Shown: one piece after another, positions 1-64,000 of the stretch
Numbering within the stretch: the stretch's first letter is position 1
How the letters are laid out: each line of letters starts with the position of its first letter
Source of the DNA: Chitinibacter bivalviorum
GTDB lineage: Bacteria > Pseudomonadota > Gammaproteobacteria > Burkholderiales > Chitinibacteraceae
Direction: 5' to 3'
NCBI RefSeq assembly: GCF_013403565.1
Contig: NZ_CP058627.1
Coordinates: 1,922,001 to 1,986,000 of the forward strand
Length of the DNA: 64,000 nt
Notes under the pieces: generated by a model
The model's database searches: none
Told to the model about the DNA's origin: nothing
The model's input: only the letters and a program-made list of their open reading frames with translations
Made by a program: the position numbers and the translations under genes

Positions 1-348
1 ATCTACCTGCCACAGGATGAATTAGCCAAATTTGGCCTCACTGAAGCTATGCTCTTTGCTGGCCAAACCAGCCCCGCCTTTGCGCGCCTGCTGGCTTATC
101 AATGCGATCGCAGCCGTAAAATGCTGCGAGCCGGGTCGCCACTGGGTGTCGCCTTGCCGGGACGCATTGGGCTAGAGATTCGAACCATCGTGCTCTCGGC
201 CGATCGCATCATTAGCAAACTGAAAGCAGTGAATTACGACGTGTATACTGCACGCCCCACGCTGGGCAGCCTCGATTGGCCGATTATTTTGTATCAGGCG
301 ATCAAAGCTGGCTTTGTGAAACCTTCCGCCCCTCCAACTTGCCATTAA
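1..348 (+). CDS. Squalene/phytoene synthase family protein, 3' part (HpnD-like)
   Basis: Only the last 115 codons lie in the window; the frame is open from base 1 to a TAA at 346-348. The stretch around IGLEIRTIV and the following VNYDVYTARPTL resemble the C-terminal helices of trans-isoprenyl diphosphate synthases of the squalene/phytoene synthase family, where membrane-associated enzymes condense two farnesyl diphosphates head to head. In betaproteobacteria the usual member is presqualene diphosphate synthase HpnD of hopanoid biosynthesis. The Asp-rich catalytic motifs would lie upstream, outside the window, so HpnC versus HpnD cannot be settled here. The nuclease gene follows after 5 bases, suggesting co-transcription. 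Confidence 0.72.
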   Translation: MYLPQDELAKFGLTEAMLFAGQTSPAFARLLAYQCDRSRKMLRAGSPLGVALPGRIGLEIRTIVLSADRIISKLKAVNYDVYTARPTLGSLDWPIILYQAIKAGFVKPSAPPTCH

Positions 349-353
349 TTTGA

Positions 354-938
354 ATGAAAATTACCCAATCTCAGCAACGCGCTTTTATTCGCTTATTCAC
401 CGCCAGCAACTGGAAGCAACGTCTTTCAGCGCTGATTATTGTGGCGCTCGCCATCTGGAGCTGGACGAATCAAACCCCAAGCGCACCAGGCGCAATCACG
501 GCCAACAGCACGGTCACAGGCGAAGTGGTGAGCGTCGCCGATGGCGATACCATTACTTTGCTCGATCAGGATAAAAAGCAGTACAAATTGCGCTTGGCTT
601 ATATTGATGCCCCAGAAAAAGCAATGCCTTTCGGGCAAGCAGCGAAACAGCAATTATCTGAACTGGTCTATCGACAAGAAGTCACCGCGCATATTGACGA
701 AGTGGATCGCTACGGCCGCGGCGTGGCGCGCATCGAAAAAGATCAGCGCGATATTAATCTGGCGCAACTGAGCGCAGGCTACGCTTGGCATTACACGCAA
801 TATGCGCGTAAATCGCAAAGTGGTGCTGATTTTGCCGCGTATGAAGCCGCCCAAGCCGCTGCTCAGCAGCAGCAAAAAGGGCTGTGGGCCGATGCCAACC
901 CCACCCCGCCTTGGGATTGGCGCAAAAGCAATCGCTAA
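354..938 (+). CDS. Thermonuclease-like secreted or membrane-anchored nuclease
   Basis: 194 residues. An N-terminal hydrophobic stretch (about 24-37) is a signal anchor or uncleaved signal, then a staphylococcal-nuclease (SNase) fold at about 55-185. Visible active-site elements are DGDT (63-66), Arg80 with IDAPE (84-88), and DRYGR (118-122), matching the Arg/Asp/Glu/Arg set of micrococcal nuclease. This predicts Ca2+-dependent hydrolysis of DNA and RNA outside the cytoplasm. The start lies 5 bases after the preceding stop and no strong ribosome-binding site is seen, so translational coupling is likely. The family call is firm; the cellular role is not known. Confidence 0.85.
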   Translation: MKITQSQQRAFIRLFTASNWKQRLSALIIVALAIWSWTNQTPSAPGAITANSTVTGEVVSVADGDTITLLDQDKKQYKLRLAYIDAPEKAMPFGQAAKQQLSELVYRQEVTAHIDEVDRYGRGVARIEKDQRDINLAQLSAGYAWHYTQYARKSQSGADFAAYEAAQAAAQQQQKGLWADANPTPPWDWRKSNR

Positions 939-961
939 GAACACTGGATAGGATTTCCAAA

Positions 962-1318
962 TTGAAAATACGCACCGTCATTCTGGCTTTATCGCTGCTG
1001 TGCGCAGTGGCCTTTGGATTATTTTTTACCATCATGCAGGAAAAGGAACGTGATGGTCATTGGCCATGGCCATTGAATGGCCAGATACACAACCAAAGTG
1101 ATGTAGTGATTCAAGTTTGGGATGATGATCATGGCCACTACAGTGTGGCGGCCAAATCAGAAAGTAGCCGAAATTTGGATATCGATCACGCGAAAGAGCC
1201 CGGTACAGGGCGCTGGTGCAAGCTGGGCGAGCACACGCTCATCGTTGCACCGAACGGGCGATTTGAAAACTGCCCGTGCTATGCACTCAAAGAAGGGCGA
1301 CCTTGCATTAAATTCTGA
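962..1318 (+). CDS. Small membrane-anchored protein of unknown function
   Basis: 118 residues if the TTG at 962 is the start; it is preceded by an AGGA-containing site and places a hydrophobic helix (about 5-24) at the N-terminus. An in-frame ATG at 1034 would remove that helix. The rest is polar with four cysteines near the C-terminus (a WCKLGEH segment and ENCPCYALKEGRPC), which may form disulfides in the periplasm. No family recognised. It sits 23 bases after the nuclease gene, on the same strand. Confidence 0.55.
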   Translation: MKIRTVILALSLLCAVAFGLFFTIMQEKERDGHWPWPLNGQIHNQSDVVIQVWDDDHGHYSVAAKSESSRNLDIDHAKEPGTGRWCKLGEHTLIVAPNGRFENCPCYALKEGRPCIKF

Positions 1319-1337
1319 GGCTTCTCAAAAATACAAA

Positions 1338-1386
1338 GGGTATATTCATGAAGCCCTTCATCTAATTTGGTTTCAATGATATACCC
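1338..1386. repeat. 49-bp miniature inverted-terminus element, copy 1
   Basis: Starts GGGTATAT and ends ATATACCC. Member of the dispersed 47-49-bp family described in the findings. It lies between two convergent genes. Confidence 0.55.
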
Positions 1387-1393
1387 AACATAT

Positions 1394-2992
1394 CTATTCA
1401 ATAGCAACGCTGAGCAATTGCTGGGTATAAACTGATTGGGGCTGCTGAAAAACAGCATCAATCTCGCCCTGCTCTTGCACCACGCCTGCGCGCAGCACAA
1501 TCACCCGATGCGCCATCGCCCGCACTACCGCCAGATCATGGCTCACCAAGATATAACTCAAACCACGCTGGCGCTGTAGATCGGCCAATAACTGCAAAAT
1601 CTGTTGCTGTATCGTGGCATCCAGCGCCGAGGTCGGCTCATCCAAGATCAAAATGCGCGGCGAAATAATCAAGGCACGCGCAATGGCAATACGCTGCCGC
1701 TGCCCGCCCGAAAATTCATGCGGAAAACGATCCATCATTTCAGCGCTCAGCCCCACTTCTAGCAAGGCCTGCGCCGCACGCTGGCGACGCTCGCTCGCGC
1801 TCAATGTCGGCTGATGAACCCGCAAACCCTCAGCAACAATCTCGGCCACGCTCATCCGTGGCGATAAGGCGGCAAATGGGTCTTGAAAAACGATTTGTAT
1901 TTCGCGCCGTGCCGTGCGCAGGGCATCGCCACTCAAAGCGTCAAAACGCTCGCCATTCAGATCAACCTCGCCCCCCGTTCGCCCTGCTTGCAGTAAGCGC
2001 AAGAGCGAAAGCACCAGCGTGGTTTTACCGCTGCCGGACTCACCCACCACCGCCAACGTCTCGCCCGCTTGTAGCGTTAAATCGATAGGCTGCAACACCG
2101 TGACCCATGCTTTCTGCCAGAAATAGCGCCCCGCCTGACTGTAGGCATGGCTCAGTTGACGCACGAGCAGGCTGGCAGGCTGCGGCGCAGGCTGCAACGC
2201 AGCCATCCGCTGTGGGCGGGCCGCGAGGAGGGTTTGCGTGTAATGATGCTGTGGCGCGGCAAACAAGGCTTCTGTGGGGCCATACTCCACAATTTGCCCC
2301 CGCTGCATCACCGCCACATGATCGCCCTCTTGATTGCAAAAGCGCCGCACCAGATTCAAATCATGCGAAATCAGCAGCACGGCCATATTTCGTTCGCGCT
2401 GAATATCGGCCAGCAAAGTCAGAATTTGCGCCTGCACGGTCACATCCAGCGCGGTCGTTGGCTCATCGGCAATCAGAATCTCGGGCTCACCCGCCAAGGC
2501 CATGGCGATCATCACGCGCTGGCGCTGGCCGCCCGAAAGCTGGTGTGGAAAGCGATTTAGCTTGTCAGCGGCATCCGATATACCGGTACGGAGTAATAGC
2601 TCAATCGCCCGCTGGTTCGCCGTTTTGGTCGAATACCCCATAGACATCAGCAAAATTTCACTAATCTGCTGGCCTACGGTCTGCAAAGGATTCAAGGCCG
2701 TCATCGGCTCTTGAAAAATCATCGCGATCCGCCGCCCACGGATTTCGCGCAATAGCGCATTGGGTGCACCCAGCAGCTCTTGGCCGGCATATTGAATTGC
2801 ACCCGAGCCTAAGACATGGCGATCCAGTTGCAAAATCGATCGCGCCAAGACGCTTTTACCCGAGCCAGATTCGCCCACCAAGGCGAGTTTTTCACCCGCT
2901 TTGAGCGTTAAATTAACTTCTCGCACCACCGGCTCGGCCTGCGCACCAAATCGCAGCGTCAGATTTTGCAATTGCAATAAGGCGTCGCTCAC
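1394..2992 (-). CDS. yejF: Double-domain ABC transporter ATPase, YejF/oligopeptide type
   Basis: 532 residues carrying two complete ABC cassettes in one chain. Each has a Walker A (GESGSGKS at about 40-47 and GESGSGKT near 315), a signature (LSGGQRQR and FSGGQRQR) and a Walker B (ILIADEPTTALD and ILILDEPTSALD). This is the layout of YejF and GsiA, which energise import of oligopeptides or microcin C-like compounds at the inner membrane. Start is a GTG whose GTGA overlaps the stop of the upstream cyclase gene. No permease or binding-protein gene is adjacent; in enterobacteria yejABEF are together, so the partners must be elsewhere. The exact substrate is unknown. Confidence 0.85.
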   Translation of the reverse strand: MSDALLQLQNLTLRFGAQAEPVVREVNLTLKAGEKLALVGESGSGKSVLARSILQLDRHVLGSGAIQYAGQELLGAPNALLREIRGRRIAMIFQEPMTALNPLQTVGQQISEILLMSMGYSTKTANQRAIELLLRTGISDAADKLNRFPHQLSGGQRQRVMIAMALAGEPEILIADEPTTALDVTVQAQILTLLADIQRERNMAVLLISHDLNLVRRFCNQEGDHVAVMQRGQIVEYGPTEALFAAPQHHYTQTLLAARPQRMAALQPAPQPASLLVRQLSHAYSQAGRYFWQKAWVTVLQPIDLTLQAGETLAVVGESGSGKTTLVLSLLRLLQAGRTGGEVDLNGERFDALSGDALRTARREIQIVFQDPFAALSPRMSVAEIVAEGLRVHQPTLSASERRQRAAQALLEVGLSAEMMDRFPHEFSGGQRQRIAIARALIISPRILILDEPTSALDATIQQQILQLLADLQRQRGLSYILVSHDLAVVRAMAHRVIVLRAGVVQEQGEIDAVFQQPQSVYTQQLLSVAIE

Positions 2993-4218
2993 TGCGCCAC
3001 CTTGGGCTCAATCGGCGTGTCCGCGACGCCAGCCATCATATAGCGATTGCGCCCACCCGCTTTGGCCTGATACATCGCACCATCGGCTTGCTGTAACCAG
3101 CTCGCTGGCGAGCGTAAATCAGGCTCCCACGGCGCGATGCCGATACTGCCACCCAGCGGCAGCAGTTGATCCTTATACCAAACTGGCTCGGCTAATTTGG
3201 CCAAGATTTTGTCTGCGACCAATGTGATTTCGTCTTTCGAGCTAATCCCGCGAAACATAATGACGAACTCATCGCCGCCGAGGCGGCACACCAGATCGCC
3301 TTTGCGCACCAAAGCCCTAAAACGACGCGCAATTTCAATCAACAAAGCATCGCCAGCAGCATGACCATATTCGTCATTCACATTTTTGAAAAAGTCCAAA
3401 TCGATTAGAAACACCACGGTATTGATCGCTTCTTCATGTGGATTTTTTAAGATTTGGCGTAATTTATTGATCAGATCAAGCCGATTTGATAGGCCAGTGA
3501 GTGGGTCTTCAAAAGCCAATTTGCGCATTTTCTGATTGCGCTCGGCCATTTTCTCGGCGTTTTCCGATACCCGTTGGCGCATCGTCCACAGGCGCATCTG
3601 ATGGCTTTGCAAACGCTGCACAACGTTAATCCCAACAACAGTAACAAGAGCCAACACCAAGAGTGCAGCGGCACACGGCAAAAATGGCCAGACACTCGCC
3701 GTCAAAATACCCGCGATCACGGCCGCATTAGCGAGCGCAGCCAAGGCATAACGGGGCGTGGGCAATCCGGCCAGCAGCAATAACACCGGTGGCAACACAA
3801 AAGGCAAGATCAGCGCTGAAGGCGGCACAGCGTCTTTCATCTGCCAAGCCCAAAGCCCAGACAGCGCAATCGGCAGCACAACGGCCAGCGTCACCAGCCG
3901 CAGCTCCCATTCCAACTGCTCCTGATGCAAAGCCCAAGCCGCGCGAAAAAAAGCAGCGGAAGAAATCAGCGGCAATACCCACACCTGCCACCAAGACCAG
4001 TCCAGCTGCAAAAGCAATAATGGCAGCAATAAAGACAAGCATGCCAAGCTAAGCGCCAAATGTTCGCGCTGTAGCCGGCGCTCGCGTTTGACGCGTGCAG
4101 AGTGCCGCTGCAAGCCTTCGTCATTGGGGCGCAAAGCAGCAAGCTCGGTGGGTGACTCCAGCGTGGGAGACAATAAATCAGGCCTCATAAAACGGGTATC
4201 CCGCAAGATTGATGGCAA
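2989..4218 (-). CDS. Membrane-bound GGDEF diguanylate cyclase
   Basis: 409 residues. An N-terminal cytoplasmic segment is followed by five or six hydrophobic helices (about 53-200), a short linker and a GGDEF domain (about 235-395). The catalytic motif GGDEF is intact at 314-318. An RxxD product-inhibition site (RKGD, 305-308) lies exactly five residues before it. It should therefore make cyclic di-GMP from two GTP and be feedback-inhibited. No recognisable extracellular sensor domain; the membrane region itself may sense. The gene overlaps the ABC ATPase gene by 4 bases, an odd pairing that suggests co-transcription rather than shared function. An alternative start is ATG 4188. Confidence 0.9.
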   Translation of the reverse strand: MPSILRDTRFMRPDLLSPTLESPTELAALRPNDEGLQRHSARVKRERRLQREHLALSLACLSLLLPLLLLQLDWSWWQVWVLPLISSAAFFRAAWALHQEQLEWELRLVTLAVVLPIALSGLWAWQMKDAVPPSALILPFVLPPVLLLLAGLPTPRYALAALANAAVIAGILTASVWPFLPCAAALLVLALVTVVGINVVQRLQSHQMRLWTMRQRVSENAEKMAERNQKMRKLAFEDPLTGLSNRLDLINKLRQILKNPHEEAINTVVFLIDLDFFKNVNDEYGHAAGDALLIEIARRFRALVRKGDLVCRLGGDEFVIMFRGISSKDEITLVADKILAKLAEPVWYKDQLLPLGGSIGIAPWEPDLRSPASWLQQADGAMYQAKAGGRNRYMMAGVADTPIEPKVAQ

Positions 4219-4422
4219 TGGTTAGTCGCGTTAGTTTAGCGTTTAATGTTGGATGAAAAAACCTAACGCCTTGTTCAGCACCGCATTTAAGGCGTATTTG
4301 CGTAATTTAGCTATCACGTTGCACACAATGAGCACTTTCAATTGCCGATTGCGGCCTGTAAAGGGTGGTCATCGACCCCACTTTGCCGTATGTTCGAGCT
4401 TCTGTCTTTGATATTAAGCCAC

Positions 4423-5448
4423 ATGCCCCACACAGCCCCCCTCACCGCGCCCTACGCCGAACTGACCCCCGATTTGATATTAAGCGCAATTGAACAATTA
4501 GGCCTGCGCACTTCGGGCCATTTGTTGGCGCTCAATAGCTATGAAAATCGCGTCTATCAAATCGGCCTGGAAGAAGACAATCCTTGGGGACGTTTTATTA
4601 TCGCTAAGTTTTACCGCCCTGCGCGCTGGAGTAATGCGCAAATTTTGGAAGAACACGCTTTTTGCGAAGAATTGGCAGGGTATGAGATTCCAGTCGTTGC
4701 ACCAATTAGCCTTGATGGAAATACCCTGCATAGCGAACAAGGTTTTCGCTTTGCGATTTTCCCACGTCGCGGCGGCCGCCCACCTGAGCTGGATCAGCGC
4801 GATACCCGTGAATGGTTGGGGCGCTTTCTGGGGCGCATTCATGCCGTTGGGCAAACGCATCATTTCACAGAGCGCCCGACCCTGAATCTGCAAAGTTTTG
4901 GTCGTGACTCAGTCGAGTATCTGCTTGCCAGCGAGTTAATTCCAGCCGATTTACGCGCCGCCTACGTGGCCATCACCAAACAAGCACTCGAAGGTATCGC
5001 AGCTTGCTTTGATCGCGCGGGCGATGTGGAGCAAATTCGCCTACACGGCGATTGCCATGCCAGCAATGTCCTGTGGACTGACGCTGGGCCGCATTTCGTC
5101 GATTTTGACGATGCGCGCAATGGGCCTGCGATTCAAGATTTATGGATGCTGCTGTCGGGCGAGCGCCAGGAACAACAGGCGCAGCTCAATGACATTCTGG
5201 CCGGTTATGAAGACTTTATGGATTTTGACCCCATGCAGCTGCAATTGCTGGAAGCATTGCGCACGCTGCGTCTGCTGCACTACAGCGCCTGGCTGGCGCG
5301 CCGCTGGCACGATCCAGCCTTTCCTGCTGCCTTTCCTTGGTTTAATTCCCCCATCTATTGGCAAGACCGGATATTGGAGCTGCGCGAGCAAATCGCTTTA
5401 ATGACCGAAGCGCCCCTACGCAGCCTGTCGCAATCGGGCAATTGCTAA
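4423..5448 (+). CDS. srkA: Stress-response serine/threonine kinase SrkA (YihE/RdoA)
   Basis: 341 residues from the ATG at 4423; the longer open frame from 4342 gives an unlikely N-terminus. The protein has an aminoglycoside-phosphotransferase-like kinase fold. The catalytic HGD-x-H-x-SN segment (LHGDCHASNVLW) and the metal-binding DFDDA are both present. SrkA homologues phosphorylate proteins under envelope and oxidative stress and in E. coli are coupled to dsbA; here no dsbA is adjacent, so the gene stands alone. A cytoplasmic location is expected since there is no signal sequence. Confidence 0.85.
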   Translation: MPHTAPLTAPYAELTPDLILSAIEQLGLRTSGHLLALNSYENRVYQIGLEEDNPWGRFIIAKFYRPARWSNAQILEEHAFCEELAGYEIPVVAPISLDGNTLHSEQGFRFAIFPRRGGRPPELDQRDTREWLGRFLGRIHAVGQTHHFTERPTLNLQSFGRDSVEYLLASELIPADLRAAYVAITKQALEGIAACFDRAGDVEQIRLHGDCHASNVLWTDAGPHFVDFDDARNGPAIQDLWMLLSGERQEQQAQLNDILAGYEDFMDFDPMQLQLLEALRTLRLLHYSAWLARRWHDPAFPAAFPWFNSPIYWQDRILELREQIALMTEAPLRSLSQSGNC

Positions 5449-5550
5449 GCAAAATACCTTATAGGGGCCAGCTTGGCCTTTACGCCAGCATCGCTATATT
5501 GAGATCAGTGGACAACACTCGTCTTAACCATTGGCATGCTGGAGACCCTG

Positions 5551-6588
5551 ATGACCGAAATCAAACGGCTCTATTCAATCGGCGTCTTCAGCTTCGCGCT
5601 GCTGTTGGTTGCTTGCGGTGGAGGGAGTGGTGGCAACAACAGTAGCACTAGCGGCAACAGCTCGCAGCCTCCACAGCAAAGCAGTAACAATCTGTGTACC
5701 GAGATTCCCCCCAGTACCTCAAACGCCGTCATCCTCAAAGCCGCTGCGGGGCCAAGTGCCAATGGTTTTCAAAGTACTGGCGATAACATTGGCGACCTCA
5801 ATCAATACACCAATGCCATCCGCGCCGAATTGAGCCTACCCGCACTCACCGTAGAGCCCGCATTAAACCTCTCCGCCGGGCAACACAGCAGCTATATGCA
5901 GCTCAATGAAATCCTCAGCCATGACGAAATACCGGGCAATATCGGCTTTACCGCTGCAACACCCTTTGAACGTATCCAACAGGTCTATGATCCGCCACTC
6001 AGTTTTAGTGGCGAAATCGCCAGCGCGATGAGCGGCTCGGGCACCTCAGCCAGTCGCGCCATCGCCGATTTATTTGACGCCCCACTGCACCGAGTCATCA
6101 TGTTGAGTGAATATCTTGCCATGGGCAGTGGTTATGCAGTCAGTAGCAAAGGCGTAGCCTACAGCACACAGGATTTTGCCAACTACCGCGCGGGAATCAG
6201 CGATTTTGAGCTTGTGGCCTACCCCTACGCAGGGGCAACACAAATTCGCAGCTATTGGCAGGATAGTGAAACGCCCGACCCACTCGGCGGCACGCCTTAT
6301 AGCCACAAAAACGTCGGTTACCCGATTAGCTTGCAAGGCAATTTTGGCAGCGAGCTCACGCTCACCCAATTGAAAGTCTATGCCAATTGCAGCAGTGAAA
6401 TTGCAGTCACTGCGCGAGATCATAGCAGCAGCCCGCAGATTGTCGAAACCAGCAATGTCATCATTGCCGTACCGCATACACCGCTGGCGCCACGCACAAA
6501 CTATACAGTTTGGGCCACCGGGCAATATTTAAGCGCCAGCAAAGAGCTGCGCACATTTGATTTACGCTGGTCATTTACGACGCAGTAA
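5551..6588 (+). CDS. CAP/SCP-domain lipoprotein
   Basis: 345 residues from ATG 5551 (an upstream in-frame ATG at 5536 is possible). The signal peptide ends in a lipobox LLVAC with Cys22, followed by a Gly/Ser/Asn linker typical of a surface-tethered lipoprotein. Residues about 85-215 look like a CAP (cysteine-rich secretory, antigen 5, PR-1) domain: LNQYTNAIRAELSLPAL, then AGQHSSYM and SHDE. The C-terminal ~110 residues resemble a beta-sandwich. CAP proteins in bacteria are secreted, and their roles are mostly undefined. It stands alone and is followed by a strong terminator. Confidence 0.75.
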   Translation: MTEIKRLYSIGVFSFALLLVACGGGSGGNNSSTSGNSSQPPQQSSNNLCTEIPPSTSNAVILKAAAGPSANGFQSTGDNIGDLNQYTNAIRAELSLPALTVEPALNLSAGQHSSYMQLNEILSHDEIPGNIGFTAATPFERIQQVYDPPLSFSGEIASAMSGSGTSASRAIADLFDAPLHRVIMLSEYLAMGSGYAVSSKGVAYSTQDFANYRAGISDFELVAYPYAGATQIRSYWQDSETPDPLGGTPYSHKNVGYPISLQGNFGSELTLTQLKVYANCSSEIAVTARDHSSSPQIVETSNVIIAVPHTPLAPRTNYTVWATGQYLSASKELRTFDLRWSFTTQ

Positions 6589-6591
6589 AAC

Positions 6592-6625
6592 AAAAAAGCC
6601 CTAGTCCTTCGACTAGGGCTTTTTT
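6592..6625. terminator. Bidirectional intrinsic terminator
   Basis: Perfect 9-bp GC-rich stem (6598-6606 with 6611-6619), a CTTC loop, A-run before and T-run after. It ends the CAP lipoprotein gene on the plus strand and tRNA-Tyr on the minus strand. Confidence 0.95.
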
Positions 6626-6633
6626 GCTGAATC

Positions 6634-6719
6634 TGGTGGGGGGAGAAGGATTCGAACCTTCGAAGGCTGAGCCGCCGGATTTACAGTCCGGACCCGTTGA
6701 CCGCTGGGGTAATCCCCCC
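6634..6719 (-). tRNA. tRNA-Tyr (GUA)
   Basis: Cloverleaf on the minus strand with a perfect 7-bp acceptor stem (6713-6719 with 6638-6644), discriminator A, genome-encoded CCA (6634-6636), a long class II variable arm and a T-arm containing GGTTCGAATCC. The anticodon loop CTGTAAA gives GUA. Single tRNA gene, with a bidirectional terminator just downstream. Confidence 0.97.
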
Positions 6720-6829
6720 TCAAGGCTGCGCATATTATGGGAATCGCCAGATCTCGTCAACCCCCTCATGCAAAAAACTTAAAAAAATTTTAAAGCTACT
6801 TTGAAATTCGATGCCAAAACCGCGGTAAA

Positions 6830-7798
6830 TTACTTAGCGCCGCCGAGCAAACCCACCAATTGGTTGTAGCGCTGGTAGTAGGCTTTTTGCTGCGCATTTT
6901 TGGCATCCGCCGCTAATTGATTATTAAAAGTCAGTCGAAATAAGTCATGAAACAATTGCAAATCAGTCACTTGGCGCAAGGTGCGATTATCCGCCCGCAC
7001 AAAACCTGAAAGCTGGTCAGCGTAATACAAGCGCTGCTTAGCCTGTGCTACGTTCGCGCCTTTACGACCATAATCGAGGAAAAACTGGCTGATGGTATTT
7101 TTTTGCGCTGCCGGTAAATCATTGCGCATAATCAGCGGGTCAAATGCAAAATTGGGCGACTCCCACACCACGCGCATTTGCGAAAAATCGCGCGGATATT
7201 TTTCTTTGAGCTGTTCTAAGTCCACCGTATTGCTCACGGCCACATCGACTTGCTTGCGGGCCAGCGCAATAAATGCGTCCTCCGTCCCCACTTGCATGTT
7301 TTGCGTAAAGTACTGCTCACTGAGTACATTGCGCTTCATGAATAGATGATATTGCGGAATAAGGTATTCGGCCGTCGTGCCTGGTTTGCCGCCTGCGTAG
7401 CGCAACTTTTTCGGCATATCGAGCAGCTGATCTGCATTTTTAATCGGGCTATCTTTACGCACCAACATCACACTGCGGTATTCGCTCACGCCACCGGTAA
7501 TCGCCAGCCGGGCAAATACCTCGCAATTGGCTTTTTCCACCGCATCGAGTGCCAATTTATTATCGACGCGGGCAATTTGGATTTCTTTACTTTGCAATCG
7601 GCGTAAAAGTTCAGCATGATCGGTGAGCACCACGCCCTTCACTTTTTGCCCCGTGGCCGCGGCCAGATCATCCAGTACGGGTTGCCAATCTTCAACGGTT
7701 TGCTCGGAAGCGCGCGATGTTAAAAGACCAACGGTGAGATCGGCATAAGTCGCGGCAGAACAACTCAGCAACAAAATCGCGAGGCAACGGCGTAACAT
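6830..7798 (-). CDS. PhnD-like phosphate/phosphonate-type periplasmic binding protein
   Basis: 322 residues from ATG 7798; the open frame continues upstream to 7822, but the later ATG gives a clean signal peptide (about 1-19, ending ATYA). The mature part has the PhnD/type 2 periplasmic-binding architecture, e.g. DLTVGLLTSRASEQTVEDW at the start and LRYAGGKPGTTAEYL in the ligand-binding region. Orphan proteins of this family serve either phosphonate ABC importers or sensor kinases. No permease, ATPase or kinase is adjacent, so the ligand cannot be inferred. Confidence 0.78.
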   Translation of the reverse strand: MLRRCLAILLLSCSAATYADLTVGLLTSRASEQTVEDWQPVLDDLAAATGQKVKGVVLTDHAELLRRLQSKEIQIARVDNKLALDAVEKANCEVFARLAITGGVSEYRSVMLVRKDSPIKNADQLLDMPKKLRYAGGKPGTTAEYLIPQYHLFMKRNVLSEQYFTQNMQVGTEDAFIALARKQVDVAVSNTVDLEQLKEKYPRDFSQMRVVWESPNFAFDPLIMRNDLPAAQKNTISQFFLDYGRKGANVAQAKQRLYYADQLSGFVRADNRTLRQVTDLQLFHDLFRLTFNNQLAADAKNAQQKAYYQRYNQLVGLLGGAK

Positions 7799-7885
7799 GA
7801 GGGTTATCCCTAGGATCAGCAAGCGCGCATCATAGAACTCTTATGTGACGCTTTCGTTAAAACTTTTTTCCATTAGGAGTCAGCC

Positions 7886-8071
7886 ATGCCTTATATCAAT
7901 TTGCGAATCGCCGGCGAATTAAGCCGCGAGCAAAAACAGAAAATCGTCGCCGAATTTACCGATACGATGGTGCGCATCGCCTGCAAACCCGCCGAATATG
8001 TCGTGGTAGCGATTGATGAAAAACCTGAGGAAGACTGGGGCTGGGGCGGCAAATTGCTCGACGAGCTTTGA
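7886..8071 (+). CDS. 4-oxalocrotonate tautomerase-like protein
   Basis: 61 residues. The N-terminus MPYINLRIAG exposes the catalytic Pro after Met removal, as in the 4-oxalocrotonate tautomerase and related small tautomerases that assemble as hexamers and interconvert enol and keto acids. A good ribosome-binding site (TTAGGAGT) precedes the ATG. No aromatic meta-cleavage pathway is nearby, so the physiological substrate is unknown; such orphan tautomerases are common. Confidence 0.8.
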   Translation: MPYINLRIAGELSREQKQKIVAEFTDTMVRIACKPAEYVVVAIDEKPEEDWGWGGKLLDEL

Positions 8072-8089
8072 TCAAAACGATAGGCGTAA

Positions 8090-8139
8090 AAAAACCGCCA
8101 TTCCGGCCACTCGATTAGCAGTGGTCGGAGGCGGTTTTA
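8090..8139. terminator. Intrinsic terminator between convergent genes
   Basis: Long hairpin: the outer AAAACCGCC/GGCGGTTTT stem (8091-8099 with 8130-8138) is continued by an inner CCGGCCACT/AGTGGTCGG stem. T-runs on both sides serve the tautomerase (+) and imelysin-like (-) genes. Confidence 0.9.
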
Positions 8140-8153
8140 CTGGCTAGAGCGAG

Positions 8154-9185
8154 TTATTTTGCTTTGCCTATTTTAATATTGAGCGCAGCAGCTACGTCTT
8201 TCTCCAACACATCAGCCAGCGCATTGGCCGCATTGGCGATATTTTGGGCTGTTTGTTCACTGCGACTATCTACCGTGAGCCGCGTTACGGCCTCGAGGCG
8301 CGCCAATTTGCTCGCGACTTGATCCCAAATTTTCTGGTGGCCACGGCTAATCAGAAAGTCATCCAGACCCACCCCGCCATCAGCCCCCAACAGCAGTACC
8401 CGCATCCCCGCCACATTGGCCATTAAGCCTTGCGCGGTGGCACCTGATAGCTGATCCTGCCAGACCGATTTAGGGGTCAAGCCCACTTTTTGCTGCGCGA
8501 TTTCACGCGCGCCTTCGACCAAGCGATTGAGGTATTCAGTCTGAAATTGTCGCGGGTAGCTGACATCGTAGCCGACGCCATTGCTAAAACCCGTCCAAGC
8601 TCGCAGCAGGGTTTCTGATTTATAAGCCACAATCTGCCCTTGCCATTGCAGGTAATCACAGTTTTTACCCGTGCTGAGCAACTTGATACTCTGCTCGGGT
8701 TTATTAGTATAGAGCAGAGATTCAATGGTCTTTAAGCCAATACCCCATGCAGGCAATGTGTCGGACTCATGCAATGCCTTGCCATCGACCATGGGCAGCG
8801 CTGGCATATCCTTCGCCAAGGTCAGGATTTTATCGGGTGCGGCGCTATCGCTGGCCATAATTCGCCCGACCGAGGCTTCACTACTGGGCCCCATCGGCGC
8901 CACTTCAATCGCACGCCAAGCCAACAAGGTATTGAGGTATTGCGCCTGAAGTTTGCCAAAATTGGCGGCATCAGGTGCCGCACAAAAATTGATGCTCGCT
9001 TGTTTCAGCTCGGCACTGGTCGCGGCCAATTTACGCTGAGCAGGCAACAAAACACCGCGCATTTCGGCCTGCACAAATTCAGGCGCAGGAATGCGTTTGA
9101 GTTCTTCTTCCGCCCACGCTGCGCCGCTCAGCACAGCCCCGAGCAAGCACAGAGAAAGCGTCGTTTGTTTAAAGCACGTACTCAT
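8154..9185 (-). CDS. Imelysin-like periplasmic protein with altered metal motif
   Basis: 343 residues from ATG 9185, with signal peptide MSTCFKQTTLSLCLL...AWA. The mature chain is helical and resembles the imelysin/EfeO-M75 family (RAIEVAPMGP, LLAWRAIE, AWTGFSNGVGYD, LSGATAQGL). Family members carry a GxHxxE motif thought to bind metal; here the equivalent segment reads GLKTIESLLY, with Lys in place of His. The family is often tied to iron uptake, but no iron transporter or di-heme oxidase gene is next to it. Family moderately sure, function unsure. Confidence 0.72.
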   Translation of the reverse strand: MSTCFKQTTLSLCLLGAVLSGAAWAEEELKRIPAPEFVQAEMRGVLLPAQRKLAATSAELKQASINFCAAPDAANFGKLQAQYLNTLLAWRAIEVAPMGPSSEASVGRIMASDSAAPDKILTLAKDMPALPMVDGKALHESDTLPAWGIGLKTIESLLYTNKPEQSIKLLSTGKNCDYLQWQGQIVAYKSETLLRAWTGFSNGVGYDVSYPRQFQTEYLNRLVEGAREIAQQKVGLTPKSVWQDQLSGATAQGLMANVAGMRVLLLGADGGVGLDDFLISRGHQKIWDQVASKLARLEAVTRLTVDSRSEQTAQNIANAANALADVLEKDVAAALNIKIGKAK

Positions 9186-9311
9186 TGATATCGTCTCCGT
9201 TTTTATCCCTACTTGATAACATGGAAAGCGCAAAACGGGAAGTATGGGCTTGCTTTATATGCTTTTTCCCGTAACATTGGCCGCCATTGTGACTTACTTA
9301 ACAGCCTGAAT

Positions 9312-9692
9312 ATGACCATTTATTTCCGTCCAGATTCCGTACCCGAACTTGCTGGTTTAAGCAGCTGGGAACAGCGCGTTTTGCTGCGCGGTACTTTCCT
9401 GCGTGAACGCGCCATTTCAACCGTCGTGCTCTTGCTCGCCGTACTGGGTAGCGTGCAATTTGCCATCAACCCGCTGCTGGAGCGTTTTGCACCGACAATC
9501 CGCACTGATAGCGTCATTTACGCCGTGATTTTGGTGATCTGGCTGCTGCTGTTGATGAAAGGCCGCGACATTGTGCTGATGAATATGCTGCGCCCGAAAT
9601 TTGCCGTGAAACGCGCTGAGCAGAAAGCCGCTGAAATCGCCAAGCTCGAAGCCGAACGCGCCGCCGAGAATGAGAGCAAGGCTGCTGAATAA
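9312..9692 (+). CDS. Small two-helix inner-membrane protein of unknown function
   Basis: 126 residues from ATG 9312; the open frame begins further upstream but only this start follows the divergent promoter region. Two hydrophobic helices (about 33-52 and 65-83) are followed by a charged Ala/Glu/Lys-rich tail (about 95-126) likely to form a coiled coil in the cytoplasm. No family recognised. It lies just upstream of proS on the same strand. Confidence 0.6.
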   Translation: MTIYFRPDSVPELAGLSSWEQRVLLRGTFLRERAISTVVLLLAVLGSVQFAINPLLERFAPTIRTDSVIYAVILVIWLLLLMKGRDIVLMNMLRPKFAVKRAEQKAAEIAKLEAERAAENESKAAE

Positions 9693-9865
9693 TCAGCGCA
9701 GATCGGCTAAAATAGCCCCCTTTTTCGGTCTCCTAAATCTGCAAAAATTCTCGGGCAAGGCATCGAGTCGCAGACAGTACATTGAGTACGGCAAGACGAA
9801 ATAACGCTGCTCGGGAACTTTTGCCCAGCTATGACTGGCCACGCAATTTAACTGGATTCGCCATT

Positions 9866-11581
9866 ATGCGCACTTCGCAACTTTTCATTTCGACTTTAAA
9901 AGAAGCCCCTTCCGAGGCGGAGCTGTTATCACACAAGCTGATGCTGCGCGCTGGCTTGATCAAACGTTTGGGCTCTGGCCTCTACACGTGGATGCCGCTG
10001 GGTTTGCGCGTACTGCGCAAAGTGGAAGCCGTGGTGCGCCAAGAAATGAATCGCGCGGGCGCGCAAGAATTGCTGATGCCAGCGGTACAGCCAGCAGAAT
10101 TGTGGCAAGAAACGGGTCGTTGGGACGTGTTTGGCCCACAAATGCTGAAGATCACCGACCGTCACGAGCGTCAATTTTGCTTTGGCCCAACGCATGAAGA
10201 AGTCATCACCGACATCGCGCGCGCCGAGTTGCGCAGCTACAAGCAATTGCCAGTGAATTTCTATCAGGTGCAAACCAAATTCCGCGACGAAATCCGCCCC
10301 CGCTTTGGCGTGATGCGCGCGCGTGAATTCATGATGAAAGATGCCTACTCTTTCCACGCCGATTTTGACTCACTCAAAGCCACGTACGATGTAATGTACG
10401 GCGCATACTCCCAGGTGTTTACGCGCCTAGGCCTTAAATTCCGTGCTGTTGCAGCCGATACGGGTGCAATTGGCGGCGATGGCTCACACGAATTCCACGT
10501 ATTGGCTGACGCAGGTGAAGACCTGTTGGCTTACTGCCCAACGTCTGATTACGCTGCCAACGTTGAATTGGCCGAGGCTTTCGCGCCCGAAGCCCCACGC
10601 GCCGCGGCCACGCAAGCCATGGCCGAAGTCGATACGCCGAAACAAACCGCGTGCGAAGACGTTGCCGCCCTGCTGGGTATCAGCGTCACGCAAACTGTGA
10701 AAGCGATTGCCTTGGTGACGACAACAGGCGAATTCGTGCTCGCACTGCTGCGTGGCGACCATAACCTGAACGAAGTAAAAATCGGTAAAGTGGAAGGCAT
10801 GGCTGATTTCCGCTTCGCAACCGAAGAAGAAATTCGCAGCAATCTGAGCTGCCCACCAGGCTTTATCGGCCCGGTCGGTGTTAATGCAAATATCCGCATC
10901 ATTGCCGACCGCACCGTGGCCGCGATGAGCGACTTTGTTTGTGGCGCCAACAAACCGAAATTCCACCTCTCAGGCGTGAACTTTGGTCGTGATTTGCCCG
11001 AGCCAGCGGTCGTTGCTGACATTCGTAATGTCGTGAATGGCGATCGTTGCCCAGATGGCAAAGGTGGCGTATTGGAATTGTGCCGTGGGATTGAAGTCGG
11101 CCATATTTTCCAATTGCGCACCAAGTATTCAGCGGCGATGAATTGCACGTTCTTGAACGAGCAAAACACCTTGCTGCCAATGGAAATGGGCTGCTACGGG
11201 ATCGGCGTATCGCGCATTGTCGGCGCGGCCATTGAGCAAAACCATGACGCACGCGGCATTATCTGGCCTGAAGCGATGGCGCCATTTACCGTTGCGGTGG
11301 TGGCGGTGGGTTACCACAAATCGGAAGCGGTCAAAGCCGCAGCAGATCAGCTCTACGCCGATCTGAGCGCCGCGGGCGTGGACGTATTGCTCGACGATCG
11401 CAATGAGCGCCCGGGCTCGATGTTTGCCGATATGGAATTGATCGGCATTCCACACCGCATCACAGTAGGTGATAAAGCGCTGGCCAATGGTGAAGTGGAA
11501 TACGTATCGCGCCGCGCAGGTGAAATGCAGAAAGTGGCGATTGGCGAAGCGGTGAGCTTTGTAAAATCACAACTTGCCTAA
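9866..11581 (+). CDS. proS: Prolyl-tRNA synthetase
   Basis: 571 residues from ATG 9866 ([19 protein letters not shown]), the normal length and N-terminus of bacterial-type ProRS. The class II core shows motif 2 ([19 protein letters not shown]), an editing INS domain about 225-385 ([15 protein letters not shown]) and the C-terminal anticodon-binding domain ([19 protein letters not shown]). It charges tRNA-Pro and hydrolyses Ala-tRNA-Pro. The open frame extends 28 codons upstream, but those do not match the family. An intrinsic terminator follows the gene. Confidence 0.97.
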
Positions 11582-11584
11582 GCA

Positions 11585-11632
11585 GGTATATGCAGCAAAG
11601 CAAATAGCTGCAATATTTTGCTAGATATACCC
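11585..11632. repeat. 48-bp miniature inverted-terminus element, copy 2
   Basis: GGTATAT at the left end and ATATACCC at the right end, starting 4 bases after the proS stop and running into its terminator region. Confidence 0.55.
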
Positions 11633-11635
11633 GAT

Positions 11636-11664
11636 AAAAAGCCCATCCTCGTGATGGGCTTTTT
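11636..11664. terminator. Intrinsic terminator after proS
   Basis: GCCCATC/GATGGGC stem (11641-11647 with 11653-11659) with A-run before and T-run after. It also serves the convergent minus-strand membrane protein gene. Confidence 0.92.
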
Positions 11665-11690
11665 GTTGGTTTGGCACGATTAAATCCAGC

Positions 11691-12911
11691 TTAAAACAAC
11701 ATTCCCAGCAGCCGTTTTAATAACTCTTCCATCGGCATCATCGTCAGCAGCAAAGGCACTAAGGGCAGCAAGGTGGCCGCGGCCAAAGTTAAAACTGCAT
11801 CCTTGGTAATTGGTACGATCCGCATTTGCCGCACCACATCGTAGCTACTGCCCAAATCGACCAAGGACGACACGTCGGGATTGCCCAAAATTGCTTCATC
11901 GTCGGGATATTGTTTCGTCTCTCCCCTCAGCCATTTTTGCTCAAACTGGCGATTATGCTGCATGACCAGTGCACCATATTCGCGATTGGCCGCGCGTTTG
12001 GCGCGCGACAGTTGCAGGGTAAACACCAACAACGGCGCTAGCACCATCAATTGCACAAACACCACCATCAAGCCGATTTCGACTTTGAAGTGGGTGAGTA
12101 CCGCGCCGTCATACAGCACTCGATTGGCCAATACGCCCGCCAGCAAAGCACCATGCGCGACAGCCAGTGGCATAAAAATATAAAACGTTCCCGCAATAAA
12201 ACCCAAGCCGCCCAAACGGTCGGTATGCGTCGGCAAAAGCCGCAGCTCTATGCGCGAAACTTGCCACAAAAAGCGGATCCAGATAAAAACGCGGAAATAC
12301 CAACGCAGCAATAAAAAGCGCAGCACCGGCAAACTCACCACGGCATACCACCAGCCCGCCGGCGTGAATGCGACACCATCGGCCGTATGTACGGCAAACC
12401 ACGTATTAACGCCCAGTTGCATATAATCGCGCCAGAGAAAATAAAACCCCAGCGTCACGACCAGAATAATAATCAGCTCGGCCAGCACCGAGTTGCGCAG
12501 CCGCAGTGCCCGTTCGATCGCGACATTAAATTGCGCCATGGCTTCATCGGGGATTAAATCGCGCAGCAAGAATTGTTGCACTACGCCGCGCACCCGAAGG
12601 TGCACCAATAGTTCGGCCGCAATCAGGATGGGAATGACGAGCAAAAAGCGAATATGGACATCGGCATCTTGCCAAAATGGCAACGCGCCTGAGGCCAGCG
12701 TGGCCTGATGGTGAGGCAGGCTTAGCAACAGCAGCGGGATCCAGCATAAACCTGAGATCACCCAAATCCGTCGCCAAACCAAGCCTTCAGCATCGTCGAC
12801 CAAATGCGCCCGATACAGCAATTGAAATAAAGGCCCGCCCAAAACGAGCGAAAAATTCTGTGGATCGGTGAATGAGGCCACCCCGTTTTGCCGCGTATTT
12901 TGCGTATTCAT
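11691..12911 (-). CDS. Polytopic inner-membrane protein of unknown function
   Basis: 406 residues from ATG 12911 (the frame is open to 12983). About seven or eight hydrophobic segments alternate with basic loops (e.g. WIPLLLLSLPHH, LAELIIILVVTLGFYFLW, MPLAVAHGALLAGVLANRVL, LTLAAATLLPLVPLLLTMM). No transporter or enzyme signature recognised. It stands alone, convergent with proS. Function cannot be assigned. Confidence 0.7.
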   Translation of the reverse strand: MNTQNTRQNGVASFTDPQNFSLVLGGPLFQLLYRAHLVDDAEGLVWRRIWVISGLCWIPLLLLSLPHHQATLASGALPFWQDADVHIRFLLVIPILIAAELLVHLRVRGVVQQFLLRDLIPDEAMAQFNVAIERALRLRNSVLAELIIILVVTLGFYFLWRDYMQLGVNTWFAVHTADGVAFTPAGWWYAVVSLPVLRFLLLRWYFRVFIWIRFLWQVSRIELRLLPTHTDRLGGLGFIAGTFYIFMPLAVAHGALLAGVLANRVLYDGAVLTHFKVEIGLMVVFVQLMVLAPLLVFTLQLSRAKRAANREYGALVMQHNRQFEQKWLRGETKQYPDDEAILGNPDVSSLVDLGSSYDVVRQMRIVPITKDAVLTLAAATLLPLVPLLLTMMPMEELLKRLLGMLF

Positions 12912-13170
12912 GATGCAGCCCCTTGTGTAGCCAAGGACAATTGCACTAGTCTCGCCAGTGCAGCGAGCCCGTACACTCATCATAGCGCTCGGATTATGCT
13001 GTAAACCCCATGTTCACTGTTTCCGATAGGCAAACGGTGAATTTGCTTACTTGCTTATTTTTAGTGCGCCTAGATCGAACCGCAGGTAAGTAGAAAAACG
13101 CTGTAAGGCATTGACCCTGCCGCACCTTAGCGCCAGAATTCAAGCTCATTAGATCGTCAAGCAATTCAAT

Positions 13171-13791
13171 ATGTTGAAGTTTTTACTGCCCATCGCCCTC
13201 GCTGGCTCATTACTCAGCGCCGCAGCCTATGCAGGTGCTCAGCGTGAAGAAGATCTTTCGGCCTCGGTGCAATCGAGTTTGCAGCGCTCGATTGCCGATC
13301 GGATGGAGCCCAAACTCATTTTCAGTAATAAAGCCGAAGGTGAGGCATGGCTGGCCGATATGTCAGCTCGCCTGCAAAAGCGTATTCCCGATGAATTTGT
13401 GCGTCGAAAATTATTAACCGCCATTCATTACGAAGCCTCACGCGCGGGGCTAGACCCACAAATGGTATTGGGCTTGATCCATATTGAAAGCGGGTTTAAT
13501 CGTTACGCCATTAGCCCCGTGGGCGCACGCGGGCTGATGCAAGTGATGCCTTTCTGGCAACGCTCGATCGGCACGCCCGAACAAAACCTGTTCGATCCCA
13601 ACACCAATTTACGCTACGGCTGTACGATTTTGCGGCACTACCTTGACATCGAGAATGGGGATTTATTCCGAGCACTCGGCCGTTACAACGGCAGCTTGGG
13701 TAAAGCAGAGTACCCCAACCTCGTATATAGCGCGTGGAAAGCCAATTACGATTGGGGCTCGGCGATCGGCGAAAAGGTAGCGCAGAAATAA
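13171..13791 (+). CDS. SLT-domain lytic transglycosylase
   Basis: 206 residues with a signal peptide (about 1-21, ending AYA) and a soluble lytic transglycosylase domain at about 80-195. The catalytic Glu is in HIESGFNRYAISPVGARG, followed by the diagnostic GLMQVMP and the RYNGS region near the C-terminus. It cleaves the MurNAc-GlcNAc bond of peptidoglycan with 1,6-anhydro product formation in the periplasm. A small SLT protein near proS also occurs in other Neisseriales. An intrinsic terminator follows. Confidence 0.9.
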   Translation: MLKFLLPIALAGSLLSAAAYAGAQREEDLSASVQSSLQRSIADRMEPKLIFSNKAEGEAWLADMSARLQKRIPDEFVRRKLLTAIHYEASRAGLDPQMVLGLIHIESGFNRYAISPVGARGLMQVMPFWQRSIGTPEQNLFDPNTNLRYGCTILRHYLDIENGDLFRALGRYNGSLGKAEYPNLVYSAWKANYDWGSAIGEKVAQK

Positions 13792-13794
13792 ATA

Positions 13795-13818
13795 AAGCCG
13801 TCGCATGCGACGGCTTTT
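13795..13818 (+). terminator. Intrinsic terminator after the transglycosylase gene
   Basis: Palindromic stem GCCGTCGC/GCGACGGC (13797-13814) followed by a T-run. Confidence 0.9.
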
Positions 13819-13974
13819 CTAACTGACCACAAAGTTGAAAATCACATTTTCCAAGTCTAGGCAAAGCTCAGGCTGAAAAATAAAGCATGCAGCGCAGACT
13901 TTTTTTCCCCCTTGCGCGCCTTATGGGCGCCGCACTTCGCGAGTGGGAATGGCCATCACTCTGCAAGTGTCAAT

Positions 13975-14643
13975 TTAGGGCAATAAATCCAGCTGCGTGA
14001 GCAAAATAAAACCCCCGCGCATCCGCAACCAATCTTGTGCTTCCCAAGCGCTAAGTTGCTTGTTCACGCTCTCACGCGTCGCGCCAACAAAATTGGCCAG
14101 CTCTTGCTGCGTGAGTTTCAAATCAATCCGAATGCCTTCATTGGTCGTCTCGCCGTGATTTTGCGCCAACTGGCGCAGCACTTTGGCCAAACGCTGCGGC
14201 AATGGCAAAAAGAGCGTGTCTTGCACTAATTCATCGGCGCTGCGCAAACGCTCGCACAGGGTTTGAATCATCGAGCGCATCACACGTGGATGGGCGTTGA
14301 GGTATTGATCCACCATCGCGCGTTGCAGCACCAGCAATTCACAGTCTTCCAGTGCTTCAATCGTCGCCGTGCGCGGGCCACCATCGAGCATGGCCAGCTC
14401 ACCGAATACTTCGCCCGCTTCCAGTATCGCCAGCGTTAATTCGCGGCCTTCGGTATTGCTGCGCATGACTTTCAAGCGACCATGTAAAACAGCGTACATT
14501 TCATCGCTGCGCTCGCCTTGTGCCAATACAATTTGCTTGGCGCGGACTAAACGTGATTGCGCGTGCTGTGCCAATTCGGCCAATTCGGCGTAGCTGAGTT
14601 CACAAAACAGGCTACTACCAGAAAGAAGTTTGGCTTTATCCAT
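13975..14643 (-). CDS. Crp/Fnr-family transcription regulator
   Basis: 222 residues: cyclic-nucleotide-binding-like beta-roll (about 10-125; GEVFGELAMLDGGPRTATIEAL is the phosphate-cassette region, with RTAT) and a C-terminal winged helix (about 150-220; TQQELANFVGATRESVNKQL recognition helix). No N-terminal cysteine cluster of FNR type, so it is not an oxygen sensor of the FeS kind; the cassette suggests cyclic nucleotide binding, but the effector is not provable from sequence. The gene starts 8 bases after xthA on the same strand and is probably co-transcribed with it. Confidence 0.85.
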   Translation of the reverse strand: MDKAKLLSGSSLFCELSYAELAELAQHAQSRLVRAKQIVLAQGERSDEMYAVLHGRLKVMRSNTEGRELTLAILEAGEVFGELAMLDGGPRTATIEALEDCELLVLQRAMVDQYLNAHPRVMRSMIQTLCERLRSADELVQDTLFLPLPQRLAKVLRQLAQNHGETTNEGIRIDLKLTQQELANFVGATRESVNKQLSAWEAQDWLRMRGGFILLTQLDLLP

Positions 14644-14651
14644 GATGATGC

Positions 14652-15419
14652 TTAATCCAGAGTCGCTATGACAGGGGTGTGATCGGAAGGACGCTCATTT
14701 TTGCGCGGCTCAATATCGATCGAGCAGGCGCGGCAACGAGCGGCCAATTCTTGCGATAATAAAATATGGTCAATGCGTAAACCTGCATTTTTCTTAAATG
14801 AAAATCCGCGGTAATCCCACCAACTAAATGACTTTTCGCTTTGCTCAAATAGGCGAAATGCATCAACCAAGCCCAAAGCTTGCAATTGTTCAAACGCTGC
14901 ACGCTCAGGCTCGGATACTAATACACCACCTTGCCATTTTTTAATATCATGTACATCACGATCTTCGGGCGCAATATTGTAATCGCCCAGTAATGCCAAT
15001 TGCGGATAAGCCGCCATTTCAGTTTTTAGCCACGAAATCAATGCATTAAGCCAGGCCAATTTATATTGGTATTTATCTGACTCTAAATCTTGTCCATTCG
15101 GAATATAGGCACCGACTAGACGCACGCCATTGACCGTCGCGGTGATCACGCGTTTTTGCGCATCTTCAAAACCCGGAATATTAATCACGACATCTTCAAT
15201 CGGTGCACGCGCAATAATCGCAACGCCGTTATATGTTTTTTGCCCCGCAAAGGCAACGTGAAAACCCGCCTCGGTGATTTCCGCAAGCGGAAAAACCGGG
15301 TCATCCATTTTGGTTTCTTGCAAACACAGCGCGGTCACATCCGAATTGGCGGCGAGCCATTCAAGCACCTGCGGCAAACGAACCTTGAGTGAATTGACAT
15401 TCCAAGTGGCGATTTTCAT
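14652..15419 (-). CDS. xthA: Exodeoxyribonuclease III
   Basis: 255 residues of the exonuclease III/AP endonuclease family: WNVNSLKVRLPQ at the N-terminus, catalytic Glu in LQETKM, GDYNIAPEDRDV, RIDHILLS and the terminal SDHTPVIATLD. It cleaves at abasic sites and removes 3' blocking groups during base-excision repair in the cytoplasm. Full length. The 277 bases upstream (15420-15696), shared with the end of the MscS-type gene, are AT-rich and hold no gene. Confidence 0.95.
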   Translation of the reverse strand: MKIATWNVNSLKVRLPQVLEWLAANSDVTALCLQETKMDDPVFPLAEITEAGFHVAFAGQKTYNGVAIIARAPIEDVVINIPGFEDAQKRVITATVNGVRLVGAYIPNGQDLESDKYQYKLAWLNALISWLKTEMAAYPQLALLGDYNIAPEDRDVHDIKKWQGGVLVSEPERAAFEQLQALGLVDAFRLFEQSEKSFSWWDYRGFSFKKNAGLRIDHILLSQELAARCRACSIDIEPRKNERPSDHTPVIATLD

Positions 15420-15696
15420 TAACGAGCAACTTCCCTAATTTTGCGATCATCATTAAGCACATGATACCTCAGCATTCTGTAGCCACCTATGCATAAAACC
15501 CATTGACATAATTTCTTAGCACACGGCGACTTGATTGCTAAGGGATCAAAATTCATATTCTAATTTGAATGCGCTCTATCCCACCCGATCACACGAATGT
15601 AATACACAAGCCACCAAATAATTACCAAAAACAATCAATTAAATTACAACAAAAGAAATTAACAGCCGTTAATTATCAGTGAGTAATCTGCCTATC

Positions 15697-18141
15697 TTAA
15701 TCAGCATTACCCGTGATGGTCTTATCAGCCACGGTGCGAATGTGAATATCACGCTGTGGATAAGGTATTTCAATATTGGCCGCTTTTAACGCTGCGTGTA
15801 TTTCCAAAGCCATTTCGCTACGTATCATCAACCATTGATCAAAATGATCGGTCCAAGCACGTACGCTAAAGTCGAGTGAACTTTCCCCAAAGCCCATAAA
15901 GACGGCGGCAGGTGCTGGCTCCAAACTAACGCCCGGCGTCTTGCGAGCGACCTCCAGCAAAATCGCCTGCACGGATCGAGGGTCACAGTCATAGCTCACG
16001 CCGATCGGAATCTCAATCCGACGGCGCTGATTATTTAATGTCCAATTGATGAGTTTTTCGGACAGCAGCATCCCGTTGGGTACCACCACATCCGCGCCAT
16101 CAAAAGTAGACAGGGTCGTGGTACGCATTCCAATGTCGCGAATGCTACCTGTCGTACCAGACAGCTCTACGGTATCGCCAGGCTGAATCGGGCGCTCCAC
16201 CATTAATATCAAACCGGATACAAAATTATTGACCACCGTTTGCAAGCCAAAACCGATCCCCACGCTCAACGCGCCCAGCACCATGGCCAATTGAGTCAAT
16301 TGAAAACCTGCCGCGCTGAGTGCCACCATCAAGCCGAGCATCAGCAAAAAATAATACGACATCGTCGAAACGCTATTGGCCACGCCTCGCGGTAGCGTCA
16401 TATGCGGCAAGACGTCTTCGCTCAAAATACTGCGCAGCGTTTGCGCCAACCAGAATGACAAATACACCGAAACAAAAAATAGCGCGATACCACCCACCGT
16501 AATCGAGATTGAACCAAATGCCAGAGTAAACGCACCGAGCGCCGCCAGCATATCCTGTGTCGAACGTAACACCCGAAAGGTATCCAACACCCCAATCAGC
16601 CACGCCAACATCAGTGCCAAATTAAATAAGCGCTGCGAAACCCCAAACAAACGATGCGCATGCTGGGTACGTTGCAGCAGTTGGGGCGTACTACTTGTCA
16701 GAAATAAGCGCACATACGCCAGCACCGTATTTCGCGCCGCAAGAATAAATAAACCCATATAGATGCTGTACAAAGTACCTTGCACCAGCAAGGTTGCAAG
16801 ATGGACATTGCCAAATACATTGCACAGCAGTGCTACGACCATCAATGCGCCCGCAAGGCCGACAAAGCCCATCGAAAGCTGTTGAATCCGAGGGCTCAGA
16901 TCCAGTTTTCTTGCCCTTAGCCTCATCAGTATCACCAGCATAGTGCCAAGCATTAAACTGGCATTGAGCAGTAGACAGAGCCGGAACTCCAGTGGCTCAT
17001 AGGCCACGACATTACCCATTACATGCACAAAAAAGAACAGCAGCGTGCTGTACATCCATACCCCAACAGCTTGATGCATCCGCACCGACTGCAGCCGCAT
17101 GACGGGCAACCAAGCCAGCAGCAGCAAAATCTGCAGCCGCAGATACGAGCCGTTTACATTTTCGATCAGATAAATCGTGGTAGAGAGCAGCAACCAAGCT
17201 GAGATGGGGCGGGCTAAGATCGGACGATAACGCGCCTGCATCAAATCTGGCGGCAAAGACTTGGCTTGTTTTGCCAGCCACAAGAGCAAAATCAGCAACA
17301 CCGCAATCAGCACCAGCAACAGCGAATGCAAGCCGCGGCTAGATTGCTGGGATTGCTGCATAAACTCGGTTTCAATCGCAAAGCTATCGGCGAGCTGGTC
17401 TTTGTTGATGCTTTGGCTCACATCGGCGTTGAACATCGCAGACCACAAGCTCGGCGAATCGATATTCCACAATAATTTATCGGTATTGGCGATGTACTGG
17501 CGCACGATCTTTTGCTGATCCAGCAAACTATTGCGCAAGCCGCCGACTTGCTGATTCAGGCTCATCAGCGCATTTAACGGGGTAGAAACGGCCAGCTCTG
17601 CGCTCGTAAAATCCTGATCCAGTTGCTCTATGCTTTTCTGCAATTGCTGCGATAAAAGCCCGGTATTTTCCCGCGTCGTCTCACGCCATAAAGCGCGGCG
17701 GACAGTGAGCTGAGCAATATCCTCGGACAAAGGCTGCGTACTCACCGTCAGCGCGGCCTGTAATGCGCTTGCTTGCTGATCAATAAAGCTTAAATGGCGA
17801 TCCAACGTTTCCAAGCGTGAAAAAGACATTGCCGCCAGTTTTCTCACATTAATATGCTGCCCCAACTGGCTCGCCGCCGTATTCATCGCCGCTAATTCGG
17901 GCTTGAAATCAGTCACCGGCGCGGCATTTGCGCTGCGTTTAATCATGTCTTGCAACAAGATCTGATCGGAGCTAATTTGGCTTGGAATATCGGCAATGGC
18001 AATCGATTGGCGCTCGGGAGCGGGGCTGTTCTCAGCCGCATTGAGCAAAGCGGGTAACTGCGCGAATACCGCACTCTGGCAGAAAAACACCAGACAAAAG
18101 CACGCTAAGCCGCTTAATATTTGCGCAACTTTGATTTGCAT
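15697..18141 (-). CDS. Large MscS-family mechanosensitive channel
   Basis: 814 residues. Signal peptide (about 1-27), a periplasmic helical domain (to about 270), then about eleven membrane helices. A C-terminal MscS pore and cytoplasmic vestibule follow: pore helix near MVLGALSVGIGFGLQTVVNNF, then VELSGTTGSIRDIGMRTTT, VVPNGMLLSEKLINWT and PQRDIHIR at the end. The architecture matches the MscK/MscM/YbdG-like large channels that release ions on hypo-osmotic shock. The family member cannot be fixed by eye. The gene stands alone. Confidence 0.88.
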   Translation of the reverse strand: MQIKVAQILSGLACFCLVFFCQSAVFAQLPALLNAAENSPAPERQSIAIADIPSQISSDQILLQDMIKRSANAAPVTDFKPELAAMNTAASQLGQHINVRKLAAMSFSRLETLDRHLSFIDQQASALQAALTVSTQPLSEDIAQLTVRRALWRETTRENTGLLSQQLQKSIEQLDQDFTSAELAVSTPLNALMSLNQQVGGLRNSLLDQQKIVRQYIANTDKLLWNIDSPSLWSAMFNADVSQSINKDQLADSFAIETEFMQQSQQSSRGLHSLLLVLIAVLLILLLWLAKQAKSLPPDLMQARYRPILARPISAWLLLSTTIYLIENVNGSYLRLQILLLLAWLPVMRLQSVRMHQAVGVWMYSTLLFFFVHVMGNVVAYEPLEFRLCLLLNASLMLGTMLVILMRLRARKLDLSPRIQQLSMGFVGLAGALMVVALLCNVFGNVHLATLLVQGTLYSIYMGLFILAARNTVLAYVRLFLTSSTPQLLQRTQHAHRLFGVSQRLFNLALMLAWLIGVLDTFRVLRSTQDMLAALGAFTLAFGSISITVGGIALFFVSVYLSFWLAQTLRSILSEDVLPHMTLPRGVANSVSTMSYYFLLMLGLMVALSAAGFQLTQLAMVLGALSVGIGFGLQTVVNNFVSGLILMVERPIQPGDTVELSGTTGSIRDIGMRTTTLSTFDGADVVVPNGMLLSEKLINWTLNNQRRRIEIPIGVSYDCDPRSVQAILLEVARKTPGVSLEPAPAAVFMGFGESSLDFSVRAWTDHFDQWLMIRSEMALEIHAALKAANIEIPYPQRDIHIRTVADKTITGNAD

Positions 18142-18329
18142 ATCCTGCCCAATGATTACTTTGATAGACAGGCATTAGCATAGCGCCGACTTCACTTTCG
18201 CGCTGAACTACCCGTGGCGGCGTTGCATAATCTGTCGCGCCTGATGGTAGCGCTGCTCAATGCGGGCAGATGCTGGCGCCAAACCGCAGCCTTGCTCGCG
18301 TGAGCTCGTTAGCGAATCAAATCGAGTTC

Positions 18330-19385
18330 TCAGCAAATACGTGGCAATTGCTCGCCATTGAGCCAATCGACCATACGCCGGCCACCGAAGGCAGTATTCA
18401 TTTGCACAAAAGCGTGCTCGTCGGCAATCACTTCACCAATGATCGCCGCATCTCTCCCGAGTGGGTGGGCTTGCATTGCAGCCAGCAAGGCCTCGGCGTC
18501 GTCGCTGGCACAAAACGCCACCAGCTTGCCTTCATTGGCGACGTACAAAGGGTCAAGCCCCAGCAGCTCGCACGCAGCGGCGACTTCGGCTCGCACGGGG
18601 ATGGATTTTTCTTGGATCACCATGCCGTGGCCGCTGGCTTTGGCAAATTCATTCAATACCGTCGCCAGCCCACCGCGCGTTGGGTCGCGCAAGACATGCA
18701 GATTCGGTACGGCATCCAGTATCGCGGCGACTAGCCCGTGCAGTGCGGCGGTATCGGATTGAATCGTCGTCTCGAAAGTCAGGTTTTCGCGCTGCGACAT
18801 AATCGCCACGCCGTGATCGCCCAGCATACCCGACACTAGTATCTTATCACCAACCTTGATATTTGAAGCCCTTAGAGCAATACCCTCAGGCATTACACCA
18901 ATCCCCGTCGTCGTAATAAAGACGCCATCGCCCTTACCTTCTTCGACCACCTTGGTGTCACCCGTAATAATCACCACGCCCGCCTCGCGCGCCGCATTGG
19001 CCATCGAGATCACGATGCGCTGCAAATCAGCCAGCGGAAAGCCTTCTTCTAAGATAAAGCTCGCGCTCAGATACAAGGGCTTGGCGCCCATCATCGCCAC
19101 ATCATTAATCGTGCCATGCACCGACAGACAGCCAATATCGCCACCGGGGAAAAACAGCGGCGACACCACATGGCTATCGGTCGCCATCACCATGCGCCCA
19201 GCACCCGCCGGCAGCGCAAAGCAGGCCCCATCACCCTGCTCAGCCAGCATGTCATTAGAACAGTGTTTGACGAAGTGCTTGACGAACAATTCATCAATCA
19301 ACTGCGCCATCGCGCGGCCACCACTGCCATGCGTCATATCAACACGGCCATGCTTGAAATCGAGGGGACGGGTGTAGGTTTTCAT
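18330..19385 (-). CDS. hypE: Hydrogenase maturation factor HypE
   Basis: 351 residues, AIR-synthase-like ATPase. It receives a carbamoyl group from HypF on its C-terminal cysteine and dehydrates it to thiocyanate, supplying the CN ligands of the NiFe active site. The C-terminus ends PRIC, the required terminal Cys. DMTHGSGGRAM and GGDIGCLSVHGTINDVAMMG are typical ATP-binding segments. It is the last gene of the minus-strand hyp set but is separated from hypD by about 1.2 kb containing a RAYT unit and a small membrane-protein gene, so its transcription may differ from hypABFCD. Confidence 0.96.
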   Translation of the reverse strand: MKTYTRPLDFKHGRVDMTHGSGGRAMAQLIDELFVKHFVKHCSNDMLAEQGDGACFALPAGAGRMVMATDSHVVSPLFFPGGDIGCLSVHGTINDVAMMGAKPLYLSASFILEEGFPLADLQRIVISMANAAREAGVVIITGDTKVVEEGKGDGVFITTTGIGVMPEGIALRASNIKVGDKILVSGMLGDHGVAIMSQRENLTFETTIQSDTAALHGLVAAILDAVPNLHVLRDPTRGGLATVLNEFAKASGHGMVIQEKSIPVRAEVAAACELLGLDPLYVANEGKLVAFCASDDAEALLAAMQAHPLGRDAAIIGEVIADEHAFVQMNTAFGGRRMVDWLNGEQLPRIC

Positions 19386-19410
19386 ATTGTCCTGATAAGT
19401 TATTCAACGG

Positions 19411-19488
19411 TACGTCGGGAGGGTGGAGCAAAGCGATACCACCTTTGGCAATAATGATGGGTATCGCTGCGCTCCACCCATCCTACGA
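19411..19488. repeat. REP pair in inverted orientation (RAYT family)
   Basis: A degenerate REP (19414-19440, GGGTGGAGC...GCGATACC) faces a good copy (19459-19488) whose reverse complement begins GTAGGATGGGTGGAGCG. Together they form a long imperfect palindrome just upstream of hypE. Confidence 0.8.
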
Positions 19489-19522
19489 GTTACGAACTAC
19501 ACGTTCAATTACAAACAAATTT

Positions 19523-19936
19523 TCACATTCGATTAACTAAATAGCGAATTAGACACAACAAAAACACAGGCAAAGCCAAATGAAAAATAACAATCCATAA
19601 GTACTGAAAAATAGAATTAATTACAGAAAACACACCACTACCAGTGAAATTAACAGCAAAAATGATAACTGGGACTAATGGAGATAACAACACAACTACA
19701 AGCAATCTATCAAACAGAGTTGAAATTGAATCAGTAAAATATACAACAGGTAAACAACTCAAAAGAGCTAGGCATGACCCCACAAAATACAAAGTAAAAA
19801 TTGTAGGAAATGGTAAAACCCAATCAGGGAGTCGAACAGTTTTCGAAAACAAAAATAGTTCAGGCCAAATAATCATTACAGTTGATAATGCAAGTATGCT
19901 ACTTACAATTGCTAAATAATTTCGTGATACAGACAT
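19523..19936 (-). CDS. Small AT-rich four-helix membrane protein
   Basis: 137 residues, about four hydrophobic helices (YLAIVSSILALSTVMIIW, FTLYFVGSCLALLSCLPVVY, LLVVVLLSPLVPVIIFAV, WIVIFHLALPVFLLCLI). No family recognised. Base composition is clearly more AT-rich than the flanking hyp genes and it lies between two REP units, so it was probably acquired, perhaps together with the RAYT region. A plus-strand open frame inside it is low-complexity and not believed. Confidence 0.5.
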   Translation of the reverse strand: MSVSRNYLAIVSSILALSTVMIIWPELFLFSKTVRLPDWVLPFPTIFTLYFVGSCLALLSCLPVVYFTDSISTLFDRLLVVVLLSPLVPVIIFAVNFTGSGVFSVINSIFQYLWIVIFHLALPVFLLCLIRYLVNRM

Positions 19937-19988
19937 ATCCTATTGTTCCTTTAATGCTGCAATCTCCCTCTAAATCGCCCATAAACCC

Positions 19989-20020
19989 GTAGGATGGGTG
20001 GAGCGTAGCGATACCCATCA
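19989..20020 (+). repeat. REP element, left flank of the RAYT gene
   Basis: Begins with the GTAG foot (GTAGGATGGGTGGAGC) and ends GATACCCATCA. It overlaps the RAYT stop codon and is the inverted partner of 20588-20619. Confidence 0.88.
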
Positions 20021-20554
20021 TATCTCCCCAAATTCACCATCAATATCAATATCAATACCATCACCCCAATTGACTGGCAACACACCTAATTTCACATAAC
20101 GGTGAAAAGAAGACCAAGGCCAATCGCAAACGTGTTGTGCATGGCCATGTTTCACCGGATTGAAATGCAGATAATCCAGATGACGTACAAAATCATTTTC
20201 ATCGCGAATCAGGTGCTCCCAATATCGCCGTTGCCAGATACCCCTCTCGCCTTTACCGCGCCGACTGGCCGATATTCGTTCCACACGCTCAAGTGAACGG
20301 GAAAATTCGGTTTTGATGAGCCGCCAACGCATACCGTAATCCGCATCGCCCTCAGGTAAAGTGAGAATGGCGTGCAAATGCTCAGGCAATACCACAATGC
20401 CGTCAATTGTGAACGGATGAACACGCATCACCTGTCGAAATGATTCACGCAATACATCGATATGCTCCACCAGTAATTGTCGATGACGTTCGGCAAGATT
20501 AACGGTAAAGAACCATGTGCCACCACAGGTACGATCACGACGGTAACTGGTCAT
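20018..20554 (-). CDS. REP-associated tyrosine transposase (RAYT, TnpA-REP)
   Basis: 178 residues of the Y1/IS200-like transposase superfamily, RAYT branch. Visible signatures are TWFFTVNLAER near the N-terminus, the HUH-type motif as VVLPEHLHAIL, WQRRYWEHLIRDENDFVRHLDYLHFNPVKHG with the catalytic Tyr region, and WPWSSFHRYV at the end. RAYTs act on the REP palindromes that flank them, and here matching REPs sit immediately on both sides in inverted orientation, giving a complete REPtron of about 630 bp. It lies precisely after the hypD stop and so splits hypD from hypE. Confidence 0.93.
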   Translation of the reverse strand: MTSYRRDRTCGGTWFFTVNLAERHRQLLVEHIDVLRESFRQVMRVHPFTIDGIVVLPEHLHAILTLPEGDADYGMRWRLIKTEFSRSLERVERISASRRGKGERGIWQRRYWEHLIRDENDFVRHLDYLHFNPVKHGHAQHVCDWPWSSFHRYVKLGVLPVNWGDGIDIDIDGEFGEI

Positions 20555-20587
20555 GAAAGCTCCTATTTGGATATTTTGTTAGCTCGG

Positions 20588-20619
20588 TGATGGGTATCGC
20601 TACGCTCCACCCATCCTAC
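20588..20619 (-). repeat. REP element, right flank of the RAYT gene
   Basis: Reverse complement of the 19989-20020 copy with the GTAG foot at the outer end (20616-20619), directly abutting the hypD stop codon at 20620. Confidence 0.88.
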
Positions 20620-21738
20620 TCAAACCACCCTAAACCGCCCATAAGTATAATGCGCTGCGCATGCGCCTTCCGACGACACCATACACGCGCCAATCGGGTG
20701 ATCGGGCGTACAGACTGTGCCGAACACTTTGCAATCGGTGGGGCGTTTATGGCCGCGCAATATCGCGGCGCATTCGCAGGCTTTGTGGTCGGGCACTTGT
20801 AGATAGGCAATTTGGTAGCGCAATTCGGCATCGAATTGGGCAAATTCGGGGCGGATTTTTAGCGCGCTGTACGGCACTTCGCCCAGACCGCGCCAATCAA
20901 AACTCTCGCGCATCTCAAACACCTGCCCGCACATGGCCTGCGCTTTGCGGTTACCTTCGCGCGTAACAGCGCGGGTGAATTCGTTTTCGACTTCCGCTCT
21001 GCCCTCGTTGATTTGCAGCACCAGCATCAGTATCGATTGAATCACATCCAGTGGCTCAAAACCGGCGATCACCACGGGGCGCTGATAGCGCGCGACAAAC
21101 GCTTCGTACGGCGCCGAGCCGATCACGGTGCTGACGTGCGCGGGGCCGACGAAACCATCGATGGCCACCGCAGCAGGGTCCTGTTCGGATTCCATAATGT
21201 GCACCATCGCCGCGGGCGTCAGTACGTGATTGCAGAACACGCTGAAGTTAGTCAGATTGAGCCGCGCCGCTTGCAAGATAATCGCAGCAGTCGGCGGCGT
21301 GGTGGTCTCGAAACCAATCGCAAAAAACACGACTTCGCGGCTTGGGTTTTCCTGCGCGATGCGCAGTGCATCGTCACACGAATACACCATGCGAATATCG
21401 GCACCCTGCGCTTTGGCTTTAAAGAGCGACAAGCCACCGCTGGCCGGTACGCGCATCGTGTCGGCGTAGGTGCATAAAATCACATCATGTTGCGTCGCCA
21501 GCGCAATCGCACTATCAATGCGGCCGATCGGCAGCACGCAAACCGGACAGCCCGGACCGTGGATCATCCGAACATTGGGCGGCAGCAAATCGAGCAGGCC
21601 ATAACGCGAAATCGCATGCGTATGCCCGCCGCAAAACTCCATCAGCCGGTAGGTGCGCGCCGGATCGGCGGCCTTGGCAATCGCATTGGCCAAAGCACGC
21701 GCCAGCTCACCATCACGAAATTCGTCTACGTATTTCAT
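20620..21738 (-). CDS. hypD: Hydrogenase maturation factor HypD
   Basis: 372 residues from ATG 21738; a GTG three codons upstream (21747) directly follows the hypC stop and could also start it. Diagnostic motifs are FCGGHTHAI, HGPGCPVCVLPIGRID, FAIGFETTTPPTA and the C-terminal cysteines for the [4Fe-4S] cluster (CECAAIL, FGTVC). HypD is the scaffold that, with HypC, carries Fe while CN and CO ligands are added. The 3' end abuts a REP element. Confidence 0.96.
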   Translation of the reverse strand: MKYVDEFRDGELARALANAIAKAADPARTYRLMEFCGGHTHAISRYGLLDLLPPNVRMIHGPGCPVCVLPIGRIDSAIALATQHDVILCTYADTMRVPASGGLSLFKAKAQGADIRMVYSCDDALRIAQENPSREVVFFAIGFETTTPPTAAIILQAARLNLTNFSVFCNHVLTPAAMVHIMESEQDPAAVAIDGFVGPAHVSTVIGSAPYEAFVARYQRPVVIAGFEPLDVIQSILMLVLQINEGRAEVENEFTRAVTREGNRKAQAMCGQVFEMRESFDWRGLGEVPYSALKIRPEFAQFDAELRYQIAYLQVPDHKACECAAILRGHKRPTDCKVFGTVCTPDHPIGACMVSSEGACAAHYTYGRFRVV

Positions 21739-21747
21739 CGAGGTCAC

Positions 21748-21987
21748 TCAGATCAGGGTTGCAGGGTCCACGGACGAGCCCATCTGGGCAAACAGCGCCA
21801 GCGTTTGCGCCGCCTCGTCGGGGTCGAGCTTGCCGATGGCAAAGCCGACATGCACGATCAGATAATCGCCAACGGCAACCTCCTCGACCAGCGCAATTGA
21901 CACCACTTTATGCACGCCACTCAACTCGATCCGCGCCTGATCGCCGTCGAGTAATTCGGTCACACGTGCGGGGATAGCGAGACACAT
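21748..21987 (-). CDS. hypC: Hydrogenase maturation chaperone HypC
   Basis: 79 residues from ATG 21987, giving the required N-terminus MCLAIPARV; Cys2 binds the Fe(CN)2CO precursor and contacts the large-subunit precursor. The open frame further upstream is not used. The last codon is followed without a gap by the hypD start region, so hypC and hypD are translationally coupled. Acts in the cytoplasm with HypD and pro-HycE. Confidence 0.95.
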   Translation of the reverse strand: MCLAIPARVTELLDGDQARIELSGVHKVVSIALVEEVAVGDYLIVHVGFAIGKLDPDEAAQTLALFAQMGSSVDPATLI

Positions 21988-22145
21988 GGCAATTCCTTGA
22001 TGAGATGGCGTTCTCAGACGATTGAAGCACGGCAAATGATTAATTGGTTTGATGCAAATTCAAAAAGCACTAAAGCCTACATGAAAGCAACAGTCAGCGC
22101 GGGGCGTGAACTCAAGTACTGGGCCAGCCAGTATCGCCGCTGTTT

Positions 22146-24500
22146 TTACAGCACCGTACGTTGCGCCACCCAAGCCTGCCCCAGCGACAAGCCGCCATCA
22201 CCGCACGGCAGGTTTTGGTTGGTATAAAAACGTAAACCGCGTTTTGCCAGCGCTGCCTGCAGGCCGCGAAGTAGAACAGCATTGAGAAAACAGCCGCCAC
22301 CGCCCGCGACCACGCGGATGCCAGTTCGCTCGGCGGCGAGCGCTACCCAATCGGCCAGCGCTGTAATCAGTACCGCATGAAATAGCGCAGCGCCGTAGGC
22401 GACCTCGCGACAATCGGCCACTCGTGCCAGCAACGCTGACAGATCTAATTGCGAGATAAAGCCAGTCGGCTTCGTGATATCGGTCAGCTCAAACAATCCA
22501 TCCTCTATCAGGCAGTCACCATATTTGGCGGCCAAACCTTCCAGCTGCATCGCCGCTTGTGCTTCAAAACTCATTACCGGCGTGATGCCGAGCAAACCTG
22601 CAGCGGCGTCAAAATAGCGGCCCATGCTGGTCGTACTGATCTGATGAGAAGCGGGTAGAGTGCGCGTCAGCATTTGCGCGATGAGGCCTGCGCCCGATTG
22701 TGCAGCAAAGCGTGTCGCAATCTCGTCGCCCCGCCCCTGCATCGCCAGCGCCGCTGCGGCCATACGCCACGGCTCGCGCGCGGCTTTATCGCCACCGGGC
22801 ATGGCGATCGGGCGCAAATGGCCGAGGCGTTGAAAATCAGCGCCATCGACGAGCAGTAGCTCGCCACCCCATGCCGTACCATCGTTGCCCAACCCTACGC
22901 CATCGAGTGCAAGGCCAAGTACAGGCTCGTCCAAATGATGTTCGGCCAACACTGCCGCGACATGCGCGTGGTGGTGCTGCACCGCGATACACGGAATCTG
23001 CCCATCTTTCGACAACTCGGCGGCGAGGCGCTGCGCAAGCTGTGTGCTGAAAAAGTCGGGGTGTTTATCGTGCGCGATACGGCGCGGCTGCACTTGCAAT
23101 AAATGCAGCAAATGCTCGCTCGCGGCTTCCAGCGCTAAACAGTTTGTAACGCGATCCATATCGCCGATGTATTGCGATAAATACGCTTGCTCGCCCCGCG
23201 TCACGCACAGCGTATTTTTGAAAAATCCGCCCAGCGCCAGCACGGGTTCAGACGTTGTCGAGAGAGAAATTGCGCGTGGCGTATAGCCACGGGCACGGCG
23301 GATAAATTGCGGCGCACCGTGTGTATCGACGCGCAACACACTGTCGTCGCAACGAATCACGATGTCGCGATTATGAATTAATAAGGCATCGGCAATACCG
23401 GCCAGATGAGTCATTGCTTCATCATTGCTGATCACCAATGGCTCGCCATGCGGATTGGCACTGGTCATTACTAGCGCCAGCGGCTGCGCTTGCTGCAACC
23501 ACGCCACACCAGCCGGGCGGCCTGCGGCTTCGTGAAATAACAAATACTGTATTGGCGTATAGGGCAGCAACACACCGATTGAATTGACCTGCGGCGCTAT
23601 ACCCTTAAGTATTGTATCCACGCCTGCCGCTTTTTCCAGTAACACAATCGGCCTTGCGCCGCTTTCTAGCCACGCTTGCTCAGCCTGAGTCATATTGGCG
23701 ATGCCCGCCAGCGAAGCGACATTGGCCACCATAATCGCCAGCGGTTTTTCTTCACGATTTTTGCGCTCGCGCAGCGTGGCGACGGCTTCTGCATTGCGTG
23801 CATCGCACACCAGATGAAAACCGCCCAAGCCTTTGATCGCGACGATCTTGCCTACAGTCAGCAAGGCCAAGGTTTGCTCAATCGCATCAGCAGAAGTGAC
23901 CTTGCCGTGCGCATCAAGCAATTGCAGTTGCGGCCCGCAATCGGGGCAGGCGTTGGGCTCGGCGTGAAAGCGCCGATGCAGTGGATTGGTGTATTCACTC
24001 TGGCATGGCGGACATTGGGCAAAGCCCGCCATGCTGGTATTGGCTCGGTCGTATGGCAGACGCGACACCAAGGTGTAGCGCGGGCCGCAGTCGGTGCAAT
24101 TGATAAAGGCGTAGCGATAACGACGGTTGTTGGGGTCAAACAGCTCGGCAAGGCAGGCGGGGCAAATGGTGCTATCTGCACCAATTGTTGCAGCAGGGGT
24201 CGCGGCGGTGTTAGCTTCACCGCCAAGAGCGCTATCCAGAATACGAAAATCGGGGAATGGCTCGTTGGCTGCAATCGGCGTGATCTGAAGATCGTCAATT
24301 TTCGCCAGCGGCGGCGCATCAAAACGCAAACGGCGCGCAAACTCAGCTTGCAAATCAGGTGCAGCGTCGATTGCTATTGTAACGCCCTGCCCGTCATTGC
24401 GCACCCAGCCAGTGACGCCCAGTTCGTGCGCCAAGCGATACACAAAGGGGCGAAACCCCACCCCCTGCACGATGCCGCGTACCCTGATTTGCTGGCGCAT
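22146..24500 (-). CDS. hypF: Carbamoyltransferase HypF
   Basis: 784 residues from ATG 24500 (a TTG two codons earlier is possible). Domains in order: acylphosphatase (about 3-90, VQGVGFRPFVYRLA), zinc-finger segment with CxxC pairs at 113/116, 135/138, 163/166 and 185/188, YrdC-like domain (about 205-390), and a Kae1/TobZ-like domain with the VQHHHAH metal site and LALDGVGLGNDGTAWGGE. It makes carbamoyl-AMP from carbamoyl phosphate and transfers it to the HypE C-terminal Cys. Starts 6 bases after the hypB stop; the 158-base gap to hypC is unusual and holds no gene. Confidence 0.96.
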   Translation of the reverse strand: MRQQIRVRGIVQGVGFRPFVYRLAHELGVTGWVRNDGQGVTIAIDAAPDLQAEFARRLRFDAPPLAKIDDLQITPIAANEPFPDFRILDSALGGEANTAATPAATIGADSTICPACLAELFDPNNRRYRYAFINCTDCGPRYTLVSRLPYDRANTSMAGFAQCPPCQSEYTNPLHRRFHAEPNACPDCGPQLQLLDAHGKVTSADAIEQTLALLTVGKIVAIKGLGGFHLVCDARNAEAVATLRERKNREEKPLAIMVANVASLAGIANMTQAEQAWLESGARPIVLLEKAAGVDTILKGIAPQVNSIGVLLPYTPIQYLLFHEAAGRPAGVAWLQQAQPLALVMTSANPHGEPLVISNDEAMTHLAGIADALLIHNRDIVIRCDDSVLRVDTHGAPQFIRRARGYTPRAISLSTTSEPVLALGGFFKNTLCVTRGEQAYLSQYIGDMDRVTNCLALEAASEHLLHLLQVQPRRIAHDKHPDFFSTQLAQRLAAELSKDGQIPCIAVQHHHAHVAAVLAEHHLDEPVLGLALDGVGLGNDGTAWGGELLLVDGADFQRLGHLRPIAMPGGDKAAREPWRMAAAALAMQGRGDEIATRFAAQSGAGLIAQMLTRTLPASHQISTTSMGRYFDAAAGLLGITPVMSFEAQAAMQLEGLAAKYGDCLIEDGLFELTDITKPTGFISQLDLSALLARVADCREVAYGAALFHAVLITALADWVALAAERTGIRVVAGGGGCFLNAVLLRGLQAALAKRGLRFYTNQNLPCGDGGLSLGQAWVAQRTVL

Positions 24501-24506
24501 GATCAA

Positions 24507-25373
24507 TTATTGCTGCGCTTGGCGGCAACCGGCTTTGAGCCAAGCGAGCCATTGATCCATGCCCTCGCCCGTTTTGGTCGAAAGGCAAATGACTTCGAGA
24601 TTTGGTCGCACTTGCCGCGCCATCGCAATCGCCGCCTCAACGTCAAAATCCAGATACGGCAGCAAATCGGTTTTGCTCAAAATCATCAAATCGGCCGCGC
24701 GGAACATATCGGGGTATTTCAGCGGTTTGTCTTCGCCCTCGGTCACCGACAATATCGCCACTTTATGCGCTTCGCCCAGATCAAACGCCGCTGGGCAAAC
24801 CAAGTTGCCGACGTTTTCGATCAGCAGCAAGCTGTTGTCCGCCAGCGCCTGTTCACCCGCCAAGGTATCGATCGCGCCCGCCACCATATGCGCATCGAGG
24901 TGACAGCCTTTACCGGTATTGATTTGCACCGCCGGTGCGCCCGTCGCGCGGATGCGGTCGGCGTCGTTCGCGGTTTGCTGATCGCCCTCGATCACCGCCA
25001 CTGCGGGGTGCTTCTGCAATTGTTGCGATTGTTTCCATTGCTTGATTGTTTCAACCAGCAAAGTCGTTTTGCCCGAGCCGGGGCTGGATACCAGATTGAG
25101 CGCGAAGATGCCTTGCGCCGCCAGACGCGCGCGATTTTGCGCGGCCAGCGCGTCGTTGCTGGCCAAAATATCGTGCTCAAGCCGGATGGTACGCTCGGGA
25201 TCAACGTCAGGTGCGTGCGCAGCGCCCAGCGGGCCAGTGGGCGCGTGTTCGGCGTGACCCGGCAGGCGATAGCTGTGCCCCACCCCAGCCGTAGCAGCGG
25301 CGCGTTTTCGCCGTACCGGAGCAATGCCATTGATCGTCGTTTCGCCATGACCGCAACCGCAGGTGGTACACAT
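24507..25373 (-). CDS. hypB: Nickel-inserting GTPase HypB
   Basis: 288 residues from ATG 25373, giving the N-terminal metal motif MCTTCGCG (Cys2, Cys5, Cys7), the high-affinity nickel site. The GTPase domain shows the P-loop [24 protein letters not shown], the metal-linked [20 protein letters not shown] and the LSKTDLL base-specificity motif. No His-rich storage stretch, only one HGE and a few His, so nickel storage is unlikely. With HypA it delivers Ni2+ to the large subunit. Its normal upstream neighbour hypA is now 8 kb away because of the inserted element. Confidence 0.96.
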
Positions 25374-25533
25374 TTTCAAGCTCCTTGCATCCACGCTGGA
25401 TGCCTTAACTTATACGCACAATAAACCTGTAAATTCTAAGCGGGTGTTACTCGGCTAGCTTTCAATTAGCCATTAATACCACGAGGTATATCTTCAAAGA
25501 TCAATCTAAAAAATGCCTTCAATCATATACCCA
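25374..25533. other. Remaining hypA-hypB spacer upstream of hypB
   Basis: Chromosomal side of the left element junction. It contains a good ribosome-binding site for hypB (AAGGAG, minus strand) and the miniature element copy 3. Any promoter that now drives hypBFCDE independently of hypA should lie here or inside the element; I see no convincing -35/-10 pair. Confidence 0.5.
25486..25532. repeat. 47-bp miniature inverted-terminus element, copy 3
   Basis: GGTATAT at the left, ATATACCC at the right. It ends one base before the 9-bp direct repeat that marks the left edge of the integrated element. Confidence 0.55.
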
Positions 25534-25546
25534 CCAACTAAGGGTA

Positions 25547-25567
25547 ATGTTCAGATAACGTGTTGAT
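25547..25567 (+). repeat. Left terminal inverted repeat of the integrative element
   Basis: 21 bases beginning ATGTTCAGATAACG; the partner at 33620-33640 is its reverse complement except for the central base. Confidence 0.85.
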
Positions 25568-25582
25568 ACGAAGTCGCACTGT

Positions 25583-25700
25583 TGGCTCTGGGGTTTGAAT
25601 TCCCGTGTAGCGAAAACCGAGGTGAGGAGCGAGACAAACTGTTTTATCGTTTGGCTCGCGACGAGGTGAGGGCTGCGCGGAGCGCTTTTCGCCCGGGTCG
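25583..25700 (+). repeat. Degenerate copy of the long module B repeat in the left element end
   Basis: Shares CTCTGGGGtTtgAATtCCC, gGAGcGagACAAAC and TATCGTTTGGCTCGCGAC with the modules at 51907-52127 and 52832-53049. Its presence accounts for the roughly 92 bases by which the left terminus is longer than the right. Confidence 0.6.
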
Positions 25701-25773
25701 CCTTCTCTTGCTTACTTCTCTTGGCGAGCCATATATATAATAAGTACATAAAATTTACTACTTGGTGGCAACA

Positions 25774-27459
25774 ATGGCAATTGCTTATTCATATATTCGT
25801 TTTTCTGACTCACGACAAATTCAAGGAGCTTCACTTGAACGCCAGACTGAGCAAGCACGCCGATGGTGCGCTGAAAATGGAGTTGAGCTATGCCCTGATA
25901 GTTTCCGTGACTTGGGGGTTTCAGGGTTTGATGCCTCCAATCTTCGTGCGAGTTTAGGGGCATTCTTGGATGCGGTTTTTGATGGAAAAATCAAATCTGG
26001 AAGTTATCTATTAATTGAAAACTTTGATCGTTTAAGTAGAGCTGAACCTTTAGAAGCGTTGGAATTACTGAAAAAAATTATTGATGCAGGCATTCTTGTT
26101 GTAACTTTAATTGATAGACGCATATTCACGCGGGAGTCATTAAGCGAAATTACTCCATTGCTTGTTAGTCTTATAAGTATGGCTCGGGCACATGAAGAAA
26201 GTGTGGTTAAGTCTAAGCGCATCCGTGATGCGTGGAATCGGCGTCGAGATGCAGCTTTAATTTCAGATAGACCAGAACCTATTTTTGGCAAAACACCTGC
26301 ATGGGTAACTAAAGTTGATACAAAATTTGAGCTTGTTCCAGAATTTGCTGAAACGATATGCAAAATTTTTGAGCATTCCGCGGCGGGATTGGGATCACTT
26401 GCAATATCACACAAGGCCAATGAAGAGAATTGGGCATACCCTAAAAGACCTTTTACTGATGCTCAGATTTACAGAATTTTGACTAGTCGATCTGTTCTTG
26501 GGGAGTTTGCCCCAAGACTATCTGATAAAACTTCAAAATCCAAAAAGGTTAGCTCTGGACTAGTTATCCATAATTACTACCCATCCGTAATTTCAGAGGC
26601 ACTATTCAATCAATCACGGCATGCTGTGGAAATTCGTAGTACTGGCCGCCGTCGAGATGCTGGGTTTTACAATGTGCTTGCACACCTACTGCAGTGCTCA
26701 TGTGGTGCTTCAATTACACGAAGGAAAGGATCTCATCGTCAGACGTTGAAAAACTATGCATCATATGAATGTAGAAGTCGGCGTCAGAAGATCACGACCT
26801 GTAAGTCTTTGAACCATGCGTATATTGAGCAAAAGCTGGTCTGGCTACTGCTTTCGATTAACATTCAGCAGATGAATCTACCTGAAATCAAAAGAATTGA
26901 AGCTGAGATTCGAGAACATGAAGGTGCGTTACTTACAGGAAATGATTCTCTAAAAATACTTGAAGCGGTATTTTTAGAGACCACGAATGCTGGAATAAAA
27001 CCTCCAAATGCACTAGTTGCTCAATTGGCTGCGCTAGAAAAAAAGGTTCTTGATGCGGAAGAAAAGCTACTCACATTAAAAATGGAAGTCCAAAAACTCC
27101 AGAGCGTTAAAGGTAGTATTTTAACAAGCGGTGAAAGCTATTCAGACGTAAGAAATAGAACCCATGAGTATTTAGCGAAATTGTACGATCCTACGGAAGG
27201 TGATTATAGGGCAAAACTTAATTTAGAATTTCGTACGCTGATTGACAAAATTATCATTAATGGGAATGAAAAAACGGCTCAAGTAATCTTAAAACGTAAC
27301 CCAAACATGAAGAAACAAATAATCCTAAATCTAGAAAAAGGCAGGCATCGCCAGCCTATACTTAATTATCAGCTAGATGGCACAATTAAATTACAATATT
27401 CAGTAATGACGTTTGATGATCCCGTCTATGGAGTTCGCTCTTTAATGGATATTGTTTGA
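25774..27459 (+). CDS. Large serine recombinase (integrase of the element)
   Basis: 561 residues from ATG 25774 (a TTG at 25762 is in frame). The resolvase-type catalytic domain (about 1-150) has Ser11 in YIRFSDSRQIQGASLERQ and the conserved ENFDRLSR. A Recombinase domain follows (about 165-275), then a zinc ribbon (about 295-345: LQCSCGASITRRKG, YECRSRR, CKSLNH) and a coiled-coil segment (about 370-460), the full layout of large serine integrases. It should cut and exchange attachment sites through a phosphoserine link without host factors. It is the first gene at the left end and points inward. Codon use is AT-rich. Confidence 0.92.
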   Translation: MAIAYSYIRFSDSRQIQGASLERQTEQARRWCAENGVELCPDSFRDLGVSGFDASNLRASLGAFLDAVFDGKIKSGSYLLIENFDRLSRAEPLEALELLKKIIDAGILVVTLIDRRIFTRESLSEITPLLVSLISMARAHEESVVKSKRIRDAWNRRRDAALISDRPEPIFGKTPAWVTKVDTKFELVPEFAETICKIFEHSAAGLGSLAISHKANEENWAYPKRPFTDAQIYRILTSRSVLGEFAPRLSDKTSKSKKVSSGLVIHNYYPSVISEALFNQSRHAVEIRSTGRRRDAGFYNVLAHLLQCSCGASITRRKGSHRQTLKNYASYECRSRRQKITTCKSLNHAYIEQKLVWLLLSINIQQMNLPEIKRIEAEIREHEGALLTGNDSLKILEAVFLETTNAGIKPPNALVAQLAALEKKVLDAEEKLLTLKMEVQKLQSVKGSILTSGESYSDVRNRTHEYLAKLYDPTEGDYRAKLNLEFRTLIDKIIINGNEKTAQVILKRNPNMKKQIILNLEKGRHRQPILNYQLDGTIKLQYSVMTFDDPVYGVRSLMDIV

Positions 27460-27468
27460 CGCAACGAA

Positions 27469-27493
27469 CATCCCCCCTGTTTGAGGGGGGATG
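27469..27493 (+). terminator. Hairpin after the recombinase gene
   Basis: CATCCCCCC/GGGGGGATG stem of 9 bp (27469-27477 with 27485-27493) with a 7-base loop, 10 bases after the stop. No strong T-run, so the terminator role is probable but not certain. Confidence 0.65.
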
Positions 27494-28341
27494 CCGATAG
27501 ATAAAATCTATAAAAATCAAAATCAAACGATCACATAGATATGCTAAGAGAATCTACTGTCCTAATATTGTATAGCCAAGATTTTTATTAATTCATAATG
27601 CTTGAGCAAATTTATTTTTAGATAACCATATATTATGAATTCTCACCCGAGCCTAATCAATTCTATAGTATATTATACCCCCGCAGTGCTCATGCCTAAT
27701 GCCACCAACGTTGGCAACCTGTAAGTACAGTCTAAGTGTTTGAAGTGGCACACGGCAAACACGGGGTTTTACGAGAAAAAGTTTTCGAGTAAAACCAATA
27801 CAAAACCGCATCCAAGAAAAAAATAAGGGGTGAGGTCTATTGAATTAAGGTGAGAAATAAATAAGGCTTTAACTTAATATATATTTTTTCTATAAAAAAA
27901 GCCGTGTAATCAGTGTAAGTGATATTTAACGAGGGTTGCACCCGTGTAAGTGCTGTATCTAACAGTGTGAAAACTGTGTGATGGGCTGATAGCTTAAACA
28001 ACCATCTCTTCATTAAAAAAGACATGCTTTCGTTGGTTAAATGCCCGTACATAAAATATCAGTTACATTATTAACCTTGGTTGCCAATCGCTAGTCAGTC
28101 CGTTGATTTGTAGAATAGTATATTACATCATGTTGCATGATTAAATACATTAAATGAAACCATTGAGAACATTAGATTTAATTTATGTGCCAATAACTAC
28201 GCCTGTTAGTGCTGCAAAAATTGGAATCCACCAGCGCCTATCGGCACGATGCGACATAGCTTGGGTTTACAACTTAATTGCAATTTCAATAAGTGCAGTT
28301 ACTTGTTCAGATGCTCGGGGATAGATCTTACAACTTAGTTG
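27494..28341. other. Gene-free AT-rich stretch inside the element, with hairpins
   Basis: About 850 bases without a convincing gene. It holds a hairpin (GGTTTTAC/GTAAAACC arms, 27764-27796) and short repeated words (GTGTAAGTG twice at 27910-27955; AACAGTG/AAACTGTGTG). Two weak open frames (27837-28052 minus, 28154-28324 plus) lack ribosome-binding sites and family resemblance. It could contain a replication origin for the element's helicase, or small RNAs, but nothing proves either. Confidence 0.4.
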
Positions 28342-29334
28342 CTATGAGCCGTTATCATCAATTGCATCTAAAATAACCTTAGCAATGCCGTTATCCTTTA
28401 TGGCATCTACATAATGTTTAACCTTTGCCATTTCAGCTGCATTAGTTATTTTTATACTTTCGTGTAATCCAAGTGATTGAATCCGATCGCTAGCCCGACC
28501 TTCACTTAATTTCATAAGTAGTGCACACAAAGCGTAAGATAGGTATATATTTTCTTTAAACCGCTCGTTTCCGACAGTAAATAGGAATGCAGCATGCTCA
28601 AATGCATCACAATTATCATGCTCCATTGCACGTATTAAATAGGTTATTGATTTTTCGGTATCCGCTTTATCTTTATATGCATTGTAATGAATATGTGAAA
28701 TGTCATGCCCACAACCACAACCATATAATACACTTAAATAATATTCTGCTTCTCCATCTTGGGCTGATGTAGCTCGCAGTAACCACTCCTCTGCTAAATC
28801 AAAATCAATGCAGGAAAATATTTCAAGTAAAAATATTATACCGAGCGTAAGTTGGGCATGAGGATTGCCTTCTTTAGCAGAGTCTCCCACCCAATGAGCA
28901 AGAATATCATTAGCTGGCCTTTCGTTATAATATTTAGTAAAATGTTCACGGCTAATATCTAATTCCACAGCAGCTGGAATATGTCCCCATAATGCGGCAT
29001 TCAAAAAATACCTAGAAGCTAAACCACGATCATAATGTTCATATGCTTTGTTATTGAAAATTAGTCCCAAGTAGTGATTTGACAAACAAATTAAATTTGT
29101 ATCATTGGACAACCTAGAGCGTTTGAAGTGATACACAGCGTCGTTTAGATAATTATCTATATAGTATACTTCGCCTAGGATCCCATCCGCTTTTAAATTT
29201 CCGCGAGTAGTCAGCTTGTTTAGTTTTTTAATTGCAGTTATTTTATCTCCATTTTCAAGAAGACAAATGCAATTCTCTATATCATCAGAGCTATATCTAC
29301 GACTAAAAAATTTTGAATAAATGTAACTCAACAT
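28342..29334 (-). CDS. Sel1/TPR-like repeat protein, element cargo
   Basis: 330 residues made mostly of short helical repeats of Sel1/TPR type, e.g. GNLKADGILGEVYY, EGNPHAQLTLGIIFL, AQDGEAEYYLSVLYG and CDAFEHAAFLFTVG at about 36-residue spacing. No signal peptide or catalytic motif is seen, so it is probably a cytoplasmic protein-protein interaction scaffold. Strongly AT-rich, with use of rare codons relative to flanking chromosomal genes. Sel1-like proteins are frequent in defence and effector cargo of mobile elements, but no such role can be shown here. Confidence 0.65.
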   Translation of the reverse strand: MLSYIYSKFFSRRYSSDDIENCICLLENGDKITAIKKLNKLTTRGNLKADGILGEVYYIDNYLNDAVYHFKRSRLSNDTNLICLSNHYLGLIFNNKAYEHYDRGLASRYFLNAALWGHIPAAVELDISREHFTKYYNERPANDILAHWVGDSAKEGNPHAQLTLGIIFLLEIFSCIDFDLAEEWLLRATSAQDGEAEYYLSVLYGCGCGHDISHIHYNAYKDKADTEKSITYLIRAMEHDNCDAFEHAAFLFTVGNERFKENIYLSYALCALLMKLSEGRASDRIQSLGLHESIKITNAAEMAKVKHYVDAIKDNGIAKVILDAIDDNGS

Positions 29335-29545
29335 TTAAATCTAATCCAAGTAATTTATTTTCTTAAAAAATTTAAAATATAAAAATAATTATTATTTCAG
29401 GTCGCCTCTTGACTTCTATTGTCTTAAAGTGGGCTAAATGGCGCTACTTTGAATAGTGCTAATTCTAATATATCTAATGCATGAGTGATAGGCTATAAGT
29501 TACAACTACAGCAGCACTATTCTGGCAATCGAGTAGTTTCAAGTC

Positions 29546-29980
29546 TTAGTTAAGTAATTCAATATTGGCAAGTTTGAAACCTCTAGGAGCTTTACCAGAT
29601 ATACGTTTTTGATAAGGAGATATAAAGAGTGTTGCCAATTTTTCACCGTTAGGGTGTGATATTTCATAAGCATCTACAGGATGGGGGGATGCATCAGAGC
29701 CAAATGAACCAACGCGTTCATAAACAATCTTGGTTCCGTCAGGTGTACGAAGGCAACCTAGATATGCAGTACTACCAAAAATTGTCTTGCAAGGAATCGG
29801 ATTAGAAGGTGTTACGCCAAATTCGCCTTGACCGTTTGGCAGCTCATCAGCATCAACCCCATCCTCGCACATAAGGCTCATTGCTTCGAATAGCTCTTTT
29901 TGCTGCTGAAATACGGGGTCTTCATTTAGTGCATCCCATGCTGTTTTTGGTTTCTTACGGAAGATATCGAACAAACCCAT
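29546..29980 (-). CDS. Unrecognised 144-residue cytoplasmic protein, element cargo
   Basis: 144 residues starting MGLFDIFRKKPKTAWDALNED. The N-terminus resembles the short amphipathic leader seen in several small DUF proteins, and the rest is mixed alpha/beta (GSTAYLGCLRTPDGTKIVYERVG, ISHPNGEKLATLFISPYQ). No signal sequence, membrane helix or known catalytic motif. I do not recognise the family. Clear ribosome-binding site (AAAGGA) upstream on the minus strand. The 211 bases between it and the Sel1-like gene hold nothing I can name. Confidence 0.6.
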   Translation of the reverse strand: MGLFDIFRKKPKTAWDALNEDPVFQQQKELFEAMSLMCEDGVDADELPNGQGEFGVTPSNPIPCKTIFGSTAYLGCLRTPDGTKIVYERVGSFGSDASPHPVDAYEISHPNGEKLATLFISPYQKRISGKAPRGFKLANIELLN

Positions 29981-30298
29981 ACAACATCCTTTAGTCAGTT
30001 AATTTCAAATATACTTACACAGGTTTATCTTTTTATTTGTCATGCCTGACCTACTCTCTAGGGTCAAGCTAGATAAAAACAGCAAGCATGGATGATTAGT
30101 TTACACCGATGTGTTAAATGCTAACACCAACCTTCGCTTACCAGTGGCGAAATTGGTAAGAGAGCTAAGTACATTTCATTTACTTAGCTCAAACTTGAAC
30201 AAGAATTCAAAATAAGTTTCGCGATATCAAATCGCGTTGAGTCTGATCCAATAATTTTTGCTTAAAAATAGCTAGCATGGATGTGCGAATTTCTAGAA
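29981..30298. other. Intergenic stretch with an inverted repeat
   Basis: 318 bases between two minus-strand element genes. It contains a 9-bp inverted repeat GAGCTAAGT/ACTTAGCTC (30162-30170 with 30182-30190) without a T-run; it may be a terminator for the helicase gene or an operator. No gene seen. Confidence 0.4.
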
Positions 30299-31708
30299 TT
30301 AAAATGGAATTGCGCATGGATCCAGCTGCATCAAATTGACACGCCTTCGCCTCCTGTCGCAATAATTACTTCCATTGCTCCATGCATCACCTTTGATGAT
30401 TCGGTTGGTGCTTTCGGTAAATTCAGCGCCACTTTCTTTAAAATATGCCGCAATTCTTGACCAAAACTCTTTCTGCGAGACTGGGCTATTTCCGTTTGCT
30501 TTGCACCAACCGATGTAAGATCTATCAAATTTCTGATTAGCTTCATAGTGCCCTTCATCGTTCAAGAATTTTTCATCGCACTTGTAGAAGCCTTGCTTCC
30601 ATTCATACCTCATAGGTGATCGCATACTAACAATTAACCCTGTGTCTTTAATCCATGATCTGACACTGTCTGTGCTAGTTTTTGCTTCCTCAATAGCATC
30701 ATGAACTGCTTTAGGTACGATGAATTGCCCTCTCTTGATTAACTGAATCAGGCCTTCAATTGCCCAATTCAATACTACATTCAGCTCGTTTGTAATAATA
30801 TTTTTTGCTAACAATGGATCTGGTTTTTCAATTTTGGCATTGAAAGGGATGATCTGTTGCCTTCTCCAAAATCCATTCGACTGATCCTTCACCTTTGGGA
30901 AATGGTTCGCGCAAACAATGAATTTTCGATGCGATGCATACGAAACTGGATCTTTATACAAAATCTTTACCTCTACAACACCACCTGATATGAGCATTTT
31001 CAATTTTTGTTCATTAATGCCACTTTTTGGAACTTCGTCCGAGAAGCACAAACTTGCACCGATGACATTTGGTAAATGCTGCGGATCCAATCTATCCAAT
31101 TCGAGTGCACATGTTTTTTGGTGTAACTGGCAAACAATATCGAGTAGTGTTGACTTGCCATTTTTTCCTGATCCTAACCAAAGCTGCATAACTTGATAAT
31201 TGAGCTTGCTTTGTAAGGAATAGCCGATGTACTCCTGCACCAACTGCCTGATCTCAGTATCAGGTAAAATCTGCTCGATGAACTTCTGAAATTTACTACC
31301 TTCAAAGTTACGCTTCTCATCGAAGTCGCAATTAATCGCATAAGTCATTGCACGGTTTTTGTCTGGTGGCATTAGGGATTTAACGCCCATTGCATCGCCT
31401 TCGCAGCCAACAGCAATATATTGAGTCTCAGTTGGGATGCATGCGTCCGTTATTTGAGATATCGGTAGCTTTGGTAGGAATGCCCTTAATAGGGCTGTAC
31501 ATGCTCGTGCTTTATTTGCCGTAGCTTTATCTCGAAAATTTTCAATTAAGAAGTTCAATGCTGCATTTTCAAGATTGAGTTGAGTTTGAGCCTGATAATG
31601 GCTTCCTGTCCATTTATATACGACTCCACCTGTAGTGTAATACTCGCTCTCCTTTAGCGTTTTAGCAAACTGCAAGTCAATTGATTCTCTGGTAACTTTA
31701 TTTTTCAT
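30299..31708 (-). CDS. D5/P4-type SF3 helicase (phage/plasmid primase-helicase C-terminal type)
   Basis: 469 residues. A D5_N-like region (about 60-165) precedes an SF3 helicase AAA+ core with Walker A GSGKNGKST (179-187), Walker B-like SLCFSDEVPK, and the downstream FIVCANHFPKVKDQSNGFWRR box typical of P4/poxvirus-D5 helicases. No N-terminal primase (AEP/Toprim) domain is present, so priming must come from another protein. It would drive replication of the excised element. Good ribosome-binding site AAGGAG before the ATG. The upstream 216-residue gene is probably its partner in the same transcript. Confidence 0.87.
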   Translation of the reverse strand: MKNKVTRESIDLQFAKTLKESEYYTTGGVVYKWTGSHYQAQTQLNLENAALNFLIENFRDKATANKARACTALLRAFLPKLPISQITDACIPTETQYIAVGCEGDAMGVKSLMPPDKNRAMTYAINCDFDEKRNFEGSKFQKFIEQILPDTEIRQLVQEYIGYSLQSKLNYQVMQLWLGSGKNGKSTLLDIVCQLHQKTCALELDRLDPQHLPNVIGASLCFSDEVPKSGINEQKLKMLISGGVVEVKILYKDPVSYASHRKFIVCANHFPKVKDQSNGFWRRQQIIPFNAKIEKPDPLLAKNIITNELNVVLNWAIEGLIQLIKRGQFIVPKAVHDAIEEAKTSTDSVRSWIKDTGLIVSMRSPMRYEWKQGFYKCDEKFLNDEGHYEANQKFDRSYIGWCKANGNSPVSQKEFWSRIAAYFKESGAEFTESTNRIIKGDAWSNGSNYCDRRRRRVNLMQLDPCAIPF

Positions 31709-31799
31709 AATATATATCTCCTTGTGGTTTAATTATTGTTCGATATTCATTTAAATTCTTAATGGTTGCATCTTATCTAATTACTGCATCCATTCTTAC

Positions 31800-32450
31800 T
31801 TATTGCTCGTGTTTCATAAATCTTGTAAAAAACAATTTTGGCGGCAAGATCAATTGCTCTCTAAACGATTTGTCCGCCGTTGCTGTGCGAGTTTTAACTA
31901 ATTCGGATTTTTGTTCTTTGAGCAAATGGAAGCCGGGCAATTTACCGATTCTATCAAGTATGAATTGCATTTTGCTCTTGCTGTGCTGGTGAGACTTAAT
32001 CGTATTGACTAATAGTCCATAGGTTTTTTCATTCAATTGCCAGCTATAGCTGTATTTATTATCAGATGACCTATAATATTTTCTAAGTTCATACCTGCCG
32101 AACGCATTTAGTCTTTTAATTGGATATAGAAACTCCTCCTTCCATATACCAATTTCTTTGTTGCCACCACTAACCAATATTATCCATTTTGCTTTTGGCA
32201 TATTGGCGGTCTTAACGAATGCCAGCCATGTGCCAGCAATTCCTAATTTCTTATTTCTGCATTTTTGTACATGACTGGCACAGCAGCTAAATTTTTCATG
32301 CATCTTGATCATGAACGCATTAATTTTTTCTTCGTCTATTTCGCCCTCTATAAAATGTGAATAACCTCTTGATGCCTGTAGTTGAATTGCTTGCAAGAAT
32401 ACGGCTACTGATCTGAATATTTTTGGCTGATATGTGGTTTTTTGCTCCAT
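31800..32450 (-). CDS. Unrecognised 216-residue basic protein, likely replication partner
   Basis: 216 residues, Lys/Arg-rich, with no signal peptide. Cysteines cluster around CCASHVQKCRNKK (about 56-68). The segment IGIWKEEFLYPIKRLNAFGRYELRKYY and the basic C-terminus suggest nucleic-acid binding. No family recognised. It has a near-perfect ribosome-binding site (AAGGAGG) and lies 91 bases upstream of the SF3 helicase on the same strand, so a role in origin recognition or priming is a reasonable guess only. Confidence 0.6.
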   Translation of the reverse strand: MEQKTTYQPKIFRSVAVFLQAIQLQASRGYSHFIEGEIDEEKINAFMIKMHEKFSCCASHVQKCRNKKLGIAGTWLAFVKTANMPKAKWIILVSGGNKEIGIWKEEFLYPIKRLNAFGRYELRKYYRSSDNKYSYSWQLNEKTYGLLVNTIKSHQHSKSKMQFILDRIGKLPGFHLLKEQKSELVKTRTATADKSFREQLILPPKLFFTRFMKHEQ

Positions 32451-32635
32451 GTGACTCCTCCTTATTTGATGAAAATTAGTATATGTGTGATTTCACCAAA
32501 TAATCGAACTCACGCATAAAAATAATGCGAAATTTCACAACTGATAAGAACACCATAATAATGTTACATAGAATCAGGAGATTGAATTTCATTGTCTATA
32601 CTATTTGCCACTAAATGAAAGCTAACATCGAAGTA

Positions 32636-32660
32636 AATCCTGATTTGCCAAATCGGGATT
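32636..32660 (+). repeat. 11-bp-stem hairpin at the 5' edge of the structured RNA region
   Basis: AATCCTGATTT and AAATCGGGATT pair with a 3-base loop (one T:G). It could be a terminator of convergent transcription or an operator upstream of the RNA. Confidence 0.6.
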
Positions 32661-32669
32661 AAGTAATTG

Positions 32670-33505
32670 ACTTAGCCAGTCAATGAAAATTCTCTTGCCG
32701 AAGCGTAGTGCATCTAATAGTGCTCGCTACGCTACGACCGGCGCTGGACGGCTGAAATGCTGTCTTTCGACCGAATACACATGAATGTTGGGCGACGAGG
32801 AAACGGCTGCTCTGGTGACAGATGCAGACCTGATAAGGTATGAAACTCCGTGAAGTCGGAGCTGTGGGGCCTTGGGAAACTGGGCAACGCATGCGGCACG
32901 TGTGGGCTGATGAGCTGCGAGTAATCGTAGAGGGTTCGGAGGTGAAAACTGGAAGAATCGGCACTTCGAGAAATTGAAGGTCTCTGGATAGCTTAAGCAT
33001 GAAGTTGCACCCTTCGAGGGTGCATTGCCGAGACTATGATTGCGTTTAAGGAAATGGTGTTGAAGTCAACAGATGAGTAAGGGAGCCGTTCGTAACATTG
33101 GGCCTCTGAAATACGCAGAGTGTGTGAGTCACACTAATTTGTTGATGGAGCCAGACGCTAAATAGTCGCATGTAGTCTTTATCTAACTCGGGAGCCTCCT
33201 AGCTTGCGCTGGACACTGGTTGGCACCAGTGAATGCAAGAAGGAGGGGGAGAATTTTTGAGTACCGTTCATTGTGATATGAATATTGTTTGTGCAACTTT
33301 CACAAGTGCAAACAAGATACCTGCGACGCAGGATTACAACTTGGCCGTTGTAGTGGGAAAGAAAATGGCAAGAGAGAATCGATGTTCTGTTGTACGGAAA
33401 AATTGCTTGGCGGTAGTTTTTCTTAATTTGATAGCGTGGTAGCTATCAAATAGTTTGCAAGTAATGGCATGGCAACTTTAAAGCCCGAGGAATTCCTCGG
33501 GCTTT
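32670..33505 (+). ncRNA. Candidate large structured RNA (~830 nt), class unknown
   Basis: No credible protein frame, but a dense run of local hairpins on the plus strand. Three stems are closed by GNRA loops: CTGCGA-GTAA-TCGTAG (32915-32930), CTTCGA-GAAA-TTGAAG (32964-32979) and GGT-GAAA-ACT (32941-32950). Others are CTCCG/CGGAG near 32846-32861, TGCACCC/GGGTGCA (33006-33024), a three-part nested stem at 33195-33246 (CCTCC/GGAGG, CTTGC/GCAAG, CACTGG/CCAGTG), CCTGCG/CGCAGG near 33320, TTTGATAGC/GCTATCAAA (33427-33450), and a strong final palindrome (33480-33505) like a terminator. A TTGACT box (32667-32672) may be the -35. Size and location at a mobile-element end recall giant ornate RNAs (GOLLD/ROOL type); an ORF-less group II intron is the main alternative, but I see no domain V. 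Exact ends are uncertain. Confidence 0.6.
33480..33505 (+). terminator. Palindromic terminator at the 3' end of the RNA region
   Basis: AAAGCCCGAGG/CCTCGGGCTTT, 11-bp stem with AATT loop. Symmetric, so it could act in both directions. Confidence 0.85.
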
Positions 33506-33619
33506 ATTCAATTGTTGCGGAACATTTTGATGTACTTATTGACTCAATGGAGAAGCAAGAGAAGTAAGTCCCCGTCGCGGACTGCGACTGAAAACACCGT
33601 GCCGTAGGCACTAGAAATC

Positions 33620-33640
33620 ATCAACACGTAATCTGAACAT
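33620..33640 (-). repeat. Right terminal inverted repeat of the integrative element
   Basis: Reverse complement of 25547-25567 except for one central base. Small hairpins GTGCC/GGCAC (33599-33611) and GTCGC/GCGAC (33571-33585) lie just inside. Confidence 0.85.
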
Positions 33641-33647
33641 GCCCCAA

Positions 33648-33989
33648 CTAAGCCACAGTAATTTCCAACACCTGCATTTCCTCACCCGCCGTCACCAGCA
33701 AATCAAATCCGCCACATTGCGGGCAGGGAAAACCGATTTTTTCCAACGCAACTTCTTGCTGACAATCATTGCAACGCGCTTGCCCGGGCGTTTGTTCGAC
33801 TTCAAATATTGCATCGGCAAGCAAGGTCTGGCGTGCAGCCAGCTCACAGCAAAATTGCAAGGTATCGGCGTCGACGTGCGCCAGCGCACCAATGCCAAGG
33901 CGCACCCGGCCGACACGCTGGGCGCGTGCTTTGAGCGCGGCCGATTCAACAATGCGGATCACATTTTCAGCAAGGCTCAGTTCATGCAT
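33648..33989 (-). CDS. hypA: Hydrogenase nickel-delivery protein HypA
   Basis: 113 residues. The N-terminal MHE provides the nickel site (His2), and the zinc site has CxxC pairs Cys73/Cys76 and Cys89/Cys92. HypA loads nickel together with HypB into the hydrogenase large subunit. Start ATG 33989 is preceded by GAGGA. The stop TAG at 33650-33648 lies inside the 9-bp direct repeat that bounds the integrative element, so the coding sequence is intact but the natural link to hypB is broken. Divergent from the structural operon. Confidence 0.96.
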   Translation of the reverse strand: MHELSLAENVIRIVESAALKARAQRVGRVRLGIGALAHVDADTLQFCCELAARQTLLADAIFEVEQTPGQARCNDCQQEVALEKIGFPCPQCGGFDLLVTAGEEMQVLEITVA

Positions 33990-34571
33990 AGCTCAGTCCT
34001 CGAAAAGCCCATGTGAGTGAGCTTAGCGTAGCAAGTCATTGCGGCTTAACAATTGCGCCAAATCAGTAATGTCACTTCAGCGATCATGCTCGACGCACAC
34101 CTCATCCAAACACTCACACTTCGCACAATCAATCGTTGCGAAATTGACACACGCTCTTCAGTCATCGTGTTAATCAATAGCAAACAGGCCTGCACAGCGC
34201 ACTGCATTTGAGATTACCACCAAATAGGTAGATCCAATGACAATCAGCCCAATTGCCAAAAATCAAAAAATGGCGTCTCGCAAAATTTAAACATCAGATT
34301 GTTTGACTTCGCACAAGCTGCCAGAAAAATGTAGCCCTACACTTTTCACTACAAAAGACAGTTTCTGGCATGTACCAGAGATTGCACAACACAACAGTGG
34401 AAGAGTGGAAGTCGTTGTAACACATAGGAATTTTCAACACCGCCAAAGACTGAGCCTACGCTCATCGCGGATGAATTCCTCATCGGATCATCACGCGCTC
34501 TCGCAGCGTGGCTTGATCCCACTTTCCTTTTCCGGCGATGTCTCTGCGTGAAATGAAAGGCTCGTGGACTT
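33990..34571. promoter_or_regulatory. Divergent control region between hypA and the hydrogenase structural operon
   Basis: 582 gene-free bases. It contains a 9-bp inverted repeat TGCCAGAAA/TTTCTGGCA (34319-34327 with 34362-34370) that partly overlaps a second small palindrome TCTGG/CCAGA (34365-34380); these are candidate regulator-binding sites. I looked for sigma-54 -24/-12 pairs and FNR boxes and found none with correct spacing. The ribosome-binding site for the first structural gene is weak. Confidence 0.45.
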
Positions 34572-36485
34572 ATGAAACTTAAGAACTACAAGGCATGCGT
34601 GTGCAACCTCTGCGGCACGGGGTGCGGACAGTTTCTCAAGACGGATGGCAAGAAAGTCTTTGGTGTCGCCCCGCTGATTGCTCATCCGGTGAGTAAGGGC
34701 AAGCTCTGTATTCGGGGCTGGCATTCCAATGAGCTACTTAGCACCAATGAGCGAATTACCCAGCCGATGATTCGCGAACATGGCCAGCTACGAGCGGCCA
34801 GCTACGAAGAAGCCATCGCGCTCGTCACTAAGCGCATGCAGCAATTTAACGGCGCGGCAGGTGAGATCGGTATTCTGGCCTCAGCCAGATCATCCAATGA
34901 AGATGGCTACACGCTGGCCCGCCTAGCGCATGAGGTTTTCAATACCCGCATTCAGGGGATAGGCGCCGAAGCAGGCCACCGCAAAAGTATGGCGTCCTTG
35001 GAGCATGCGTTTGGTTACCCCGGCGCGCATGGCACGCTGACCAGCATTGATCAGGCAGATTATATCTTGGTGGTCGGCACCGACATTACCCGCCAAAACC
35101 CCATCATCGGCGGCAATATTCATGCGGCGCGCCGCCGTGGTGCTCGCGTTGTGACCTTATCGAGCTCTCGCACCCAGATCGCCAAGCTCTCGACCAAACA
35201 CTTCCAGCAAAAACCGGGCACCAAAGGCTTACTCGTCAATGCGCTGGCCAAAGCCTTGCTGGCGATCCGCACCGTGAATCACGATCGGCGCGCCAATATC
35301 GATTTGATGGCGGGTTATGCCGAATATGTGGCGGCACTGCGCAGCATTTCATCAGTAGCGCTGGAGCGCGCCAGCGGCATTCGCTACGAAGAAATCGAGG
35401 AAGAAGCCAAACATTTGGAGCAAGCGAAATCGATTGTAATTTTGTTCTCCAGCGGGATTTCCGGCCTTGATCGCCCAACGATCGATGCGATTACCAATCT
35501 GGCTCTGCTTACCGATCGGATGGATCATGAAAATTCGGCGGTCATCCCTGTGGCGGGGATTAGCAATTTGCAGGGCAGCTTTGATATGGGCATCTCGGGC
35601 GAGCTGGGCAATAGCGTCTTTAAGGCGCTGGCCGAGCCTGATTCAACGATCAAAGCGCTGTTTGTGATTGATCACGACGATGGGATTATTCGCGATAAAG
35701 ATCGCATCGCCCAACTCGATTTTGTCGTGTATTCCTGTGCGTATAAAAGCGCCTTTATGGATTTGGCCGACGTGATCTTCCCGCTGCCGGCTTATAACGA
35801 AACCGATGGTACATATACGGCATCTGATAAACGCGTACAGATCACCCATAAAAATGTCGAAAACCCCAACGGGGTATTGCCCGGCTGGGCTTTATTTCAA
35901 ATGATCGCAGAGCAATACGGTGCATCATGGGGCTATCAGGACGCGGCGGGAGTCTTTACTGATATTGCCGAGCATGTCGCCGGCTATGCCGAACTTAATC
36001 ATGACCGGCTCAGCAAAGGGTTTGGTCTGCATTGGGATCCGAAAGCTTTTGCCAGCTCGCGCAAACGCAAATTCAACGCCATCAATATCGAATATTGGGA
36101 ATCGCCCACCACGCCCGAATTCCCATTCGCGCTGATGATTGGTAAGGCGCAGCACTATTGGCATCAAAACAATCTGATGCGCAAAACCATCGTACCGCGC
36201 CGCGAATACGACCAAACGCTGTGGCTGTACCCACAAGGCTATATCGAGATTTCACCCGATGATGCCGCGCATTTGAAAGTGCGTGACAAATGGCTGGTGA
36301 ATGTCTGCTCCAGCACCGGCACCTGTATGAAGATCGCGGTCAAGGTCTGCCCCGATGTGCAAGACGGCACCGCCTATATCCCGTACTTCATCAAGAACAT
36401 GATTTCCGATTTTCTGCTGCCGTATGAAAACGCCTATGCAGCCGGTGAAGAAAGCGTGGTTCCAATCAAAATCCAAGAAGCATGA
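34572..36485 (+). CDS. FdhF-like molybdopterin oxidoreductase-fold subunit lacking the formate active site
   Basis: 637 residues related to formate dehydrogenase H. The N-terminal [4Fe-4S] ligands are present (Cys11, Cys14, Cys18, Cys46; an extra Cys9). The Sec/Cys that binds Mo aligns without gaps to Gly135 in GAEAGHRKS (E. coli FdhF has U-H at this point; the His is kept as His136). The catalytic Arg of FdhF (NPVRGQNN) aligns to Ala329 in IPVAGISN. The electron-relay Lys after the last cluster Cys is Arg (LCIRG). A molybdenum enzyme acting on formate is therefore unlikely; like NuoG it may serve as an electron-conducting scaffold. First gene of the hydrogenase operon, 16 bases before the HydB-like gene. 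Confidence 0.82.
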   Translation: MKLKNYKACVCNLCGTGCGQFLKTDGKKVFGVAPLIAHPVSKGKLCIRGWHSNELLSTNERITQPMIREHGQLRAASYEEAIALVTKRMQQFNGAAGEIGILASARSSNEDGYTLARLAHEVFNTRIQGIGAEAGHRKSMASLEHAFGYPGAHGTLTSIDQADYILVVGTDITRQNPIIGGNIHAARRRGARVVTLSSSRTQIAKLSTKHFQQKPGTKGLLVNALAKALLAIRTVNHDRRANIDLMAGYAEYVAALRSISSVALERASGIRYEEIEEEAKHLEQAKSIVILFSSGISGLDRPTIDAITNLALLTDRMDHENSAVIPVAGISNLQGSFDMGISGELGNSVFKALAEPDSTIKALFVIDHDDGIIRDKDRIAQLDFVVYSCAYKSAFMDLADVIFPLPAYNETDGTYTASDKRVQITHKNVENPNGVLPGWALFQMIAEQYGASWGYQDAAGVFTDIAEHVAGYAELNHDRLSKGFGLHWDPKAFASSRKRKFNAINIEYWESPTTPEFPFALMIGKAQHYWHQNNLMRKTIVPRREYDQTLWLYPQGYIEISPDDAAHLKVRDKWLVNVCSSTGTCMKIAVKVCPDVQDGTAYIPYFIKNMISDFLLPYENAYAAGEESVVPIKIQEA

Positions 36486-36501
36486 GCGGCGAGGCTAAAT
36501 C

Positions 36502-37572
36502 ATGTCCATGTATATTCTGTCTTCACAAGAGATCAAGCAGCTAGCGCAAGCGCTGCAAGCATCTCACGAAGTGTATGGCCCGCAGGTCGATCCACAAACC
36601 CAGCAGGTGTTTTTCGATCAGCTCGATGATGTGGCGGCCTTAAATCTGGAAGCGCCCATCCCATCAATGCCCGTGAAGGAAATTTTGTTCCCGCAGATGG
36701 AACGAATTTTGAAATACAACTACGACAGCGAAACGCAAAGCGTCGAAATGTCGAAACAATACTTTGAAAAACCCAAAGTCTTGTTTGGGCTGCGCCCTTG
36801 TGATCTGTCGGGCATTTTGGCGCTTGATCGCTTCTTTCTTGGGCAGGAATTTGTCGATGATGTTTACCTCACCCATCGCCGCCAATGCTTGTTGATCAGC
36901 AATACTTGCCTCAATCCATTTCCGCAGTGTTTCTGCGTCTGTACGCATTCTGGCCCTGATGCCGATGAAGGCTTTGACCTTGATCTGACCAAATTAAAAG
37001 ACGGGTATCTCGTGAAAGTGGGCAGTGAAAAAGGTCAGGCTATTGCCGACGCGCAGCAATGGAAACCCGCTGCTGCGCACCATTTGACCGAACAAAAAGC
37101 CGTGGTCGATCATTGCATTGATCTATTTCCTGAAATGGCCACCGACAATAAAGCGTGGATTTCCCGTGTGATGAATCGGATTACCACGGGCTTTATTAAA
37201 AGCGAAACGTGGGAATTCATCGGTGATCAGTGCCTCGAATGTGGCGCTTGCTCCTTCGTTTGCCCGACCTGTAGTTGCTTCAATATTGAAGACACCCAGA
37301 CGGCCTGCGGCGAGTGCGAACGTTTGCGCATGCGCGACTCTTGCTCGTTTGAAGGCTATGCCCGCATGGCGGGTGATCATAACCCGCGCCAACCGGTGGA
37401 AGACCGCCGCAATAAGCGTTTTTTCTGCAAATTATCGTACTCGCAATCGAAGAAATACCTACGCCCGGGCTGTGTCGGCTGTGGCCGCTGCCAGTGGGTT
37501 TGCCCCGGCGATATTGGCTTACCCAATGTAGTGCAATACATCCGCCGCGAAATCACCGGAGGGGAAAACTGA
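36502..37572 (+). CDS. HydB/AsrA-like iron-sulfur subunit
   Basis: 356 residues resembling the beta subunit of archaeal sulfhydrogenase (HydB) and anaerobic sulfite reductase subunit A. The N-terminal two thirds contain FGLRPCDLSGILALDRFF, a signature shared with these proteins. The C-terminal part has two [4Fe-4S] motifs, CLECGACSFVCPTCSC and CVGCGRCQWVCPGDIG. It should pass electrons between the flavin subunit encoded next and the rest of the complex. The stop overlaps the next start (TGATG), showing tight coupling. Start ATG has GCGAGG upstream. Confidence 0.86.
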   Translation: MSMYILSSQEIKQLAQALQASHEVYGPQVDPQTQQVFFDQLDDVAALNLEAPIPSMPVKEILFPQMERILKYNYDSETQSVEMSKQYFEKPKVLFGLRPCDLSGILALDRFFLGQEFVDDVYLTHRRQCLLISNTCLNPFPQCFCVCTHSGPDADEGFDLDLTKLKDGYLVKVGSEKGQAIADAQQWKPAAAHHLTEQKAVVDHCIDLFPEMATDNKAWISRVMNRITTGFIKSETWEFIGDQCLECGACSFVCPTCSCFNIEDTQTACGECERLRMRDSCSFEGYARMAGDHNPRQPVEDRRNKRFFCKLSYSQSKKYLRPGCVGCGRCQWVCPGDIGLPNVVQYIRREITGGEN

Positions 37573-38450
37573 TGTCCAATTGTCATGGCAATCACGAGCA
37601 AGGCAACTGTAAAACCACCGGTCTATGCCCTATTGTGACTTTCCCCGAAGTGGTGAACATCGACGAAATTCGCGATGAAATCCCCGAGGTAAAGACCTTT
37701 TATCTGTCTTTTCCCAATAAGGATGTCGAGCGCGAATTTCGCATCAAATCGGGTCAATTCATTATGTGCACGGTATTTGGCGCGGGTGAATTTGCTGTTT
37801 CACTGCCACCGAGCCCTGAAAACGACCGCTTTCATATTTCGGTACGCGCCGTCGGTAAAGTCACCCATGCGCTACATGCATTGCGCGTTGGCGACAAGCT
37901 CGGCGTACGTGGGCCATTTGGCAATGGCTTTCCGTTTGAAGACATCAAAGGCAAAAACATCATCTATGTAGCGGGTGGGATCGGGCTGATTCCGCTACGC
38001 AGCTCGATCGTCCATGCGCTGCAACACCGCGAAGACTTTGGCCGCATCATCCTGCTGTATGGCGCGCGCAGTGGCAAAGATTTGATGTACCAAGAAGACA
38101 TCAAAGAGTGGCAACAGAACGCAGGGTTCGAAACCTTTATCACCATTGACCGTGCCGAAGCAGGCTGGGACGGAGAAGTGGGCTACGTCAATCAACTGAT
38201 CGAAAAAGCCAATGTGCCGGTCGATAACAGCGTGGCATTTGTTTGCGGCCCGCCGGTGATGTTCAACAGCGTGATTGGCGAGTTTTTGAAACGCGGCATG
38301 AGCGAAGACGCCATCATCTCGACGCTAGAGCGCCAAATGAAATGCGGCATCGGCAAATGCCAGCACTGCGCCGTAGGCCGCACGCTCGTCTGTACCGATG
38401 GGCCGGTTTATACCTACCGCCAGATCAAAACCTTGGGCGAACAGATATGA
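37572..38450 (+). CDS. HydG/AsrB-like FAD and NAD(P)H-binding subunit
   Basis: 292 residues of the ferredoxin-NADP reductase fold, closest in layout to sulfhydrogenase gamma subunit (HydG). FAD domain about 30-125 (HISVRAVGKVTHALH), NAD(P) domain with GGIGLIPLRSSI and VAFVCGPPVMFNSV, and a C-terminal [2Fe-2S] cysteine set (KCGIGKCQHCAVGRTLVC). An extra Cys/His-rich leader (Cys4, Cys13, Cys19) precedes the flavin domain. It implies that NADH or NADPH is the electron donor or acceptor of this hydrogenase. Start ATG overlaps the previous stop, and its own stop overlaps the next start. Confidence 0.88.
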   Translation: MSNCHGNHEQGNCKTTGLCPIVTFPEVVNIDEIRDEIPEVKTFYLSFPNKDVEREFRIKSGQFIMCTVFGAGEFAVSLPPSPENDRFHISVRAVGKVTHALHALRVGDKLGVRGPFGNGFPFEDIKGKNIIYVAGGIGLIPLRSSIVHALQHREDFGRIILLYGARSGKDLMYQEDIKEWQQNAGFETFITIDRAEAGWDGEVGYVNQLIEKANVPVDNSVAFVCGPPVMFNSVIGEFLKRGMSEDAIISTLERQMKCGIGKCQHCAVGRTLVCTDGPVYTYRQIKTLGEQI

Positions 38451-38935
38451 GCTTTGCCACTGAACTGGAGCAAATTTTATCGCAACCGACCTGCATCGTC
38501 GGCGTGGGCAACCCGCTGCGCAACGACGATGCGGTTGGCGCCCTGATTGCTGAAAGGCTGGAAAACGAGTTACCCGCCTCTTTCGGTCATACGGTCATTA
38601 ATGCGGAAGATGTCATCGAAAACCACGTGTTTCAGATCGCCGACAGCGCAGTGCGAAATGTACTGGTCATTGACGCAGTGCAAGGCACGGGGGGCGAATG
38701 TGGCTCGCTGGTGCTGGGCAAACTGGCTGAGCTGGAAGTGGGCGGCGGTTTTTCTACGCATAAGCTGGCGCTATCAATGGCGACACAGCTGATTGAGCAG
38801 CAAGGTAAAGACGTTTACCTGCTGGGGATCGCAGCGGAAAACATCGATTTTGGCAGGTCAGTTAGCCCGGAAATTCTAAATAGCGCAGCAACGGTGATCG
38901 AGCTGATTGTCGCCCAAGTCGCAAGGAGTCATTGA
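38447..38935 (+). CDS. hycI: Hydrogenase maturation protease, HycI type
   Basis: 162 residues from ATG 38447 (ATGA overlap with the flavin subunit gene). Motifs of the endopeptidase that trims the NiFe large-subunit precursor after nickel insertion: GVGNPLRNDDAVG at the N-terminus with the nickel-sensing Asp, VLVIDAVQGTGG, and STHKLALSMATQL. Substrate is presumably the HycE-like protein encoded two genes downstream, which keeps a C-terminal extension. The stop overlaps the start of the next gene. Confidence 0.92.
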   Translation: MSFATELEQILSQPTCIVGVGNPLRNDDAVGALIAERLENELPASFGHTVINAEDVIENHVFQIADSAVRNVLVIDAVQGTGGECGSLVLGKLAELEVGGGFSTHKLALSMATQLIEQQGKDVYLLGIAAENIDFGRSVSPEILNSAATVIELIVAQVARSH

Positions 38936-40803
38936 TGATGGATTTCAATATTTACCAAGGCTTGATGACGGGCATACAGCTTTTGCTGGCCTCAGCCATC
39001 GTCACTCCGCTACTCGCAGGCCAGCGAAAACTCGCTGGCGGGATCAATTTTCTGGCTTGTCTGATTTCAGGGCTGATTTTTGCCAGCCTGGCCTATCAGG
39101 TGCTCGCCGGTCACGCCGCCCCCGCCACCTTCGATTTGCAGATTGCGAACCTGACCATCCCGCTGATGATCGATGGCTTTTCTGCGGTCTTTATGACGCT
39201 GATTTCGTTCGTGGCGGCGGTCACCGCGTTTTACTGCATTGGCTATATGGAGATGGATCACTACCGCCATTACAGCTTGCGCGGGTTTTATTTCTGCTAC
39301 CCCATTTTTATCGCTGGCATGATTGCACTGGTCAGCGTAGATGACCTTACCACCGGCTTTACGATCGCCTGGCAAATGATGACCATCGCGTCATTCGGCC
39401 TGATTCGCTTTGATGACAAAGACGCCGTGATCGTTCGCAGCGCCAATAAATACCTGATTTTGATGCAATTAGCCTGGCTGGCCGTTTTGGCAGCAGCGCT
39501 GATGGTGCCGGGCTGCACTTGGGGCACACCATTACACCAAATTGCTGAGCAACTGGGTCTACTCGACACAGGACTGCGCACCTTATTGCTGGCCCTGGTG
39601 CTGCTCGGTTTTGGCATGAAAGCCGGTATGTTTCCATTGGGCCAACTCTGGTTGCCCGATGCTCACTCGGTTGCGCCATCACCGATTAGTGCCCTGCTGT
39701 CGGGTGTGATGCTCAAAACAGGCATCTACGGCATGATCCGCACGCTATTTTGGATGACGCCCGACACGATGCCCGCCCAAGAAGTGCAATATTGGGGGCT
39801 GGCTGTCGCTCTGATCGGCGTGGTAACGCTGTTTATTGGCACGTCGCAATCCTTAAAACAAGTGGATGCCAAACGGTTAAATGCGTACAGCTCGATCGGC
39901 CAAATCGGCTACATTATTTTGGCCATTGGTTGCGCTCGTTACTATCTCGGCCCCAATGCAGCGTTGCACACATTGGCACTGCTCGCCATCTTGGGCGCAT
40001 TCCTGCATGTACTGAATCACGCCATTTTCAAAAGTCTGCTCTTTCTGTGCGTCGGTAGCGTTCAGTACACCACAGGCACCAAAGATCTGGACAAGCTGGG
40101 CGGGCTATTTGCCTTAATGCCAATCACCGCGGTGATTGCAGGCATTGCCGCCATCGCCGTTTCGGGCGTACCGGCTTTCTCTGGCTTTACCAGCAAATGG
40201 GCGATTGTCGGCTCGGCGCTGTTATCGGGCAAAGCCGCGGGCATCTTTGTGATTTTCGGGGTGATTGCACTGGTCACCAGCGCGATGACGCTCGCAACCT
40301 ATGTGAAGCTCTACGGCATGACCTTTACCTCGGTGGGCGTCGAATGGAACGAAAACAGCAATGTGCACGAAGTTAGCAAAGTCATGCTTGCACCCAAGCT
40401 GGTGCTGGCTGCGGTTTGCTTAATACAAGGTTTCTGTCCTTGGCTATTTGTGCAGTTATTTGGCCGGGTCTTGGCCACGTCTGAAGGCGTGCTCAGCCAT
40501 ACGCTGGGTACACCCAAAGTGTTTGCTTCGCTTTCCCACAGCTATGCAGGGGTCAGCTTTGCGGCGAGCAATGGCTCGGCCATCGCCTTCTCATTTCCGC
40601 TCGTGATGATTGCGATGCTCACCGTGGCGCTCGTGTTTGCGCAATGGTTACGCAAAGCGGGTGGCGCAGAGGAACGCACCGCGCCAGTTTGGTTATGCGG
40701 CTATCAAACGCTCAACAACGCCAATCGCTATTTGAGCAGCCACATTTTCGATGCCTTCAAGAAATTTATGAAGTGGACTGGCGGCAATGTACGCGGCGCC
40801 TGA
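38935..40803 (+). CDS. hycC: Antiporter-like membrane subunit of group 4 hydrogenase (HycC/HyfB)
   Basis: 622 residues from ATG 38935, with AAGGAG at 38923-38928. About 14-16 membrane helices of the NuoL/M/N antiporter-like family. The core holds MKAGMFPLGQLWLPDAHSVAPSPIS with the Lys/Asp/His proton-path region, then GVMLKTGIYGMIR and a second set of charged residues (FLHVLNHAIFKSLLF). It is the only antiporter-like subunit in the operon, as in Hyc and Coo hydrogenases, and should move H+ or Na+ across the inner membrane as electrons reach the NiFe centre. Confidence 0.92.
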   Translation: MMDFNIYQGLMTGIQLLLASAIVTPLLAGQRKLAGGINFLACLISGLIFASLAYQVLAGHAAPATFDLQIANLTIPLMIDGFSAVFMTLISFVAAVTAFYCIGYMEMDHYRHYSLRGFYFCYPIFIAGMIALVSVDDLTTGFTIAWQMMTIASFGLIRFDDKDAVIVRSANKYLILMQLAWLAVLAAALMVPGCTWGTPLHQIAEQLGLLDTGLRTLLLALVLLGFGMKAGMFPLGQLWLPDAHSVAPSPISALLSGVMLKTGIYGMIRTLFWMTPDTMPAQEVQYWGLAVALIGVVTLFIGTSQSLKQVDAKRLNAYSSIGQIGYIILAIGCARYYLGPNAALHTLALLAILGAFLHVLNHAIFKSLLFLCVGSVQYTTGTKDLDKLGGLFALMPITAVIAGIAAIAVSGVPAFSGFTSKWAIVGSALLSGKAAGIFVIFGVIALVTSAMTLATYVKLYGMTFTSVGVEWNENSNVHEVSKVMLAPKLVLAAVCLIQGFCPWLFVQLFGRVLATSEGVLSHTLGTPKVFASLSHSYAGVSFAASNGSAIAFSFPLVMIAMLTVALVFAQWLRKAGGAEERTAPVWLCGYQTLNNANRYLSSHIFDAFKKFMKWTGGNVRGA

Positions 40804-40828
40804 CATTCGAGACACCCAGGGGTTTACG

Positions 40829-42508
40829 ATGAGAAAAGAACTAGAAGCCAAATTAATTGCCCGCTTGCGTGATGATGTCGTCTGCGTAGAAAAAACCGAC
40901 GAGCGCACCATTTATATTGATGTCAAACGCGCTGGTTTTCGCGAGGCCACGCAAATCATCACCGCCGCTGGCGCGCGCTATCTATGCAGTATTGGCTATG
41001 ACAACATTAACCGCGATGGCACGCTGGCGATGGTGCATACCTTTGCGCTTGATGATAGCGACCAATTTGTCTGCTGCCGGGCCTCTGCCCCGGTGGACGA
41101 CCCGGTGCTGGAATCGATCACGCCCGATCTGCCGTCTGCAGGCTGGTCGGAGCGCGAAGTCACCGATTTACTTGGCCTGCGCTTTGCAGGTCACCCCAAA
41201 CCCAAAAAATTAGTGCTGGCCGATGATTGGCCAGAAGGCATCTACCCACTGCGTAAAGATGTACCGCATGATTTCGTGCCGCAAGGCGCCGAAGATGTCG
41301 CGTATCAACTCGATGAAGCGCCTCCCGGCACCAAGATCGTACCGGTTGGCCCCTTTCACCCCAGCCTGCACGAGCCAGAACATTTTGCCGTGTATGTCGA
41401 TGGCGAAACCATTAAGGGCTGCGATTACCGTGGTTTTATGACCCACCGCGGCATCGAAAAGCTGTGCCAGACCCAAGTTAGCTATAACGAAGTGCCATTT
41501 ATTGCCGAGCGTATTTGCGGTATCTGCGGCTCGGTACATGCCACGGCCTTTTCTCAAGCCGTTGAATCTGCCGCCGGGCTGGTGATTCCGCGCCGCGCCG
41601 AATTTATCCGCACCATGATGCTCGAAATCGAACGCATCCACTCCAACTTGCTGTGGCTCGGCGTGGCTGGCCATTTAATCGGTTTTGACACCGTGTTTAT
41701 GCAGGCTTGGCGCGTGCGTGAGCAAATTATGTGGTTGTGCGAACGCCTCACAGGTAATCGCAAAACCTACGGCATGATTTTGGTCGGCGGTGTGCGTCGC
41801 GACATTACGCCAGACATTGCGCAAGACATTCTGGATGTAGTCAAAAAAATCGAAGACGAGCTGATGGTGATTTACCGCGCCATCGAAAAAGACACGTCGA
41901 TCCACAAACGCACCAAAGGCGTCGGTACGATTACCAAGCAACAAGCCATCGACTGGAATTTGATCGGCCCCGTTGCGCGAGCACGTGGTGTCGATATTGA
42001 CGCCCGTCGTGACCATCCGTACGCCGCCTACGACGAAATGAAATTTGAAGTGCCGGTACTCGATGGCTGCGACGTCTGGTCAACGCTGGTGGTGCGGGTG
42101 GTTGAAACTTTTGAAGCGATCAAAATTATCCGTCAATGTCTGGATAAAATGCCCGGCGGTGAAATCTTCGTTGAAATGAAGGACAAAATCCCAGCTCAGC
42201 GCCATGCAATTACCGTGGTTGAAGCCCCACGCGGCGAGTCGGTGCACTACGTCATCACTGGCGAAGACAACCGCCCTGAACGCTGGCGCGTACGCGCCCC
42301 GACCTTCACCAATCTGCAGGCCGTGCCGCTGATGCTGCTCGACGAACAATTCGGTGATTTCCCCATCATTATGGGCAGTATCGACCCTTGTTTCTCCTGT
42401 ACCGATCGGGTGGCCGTGGTTGATCTGCAAACAGGCAAATCAAGCTCAATTACGAAAGCTGAGCTCGATGCAATGTCGAGAAAACATCTGGGGAGTATGC
42501 AAAAATGA
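40829..42508 (+). CDS. hycE: Group 4 [NiFe]-hydrogenase large subunit with fused NuoC-like domain (HycE/HyfG)
   Basis: 559 residues from ATG 40829 (AGGGG upstream). The NuoC-like 30-kDa domain (about 1-150) is fused to the NuoD-like large subunit. Nickel ligands: RICGICGSVHATAF (Cys230, Cys233, with His237) and DPCFSC (Cys521, Cys524). After TDR a 32-residue tail remains, the expected substrate of the HycI protease. All four Cys are intact, so this is a true hydrogenase and not a complex I relative. It makes H2 or oxidises it on the cytoplasmic side. The stop overlaps the next start (ATGA). Confidence 0.96.
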   Translation: MRKELEAKLIARLRDDVVCVEKTDERTIYIDVKRAGFREATQIITAAGARYLCSIGYDNINRDGTLAMVHTFALDDSDQFVCCRASAPVDDPVLESITPDLPSAGWSEREVTDLLGLRFAGHPKPKKLVLADDWPEGIYPLRKDVPHDFVPQGAEDVAYQLDEAPPGTKIVPVGPFHPSLHEPEHFAVYVDGETIKGCDYRGFMTHRGIEKLCQTQVSYNEVPFIAERICGICGSVHATAFSQAVESAAGLVIPRRAEFIRTMMLEIERIHSNLLWLGVAGHLIGFDTVFMQAWRVREQIMWLCERLTGNRKTYGMILVGGVRRDITPDIAQDILDVVKKIEDELMVIYRAIEKDTSIHKRTKGVGTITKQQAIDWNLIGPVARARGVDIDARRDHPYAAYDEMKFEVPVLDGCDVWSTLVVRVVETFEAIKIIRQCLDKMPGGEIFVEMKDKIPAQRHAITVVEAPRGESVHYVITGEDNRPERWRVRAPTFTNLQAVPLMLLDEQFGDFPIIMGSIDPCFSCTDRVAVVDLQTGKSSSITKAELDAMSRKHLGSMQK

Positions 42509-43428
42509 GCCAACAACCCGACATTTTGATCGGCAGCATTCAGGTCATTGGCAACTTGGTGCTGTTCCTAGCGCTAGCGCCCTTTTTTGACGGTGTCGTG
42601 CGCCGCGTGATGGCGCGAGTACAAAGCCGGCAAGGTCCGCCGCTGGCGCAGTCTTACTATGACGTACTGAAATTACTGGGCAAGGAAAACATTGATTCAT
42701 CGGGTATCTTGCCCTTCCGCCTCGCGCCATTGATTGCGTTTGCTTCTATCCTTTGCGTGATCGCGATTTTGCCCGTTGCAGGTCATGCCACGGCGCTCAC
42801 CCCCTACGCCGATGCAATTTCGCTGATTTATTTGCTGACTCTCGGCGGTGTCGCGGTATTGCTGGGTGCATTTGCCAGCAAAAATATTTACGCCTTGATC
42901 GGCGCCAGCCGTGAAATGACCACGATGATTATGGTCGAGCCCATCCTGTTTATGGTGTTGCTCTTGGGCGTATTAAAAACCGGCAGTCTGGATTTAACGG
43001 CCGTGATCTACGGCACGCCATTGGCGCAATTTGGCTGGCCCGGTGCGGTGATGATTGTCGTTAGTTTGTTTGGTTTGCAAGCCTTTGTCGCCCGCCAGCC
43101 CTTTGACATGGCCGAAGCCGAGCAGGAATTGCTGGGCGGCCCATTTATCGAATACAGCGGCCCAAACTATGCCTTGTTTAAGTACTACATGATGCTCAAG
43201 CAGATGTTTTACGCCTATTTGCCGATCGCGATGTTTGTGCCGCTAGTGAGTTCGGGATTCTTTTTGCTCGACCTGCTGGTGCAGATCTTACTTACTGGAT
43301 TGGTTTTCCTGCTGATTGGCCTGCTCTCAGCCACCCACCCGCGCTATCGGATTGATCAAGCGATCAAGTATTTCGCCGCGCTCTTTGTGATCGCCCTGGC
43401 CGCCATCAGTGCGGCGGTGATCTTCTAA
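42505..43428 (+). CDS. hycD: NuoH-like membrane anchor subunit (HycD/HyfC)
   Basis: 307 residues, about eight helices; the length equals E. coli HycD. Diagnostic segments: RVMARVQSRQGPPLAQSYYDVLKLLGKE near the N-terminus and QAFVARQPFDMAEAEQELLGGPFIEYSGPNYALFKYYMM (loop conserved between HycD and NuoH that contacts the large and small subunits). It links the peripheral electron-transfer arm to the ion-pumping subunit. Overlaps hycE by 4 bases. Confidence 0.94.
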   Translation: MSQQPDILIGSIQVIGNLVLFLALAPFFDGVVRRVMARVQSRQGPPLAQSYYDVLKLLGKENIDSSGILPFRLAPLIAFASILCVIAILPVAGHATALTPYADAISLIYLLTLGGVAVLLGAFASKNIYALIGASREMTTMIMVEPILFMVLLLGVLKTGSLDLTAVIYGTPLAQFGWPGAVMIVVSLFGLQAFVARQPFDMAEAEQELLGGPFIEYSGPNYALFKYYMMLKQMFYAYLPIAMFVPLVSSGFFLLDLLVQILLTGLVFLLIGLLSATHPRYRIDQAIKYFAALFVIALAAISAAVIF

Positions 43429-43447
43429 CACGATCAAGGAGAAAATC

Positions 43448-43987
43448 ATGTGGCTCAGCAGCAAGCTCAAACAAATTTTGATGGTGTTAAAACCGGGCGT
43501 CGTCACGCTGGACTACCCCAACGAGCGTCCGCCCGTGCCGCAAAATTTGCGCGGCCAACCGGTCTTTGATCACCAAAAATGTATCGGCTGTGGCGGCTGC
43601 TCGGATCATTGCCCAGCGCGCTGTATTTTGGTGCGCGATGTCTGCCAAGAACTACGGGTCATGCTGTATGAAGGCTCGCGCTGTACTTACTGTGGTCGCT
43701 GCGCCGATATTTGCCCGGAAAAAGCCATCACGATGAGCAATAGCTTTGAAATCGCTTGCGATGATAAAGATGACGTCACCACACGCATGGAATTATTCAT
43801 GATGAGCTGCCAGCGTTGCGGGCGTTGTTATGAGATGGAAAAAACCAATGCGATCGACCGCATCAATCTCAAAGGTTTCCGTTATGACAATCTGGAGCAA
43901 CGCACGCTGATCCGCAAAACGAGCGAGACCTTCTCGACCGAGATGCTCAAGGAATCCGATAACTACACCCGCCCGAGCAATAAATAG
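43448..43987 (+). CDS. hycF: Ferredoxin-like subunit with extra Cys motif (HycF/HyfH)
   Basis: 179 residues, close to the 180 of E. coli HycF. Two [4Fe-4S] motifs of NuoI type, CIGCGGCSDHCPARC and CTYCGRCADICPEKA, then a third Cys group CQRCGRC (about 120-126) as also found in HycF-type proteins. It carries electrons to the small subunit. Strong ribosome-binding site AAGGAG. The stop is followed by a short ghost frame and then hycG. Confidence 0.92.
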   Translation: MWLSSKLKQILMVLKPGVVTLDYPNERPPVPQNLRGQPVFDHQKCIGCGGCSDHCPARCILVRDVCQELRVMLYEGSRCTYCGRCADICPEKAITMSNSFEIACDDKDDVTTRMELFMMSCQRCGRCYEMEKTNAIDRINLKGFRYDNLEQRTLIRKTSETFSTEMLKESDNYTRPSNK

Positions 43988-43996
43988 GAGCCCAGC

Positions 43997-44092
43997 ATGT
44001 TAAAAAGTCTCTGCACAAGAATGTTCAATGAGCCCTATTTGACGGTTAAGCACTGCAACGACGTTGAATCGAATCAGAGCGACAAGGAGTGA
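43997..44092 (+). pseudogene. 31-codon ghost ORF, degenerate duplicate of the hycG 5' end
   Basis: Own AGGAG site (43985-43989), ATG, 31 codons and TGA. Its first residues MLKSLCTRMFN mirror the start of hycG (MLKNLCKRMFK), and VKHCN mirrors VYHCN, before the reading departs. It ends 3 bases before the hycG ATG, with the hycG ribosome-binding site inside its last codons. Most simply a partial tandem duplication that decayed; it could also act as a leader peptide coupling translation of hycG. Lacks the CxxC cluster motif, so it is not a functional small subunit. Confidence 0.7.
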
Positions 44093-44095
44093 ATC

Positions 44096-44623
44096 ATGCT
44101 GAAGAATCTCTGCAAAAGAATGTTCAAAAAATCCATCTGGGTTTATCACTGCAATACTGGGGCTTGTAATGGTTGTGATATCGAGATTTTGAATATCCTC
44201 ACGCCGTTTTACGACGTTGAACGCTTTGGCATCAAGCTGGTGGCCTCGCCGCGCCATGCCGATGCCATGCTGATTTCGGGCGCGGTGACTCGCCCCACTT
44301 TACCGCTCGTTAAGCGCGCCTATGAAGCAATCCCCAACCCCAAGCTGGTGTTTGCGATTGGCTCGTGCGCGACGGGCGGCGGTGCATGGTTTGATACCTA
44401 TAACGTCACTGGCGGCGTCGACAAAGTGCTCGGCGTCAATTACTACATCCCAGGTTGCCCGCCGCGCCCTGAAGCGATTTTGTACGGCGTCGCGCTCGCG
44501 CTCGGTTTAGTCGACAAGCAAGCCGCACCGGTCGAGCTCAAACAAATGGAGTTCCCAATCGATATGTACGAGCGCAACGAAGCATGGGACAAGCGCAATG
44601 TGATCTACGAGCTGCTCAAATAA
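44096..44623 (+). CDS. hycG: NuoB-like hydrogenase small subunit (HycG/HyfI)
   Basis: 175 residues; shorter than E. coli HycG (255) but with all proximal-cluster ligands: Cys24 and Cys27 in NTGACNGCD, the Cys of GSCATGGG and the Cys of PGCPPRPE. An additional Cys19 precedes them. It holds the [4Fe-4S] cluster next to the NiFe site of HycE. Translation starts at ATG 44096 behind AAGGAG that lies within the end of the ghost ORF. Confidence 0.94.
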   Translation: MLKNLCKRMFKKSIWVYHCNTGACNGCDIEILNILTPFYDVERFGIKLVASPRHADAMLISGAVTRPTLPLVKRAYEAIPNPKLVFAIGSCATGGGAWFDTYNVTGGVDKVLGVNYYIPGCPPRPEAILYGVALALGLVDKQAAPVELKQMEFPIDMYERNEAWDKRNVIYELLK

Positions 44624-44641
44624 GGCCGCGAAGGAATTCCG

Positions 44642-45040
44642 ATGAAAAAAATCCTGCTTATCGACGGCGACACCGCGCTCTGTCAAAACCTCAGCGCCAC
44701 GCTGGCGCAGCATGGTTATGCCGTAACGTGTGCGCACTCGGCCGTTGCAGGCCGCAAAGCCGCACTGGCCAGCCCGCCTGACGCCATCATCACCGAGGCC
44801 ATGCTGGAAACCGACACCGCCGGGTTTGAATTGGTCTACCAGATTCGAGATCAACGAGCGGATTCTCGCTATACCGCGATTCGCGACGTACCGATTTTAT
44901 TGCTAACCGCGATCGACCAAGTCACCCATTTTCGATTTTCGCTCAATGAAAAACAGAGCTATTTGCCGCCCATTAGCGGCATGCTGAGCAAGCCGGTGCA
45001 AATCGAAACGCTGCTCGACAAATTAAAAGAAATGCTCTGA
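44642..45040 (+). CDS. Stand-alone receiver-domain protein with Glu at the phosphorylation site
   Basis: 132 residues, a single CheY-like receiver. The acidic pocket is reduced (Asp8 present, the next acidic position is Gly9), the phospho-acceptor position in PDAIITEAML is Glu52 instead of Asp, while the switch Thr (LLLTAID) and the Lys (LSKPV) are kept. Glu at this site often mimics phosphorylation or makes a non-phosphorylatable pseudo-receiver. No output domain. It is the last gene before hupE in the hydrogenase operon, with AAGGAA upstream, so it likely acts on hydrogenase regulation or assembly through protein contact. Confidence 0.8.
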   Translation: MKKILLIDGDTALCQNLSATLAQHGYAVTCAHSAVAGRKAALASPPDAIITEAMLETDTAGFELVYQIRDQRADSRYTAIRDVPILLLTAIDQVTHFRFSLNEKQSYLPPISGMLSKPVQIETLLDKLKEML

Positions 45041-45175
45041 TACACCGATGGCCGCCAGCTTACACAGCCGCGAACGACTTCAAACGCATATCGGGCAGAT
45101 GTCACGGCGACGCGCTATTTACCCAGCGCCGTAGCGACTAGGCCGATGATTTTATTTAAGGGAAAGGGAGTAAAG

Positions 45176-45751
45176 ATGAAACATAAATATCTGATCGTAC
45201 CGTTGGCACTCTTGCCCATCATGGCCTACGCCCACCCGCAAGGCCATAGCTTGAGTTTATTCAATGGCTTTAGCCATCCTTGGCTGGGTGCAGATCACCT
45301 CTTGGCCATGCTGGCGGTCGGCATGCTCGCTGCGACACAGGCCAAGATCAAAGTACAATTGACGCTGATTTTCGCATTTTTAATCAGCCTAACTATTGGG
45401 GTATATTCATCAATACCTTTATCTTTAATGCCTAGCGCAGAATACCTAGTTGCAAGCTCAGTAGGCCTGCTCGGTATATCGCTGCTTTTTTCCCGGCAGC
45501 TATCGCGCGTGGCACTGGCCAGCATCATTATTTCCAGTGGTTTATTGCACGGGCTAGTTCATGGAGCGGAAATACCCACCAACACAGCATCGAGTTCGTT
45601 CATTATCGGCATGCTACTTGCATCCAGCGCGCTTCATTTTGGCGGATTTATTTGGTTAAGATGGGGCACCGCACGTGCACTGCCTTATTTCCAGCGTGCC
45701 AGCGCAGTAGGGCTCACTTTGAGTAGCGCATTTTTACTCTTTAGTTTGTGA
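45176..45751 (+). CDS. hupE: HupE/UreJ-type nickel permease
   Basis: 191 residues from ATG 45176 (AGGGAG upstream). Signal-like first helix ending AYAHPQGH, then about six helices. The family metal motifs HPWLGADHLLAMLAVG and HGLVHGAEIP are present. HupE-type proteins import Ni2+ for hydrogenase or urease maturation. Placement after the hydrogenase genes fits nickel supply to HypA/HypB. A stretch at 45399-45447 resembles the dispersed 49-bp element in length and end sequences, within the coding frame. Confidence 0.87.
   Translation: MKHKYLIVPLALLPIMAYAHPQGHSLSLFNGFSHPWLGADHLLAMLAVGMLAATQAKIKVQLTLIFAFLISLTIGVYSSIPLSLMPSAEYLVASSVGLLGISLLFSRQLSRVALASIIISSGLLHGLVHGAEIPTNTASSSFIIGMLLASSALHFGGFIWLRWGTARALPYFQRASAVGLTLSSAFLLFSL
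45399..45447. repeat. Possible 49-bp miniature element embedded in hupE
   Basis: Starts GGGTATATTCAT exactly as copy 1 does and ends AATACCT, 49 bp long; the right terminus is imperfect. In frame with hupE. Confidence 0.35.
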
Positions 45752-45820
45752 TCTTCACCCGTTTGGCAAGGCTCTTTACTGAGTTGAGAACTCAGCGATA
45801 GCCTGATCAGCACACAATAA

Positions 45821-45846
45821 AAAGCCCCTCATCCGAGGGGCTTTTA
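45821..45846. terminator. Bidirectional intrinsic terminator
   Basis: AAAAGCCCCTC/GAGGGGCTTTT stem (45824-45830 with 45835-45841 core) with A and T runs on the two sides; ends the hydrogenase operon on the plus strand and the MFS-ssb transcript on the minus strand. Confidence 0.93.
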
Positions 45847-45872
45847 GCTTTAAAGATTAAATATACTGCGCA

Positions 45873-46391
45873 TTAAAATGGGATGTCGTCTTCAAAGTCA
45901 TCAAAGCTTTTCGCTGGGCGCGCAGCAGGCTGTGGCGCTGCTTGCGGTGCTTGGCGTGGTGCTGCTGGCGCACTGTATTCTTGGTTGAAATCATCGCCGC
46001 CGTAGCCGCCTTGACCACCTTGTGAAGCACCGCCCATACCGCCACCCGCGCCACCGCGACCGCCGAGCATTTTCATTTCATCGGCCACGATTTCAGTCGT
46101 GTAGCGATCTGCGCCGGTTTGTTTGTCTTGCCATTTGCGCGTTTGCAGACGGCCTTCGATATACACTTGGCTACCTTTTTTCAGGTATTCACCGGCGATT
46201 TCAGCCAAACGGCCGTACATCGTGATGTTGTGCCATTCGGTTTTTTCTTGTTTGGAGCCCGTGTTTTTATCTTTCCAGCTCTCGGTGGTGGCAATTGAGA
46301 AATTGCACACCGCGCCGCCGCTCGGTAGGAAACGTGATTCTGGGTCTTTGCCCAAGTTACCGATCAGCAGCACTTTGTTTAACGATGCCAT
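45873..46391 (-). CDS. ssb: Single-stranded DNA-binding protein
   Basis: 172 residues. OB-fold about 1-110 ([39 protein letters not shown]), a Gly/Gln/Ala/Pro-rich linker (about 115-160) and the acidic tip DFEDDIPF that binds partner proteins. Coats ssDNA during replication and repair. Directly downstream of the MFS transporter gene with no gap. Confidence 0.97.
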
Positions 46392-47759
46392 TTAGTTGGT
46401 CTCCGCAATGAGTTGTTGTGCTGCCGCTTCATCCCAGCCTTCTTGCAGGACTTTGAGCAAAGCAACACGTTCTTCAATCAGTACCACGGCTTCTTTTACG
46501 CCGCGAATAGCGCCTAGTTTAGCAGAGAGTTGGCTCGCGCTCCCCGTCCAATCTTCGCCAATATGAAACATTTGCGTTTTAACAGGCAGCGGCGGCTGCA
46601 TGCCCCACGACACGATCAACCAGATCGCCATCAAGCTCGCGCACAGTGCAAACACCGGGGTGGCGCTGTTGTAATGCTGATAAAGCCAGCCGGCCAGCGC
46701 AGAGCCCAAAAACATACTCAATGATTGGCAAGTGTTATACACGCCCATCGCCGTGCCTTTGGCTTCGGTCGGTGCGATTTTTGAAATCAGACTAGGCTGT
46801 GTCGCTTCCAGAATATTGAAGGCGATGAAATAAATCCCCAGCCAGATCACAATCGCGGTCAGACTCGGCAGCCACAGCGTCATGCCCAATTGCGCCAAGA
46901 ACATCAGCGCAATCGCAAATACAAATACTTCTTTCAGGTGGCGTTTTTTCTCACCGTAAATAATCGCCGGCACCATCAGCACAAAGCCGACCAGCACCAC
47001 GGGCAAATACACATACCAGTGATGCGCCACCTCGATACCGCCCACCGAAGTCAGCAGCAAGGGCATCACGGTAAACATCGCCATTTGCGCCGCGTGCAGC
47101 GCGAAAACGCCGTAATTAAGGCGCAGCAATTGCGGGTGTTTCAGTACTTGTGGCAAGCGGCGGGTATTGGCTTCGGCATCCGAGTGAAAGCGGCTGATGG
47201 TTGGGTTCGGAATCACTTTCCACACCCCAATCAAGGCCGACACCGCCAGCACCGCCGTCATCAGAAAAATCCCCGGCAAGCCGATCCATTCAGCGAGCTT
47301 GGGCGCAGCGACCAGCGATACGGCAAATGTCGTTGCGATACTGCCACCGATCATCGCCATCGCCTTGGTTCGATTTTCTTCGCGCGTTAAGTCAGCAAGC
47401 AAGGCGGTAATCGCCGCCGAAATCGCCCCCGCCCCCTGCACTGCGCGGCCAATAATCAGCCAGACGATATGATCGGCCATCGCACACATGATCGAGCCCA
47501 GCGCAAACAGCGCCAAGCCGATATAGATGACTTTTTTGCGGCCAACATGATCCGACCACATGCCAAACGGCAATTGCAGCAAGGCTTGCGTCAAGCCATA
47601 AGCGCCAAACGCCAAGCCCACCAAAGCATGGTTTTCGCCGCCGGGCATATGGCCCGCGTACACGGCAAACACCGGCAAAATCAAAAACATGCCCAACATA
47701 CGCAAGGCATACAAACCCGCCAAACCACTGGCGGCGCGTAATTCCAATTTACTCATCAT
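46392..47759 (-). CDS. MFS transporter with C-terminal YajR-like domain
   Basis: 455 residues. Twelve membrane helices with the motif A loop GMWSDHVGRKKVIYIG between helices 2 and 3. A soluble domain of about 65 residues follows at the C-terminus (GAIRGVKEAVVLIEERVALLKV), as in YajR, where it is a ferredoxin-like fold. Probably a drug/proton antiporter of the inner membrane; substrate unknown. ATG at 47759 or 47756. The pairing with ssb and divergent uvrA is common in betaproteobacteria. Confidence 0.88.
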   Translation of the reverse strand: MMSKLELRAASGLAGLYALRMLGMFLILPVFAVYAGHMPGGENHALVGLAFGAYGLTQALLQLPFGMWSDHVGRKKVIYIGLALFALGSIMCAMADHIVWLIIGRAVQGAGAISAAITALLADLTREENRTKAMAMIGGSIATTFAVSLVAAPKLAEWIGLPGIFLMTAVLAVSALIGVWKVIPNPTISRFHSDAEANTRRLPQVLKHPQLLRLNYGVFALHAAQMAMFTVMPLLLTSVGGIEVAHHWYVYLPVVLVGFVLMVPAIIYGEKKRHLKEVFVFAIALMFLAQLGMTLWLPSLTAIVIWLGIYFIAFNILEATQPSLISKIAPTEAKGTAMGVYNTCQSLSMFLGSALAGWLYQHYNSATPVFALCASLMAIWLIVSWGMQPPLPVKTQMFHIGEDWTGSASQLSAKLGAIRGVKEAVVLIEERVALLKVLQEGWDEAAAQQLIAETN

Positions 47760-48063
47760 CTCGCATTACATCCGGCTGGCTCGCAACTCACGCAAACGCG
47801 GGGCTACGTCATCAAGGCGCCCATTTTACCCGATTGCGCCGCATCACCACTTTTAACGCGATTTAATTTTCATTAATACTGGGTATCGCTATCAAAACCA
47901 ATATTAAAAAGCTCTACAAGGCCATACCCTGACTGAACTCTACAAATCCGCATTCGCGCTTGCACGCACTACCCGCCATCACAGTGAACAATCGTACTAT
48001 GTACTATCATGCACCAGCATAAAGCGCTACAATTATCGGCTAACCTATCTGCCGGACAATGCC
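47760..48063. promoter_or_regulatory. Divergent promoter region between the MFS gene and uvrA
   Basis: 304 bases without a gene. It must hold the promoters of both transcripts. It contains miniature element copy 4 (47881-47929). I could not find a convincing LexA box; the nearest, around TACTATGTACTAT at 47996-48008, is weak. Confidence 0.45.
47881..47929. repeat. 49-bp miniature inverted-terminus element, copy 4
   Basis: GGGTAT at the left end, ATACCC at the right end, intergenic. Confidence 0.5.
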
Positions 48064-50922
48064 ATGTATCGCCCAGCTTCGTTTGCGCCCGACCAGCCGA
48101 TGATCCGCATTCGCGGCGCACGCACGCACAACCTGAAGAACGTCAACATCGACTTGCCCCGCGGCAAGCTGGTGGTGATTACCGGCCTATCCGGCTCGGG
48201 AAAATCATCGCTGGCGTTTGATACGCTGTACGCCGAAGGCCAGCGGCGCTATGTTGAATCGCTCTCGGCGTATGCACGGCAATTCTTGCAGCTGATGGAA
48301 AAGCCCGATGTCGATTTGATCGAGGGCCTCAGCCCCGCGATCTCGATCGAGCAAAAAGCCACCAGCCACAATCCGCGCTCGACCGTTGGCACCGTCACCG
48401 AAATTCACGATTACCTGCGGCTATTGTTCGCCCGCGTCGGCACGCCCTACTGCCCCGACCACGATCAAGCGCTGCAAAGCCAAACCGTCAGCCAGATGGT
48501 CGATCATGTTTTGGCGCTGCCCGAAGACACCAAACTGATGGTGCTCGCGCCCGTGGTGATCGGCAAAAAAGGCGAAAACGTCGATTTATTTGAAGAGCTG
48601 CGCGCACAGGGCTTTGTGCGCGTGCGCGTCGATGGCGAAGTCTTCGAGCTCGATGAAACGCCCAAACTCGACAAAAACAAAAAACACACGATTGAAGTCG
48701 TGATTGACCGATTGAAAGTGCGCGCCGATTTGCAGCAGCGCCTGGCCGAATCATTCGAGACCGCACTGCGCCACGCCGATGGCCGCGCGATCGCGGTTGA
48801 AATGGACTCTGGCAACGAGCATTGGTTCTCGGCCAAATTCGCTTGCCCAGTCTGCAGCTACAGCCTGCCCGAGCTTGAACCGCGCCTGTTTTCGTTTAAC
48901 AACCCGATGGGCGCGTGCCCGAGCTGCGATGGCCTCGGTCAGAAAACCTTTTTCGACCCGAAACGCGTGGTCGCGCACCCCGAAATCAGCCTCGCCGCTG
49001 GCGCGATCAAGGGCTGGGATAAGCGCAATCAGTTTTACTTCCAGATGCTGACCAGCCTCGCGGCGCATTATGGTTTTGACACCGCCACCGCGTGGGAAGA
49101 TTTAGAACCCGATTTGCAGGAAATCATTCTGCACGGCTCGGGCCATGAAGAAATCGCGTTTATTTATATGAATGAGCGCGGCAGCAAGTTTGAGCGCGTA
49201 CACAGCTTTGAAGGGATTATCCCCAATCTGGAACGCCGCTACCGCGAAACCGACTCGATGTCGGTGCGCGAGGAGCTCGCCAAATACCAAAATAATCAAG
49301 TCTGCCCGACCTGCGAAGGCGCGCGCCTGCGCAAAGAAGCGCGCCATGTACGGGTTTGGGGTAATAACCTACATGCCTTATCCCGCCTGGCTTTGCGAGA
49401 CACACTCCACTTTTTCCAAAGTCTGGAATTAGAGGGCAGCAAGGCGCAGATTGCCGAAAAAATCGTTAAGGAAATCAGCGAGCGTCTGGGCTTCTTGGTC
49501 AACGTGGGTCTGGATTACCTGTGTTTAGAGCGCAGCGCCGATACGTTATCGGGCGGCGAAGCGCAGCGGATTCGCCTTGCCAGCCAGATTGGCTCGGGCC
49601 TGACCGGCGTGATGTATGTCCTCGACGAGCCATCGATCGGCCTGCACCAGCGCGATAATGATCGTCTGATCGGTACGCTGATGCATCTGCGCGATCTGGA
49701 TAACACCGTAATCGTCGTCGAGCACGACGAAGACGCGATGCGCGCCGCCGATTATCTGGTCGACATGGGCCCCGGCGCGGGCGTGCACGGCGGGCAAGTG
49801 ATTGCCGTTGGTACACCGGAAGAAGTGTTCAACAACCCCGATTCGATCACCGGCCAGTTTATGACCGGCAAGCGCAAAATCGCGCAGCCGGAAAAACGCC
49901 GCGTGCCCGACCCAGAGCGTTGGCTGTACCTGATCGGCGCAACGGGCAATAATCTGAAAGACGTGACGCTTGAGCTGCCCGTTGGGCTGATGGTCTGCAT
50001 CACCGGCGTATCGGGCTCGGGCAAATCAACGCTGATCAACGACACGCTGTACAGCATCGCCGCGCGCGATCTGAATGGCGCCGGTTGCGAGCCAGCGCCG
50101 TATCGCGAAGTCAAAGGCCTGGAGCATTTCGACAAAGTCATCAACGTCGATCAATCACCGATTGGCCGCACACCGCGCTCCAACCCCGCCACCTACACCG
50201 GCCTATTTACGCCGATCCGTGAGCTGTTTGCTGGCGTACCCGTTGCGCGCGAGCGCGGCTACGGCCCGGGTCGTTTCTCGTTCAACGTTAAAGGCGGCCG
50301 CTGCGAAGCGTGTCAGGGCGATGGCGTGATCAAGGTTGAAATGCATTTCTTGCCCGACGTCTACGTACCGTGCGACGTCTGCCACGGCCTGCGCTACAAC
50401 CGCGAAACACTGGAAGTGCAGTACAAAGGCAAGAGCATCACCGAAGTACTGAATATGACGGTCGAAGACGCGCTGGAATTCTTCAACGCTGTACCGACCG
50501 TCGCGCGCAAACTGCAAACGCTGCTCGACGTCGGTCTGGGCTACATCCGACTCGGCCAAAGCGCCACGACGCTGTCAGGCGGTGAAGCGCAGCGCGTTAA
50601 ACTCGCGCTCGAATTATCGAAACGCGACACCGGCCGTACGCTATATATCTTGGACGAACCGACCACCGGCCTGCATTTCCACGACATCGACTTGCTACTC
50701 AAAGTCGTGCAACGCCTATCGAGCCACGGCAATACGGTGGTGGTGATCGAGCACAATCTGGACGTGATCAAAACCGCAGACTGGGTGATTGATCTAGGCC
50801 CAGAAGGCGGCGCAGGCGGCGGCCAAATCATCGCCACCGGCACACCGGAAGATGTGGCGGGGAATATGGCGAGTCATACGGGGCTCTATTTGGCGCGGTC
50901 GTTGGGGATTGCGAGGGAGTGA
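48064..50922 (+). CDS. uvrA: Excinuclease ABC subunit A
   Basis: 952 residues, full length. Two ABC modules ([16 protein letters not shown] and [16 protein letters not shown]alker A; two LSGGEAQR signatures; [14 protein letters not shown] and [14 protein letters not shown]), with CxxC zinc modules ([10 protein letters not shown]...CPSC and CEACQGDG...CDVC). Recognises distorted DNA in nucleotide excision repair. ATG 48064; ATG 48100 ([14 protein letters not shown]) matches the usual N-terminus better and may be the true start. Confidence 0.97.
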
Positions 50923-50933
50923 TTTTTCTCCAT

Positions 50934-50982
50934 GGGTATGTGGCTATAGCTAATTATTGGATTGGGCTAGAGTCATATACCC
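50934..50982. repeat. 49-bp miniature inverted-terminus element, copy 5
   Basis: GGGTATGTGGCTATAGC at the left faces GGCTAGAGTCATATACCC at the right; the arms pair over about 14 of 18 positions. 11 bases after uvrA. Confidence 0.6.
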
Positions 50983-51138
50983 ATACCGCATCAGTGTAGG
51001 ACGGTTTAGCCGAAGGCGCGCCCAAAGGAAGTACCCTTGGGGTATAACCCGCCAATTTAGCGCTTGATCCAAATCGGAGTTCAGCGCGGGATCACGACCC
51101 ACCCAATGTGGTTGTTAGCAAAAAATGAGTGAAGTTTG

Positions 51139-51492
51139 ATGACTACGTTCATATTTTCCATTCTTCTCGTCTGGATTGTATTTTTCTTGGGGATCTATTT
51201 TGCTGAAAACCAAGGTTGGGAGCGGATCAAAGTCATATCAGCAAGCTGTGTAACAAAACTCCCCTTTTGGGCAAAACTCATTATTTATAGTGTTGCCATC
51301 CTGATCTGCGTGTTAATTGGCTTCCTTGTTCTTGGTTTATCTGCATCCGCATTAGTTTTTGGTGGATTTTTGCTAATCCCGATAGCCCTCGGGGCTTATG
51401 TTGTTTTAACTTACTCATTGTTGAAGTTTTTGGGACGTACCTTATTAGTTCGTAGGTCGGATAAGCCAAAGACATACTCCGACAAGTTGTGA
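51139..51492 (+). CDS. Small membrane protein of unknown function
   Basis: 117 residues from ATG 51139. Three hydrophobic helices (about 4-20, 47-70, 73-100) and a short basic C-terminal tail (RRSDKPKTYSDKL). No family recognised. Somewhat more AT-rich than uvrA. It stands between uvrA and a 2-kb repeat field, and may be an acquired or fast-evolving gene. Confidence 0.5.
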   Translation: MTTFIFSILLVWIVFFLGIYFAENQGWERIKVISASCVTKLPFWAKLIIYSVAILICVLIGFLVLGLSASALVFGGFLLIPIALGAYVVLTYSLLKFLGRTLLVRRSDKPKTYSDKL

Positions 51493-51507
51493 TGATTGTT
51501 AGAGCTC

Positions 51508-51538
51508 GTAGGGTGTAATAAGCGAAGCGCATTACACC
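51508..51538 (+). repeat. REP-2 palindrome, copy 1
   Basis: GTAGGGTGTAATAAGCG...CGCATTACACC; imperfect palindrome with a GTAG foot. Also forms the left end of long module A copy 1. Confidence 0.75.
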
Positions 51539-51842
51539 GCACGCAAAATGATGAAGCCGCCAGTCTTGGCGGTTTTTATTTGCCTGTAATTTGCCATTCA
51601 CCACGGATTGGCGGCTATGCGCCGCGGCACTTACTTTCTTTGCTTCGCCTAAAGAAAGTAAGCAAAGAAAGGCGACCCCACATCTGCGTCGGCTGCGCCG
51701 ATGCCCTCGACTGCGGACGGTTCGAGGCGGCGGCGGGTCTTAACAAAACAGGCCCCGCCGAAACCCCGCCCCGCCCGTTCCTCGCTCGGCGCAGATATAG
51801 GGGAATTGGTGCAGCCCGACGATGGCGGCATATACCCACCAC
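51508..51842 (+). repeat. Long module A, copy 1
   Basis: About 335 bp, strongly similar to 52135-52576: shared REP-2 head, GAAGCCGCCAGTCTTGGCGG hairpin with T-run, the GGCGGCTATGCGCCGCGGCA block, a CTTTCTTTGC/GCAAAGAAAG palindrome and a GC-rich tail. No coding frame is conserved between the two copies, so it is a noncoding repeat. Confidence 0.8.
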
Positions 51843-51890
51843 GGTATTGATCTAAAATTAATTATTTGATTGATCTTGCTTGATATACCC
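51843..51890. repeat. 48-bp miniature inverted-terminus element, copy 6
   Basis: GGTATTGATCTAAA at the left, GATATACCC at the right; immediately follows module A copy 1. Confidence 0.5.
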
Positions 51891-51906
51891 TATGCATATT
51901 TAGTCC

Positions 51907-52127
51907 GCGCTCTGTGGTCTGGGGCTTAAATCCCCTGTCGCCCATCGCCGAGGGAGTGGAGCGTGACAAATGGCTTTATCGTTTGGCTCGCGACCGACTG
52001 AGGGAAGCCCGGAGGGCCGCAGGCGGGGGGCTCCTTTGGGGTGTTGGGGGCTTTGGAGAAGCAAAGCCCCCAACCTGTCTGCGCGGCGGAACGCGCACCA
52101 AAAACTCGCGGCGTAGCCGCATAAAAC
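51907..52127 (+). repeat. Long module B, copy 1
   Basis: About 220 bp nearly identical to 52832-53049: GGTCTGGGGCTTAAATCCCC, CGCCGAGGGAGTGGAG, TCGTTTGGCTC, GTTGGGGGCTTTGGAGAAGC, ending GCGTAGCCGCATAAAA. A decayed copy lies at 25583-25700. Noncoding. Confidence 0.8.
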
Positions 52128-52134
52128 CTAGCAC

Positions 52135-52165
52135 GTAGGGTGTAATAAGCGAAGCGCATTACACC
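52135..52165 (+). repeat. REP-2 palindrome, copy 2
   Basis: Same 31-bp sequence as copy 1; head of module A copy 2. Confidence 0.75.
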
Positions 52166-52576
52166 GTCCCCGAAATGATGAAGCCGCCAGTCTTGGCGGT
52201 TTTTATTTACCCGCAATTTTCCATCCACCACGGATTGGCGGCTATGCGCCGCGGCACTTACTTTCTTTGCTTCGCCTAAAGAAAGTAAGCAAAGAAAGGC
52301 GACCCCACATCTGCGTCGGCTACGCCGATGCTAGCCCTAGGCCACGGCCTGCGCTAAGGCAGCAAGCTGCCAAGCTCCGTCACGCCTCGACTGCGGACGG
52401 ATCGAGGCGGCGGCGGGGCTTAACAAAACAGGCCCCGCCGAAACCCCGCCCCGCCCGTTTACCCCAAGGGCACAGCCTTCGCTAAGGCAACAAGTTGCCA
52501 AGCTACGGCATGCCTCGCTCGGCGCAGCTGTAGAGGAATTGGTGCAGCCCAACCATTTTTGACATATACCCATCAC
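52135..52576 (+). repeat. Long module A, copy 2, with two extra ~50-bp sub-repeats
   Basis: Matches copy 1 but carries two additional blocks (about 52331-52384 and 52460-52511) related to each other by GCTAAGGCarCAAGyTGCCAA. These sub-repeats are absent from copy 1 and show that the module grows by insertion or duplication. Confidence 0.75.
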
Positions 52577-52624
52577 GGTGTTGCTCTAAAGGCATTTTAT
52601 GAATTGGTTTTGGTGGGCATACCC
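52577..52624. repeat. 48-bp miniature inverted-terminus element, copy 7
   Basis: GGTGTTGCTCTAAA at the left resembles copy 6 (GGTATTGATCTAAA); right end GCATACCC. Like copy 6 it directly follows module A. Confidence 0.45.
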
Positions 52625-52703
52625 CCATCGCCAATTAGAACGAATTGCCCATGGAGATGCGCCGTTTGAAAAAGTTACGGCGAGATTTTAAGCCGCCTAG
52701 CTC

Positions 52704-52780
52704 GTAGGATGGGTGGAGGTCGCAGACCGATACCCATCGTGCAATCGGTGATGGGTATCGCTACGCTCAACCCATCCTAC
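52704..52780. repeat. REP pair in inverted orientation (RAYT family), second locus
   Basis: GTAGGATGGGTGGAGG...GATACCCATC (52704-52739) faces GATGGGTATCGCTACGC...CCCATCCTAC (52749-52780). Same family as the REPs flanking the RAYT gene 32 kb away, implying the transposase acts in trans. Confidence 0.82.
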
Positions 52781-52782
52781 AT

Positions 52783-52815
52783 GGTATTTCTGAATTGGCT
52801 TTGGCGAATATACCC
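52783..52815. repeat. Truncated 33-bp miniature element
   Basis: GGTATTTCTGAATTGG... ending ATATACCC; its interior matches the right part of copy 7 (TGAATTGGyTTTGG). Confidence 0.4.
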
Positions 52816-52831
52816 GATATCCATCTTGTAC

Positions 52832-53049
52832 GCGCTCGTTGGTCTGGGGCTTAAATCCCCTGTCACCCATCGCCGAGGGAGTGGAGTGAGACAAACAGCT
52901 TTTCGTTTGGCTCACGACCGACTAAGGGTAGCCCGGAGGGCCGCAGGCGGGGGGCTCCTTTGGGATGTTGGGGGCTTTGGAGAAGCAAAGCCCCCAACCT
53001 GCTTGCGCGGCGGAACGCGCACCAAAACTCGCGGCGTAGCCGCATAAAA
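52832..53049 (+). repeat. Long module B, copy 2
   Basis: About 218 bp, near-identical to 51907-52127, ending GCGTAGCCGCATAAAA. Confidence 0.8.
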
Positions 53050-53476
53050 TCCAAGCTCGCGCAGCGAGTTTTGCGGCGCCTTGCCAATTGCCGGACGAAC
53101 GGGAATTCGCGGCGATCGGGCGCGCGGGGGTTGCAAGGGGCGGAGCAAGACCCGCTCCTTGCTCGTGCGGCCGGCGAAACGGCCGATTTACCGCCTGAGA
53201 TAGCAGGCTAATACCACGATGATCGATGGTGCAATGCGCTTCGCTTATTGCACCCTACTGTTCTGCCTGCGCAGCAGAGCACGCACCAAAAAGATTCGGC
53301 ACAACCGCATAAAACCGAAGGCTGATATCGGCTGCGCTTATCGCGACCCAGAATGCAGTAGCAGATTAAATATAATTAATCACTAATAATCAAAGCAATT
53401 TCTATACTAGCTGGAGGGCGAAAATATAAAGCCATCTGCTTTTCGCCTAGTTTTACATCAACAGAAGGAAGCCAAA
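53050..53476. other. End of the gene-free repeat field
   Basis: GC-rich to about 53340 with a fragment resembling the end of module B (ACGCACCAAAAAGATTCGGC...CCGCATAAAACC near 53281-53320), then AT-rich sequence that should hold the promoter of the Lys-rich protein gene. No gene seen. Confidence 0.5.
53228..53258 (-). repeat. REP-2 palindrome, copy 3, inverted
   Basis: Reverse complement reads GTAGGGTGCAATAAGCG...GCATTGCACC, the same family as 51508-51538 and 52135-52165 with compensating C/G changes in the stem. Confidence 0.75.
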
Positions 53477-53791
53477 ATGCAACTCAAACTGACCCCACTA
53501 TTTTTGGCTACGCTGTTAGCCACATCGACCATGCTTGCCCAAGCAGAGAGTGCGGAACATGCCGCCGAAAAAGCGGCAAGACAAGCGGATAAGGCCAAGC
53601 TGGAAAGTGACAAGCAACAACGTAAAGCCGATAAAGCTCATCTTGAAGCGGATAAAGCTGCCAAAGCCCCCAGAACCACCATTGCCAATGACAAAGCCAA
53701 AATAGAGGCCGACAAAACCATCGTCAAAACAGACAAGGCGCAATTAGAAACCGACAAACAGAACGCCAAAAAGAAAAAGAAACCGCAATAA
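53477..53791 (+). CDS. Exported Lys/Asp/Ala-rich repeat protein
   Basis: 104 residues. Signal peptide MQLKLTPLFLATLLATSTMLAQA, then a highly charged region repeating the seven-residue pattern DKAKLEs/DKAhLEA/DKAKIEA/DKAQLET, which should form a long single helix or coiled coil, and a Lys-rich C-terminus (KKKKKPQ). No family recognised; the composition suggests polyanion binding in the periplasm or outside. Good ribosome-binding site (AGAAGGAAG) and a strong terminator after it, so it is a single-gene transcript. Confidence 0.72.
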   Translation: MQLKLTPLFLATLLATSTMLAQAESAEHAAEKAARQADKAKLESDKQQRKADKAHLEADKAAKAPRTTIANDKAKIEADKTIVKTDKAQLETDKQNAKKKKKPQ

Positions 53792-53821
53792 TCATCAGGT
53801 TCATAGTGCCAGCTTAAGCGC

Positions 53822-53856
53822 AAAAAAATAGCCTCGCTGATTGAGGCTATTTTTTA
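53822..53856 (+). terminator. Intrinsic terminator after the Lys-rich protein gene
   Basis: ATAGCCTC/GAGGCTAT stem (53828-53835 with 53843-53850), A-run before, T-run after; also suited to end ispD transcription from the other side. Confidence 0.92.
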
Positions 53857-53891
53857 TTGGATGCGTAAAGCAACTAGCAAAAGAGGTGCCG

Positions 53892-54611
53892 CTATGGTTG
53901 CGCCTTCAGCAACAAGCCCGCCAATTGCAAATCCTGCGGGTAAGTCACTTTCAGATTCCATGGGCTGCCCATGATGAGTTTGGGCGTTTTGCCGAGACGC
54001 TCGAGCGCGCTGGCTTCGTCGGTGATGTCATTGACGTGTTGCGGCAAGGCGTCTTGCAGCGCGGCGAGTAGCTCGCCGCGGCGGAACATTTGTGGGGTTT
54101 GCGCTTGCCATAAACCAGCGCGCGGCGTGGTGCGCTCGATTTGGGCGTGGCCATGTTGATCGTATTCAGACGCGGCGACCTTGAGGGTATCGGCGACAGG
54201 CACAGCCAGAATACCGCCTACAGCATCATACTCTAGCTGGGTAATCATCTGACTGACTTGCGCACTGGTCAGGCAAGGCCGTGCGGCATCGTGCACCAAC
54301 ACCCAGCTATCATCGGGCACATCAAGTGCGGCCAAGCCATTCATCACCGACTCGGCGCGGCTGGCGCCGCCGACACGCAGCACCAGCAAGCGCGACAGAT
54401 CGCCAAGCAGCGCAGACCAATCATAGCTAGCCCACCATTCGTCTTCGGGCGAAATCACGACAACGACTTGATTGATTTCAGTAGCACCGAGCAGCGCGCG
54501 CAGCGTGTGCGCGATCAGTGGCTGGCCGAGCAGATCGAGGTATTGTTTGGGCGTGGCGCTGGCCATGCGGCTGCCGCTACCGGCGGCGGGAACGAGGGCG
54601 ATTTTTTTCAT
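53892..54611 (-). CDS. ispD: 2-C-methyl-D-erythritol 4-phosphate cytidylyltransferase
   Basis: 239 residues. Nucleotidyltransferase signature LVPAAGSGSRMASATPKQYLDLLGQPL, then VLVHDAARPCL and ERTTPRAGLWQAQTPQMFRR. Third step of the MEP isoprenoid pathway, making CDP-methylerythritol in the cytoplasm. IspF, often adjacent or fused, is not next to it here; the gene is followed by the Lys-rich protein terminator instead. Confidence 0.95.
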   Translation of the reverse strand: MKKIALVPAAGSGSRMASATPKQYLDLLGQPLIAHTLRALLGATEINQVVVVISPEDEWWASYDWSALLGDLSRLLVLRVGGASRAESVMNGLAALDVPDDSWVLVHDAARPCLTSAQVSQMITQLEYDAVGGILAVPVADTLKVAASEYDQHGHAQIERTTPRAGLWQAQTPQMFRRGELLAALQDALPQHVNDITDEASALERLGKTPKLIMGSPWNLKVTYPQDLQLAGLLLKAQP

Positions 54612-54685
54612 TTTGATTGGTTTCTAACTAAACAGGCACGGCCGATGATCTCAACGCACGCGTACCATCCATCGTTCCCAATGCA

Positions 54686-54910
54686 CTAATTCATTGCAAT
54701 GGTGCCAATGAGCAATAGCGCCGCACCGACATACCATGCGTTCAAATATGGTTTGGCTTTGGGATCTTTGCCGGCATAAAAATAGACATAAAAAGGAAAA
54801 ACCAAACACATCAATGCTTTGGAAGGCGACTGACTCAGCGCAATAAAGAAAATCATAATCTGCATCGCCACAATGACGAATAATCCCAGCAATAGTGCTG
54901 CAGATGCCAT
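54686..54910 (-). CDS. Small three-helix membrane protein
   Basis: 74 residues from ATG 54910 (GAGGAT upstream; a GTG at 54922 is in frame). Three hydrophobic helices with a YFYAGKDPKAKPYLNAW loop. No family recognised. On the minus strand between ispD and the TPR protein gene, with gaps of 75 and 63 bases. Confidence 0.6.
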   Translation of the reverse strand: MASAALLLGLFVIVAMQIMIFFIALSQSPSKALMCLVFPFYVYFYAGKDPKAKPYLNAWYVGAALLLIGTIAMN

Positions 54911-54973
54911 GTTTATCCTCACATAACTGAATTAAGATCGATTGCCTTTAAACGCAGGAACGATACTAATGAC

Positions 54974-55819
54974 TCACTCTTCCGGATAGGCCACATACAC
55001 GTCGCGAATCACCACATCACCGCGCGCTTTGAGCCATGCGGCGATCAGATCGGCGACGGGTTGGTCTTCCATCGCGGCGACGCCGTATTGGCGTACCACC
55101 AGCCATTTTGGCGCTTCGCTGGCGACGTTAAAGTCAAAGTCGGCGATTACCAAGCCCAAATCAGCGGCAGCTTTAAATAGGGTATCTTGCGCAGCTTCAT
55201 CATGTACTTCGGCTTCAATCACATACGTCGCATAGGTATCGGTATGCCAGCGCTCGAGTACTTCGTACACGGGGTAGCTGACACCGTCGAATTCACGTGC
55301 GCCGCGCGGTACACCGTCGAGCAGCAAAATATCGCCGTGGCCGATTTCCAGATCAGGCAGCGGTACGCCCGACACGCGTGCACGTGCGGGGTCGAGGCGC
55401 TGGCCCCAGATGACTTCTTGTTGCTTGCCAACGCGAATCCGAATCGCGACGCGCTCACCGCTGGTGGCGCTCGATAATGCGTCCAGTTGCTCGGCGCTAA
55501 ACGTCTGATCAAACTTCGCCCACGCGCTGGCGGCTGTCGCCCAGTCGCGGTTGGCGGTGGCGGCAATCCCCAGATTCCACCAAGCCGCTTCATCGTCGGG
55601 TTTGATCTCTAAGGCACGCGCATTGTGGCGTTGCGCCAGCGGCCAATTGCTTGGCTCGCTGTTTTTATACAGCAGCGCCAAGTCATAATGCGTTTGCGCG
55701 TCTTGCTCGTCGATCGCGAGCGCAGCCAAGAAATGCTGCTCGGCGGCGGGTAAATCGCCCTCTTCCCACGCGGCGTGCGCGGCGGTTTTCAATTCGGTGG
55801 TATTCATACAAACACTCAT
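54974..55819 (-). CDS. TPR protein with C-terminal unassigned domain
   Basis: 281 residues from ATG 55819, which overlaps the dnaQ stop (ATGA). N-terminal tetratricopeptide repeats (about 6-110: AAHAAWEEGDLPAAEQHFLAALAIDEQDAQ, YDLALLYKN, ALEIKPDDEAAWWNLGIAA). Residues about 130-281 form an alpha/beta region (VAIRIRVGKQQEVIWGQRL, GHGDILLLDGVPRG, VYEVLERWHTD) that I do not recognise. Cytoplasmic. Translational coupling with dnaQ suggests co-expression, not a known shared role. Confidence 0.75.
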   Translation of the reverse strand: MSVCMNTTELKTAAHAAWEEGDLPAAEQHFLAALAIDEQDAQTHYDLALLYKNSEPSNWPLAQRHNARALEIKPDDEAAWWNLGIAATANRDWATAASAWAKFDQTFSAEQLDALSSATSGERVAIRIRVGKQQEVIWGQRLDPARARVSGVPLPDLEIGHGDILLLDGVPRGAREFDGVSYPVYEVLERWHTDTYATYVIEAEVHDEAAQDTLFKAAADLGLVIADFDFNVASEAPKWLVVRQYGVAAMEDQPVADLIAAWLKARGDVVIRDVYVAYPEE

Positions 55820-56559
55820 TGTGGATTCTCCGTGGCGGCGGGCTCGGGTTTGGGCTCGTACTCGCGCCACAGACAATCGGATTTATTAATTTTGTCGAGT
55901 TCGGCCAGATACGCCTGATGCAGCGCGAGATCTTCGGCGCTCGCTTGCGCACGAATCAGCGGCGGGCGCTCTTTGCGGCGCAGTGCGTCGGCGGCGGCTT
56001 CTTCCAGTGTTGGGGCAAAGTCGATCAACAGGCTGTCTTGCCCGCGCGTCATCGCCATATACACTTCGGCGAGCAACTCGCAGTCGATGAGCGCGCCGTG
56101 CAAAGTCCGGCCTGAGCGATCGACTTCATAGCGATCGCACAGCGCGTCCAGACTATTGCGTTTGCCCGGCCACAGGTCTTTGGCCATTTTCAGCGTATCG
56201 GTGACGCACTCGACGTAGTCTTCGATCTTGCCGCGGCCGAGCTTTTCCAGCTCCATATTCAGGTAGCCCACGTCAAACGGGGCGTTATGAATAATCAGCT
56301 CGCTGCCTTTGACGAAGTCGAGAAACTCATCGACGATGGCGGCAAATTTGGGCTTGTCGCTTAAAAACTGCGTCGTTAAGCCGTGGACATTCAACGCGCC
56401 CTCTTCCGAATCGCGACCCGGATTGATATAGCGATGCAGATGACGATCGGGCGCAGAGAGCTTGCGGTCGATCATTTCCACCGCCGCAATCTCCAAAATC
56501 CGGTTGCCGTCTTCGACGCGCAAACCTGTGGTTTCGGTGTCGAGAAAAATCTGGCGCAT
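55816..56559 (-). CDS. dnaQ: DNA polymerase III epsilon subunit (3'-5' exonuclease)
   Basis: 247 residues from ATG 56559, chosen because GAAGAG lies 9 bases upstream; ATGs at 56568 and 56649 are in frame. Exonuclease motifs: FLDTETTGL (ExoI), HNAPFDVGYLN (ExoII) and the ExoIII region HGALIDCELLAEVY with H and D. Proofreading subunit of the replicative polymerase. The C-terminal tail (about 180-247) binds the polymerase and is rich in Pro/Glu. Confidence 0.94.
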   Translation of the reverse strand: MRQIFLDTETTGLRVEDGNRILEIAAVEMIDRKLSAPDRHLHRYINPGRDSEEGALNVHGLTTQFLSDKPKFAAIVDEFLDFVKGSELIIHNAPFDVGYLNMELEKLGRGKIEDYVECVTDTLKMAKDLWPGKRNSLDALCDRYEVDRSGRTLHGALIDCELLAEVYMAMTRGQDSLLIDFAPTLEEAAADALRRKERPPLIRAQASAEDLALHQAYLAELDKINKSDCLWREYEPKPEPAATENPQ

Positions 56560-56733
56560 ATCGCTCATCTCTTCATTCAATTCAGTCAGCGCGTATTGTA
56601 ATGGATGCCAGCAGAAACGCGTTTTTTTATCCATTGATTGGATAGGCATAAATCACGGCAGTATTGTGCAAACAATCTGCCACTCGATCATGATCTGATC
56701 TATAAAAAACTATCTAGTCGCAGGTAGACCTCC

Positions 56734-58995
56734 ATGGATCAGTCTTTGGCCCGCCTCAATCGTATTGCACGCCGCTTTCCCATGTTTGCGTGCCTGCAAT
56801 ACGAGAAAATCGAAGTTGCTGCCAGCGAGCGTGGGGATTTGGCTTGCCAGCTCGACGCGCTCTATCAGCGCTATTTCACGCTGGAGCGACTAGGCAAAGC
56901 CGCATCCATGATGCACGAGATCAAACAGGGGCTGGCTCGGGCCGAAGAAAACTCGCTAGCGTGGCAGGCGGGCAAACTGTATGAGGCCTTGGGGCGACTG
57001 CACTTCACCCGCAGCGAATGGCGCGATGCGCTGTTTTACTGGAAGCGCTGCATCGATACCAGCGAGCTGACCGGCGATATTACTTCGGGCATTGAAGGCC
57101 GAATTGGCTTGGGCGCGATCAACAATGACATTGGCAACCCCAATGTCAGCATTAATTACTATATCGAAGCCAATAACCTAATCAGCCAACTCGACAACCC
57201 CTATCTGGCGAGCAAGCTTGCGCTCAATATCGGCGTCAATTATTACCGCAAAGATTTACTCGATCAGGCCGAGCATGAATTCGAGCGCGGCCTGCATTTT
57301 GCCAAATTAGGCAATGTCGGCGAATACGTTGCCGAGGCCTATTGGCACCTTGGCGATTTGTATGCCAAACAAGGGCGACTGACAAAAGCCAATGAATATA
57401 CCGCGTACGGCTTACAATTCGCCGCCAAAAATGGCTATATCTGGCTGCGTGGTATGGCATTTGAAACGATGGGTTATATTTTGATCCAACAAGGCGATCT
57501 GCCTGCGGCCATCCGTTTGTTCGAGCAAGCCATTGAGTTTGCCCGCGAAATTGGCTCACGCCAGCAGCAAGCCAATTTCCTTGAGCAGCGATCAAATTTG
57601 GCCGAGCAACTCGGTGATTTACCTTTGGCGCTGTCTTCGTTGCGCGAATATAAAAAACTCAAAGAGCAAATGGTCGAGCTTAGCTCGCAGCAAATTGTGA
57701 AGGAAATCAGCGCTTACGATCAGCTAGAACGACCTGCCCACGAACAATTACTCGAATTAGCCGCCAACCCCGAGCTCAATAATCCAGCGCACAGCGCTTT
57801 GCAATTGATTTTGAATCAAGCCAAACAAATTTTGAAACTCGACTGGATCGGCGTCTGGATTTATAGCGAGCATGAGGATGTCTATCTTTGCCACGGCCAA
57901 AGTGAGCCTCCCGTTAAGCTCGGCGCAGAGCTCAAGCAGCGCTATCTGCCGCAATACTTCCAGTATTTACGCCAGCTGCATCAGCAAACTGTCGCAGTGG
58001 ACACCCGCCTGCACCCTTGCTCAGCCGATTTGAAAGTGCTATTTGCTGGCTACACGCTGCGCTCCACCGTGGAGCTGCCCCTGCAATTACGCGGCAATAA
58101 AATCGGCGCCATCTGCTTTGCCCAGCACAGCGAATACAACCAGTGGGATCGCGAGCTTGTTGCCCATTGCAGCCGGATTGTGCAATTGGTTGAACGCGAT
58201 TTTGGCAATATCGAAAATCAGAAAATTCAGTTGGAGCTGCATCGCAATGAAAAAATGGCTTCGCTCGGTCGCCTAGTGGCGGGGATTGCCCACGAAATCA
58301 ACACGCCGATTGGCATTGGGGTTACCGCTTGCAGTGCATTACACGAAGAGATTGACGTGATGCAATTGCAGCTCGATACCGGAAAAATGGGCAAACAAAT
58401 GCTGAATAATTTTCTGCATGTGGCGGCCGAAAGCATTGATGTTACCGAGCGCAATTTGCAACGCGCGGCGCAACTGATCCGCAGCTTTAAAGAAATCGCC
58501 GTGGATCAAAATAGCGATGTCATGCGCAAAATCCATCTACCGCATTATTTGGATGAAATTATCCTCAGCTTATCACCCATCCTAAAAAGATCACCGTATA
58601 TCTTGGAAAGCTATTGCGAACAAGACCTTGAAGCCAATACCTACCCTGGTGCTCTATCTCAAATTGTCACCAATTTTGTGAACAACAGCATTTTGCATGG
58701 CTTTGAAAATCAACCGAGCGGCCATATGAAGGTCAGCTTAAAAAGTGATTATGACGGCCAAATTCTGCTCGAATACAGCGACAATGGCTGCGGAATGAGC
58801 GAGGAAATTCAACGCAAGATCTTTGATCCTTTTTTCACCACCAAGCTTGGACAAGGTGGTAGCGGCTTGGGGATGAATATTGTCTACAACCTGATTACGC
58901 AAAAATTATTGGGCACGATTGAGCTAAAAAGTGCGCCCGGAGCCGGCGTCCATTTTCAGATCCGCTTTCCCAAAGCACCGCCCGCCTCAGTTTGA
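56734..58995 (+). CDS. Soluble TPR-GAF sensor histidine kinase
   Basis: 753 residues with no membrane helices. TPR-type repeats (about 20-330, e.g. LAEQLGDLPLALSSLREYKKL), a GAF-like domain (about 350-490), then a kinase core: H-box HEINTP with His520, N-box NNSILHGF, G1 DNGCGMS, FDPFFTTK, G2 GSGLGMNIVYNL. It would autophosphorylate on His in the cytoplasm and signal to a response regulator; none is adjacent. TPR regions often sense peptides or partner proteins, so the signal is probably internal. Confidence 0.88.
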   Translation: MDQSLARLNRIARRFPMFACLQYEKIEVAASERGDLACQLDALYQRYFTLERLGKAASMMHEIKQGLARAEENSLAWQAGKLYEALGRLHFTRSEWRDALFYWKRCIDTSELTGDITSGIEGRIGLGAINNDIGNPNVSINYYIEANNLISQLDNPYLASKLALNIGVNYYRKDLLDQAEHEFERGLHFAKLGNVGEYVAEAYWHLGDLYAKQGRLTKANEYTAYGLQFAAKNGYIWLRGMAFETMGYILIQQGDLPAAIRLFEQAIEFAREIGSRQQQANFLEQRSNLAEQLGDLPLALSSLREYKKLKEQMVELSSQQIVKEISAYDQLERPAHEQLLELAANPELNNPAHSALQLILNQAKQILKLDWIGVWIYSEHEDVYLCHGQSEPPVKLGAELKQRYLPQYFQYLRQLHQQTVAVDTRLHPCSADLKVLFAGYTLRSTVELPLQLRGNKIGAICFAQHSEYNQWDRELVAHCSRIVQLVERDFGNIENQKIQLELHRNEKMASLGRLVAGIAHEINTPIGIGVTACSALHEEIDVMQLQLDTGKMGKQMLNNFLHVAAESIDVTERNLQRAAQLIRSFKEIAVDQNSDVMRKIHLPHYLDEIILSLSPILKRSPYILESYCEQDLEANTYPGALSQIVTNFVNNSILHGFENQPSGHMKVSLKSDYDGQILLEYSDNGCGMSEEIQRKIFDPFFTTKLGQGGSGLGMNIVYNLITQKLLGTIELKSAPGAGVHFQIRFPKAPPASV

Positions 58996-59103
58996 CTGAG
59001 CGCGCACTTATTCGAAAAATAACTATAAGTCACACAAATCATTGCATCATCGAGCCAGCGCATCATCGCTATGATAGGCATATCCATCGCATAAAGACCT
59101 AAC

Positions 59104-59910
59104 ATGCAAAACAGCTTATTTATCAGCCACGGCGCGCCAACCTTAATTATTGACGATAGCCCAGCCCACCACTTTTTACGCCAACTCGGCGATCAATTGC
59201 CGCGCCCCCGCTTAATCGTGATGATTTCTGCGCACAATATTGCTCGCCAGACCACCATTGGTACGGCCGCAAAATGGCGGGAATGGCATGACTTTGGTGG
59301 CTTTCCGGATGAGTTGTATCAAATGCAATATCGCCCTGATGGCGAGCCCCATTTTGCCGAGGCGCTGGCCAAACAATTAGCCGCCATGGGTGAAGACATT
59401 GTACTGAGCGACAATACAGCGCTCGACCATGGCGCTTGGGTGCCGTTAAAACTGATCTACCCTGAGGCGGATATTCCCGTCGTTACCGTCTCACTGTCGC
59501 AGCATATGGATAATGCCGCACATCTGGCCTTGGGCAAAAAACTGGGCGAGCTATTGCCCGATGATGTATTGCTAATCGGTTCAGGCAGCATCACGCACAA
59601 TCTGCGTGATGCCTTTACCCGCATGCAATACCCTGAAAGCCATAGCGAATCTGATAGGTATGCTGATCAATTCATTGCTGCGGTTCATCTTGCTGGCAAT
59701 ACCTATCAAATCAATGATTGGGAGCACTGGAATCACGCCCCCAATGCCCTACCCTTTGCACGGCAAGCACATCCCAGCAGCGAACATTTTTTGCCCTTTC
59801 TGGTCGCCCGAGCGGCGGCAGGGGACGATGCGCGCATGACCACCTTGCATCACAGTATTGAGCTGGGCGTACTGGGCATGGATGTCATTGGTTTTACGGC
59901 CAAAGCCTAA
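59104..59910 (+). CDS. ygiD: DODA-type extradiol dioxygenase (YgiD family)
   Basis: 268 residues. LigB-like class III extradiol dioxygenase fold: LFISHGAPTLIIDDSPAH at the N-terminus, MISAHNI, the SDNTALDHGAWVPLKLIYPEAD block, and IGSGSITHNLR. Metal ligands are His of ISHGAP, His of DHGAW and downstream Glu/His. E. coli YgiD opens the ring of 3,4-dihydroxyphenylalanine; the natural substrate here is unknown. Single gene. Confidence 0.88.
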   Translation: MQNSLFISHGAPTLIIDDSPAHHFLRQLGDQLPRPRLIVMISAHNIARQTTIGTAAKWREWHDFGGFPDELYQMQYRPDGEPHFAEALAKQLAAMGEDIVLSDNTALDHGAWVPLKLIYPEADIPVVTVSLSQHMDNAAHLALGKKLGELLPDDVLLIGSGSITHNLRDAFTRMQYPESHSESDRYADQFIAAVHLAGNTYQINDWEHWNHAPNALPFARQAHPSSEHFLPFLVARAAAGDDARMTTLHHSIELGVLGMDVIGFTAKA

Positions 59911-59981
59911 ATCCATCAATTTGATGGCGGCGCGGCATTTTTAGCCTAAGATTCAATCACCTGTAATCTTTTGTCACATTC

Positions 59982-60728
59982 ATGAAATTAGCATTCGCAG
60001 TGATCGCTCTTTTTTCCGCCTCAGTGGCCAGCGCGCAAGAAGTCTTGCGCATGGCCATTGATGAAGCGTGGAATCCGCCGCAAATCATGAAGCAGATGGG
60101 CAAGCCGGCGGGCGGCTTATTTTTTGATCTGATGACACAAATTGCCATCAACGCCGGTGCAAGCCCTCAATGGCATCTGCTGTCGCGCAAACGGCTGCTC
60201 AACACGCTAAATGCCAATGACATCGATCTGATCTGCCACACCAATCCCAAATGGCTCTCCAATCAATACTCACCCGAGCGCTGGAGCAGCCTGTTTATCA
60301 AACAGGAAAACGTCGTTATCGCCCCGCCGGGTCGCACGCGAGCGGCGATTAATTTTGACTCGCCCGACCTACTTAATCTGAATATTGGCACCATTTTGGG
60401 CTTTAATTATCCGCGTTTAAATAATGCACTAGCGCGTAATTCGATCCGAAGAATAGACTCAGGCTCGCAAGACATTCTGCTCAAACACACGCACAGCGGG
60501 CTATTGCCACTGGCGGTCGCCAATCGAATTAATGTGGATTATTTCAATCAAAGCCAAGACAAAAAAAATCGCATCGAAATTATTCAAACGCTAGACATCC
60601 AAGACACCTATTGCCTGATCTCGTCCTCACCCAATATCCCTGCTCAGAAAATCAAAGACGCGATCAGCCAACTCCACACCTCAGGCCAATTGACGCAAAT
60701 TCTGGCGCGCTATCAACTCCAAAAATAG
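59982..60728 (+). CDS. Periplasmic solute-binding family 3 protein
   Basis: 248 residues. Signal peptide (about 1-18, ending ASA), then a type 3 extracellular solute-binding fold (LRMAIDEAWNPPQI, GGLFFDLMTQIAINAG, LSRKRLLNTLNANDIDLIC). Stand-alone members in betaproteobacteria often lack an ABC partner and may feed sensors. No permease is nearby. 98 bases upstream of a second protein of the same superfamily. Confidence 0.78.
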   Translation: MKLAFAVIALFSASVASAQEVLRMAIDEAWNPPQIMKQMGKPAGGLFFDLMTQIAINAGASPQWHLLSRKRLLNTLNANDIDLICHTNPKWLSNQYSPERWSSLFIKQENVVIAPPGRTRAAINFDSPDLLNLNIGTILGFNYPRLNNALARNSIRRIDSGSQDILLKHTHSGLLPLAVANRINVDYFNQSQDKKNRIEIIQTLDIQDTYCLISSSPNIPAQKIKDAISQLHTSGQLTQILARYQLQK

Positions 60729-60826
60729 CGTGTAAGGAAAAACGTGTTGCTGTAAGATCGTGCTTCTTGCGTCACCCACCTTTCGCGCGGCTCTTGCCTT
60801 GCTCTCAATCGGAATCGCCCCTTCAC

Positions 60827-61561
60827 ATGCGTCGTTTTATTTCTAGCCTCTTGCTGTGCTGCCTCGGCTTGTCTACGGTAGCGAATGCGCATGATCTCAT
60901 CCTATACGTCGGCGATAACCCGCCATTTAACAGCTTTACCAATCGACAGCCCGAAGGCATGGCAGTCGAGGTTGTCGCAGAAATGCTGGCACGCTCGGGC
61001 ATCAGCAGCATTCAAAAAGATTATCCGTGGGCGCGCGCGGTGGAAAATGTGGCCCGCAACCCGAATCAGTGCGCCTACACCATGGGGCGCATTGCCGAGC
61101 GGGAAAAAAAATATAGCTGGATAGGCCCGATTGCCAGTATTCAAGGCGTCTTTTTCGGCTTGAGCGAGCGCCACTTGCAAGTCAAATCCCTCGATGACGC
61201 TCGCAAATTGCGCGTGGGCGATATTCGCCAAGGCGCGAATGCCGTGATGCTGGAAAAGCTGGGCTTTACAATCGACTATGCCAATAGCGAAGATCAAAAC
61301 CTGAAGAAACTGCTGGCTGGCCACATTGATCTTTATCCGGCAGGTTCATTTGCCACAGGAGAAATCGCCAAACGCCTCGGCATTGCCCCCAATAAAATCG
61401 AGCCGCTGATGATTTTCAATACGGTCGATTTATATCTGGCGTGCAATCCAAACAGCAAGCCACAACTTCTTGAACAACTGCAAAAATCGCTCGACAGCAT
61501 GCGCAGTGATAAAAAGCTCAAGCAAATTTATGATAAATATCAGGATAAATTTGCCAGCTAA
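60827..61561 (+). CDS. Periplasmic solute-binding family 3 protein, second copy
   Basis: 244 residues from ATG 60827; the frame is open much further upstream but the signal peptide MRRFISSLLLCCLGLSTVANA starts here. Fold segments ILYVGDNPPFNSF, QPEGMAVEVVAEMLARSG, YPWARAVENVARNPNQCAYTMGR and ARKLRVGDIRQGANAVMLEKLG are typical of the polar amino-acid binding superfamily. Related in fold but not closely in sequence to the preceding gene. Ligand unknown. Confidence 0.78.
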   Translation: MRRFISSLLLCCLGLSTVANAHDLILYVGDNPPFNSFTNRQPEGMAVEVVAEMLARSGISSIQKDYPWARAVENVARNPNQCAYTMGRIAEREKKYSWIGPIASIQGVFFGLSERHLQVKSLDDARKLRVGDIRQGANAVMLEKLGFTIDYANSEDQNLKKLLAGHIDLYPAGSFATGEIAKRLGIAPNKIEPLMIFNTVDLYLACNPNSKPQLLEQLQKSLDSMRSDKKLKQIYDKYQDKFAS

Positions 61562-61658
61562 AACAAGTCACGCAGAGCGCATCTTTCCTGCCCTGCTATC
61601 ACGCCAGCGCCTTAAATAGCGCATGATCTTGGCTAAACGACATACACCACTTCAGTCA

Positions 61659-61706
61659 GGTATTGCCCTGTAGTTCAATACGAATAATATCTACAGGTAT
61701 ATACCC
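61659..61706. repeat. 48-bp miniature inverted-terminus element, copy 8
   Basis: GGTATTGCCCTGTAG at the left pairs with CTACAGGTATATACCC at the right (CCTGTAG/CTACAGG plus GGTAT/ATACC). The best-preserved hairpin of the family. Confidence 0.6.
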
Positions 61707-61710
61707 GACA

Positions 61711-63012
61711 TCAATCAGCTGTTTTTTGCTCAGCAGCCGCCAATGCTGCCGCTTCGCGCAGCTTATCTTTTTTACTCTTGCGCCGACCCTTAATCCCGCC
61801 ATTATTGGGCGAGACGGTGGCCTCAGGCGCGACGGCATTGACTTGTTTTGGCTCAAAGCCGGTAATTTGCTCACGCGGAACACGGCAATTTTGTTGCTTT
61901 TCAATCAAGCGAAAATGCGCGGCAAAATCGCTAGTGACAAAACTCACCGCCACCCCACTTTCCCCTGCCCGCCCTGTGCGGCCTATGCGATGCGTATAGT
62001 CCGTGGTTGAGCGCGGCAAATCATAATTCACCACCGCGGGCAGCTGGGCAATGTCGATACCGCGCGCGGCCAGATCAGTTGCGACAACGACCTGCAAACG
62101 ACTGGCTTTAAAATCGCTGATCACTTGGCTACGCTTGCCCTGCTCAAAACTGCCATGAAACGCTGCCGCTTTAATGCCCGCGCGATTGAGTTTTTTGGCG
62201 ACATGCTCGGCTGCGTACTGGGTGGCAACAAACACCAAAACACGCGACCAGCCATGCTCAATAATGAGATGCCGCAGTAATTGCGTGCGCGCACTTTCAT
62301 CGACATCAATCGCGCGCTGCAAAATATCAGGCGCAGCAATTGGAGTCGCGGCAATTTCAACTCGCTGCGGGTTGGTGAGCAATTGGGCGGCCAGCGCCTC
62401 AACGGCAGGCGAAAAAGTTGCAGAGAAAAACAGGCTTTGTCGCCGCTGGGGCAGCAAATCTAAAATGCGATTGAGCTCATCACTAAATCCCAGATCAAGC
62501 AGGCGATCGGCCTCATCCAGCACCAGCGTTTTTACGCCCGCAATGCTTAACGCCCTTTGCTCAATCAGATCGATTAATCGACCCGGCGTCGCGATCACAA
62601 TATCGGCACCACCACGCAAATTCATCATTTGCGGATTGATCGATACGCCGCCATAGACCGCGACCATTTTGGCTTGCTCGGGCAGCCGTTTAGCCAATCC
62701 GCGCAGCGTCTCGCTCACTTGCATCGCCAACTCACGCGTTGGCACTAAAATCAAACTTTGCACGACGCGCTGTTTGGGGCGCAGATCGACATCCATGTCG
62801 CGGATTTGGGCACGCCATTGCAGATGCTGCTGCAGCAAGGGCAACACAAATGCGGCAGTTTTCCCCGATCCTGTTTGCGCACAGGCAATCAGATCATCCC
62901 CTTGCAATACCAGCGGAATCGCCGACGCCTGAATCGCAGTGGGTTGAACATAATCATGATCGTGAGCAGCGCGAACCAACTCGGCAGATAAACCCAAAGC
63001 AGCAAATGGCAT
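61711..63012 (-). CDS. rhlE: DEAD-box RNA helicase, RhlE-like
   Basis: 433 residues. Q-motif FAALGLSAELVRAAHDHDYVQPTAIQ, Walker A AQTGSGKT, PTRELA, TPGRLID, motif II DEAD in LVLDEADRLLDLGF, FSATF, and VATDLAARGID with HRIGRTGRAG. Short basic C-terminal tail (KGRRKSKKDK) for RNA binding. It unwinds short RNA duplexes in ribosome assembly or mRNA turnover. RhlE rather than DbpA or CsdA on length and tail; that choice is moderately sure. Confidence 0.9.
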   Translation of the reverse strand: MPFAALGLSAELVRAAHDHDYVQPTAIQASAIPLVLQGDDLIACAQTGSGKTAAFVLPLLQQHLQWRAQIRDMDVDLRPKQRVVQSLILVPTRELAMQVSETLRGLAKRLPEQAKMVAVYGGVSINPQMMNLRGGADIVIATPGRLIDLIEQRALSIAGVKTLVLDEADRLLDLGFSDELNRILDLLPQRRQSLFFSATFSPAVEALAAQLLTNPQRVEIAATPIAAPDILQRAIDVDESARTQLLRHLIIEHGWSRVLVFVATQYAAEHVAKKLNRAGIKAAAFHGSFEQGKRSQVISDFKASRLQVVVATDLAARGIDIAQLPAVVNYDLPRSTTDYTHRIGRTGRAGESGVAVSFVTSDFAAHFRLIEKQQNCRVPREQITGFEPKQVNAVAPEATVSPNNGGIKGRRKSKKDKLREAAALAAAEQKTAD

Positions 63013-63165
63013 AGATGAACTTTAAAAAAACCGAAGAAAACAACCAGAATGGGAAATACAGATTGGCAATAGTTGGTCTGCGCACGGCGCCGACCCCAAG
63101 CAATTGTAGCGCGATGGTAACACGATTAGCACCTAGCCTGCCTTCGCGGGGCTGGGCGGAAGGAC

Positions 63166-64000
63166 TTAACGTGCCGCGGCAAGATGCGGCAATAGGCTGA
63201 GCTCGGCCTGAGCCAAAAGCAGATTAAATTGCTCGACGGGCAAAGGTTGCGCCATGTAAAAACCCTGCAATTGATGGCAATCGAGTTGGCTCATAAAATC
63301 AGCTTCAGCTTGATTTTCAACGCCCTCGGCGATTAACTGCAGATTCAAATTCATTGCGATTGCAATGATGGCCTTGACGATAGCGACATTGCTGTCATTG
63401 TTTGGCACACCACGCACAAAGCGTTGATCGATTTTAAGGTAGTCCAAGGGAAAGGTATGTAGATAGGCTAGATTAGAATATCCCGTGCCAAAATCATCCA
63501 GCGCCAAGCTAAAGCCGAGCGCGTGCAAATCATGCAAAATACCGACCATGTCATCGTCGATTTGCATTAATAATGTTTCAGTGATTTCCAGCTCGATTTG
63601 ACTGGCTGAGATTTGATGGGCAATCACTTGCTCTTGCAAAGTATTGACCAAGTCTTTACTAAACTGACGTGGCGACAGATTGACCGCCAAACGCACCAGG
63701 CGCAGTCCTTGAGCCTGCCATTGCGCCAATTGACGGCATGCCTCGCTAAAAACCCAAGTACCAATCGGCACAATCAAGCCGGTTTCTTCGGCAAAGGGGA
63801 TAAATTCTGCGGGGCTTAATAAGCCTTTTTGCGGGTGCTGCCAGCGAATTAATGCTTCAGCCCCACATAAACAACCCGTTTTGGCATCGACTTGCGGCTG
63901 GTAAAACAGGCGAAATTCATTACGCTCCAGCGCATGATGTAGATCGGTACTGAGTTTGAGCCGCGCGAGCGAGCGTTGATTCATCTGGGCAGAATAAAAC
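63166..64000 (-). CDS. EAL-domain c-di-GMP phosphodiesterase, C-terminal part
   Basis: The frame stays open to the window edge, so the start is missing; the edge residues FYSAQMNQRSLARLKL are the usual linker between a GGDEF and an EAL domain. The EAL domain is complete and looks active: FYQPQVDAKTG, EALIRW, LSPAEFIPFAEETG, ITETLL, LDDFGTGYSNLAYL, DYLKIDQRFV and EGVENQAEADF. It would hydrolyse c-di-GMP. Probably a GGDEF-EAL or PAS-GGDEF-EAL protein. Confidence 0.9.
   Translation of the reverse strand, partial: FYSAQMNQRSLARLKLSTDLHHALERNEFRLFYQPQVDAKTGCLCGAEALIRWQHPQKGLLSPAEFIPFAEETGLIVPIGTWVFSEACRQLAQWQAQGLRLVRLAVNLSPRQFSKDLVNTLQEQVIAHQISASQIELEITETLLMQIDDDMVGILHDLHALGFSLALDDFGTGYSNLAYLHTFPLDYLKIDQRFVRGVPNNDSNVAIVKAIIAIAMNLNLQLIAEGVENQAEADFMSQLDCHQLQGFYMAQPLPVEQFNLLLAQAELSLLPHLAAAR

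Follow-up and report, generated by a model that had tools for sequence, protein, structure and literature searches.

Few bacterial RNAs of the size and complexity of the one described here are known. Its closest described counterparts are GOLLD and ROOL, which resemble it in size, ornate fold, location on mobile elements, and loop-loop contacts (candidate contacts in the present case). According to the available part of one account (PMC12286853), one ROOL measures 659 nt and many GOLLD RNAs exceed 800 nt, both classes form intermolecular kissing contacts in cryo-EM structures, ROOL has no known protein partner, and the function of GOLLD and ROOL is still undescribed. GOLLD and ROOL occur in phage genomes, prophages included, and tRNAs are often close by; the present RNA is found on plasmids and integrative elements. 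OLE RNA, with its Oap proteins, is alike in being a large structured RNA that works as a ribonucleoprotein (RNP), but no Rfam match to OLE was obtained here; as far as the available part of its source extends, OLE is prevalent in Gram-positive extremophiles (PMC9723947). Group II intron RNPs are alike in joining a large RNA to a protein with a reverse transcriptase (RT)-like fold, a fold that is predicted in the present case. They differ in that the present RNA has no domain V or D1-D4 match and in that its protein seemingly has no fingers, has no YxDD motif, and is encoded by a separate, mostly divergent gene. In the spliceosome, which is eukaryotic and serves splicing, the RT-derived and catalytically dead protein Prp8 is likewise found with a large RNA. 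Finally, oriT/relaxase (MOB) modules, like the present system, occur on plasmids that have transfer genes as well as on tiny plasmids and integrative elements, and several of the present loci lie beside coupling protein genes; the present system differs in having an RNA and in that no relaxase of the four families searched was found.

Here we analyze a window of 64,000 nt from Chitinibacter bivalviorum (NZ_CP058627.1, positions 1,922,001 to 1,986,000), in which a preliminary description made from the letters alone had suggested that the right end of a mobile element may encode a giant structured noncoding RNA.

A giant structured RNA in an integrative element of C. bivalviorum

The RNA (32636-33505, plus strand) lies where it had been placed, at the right end of an integrative element of 7984 bp (25589-33572) that carries both the RNA and a partner gene and has a second copy elsewhere in the host genome. 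In a blastn search of the window against G000:C1:2795000-2830000, this second copy was 99.975% identical over 7984 bp, and the two copies differ solely at positions 25594 and 33570, near the ends. The element also encodes a large serine recombinase (integrase; 25762-27459, plus strand; Pfam Resolvase and Recombinase, PHROG integrase), a primase/helicase-type replication protein (DUF5906; 30299-31708, minus strand; Pfam and PHROG), and further open reading frames (ORFs) without a named domain. It separates hypB (24507-25394, named by eye) from hypA (33648-33989, Pfam) of a hydrogenase maturation cluster. Intergenic repeats at 51605-53235 of the window are 74 to 91% similar to the edge sequence of the second element copy, and on this similarity such repeats may be the element's target. 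The same genome has a third RNA-protein pair, distinct from these two, at G000:C1:2128282-2128923 (loci L081 and L213), where a tyrosine integrase is encoded nearby.

On reading the sequence, the hairpins, GNRA-type loops, UUCG-containing loop, and 3' palindrome proposed earlier were present. The proposed limits also agree with the anatomy, since the first hairpin of the 5' pair occupies 32636-32660 and the palindrome AAAGCCCGAGGAATTCCTCGGGCTTT occupies 33480-33505. The ends are predicted, and the assignment draws on covariation and on an RNA family profile, which matched 32649-33559 at 410.9 bits (nhmmer; the window sequence is itself among the profile members). Over positions 32640-33515, the plus strand folded at -309.6 kcal/mol (z = -5.4) and the minus strand at -241.1 (z = -5.15), with 0 of 20 shuffles equal in either case; because both strands fold better than all 20 shuffles, the z-score alone cannot choose between them. 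The consensus helices of at least three pairs contain 3151 Watson-Crick, 585 G-U, 99 A-C, and 338 other cells among the homologues. Since G-U cells exceed A-C cells (585 versus 99), wobble pairing is strand specific and the plus strand is the RNA sense, as had been deduced before from the loops. Coding capacity in the region comprised one antisense ORF of 106 aa (32680-33000, minus strand), and the ORF list of the window held no sense ORF of at least 100 aa overlapping 32636-33505. The proposal of a giant structured noncoding RNA is thus supported by homologues, covariation, and strand-specific wobble pairs, and positions 32636-33505 (plus strand) are a real member of a family of structured RNAs of about 900 nt.

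Comparison with Rfam classes

A search of the window with Rfam covariance models at gathering score returned one tRNA elsewhere, the only one in the window and 26 kb from the RNA, and nothing on the RNA itself. At E values up to 10, neither the window nor the Azotobacter homologue matched GOLLD, ROOL, HEARO, or OLE, and the two matches obtained from 12 homologue loci both fell outside the RNA. By model match, the RNA is not GOLLD or ROOL. The likeness to these classes that had been suggested holds for size, complexity, and candidate loop-loop contacts; it does not extend to Rfam matching or to occurrence in the phage records and viral contigs searched, and the present RNA has a conserved protein partner. 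Neither the window nor the Azotobacter RNA matched any family of group II introns or their domain V at E values up to 10, a check that the preliminary description had named. The best subthreshold match on the window was MicX (E = 0.013; 23.2 bits against a cutoff of 75), clearest over the 3' palindrome, and that on the Azotobacter RNA had an E value of 0.12; both were rejected. A hairpin at 33080-33107 was considered as a domain V and set aside, as homologues do not preserve its AGC triad (by eye). The literature matches listed contain no description of such an RNA; bioRxiv was not covered and subscription journals were covered sparsely, so an earlier description is possible.

Distribution of the RNA family

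The first homologue was a weak blastn match (110 query bases, 75.5%) on a Burkholderia glumae plasmid of 16 kb, where it fell in a gap without annotation. With this plasmid stretch as the query, 11 plasmid records were obtained; searches with the members from E. coli and Azotobacter gave 36 and 26 plasmid records, respectively, queries included. Plasmid carriers comprise E. coli, Acinetobacter, Azotobacter, Halomonas, Thiothrix, Paraphotobacterium, Pseudoalteromonas (pMtBL), Paraburkholderia, Burkholderia, Pandoraea, and Polaromonas (Burkholderiaceae being among the carriers), Acetobacteraceae, and Deinococcus, and the family also occurs on integrative elements. Annotated features under the matches were "none," save in Halomonas and under the longest Azotobacter match. 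Genome searches added one Paraburkholderia and one Variovorax, and in the host's family the RNA was found in 3 of 43 genomes, its own genome counted. Among complete E. coli genomes, 21 of 5426 were positive by megablast. The matches lay on 22 plasmid records and never on a chromosome; seven of these records are of about 3 kb and carry the RNA with no partner-gene match, and fifteen are of 27 to 35 kb and carry both. The match of these loci to a profile built from 19 RNAs extended over about 900 positions in the best of them; for the members from Acinetobacter and Deinococcus it was about 350.

Several individual members were unusual. Deinococcus sp. QL22 (L074), a carrier outside Pseudomonadota, and Acinetobacter (L071 and L076 to L078) hold very divergent members whose partner is weakly similar and, in Acinetobacter, longer. 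In the N. hansenii RNA (L059, about 5668-6310 and 1-333), an internal stretch is seemingly duplicated directly, and Thiothrix unzii pTunz1 (L072) has two RNA copies and one clear partner gene. An IS256 element lies inside the 5' part of the Pandoraea RNA (L073:3307-5654), and the Halomonas annotation places a "hypothetical protein," probably spurious, across the RNA in antisense (L068:1006-1830, minus strand).

When the window and the Azotobacter RNA served as queries, blastn matched nothing in phage records. In viral contigs, 43 matches to a 14-base motif included none with the second motif, protein patterns matched 47 stretches, none of them a relative, and two further motifs gave 108 and 4 viral loci (112 candidate contigs), none with the RNA or the protein.

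Covariation and anatomy of the RNA

Covariation was assessed in 26 of 33 RNAs over 840 columns, with 7 near-duplicate or divergent RNAs omitted. For the null, substitutions were re-placed on a FastTree tree to give 30 null alignments, and pairs at E ≤ 0.05 were taken as significant; the script imitates R-scape and is not R-scape itself. In these 26 RNAs, 32 column pairs were significant; 31 of them nest and fit Watson-Crick/GU pairing in 70% or more of the sequences, and two significant pairs span about 675 nt. When the window sequence was omitted, 24 of 24 significant pairs were compatible. The same test applied to a coding control, the partner-gene DNA (21 sequences, 665 columns), gave no significant pair, versus 24 significant pairs, all compatible, for the RNA from the same 21 carriers. 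Covariation among homologues, which the preliminary description had named as a check, is therefore strong. Twelve of the 29 listed consensus helices have no significant pair of their own.

The covariation-supported core occupies 32693-33371, and it and the features within it are on the plus strand. Its closing helix (32693-32699/33367-33371, 90% paired) contains significant column pairs 54/725 and 55/724 under the tree-aware null (32694/33370 in the window), and on the 3' side the window is gapped at two consensus positions. Next comes a conserved hairpin, AGCGUAGUGCAUCUAAUAGUGCUCGCUACGCU (32702-32733), with 3 significant pairs and two helix parts that are 99% and 98% paired. A long-range helix spanning 32796-33190 (CGAG/CUCG; 32796-32799/33187-33190) is 100% paired and has 2 significant pairs, including 32797/33189. 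The core also contains a two-part hairpin (32863-32891; 32863-32866/32888-32891 and 32869-32874/32880-32885) with 5 significant pairs and a multi-branched domain (32894-33030), defined by covariation and consensus helices at 32894-32898/33026-33030 and 32899-32903/32997-33001, inside which lies the GNRA hairpin GGUGAAAACU (32941-32950). The hairpin UUGCACCC-UUCGA-GGGUGCAU (33005-33025), with its UUCG-containing loop, is a consensus helix none of whose pairs is significant singly. The hairpin at 33080-33107 has 3 significant pairs and, in many homologues, an apical loop like GCUUUGGAAUCUCG. At the 3' end, the perfect palindrome (33480-33505, plus strand) is terminator-like on reading of the sequence and was absent from the output of a simple terminator scan.

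Complementarity between 5' and 3' loops

Across the family, 5' hairpin loops follow the pattern NNCCA and 3' hairpin loops the pattern UGGNN. In the window, reading of the sequence and a loop test point to two 5' hairpins on the plus strand, one at 32636-32660 with the loop UGCCA (32646-32650), a candidate loop-loop partner, and one at 32666-32684 with the loop UAGCC(A). On the 3' side, also on the plus strand, the loop of the hairpin CACUGG-UUGGCA-CCAGUG (33214-33231; loop test and consensus helix) complements the 5' loop UGCCA. Three further 3' hairpins, found by reading and loop test, have the loops UUGGCC (33341-33346, in 33335-33352), UUGGCG (33407-33412, in 33396-33423), and GUGGUA (33436-33441, in 33426-33451), the outer limits of the last two being approximate.

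The loop test used 26 of 33 RNAs, omitting 4 near-duplicates and 3 RNAs without a detected 5' loop, and dropping the loop-less RNAs biases it toward a positive result. With relatedness not controlled, exact loop complements within one RNA gave a summed score of 20.3 out of 26, whereas reassigning the 5' sets to other RNAs gave 10.8 on average, and 0 of 20,000 permutations scored as high; four-base complements, likewise uncontrolled for relatedness, scored 24.8 versus 18.7 after reassignment of the 5' sets in these 26 RNAs. Loop variants tend to track one another (UGCCA/UGGCA, CGCCA/UGGCG, UACCA/UGGUA, AACCA/UGGUU, AGCCA/UGGCU, and CACCA/UGGUG), with exceptions that include Variovorax and Paraphotobacterium, and 3' loops outnumber 5' loops in many RNAs. 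The 5' and 3' loops are candidate contacts, equally possible within one molecule or between molecules.

A partner protein with a predicted RT-like fold

Divergent from the RNA, the element encodes a 216-aa partner protein (31800-32450, minus strand) with a predicted RT-like fold (palm and thumb by element order) and no conserved YxDD. Partners are 216 to 270 aa long in most members, and that of the window is related, at about 20% identity, to proteins beside the RNA elsewhere. The two genes are divergent at 32 of 33 loci that have both, with related plasmids counted singly and pMtBL as the exception, and the distance from the open frame start to the RNA has a median of 273 bases. A protein-profile search found the partner in 8 of 369 genomes at the class level (11 places, 3 of them in the host's own genome) and in 2 of 398 genomes at the phylum level (its own and one with an in-frame TAG). 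All 12 distinct places from the protein search, two of them being the copies of the window element, adjoin an RNA match, which is weak at L083 (60.8 bits).

The RNA occurs without the protein, in the stretch examined, on the E. coli 3-kb plasmids, N. hansenii pKHC110_1, K. europaeus pGE3, a Polaromonas record (L063) in which the protein spans the record start, and L218, in which a truncated piece of the protein is present. The protein occurs without the RNA, in the stretch examined, in L205, L207, L208, and L209, of which L208 and L209 are partial protein matches and L207 was covered over 10.6 of 44.5 kb. In N. hansenii C110, the RNA and the protein are on two plasmids, pKHC110_1 and pKHC110_2 (L205), respectively. 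Among the 7 E. coli genomes with an RNA-only plasmid, 1 has the partner gene: strain FHI_NMBU_11 has a 34-kb plasmid besides its 3-kb one, and the other six genomes with a 3-kb plasmid have no partner-gene blastn match. The giant RNA and the co-occurring protein almost certainly constitute one RNA-protein system, and the two presumably bind each other.

The predicted fold resembles group II intron RTs, and DRT9 and retron RTs are also among the matches. Alignment to RTs starts at RT residue 100 to 156, so the fingers seem to be missing, and a YxDD motif was absent from the invariant and nearly invariant columns of partner alignments of 10 and 49 sequences. Searches with the partner gave chance matches alone in Pfam and NCBIfam and none among PDB sequences. 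Because hhalign of the partner against 21 close group II RTs was not significant, its relation to RTs is drawn from the fold alone. The system is thus one of two parts, an RNA of about 900 nt and a usually divergent protein that, on the predicted model, has an RT-like fold lacking the conserved polymerase motif.

Mobility and transfer genes of the carriers

PLSDB typing classified as non-mobilizable 11 of 11, 35 of 36, 26 of 26, and, with the protein as query, 28 of 29 carriers in overlapping sets, against 119 of 649 control TrfA plasmids. The relaxase families PF03432, PF03389, and PF08751 were found in 0 of 24 records and PF07514 in 0 of 15; the search spanned these four families, with MOBV, MOBC, and others outside it and E. 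coli L067 outside the set, and as the same tool overlooked a VirB4 that is annotated in G. diazotrophicus, these blanks are weak evidence. With that same omission, VirB4 was found in 4 of 15 records. A TrwB-type coupling protein (PF10412) was present in 5 of 24 records and was not found in the other 19; it lies downstream of the RNA in L064, L066, and L073. In the E. coli plasmid L067 (30 kb), a gene that lies 26 bp past the partner gene encodes a protein 29% identical to the coupling protein of L066 (Gluconacetobacter), and a T2SSE/VirB11-type ATPase comes next. An annotated T2SS/T4SS ATPase also follows the partner gene in G. diazotrophicus, and a T2SSE ATPase lies beside it in genome contig L212. 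Besides the window element, six of the 12 genome stretches encode recombinase domains (serine in L220; tyrosine in L210, L213, L215, L216, and L221), a count that derives from 20 chosen proteins scanned across the 12 stretches.

A possible role in DNA transfer and its alternatives

The best explanation overall, to which we assign a probability of roughly 0.45, is that the RNA and its partner form a relaxase-independent, RNP-based DNA-transfer module; a transfer (mobilization) role for the RNA-protein unit as such we put forward tentatively and with slightly more reserve. We prefer a transfer role because mobilization units spread likewise, over tiny plasmids, larger plasmids, and integrative elements. 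The RNP would recognize or process the DNA of its own element, on elements without a recognized relaxase, and would hand that DNA to a coupling protein or type IV secretion system, with the secretion apparatus supplied in cis on some larger plasmids and by a helper for small plasmids and integrative elements. For the chemistry, strand transfer resembling reverse splicing would be the boldest option. In its strongest form, the idea would make the system an RNA relaxase, that is, a group II intron-like RNP of a giant RNA and a catalytically dead RT-fold protein that starts conjugative transfer on its own element's DNA. This we consider unlikely; it would explain the spread of some "non-mobilizable" plasmids and integrative elements. 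Against a transfer role stand the presence of the partner gene in just 1 of 7 RNA-only E. coli genomes and the 19 of 24 carriers in which a coupling protein was not found.

In a different reading, the RNP stabilizes the plasmid or element through segregation, incompatibility, or copy number and does not serve transfer. The RNA is present on plasmids of 3 to 4 kb with little else. On pMtBL it lies at 3100-3986, outside the OriR region at 1918-2759, by the available part of PMC10033558, and OriR-only vectors were lost whereas whole-plasmid vectors were kept, by the available part of PMC6848147, although the authors of the latter credit ParAB for stability. Replication types vary among the carriers (RepL, TrfA, RepM, and RepA), however, integrated copies require no copy control, and coupling protein and VirB11-type neighbors would be unexpected, so we judge a maintenance role rather unlikely. 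Still less probable is defense or counterdefense of the retron/DRT type, in which a noncoding RNA acts with an RT-like protein. The predicted fold, the DRT9 and retron RTs among its matches, and the MmeI and GmrSD restriction genes near two copies point that way, but without a conserved YxDD no cDNA synthesis is expected, an unsystematic reading noticed no effector gene common to the annotated loci, and RNA-only plasmids without the protein exist.

The size of the RNA and the RT/maturase-like fold of its partner would also suit a strongly derived group II intron, still splicing or retrohoming, whose ORF has moved outside the RNA. This we regard as highly improbable: at E values up to 10, two members matched no family of group II introns or of domain V, the partner lies outside the RNA, mostly on the opposite strand, and lacks a conserved YxDD, and the RNA sits between annotated genes in the plasmids examined. 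A giant ornate RNA that, like GOLLD and ROOL, forms RNA-only multimers, with the protein as cargo or accessory, is very unlikely as the whole explanation and is compatible with a transfer module. The complementary, covarying 5' and 3' loops, the latter more numerous in many RNAs, would permit intermolecular kissing, but they could equally pair inside one molecule, and there is no Rfam match, no member was found in the phage records and viral contigs searched, and the partner is conserved.

Implications

The present RNA has a protein partner and a recurrent neighborhood, and as E. coli plasmids of 3 kb and pMtBL are among its carriers, it is testable in laboratory strains. Should its role differ from the transfer preferred here, an RT-like protein with a giant RNA would still represent a new class of RNP, one that can formally be likened to the spliceosome's core of Prp8 and RNA. 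If the transfer role is true, the system would provide a mechanism for some of those plasmids and islands that lack a recognized relaxase, elements among which a recent review, in its available part, expects unknown mobilization mechanisms (PMC11389934). The RNA and its partner may be a previously unrecognized RNA-based machine for moving DNA between cells.
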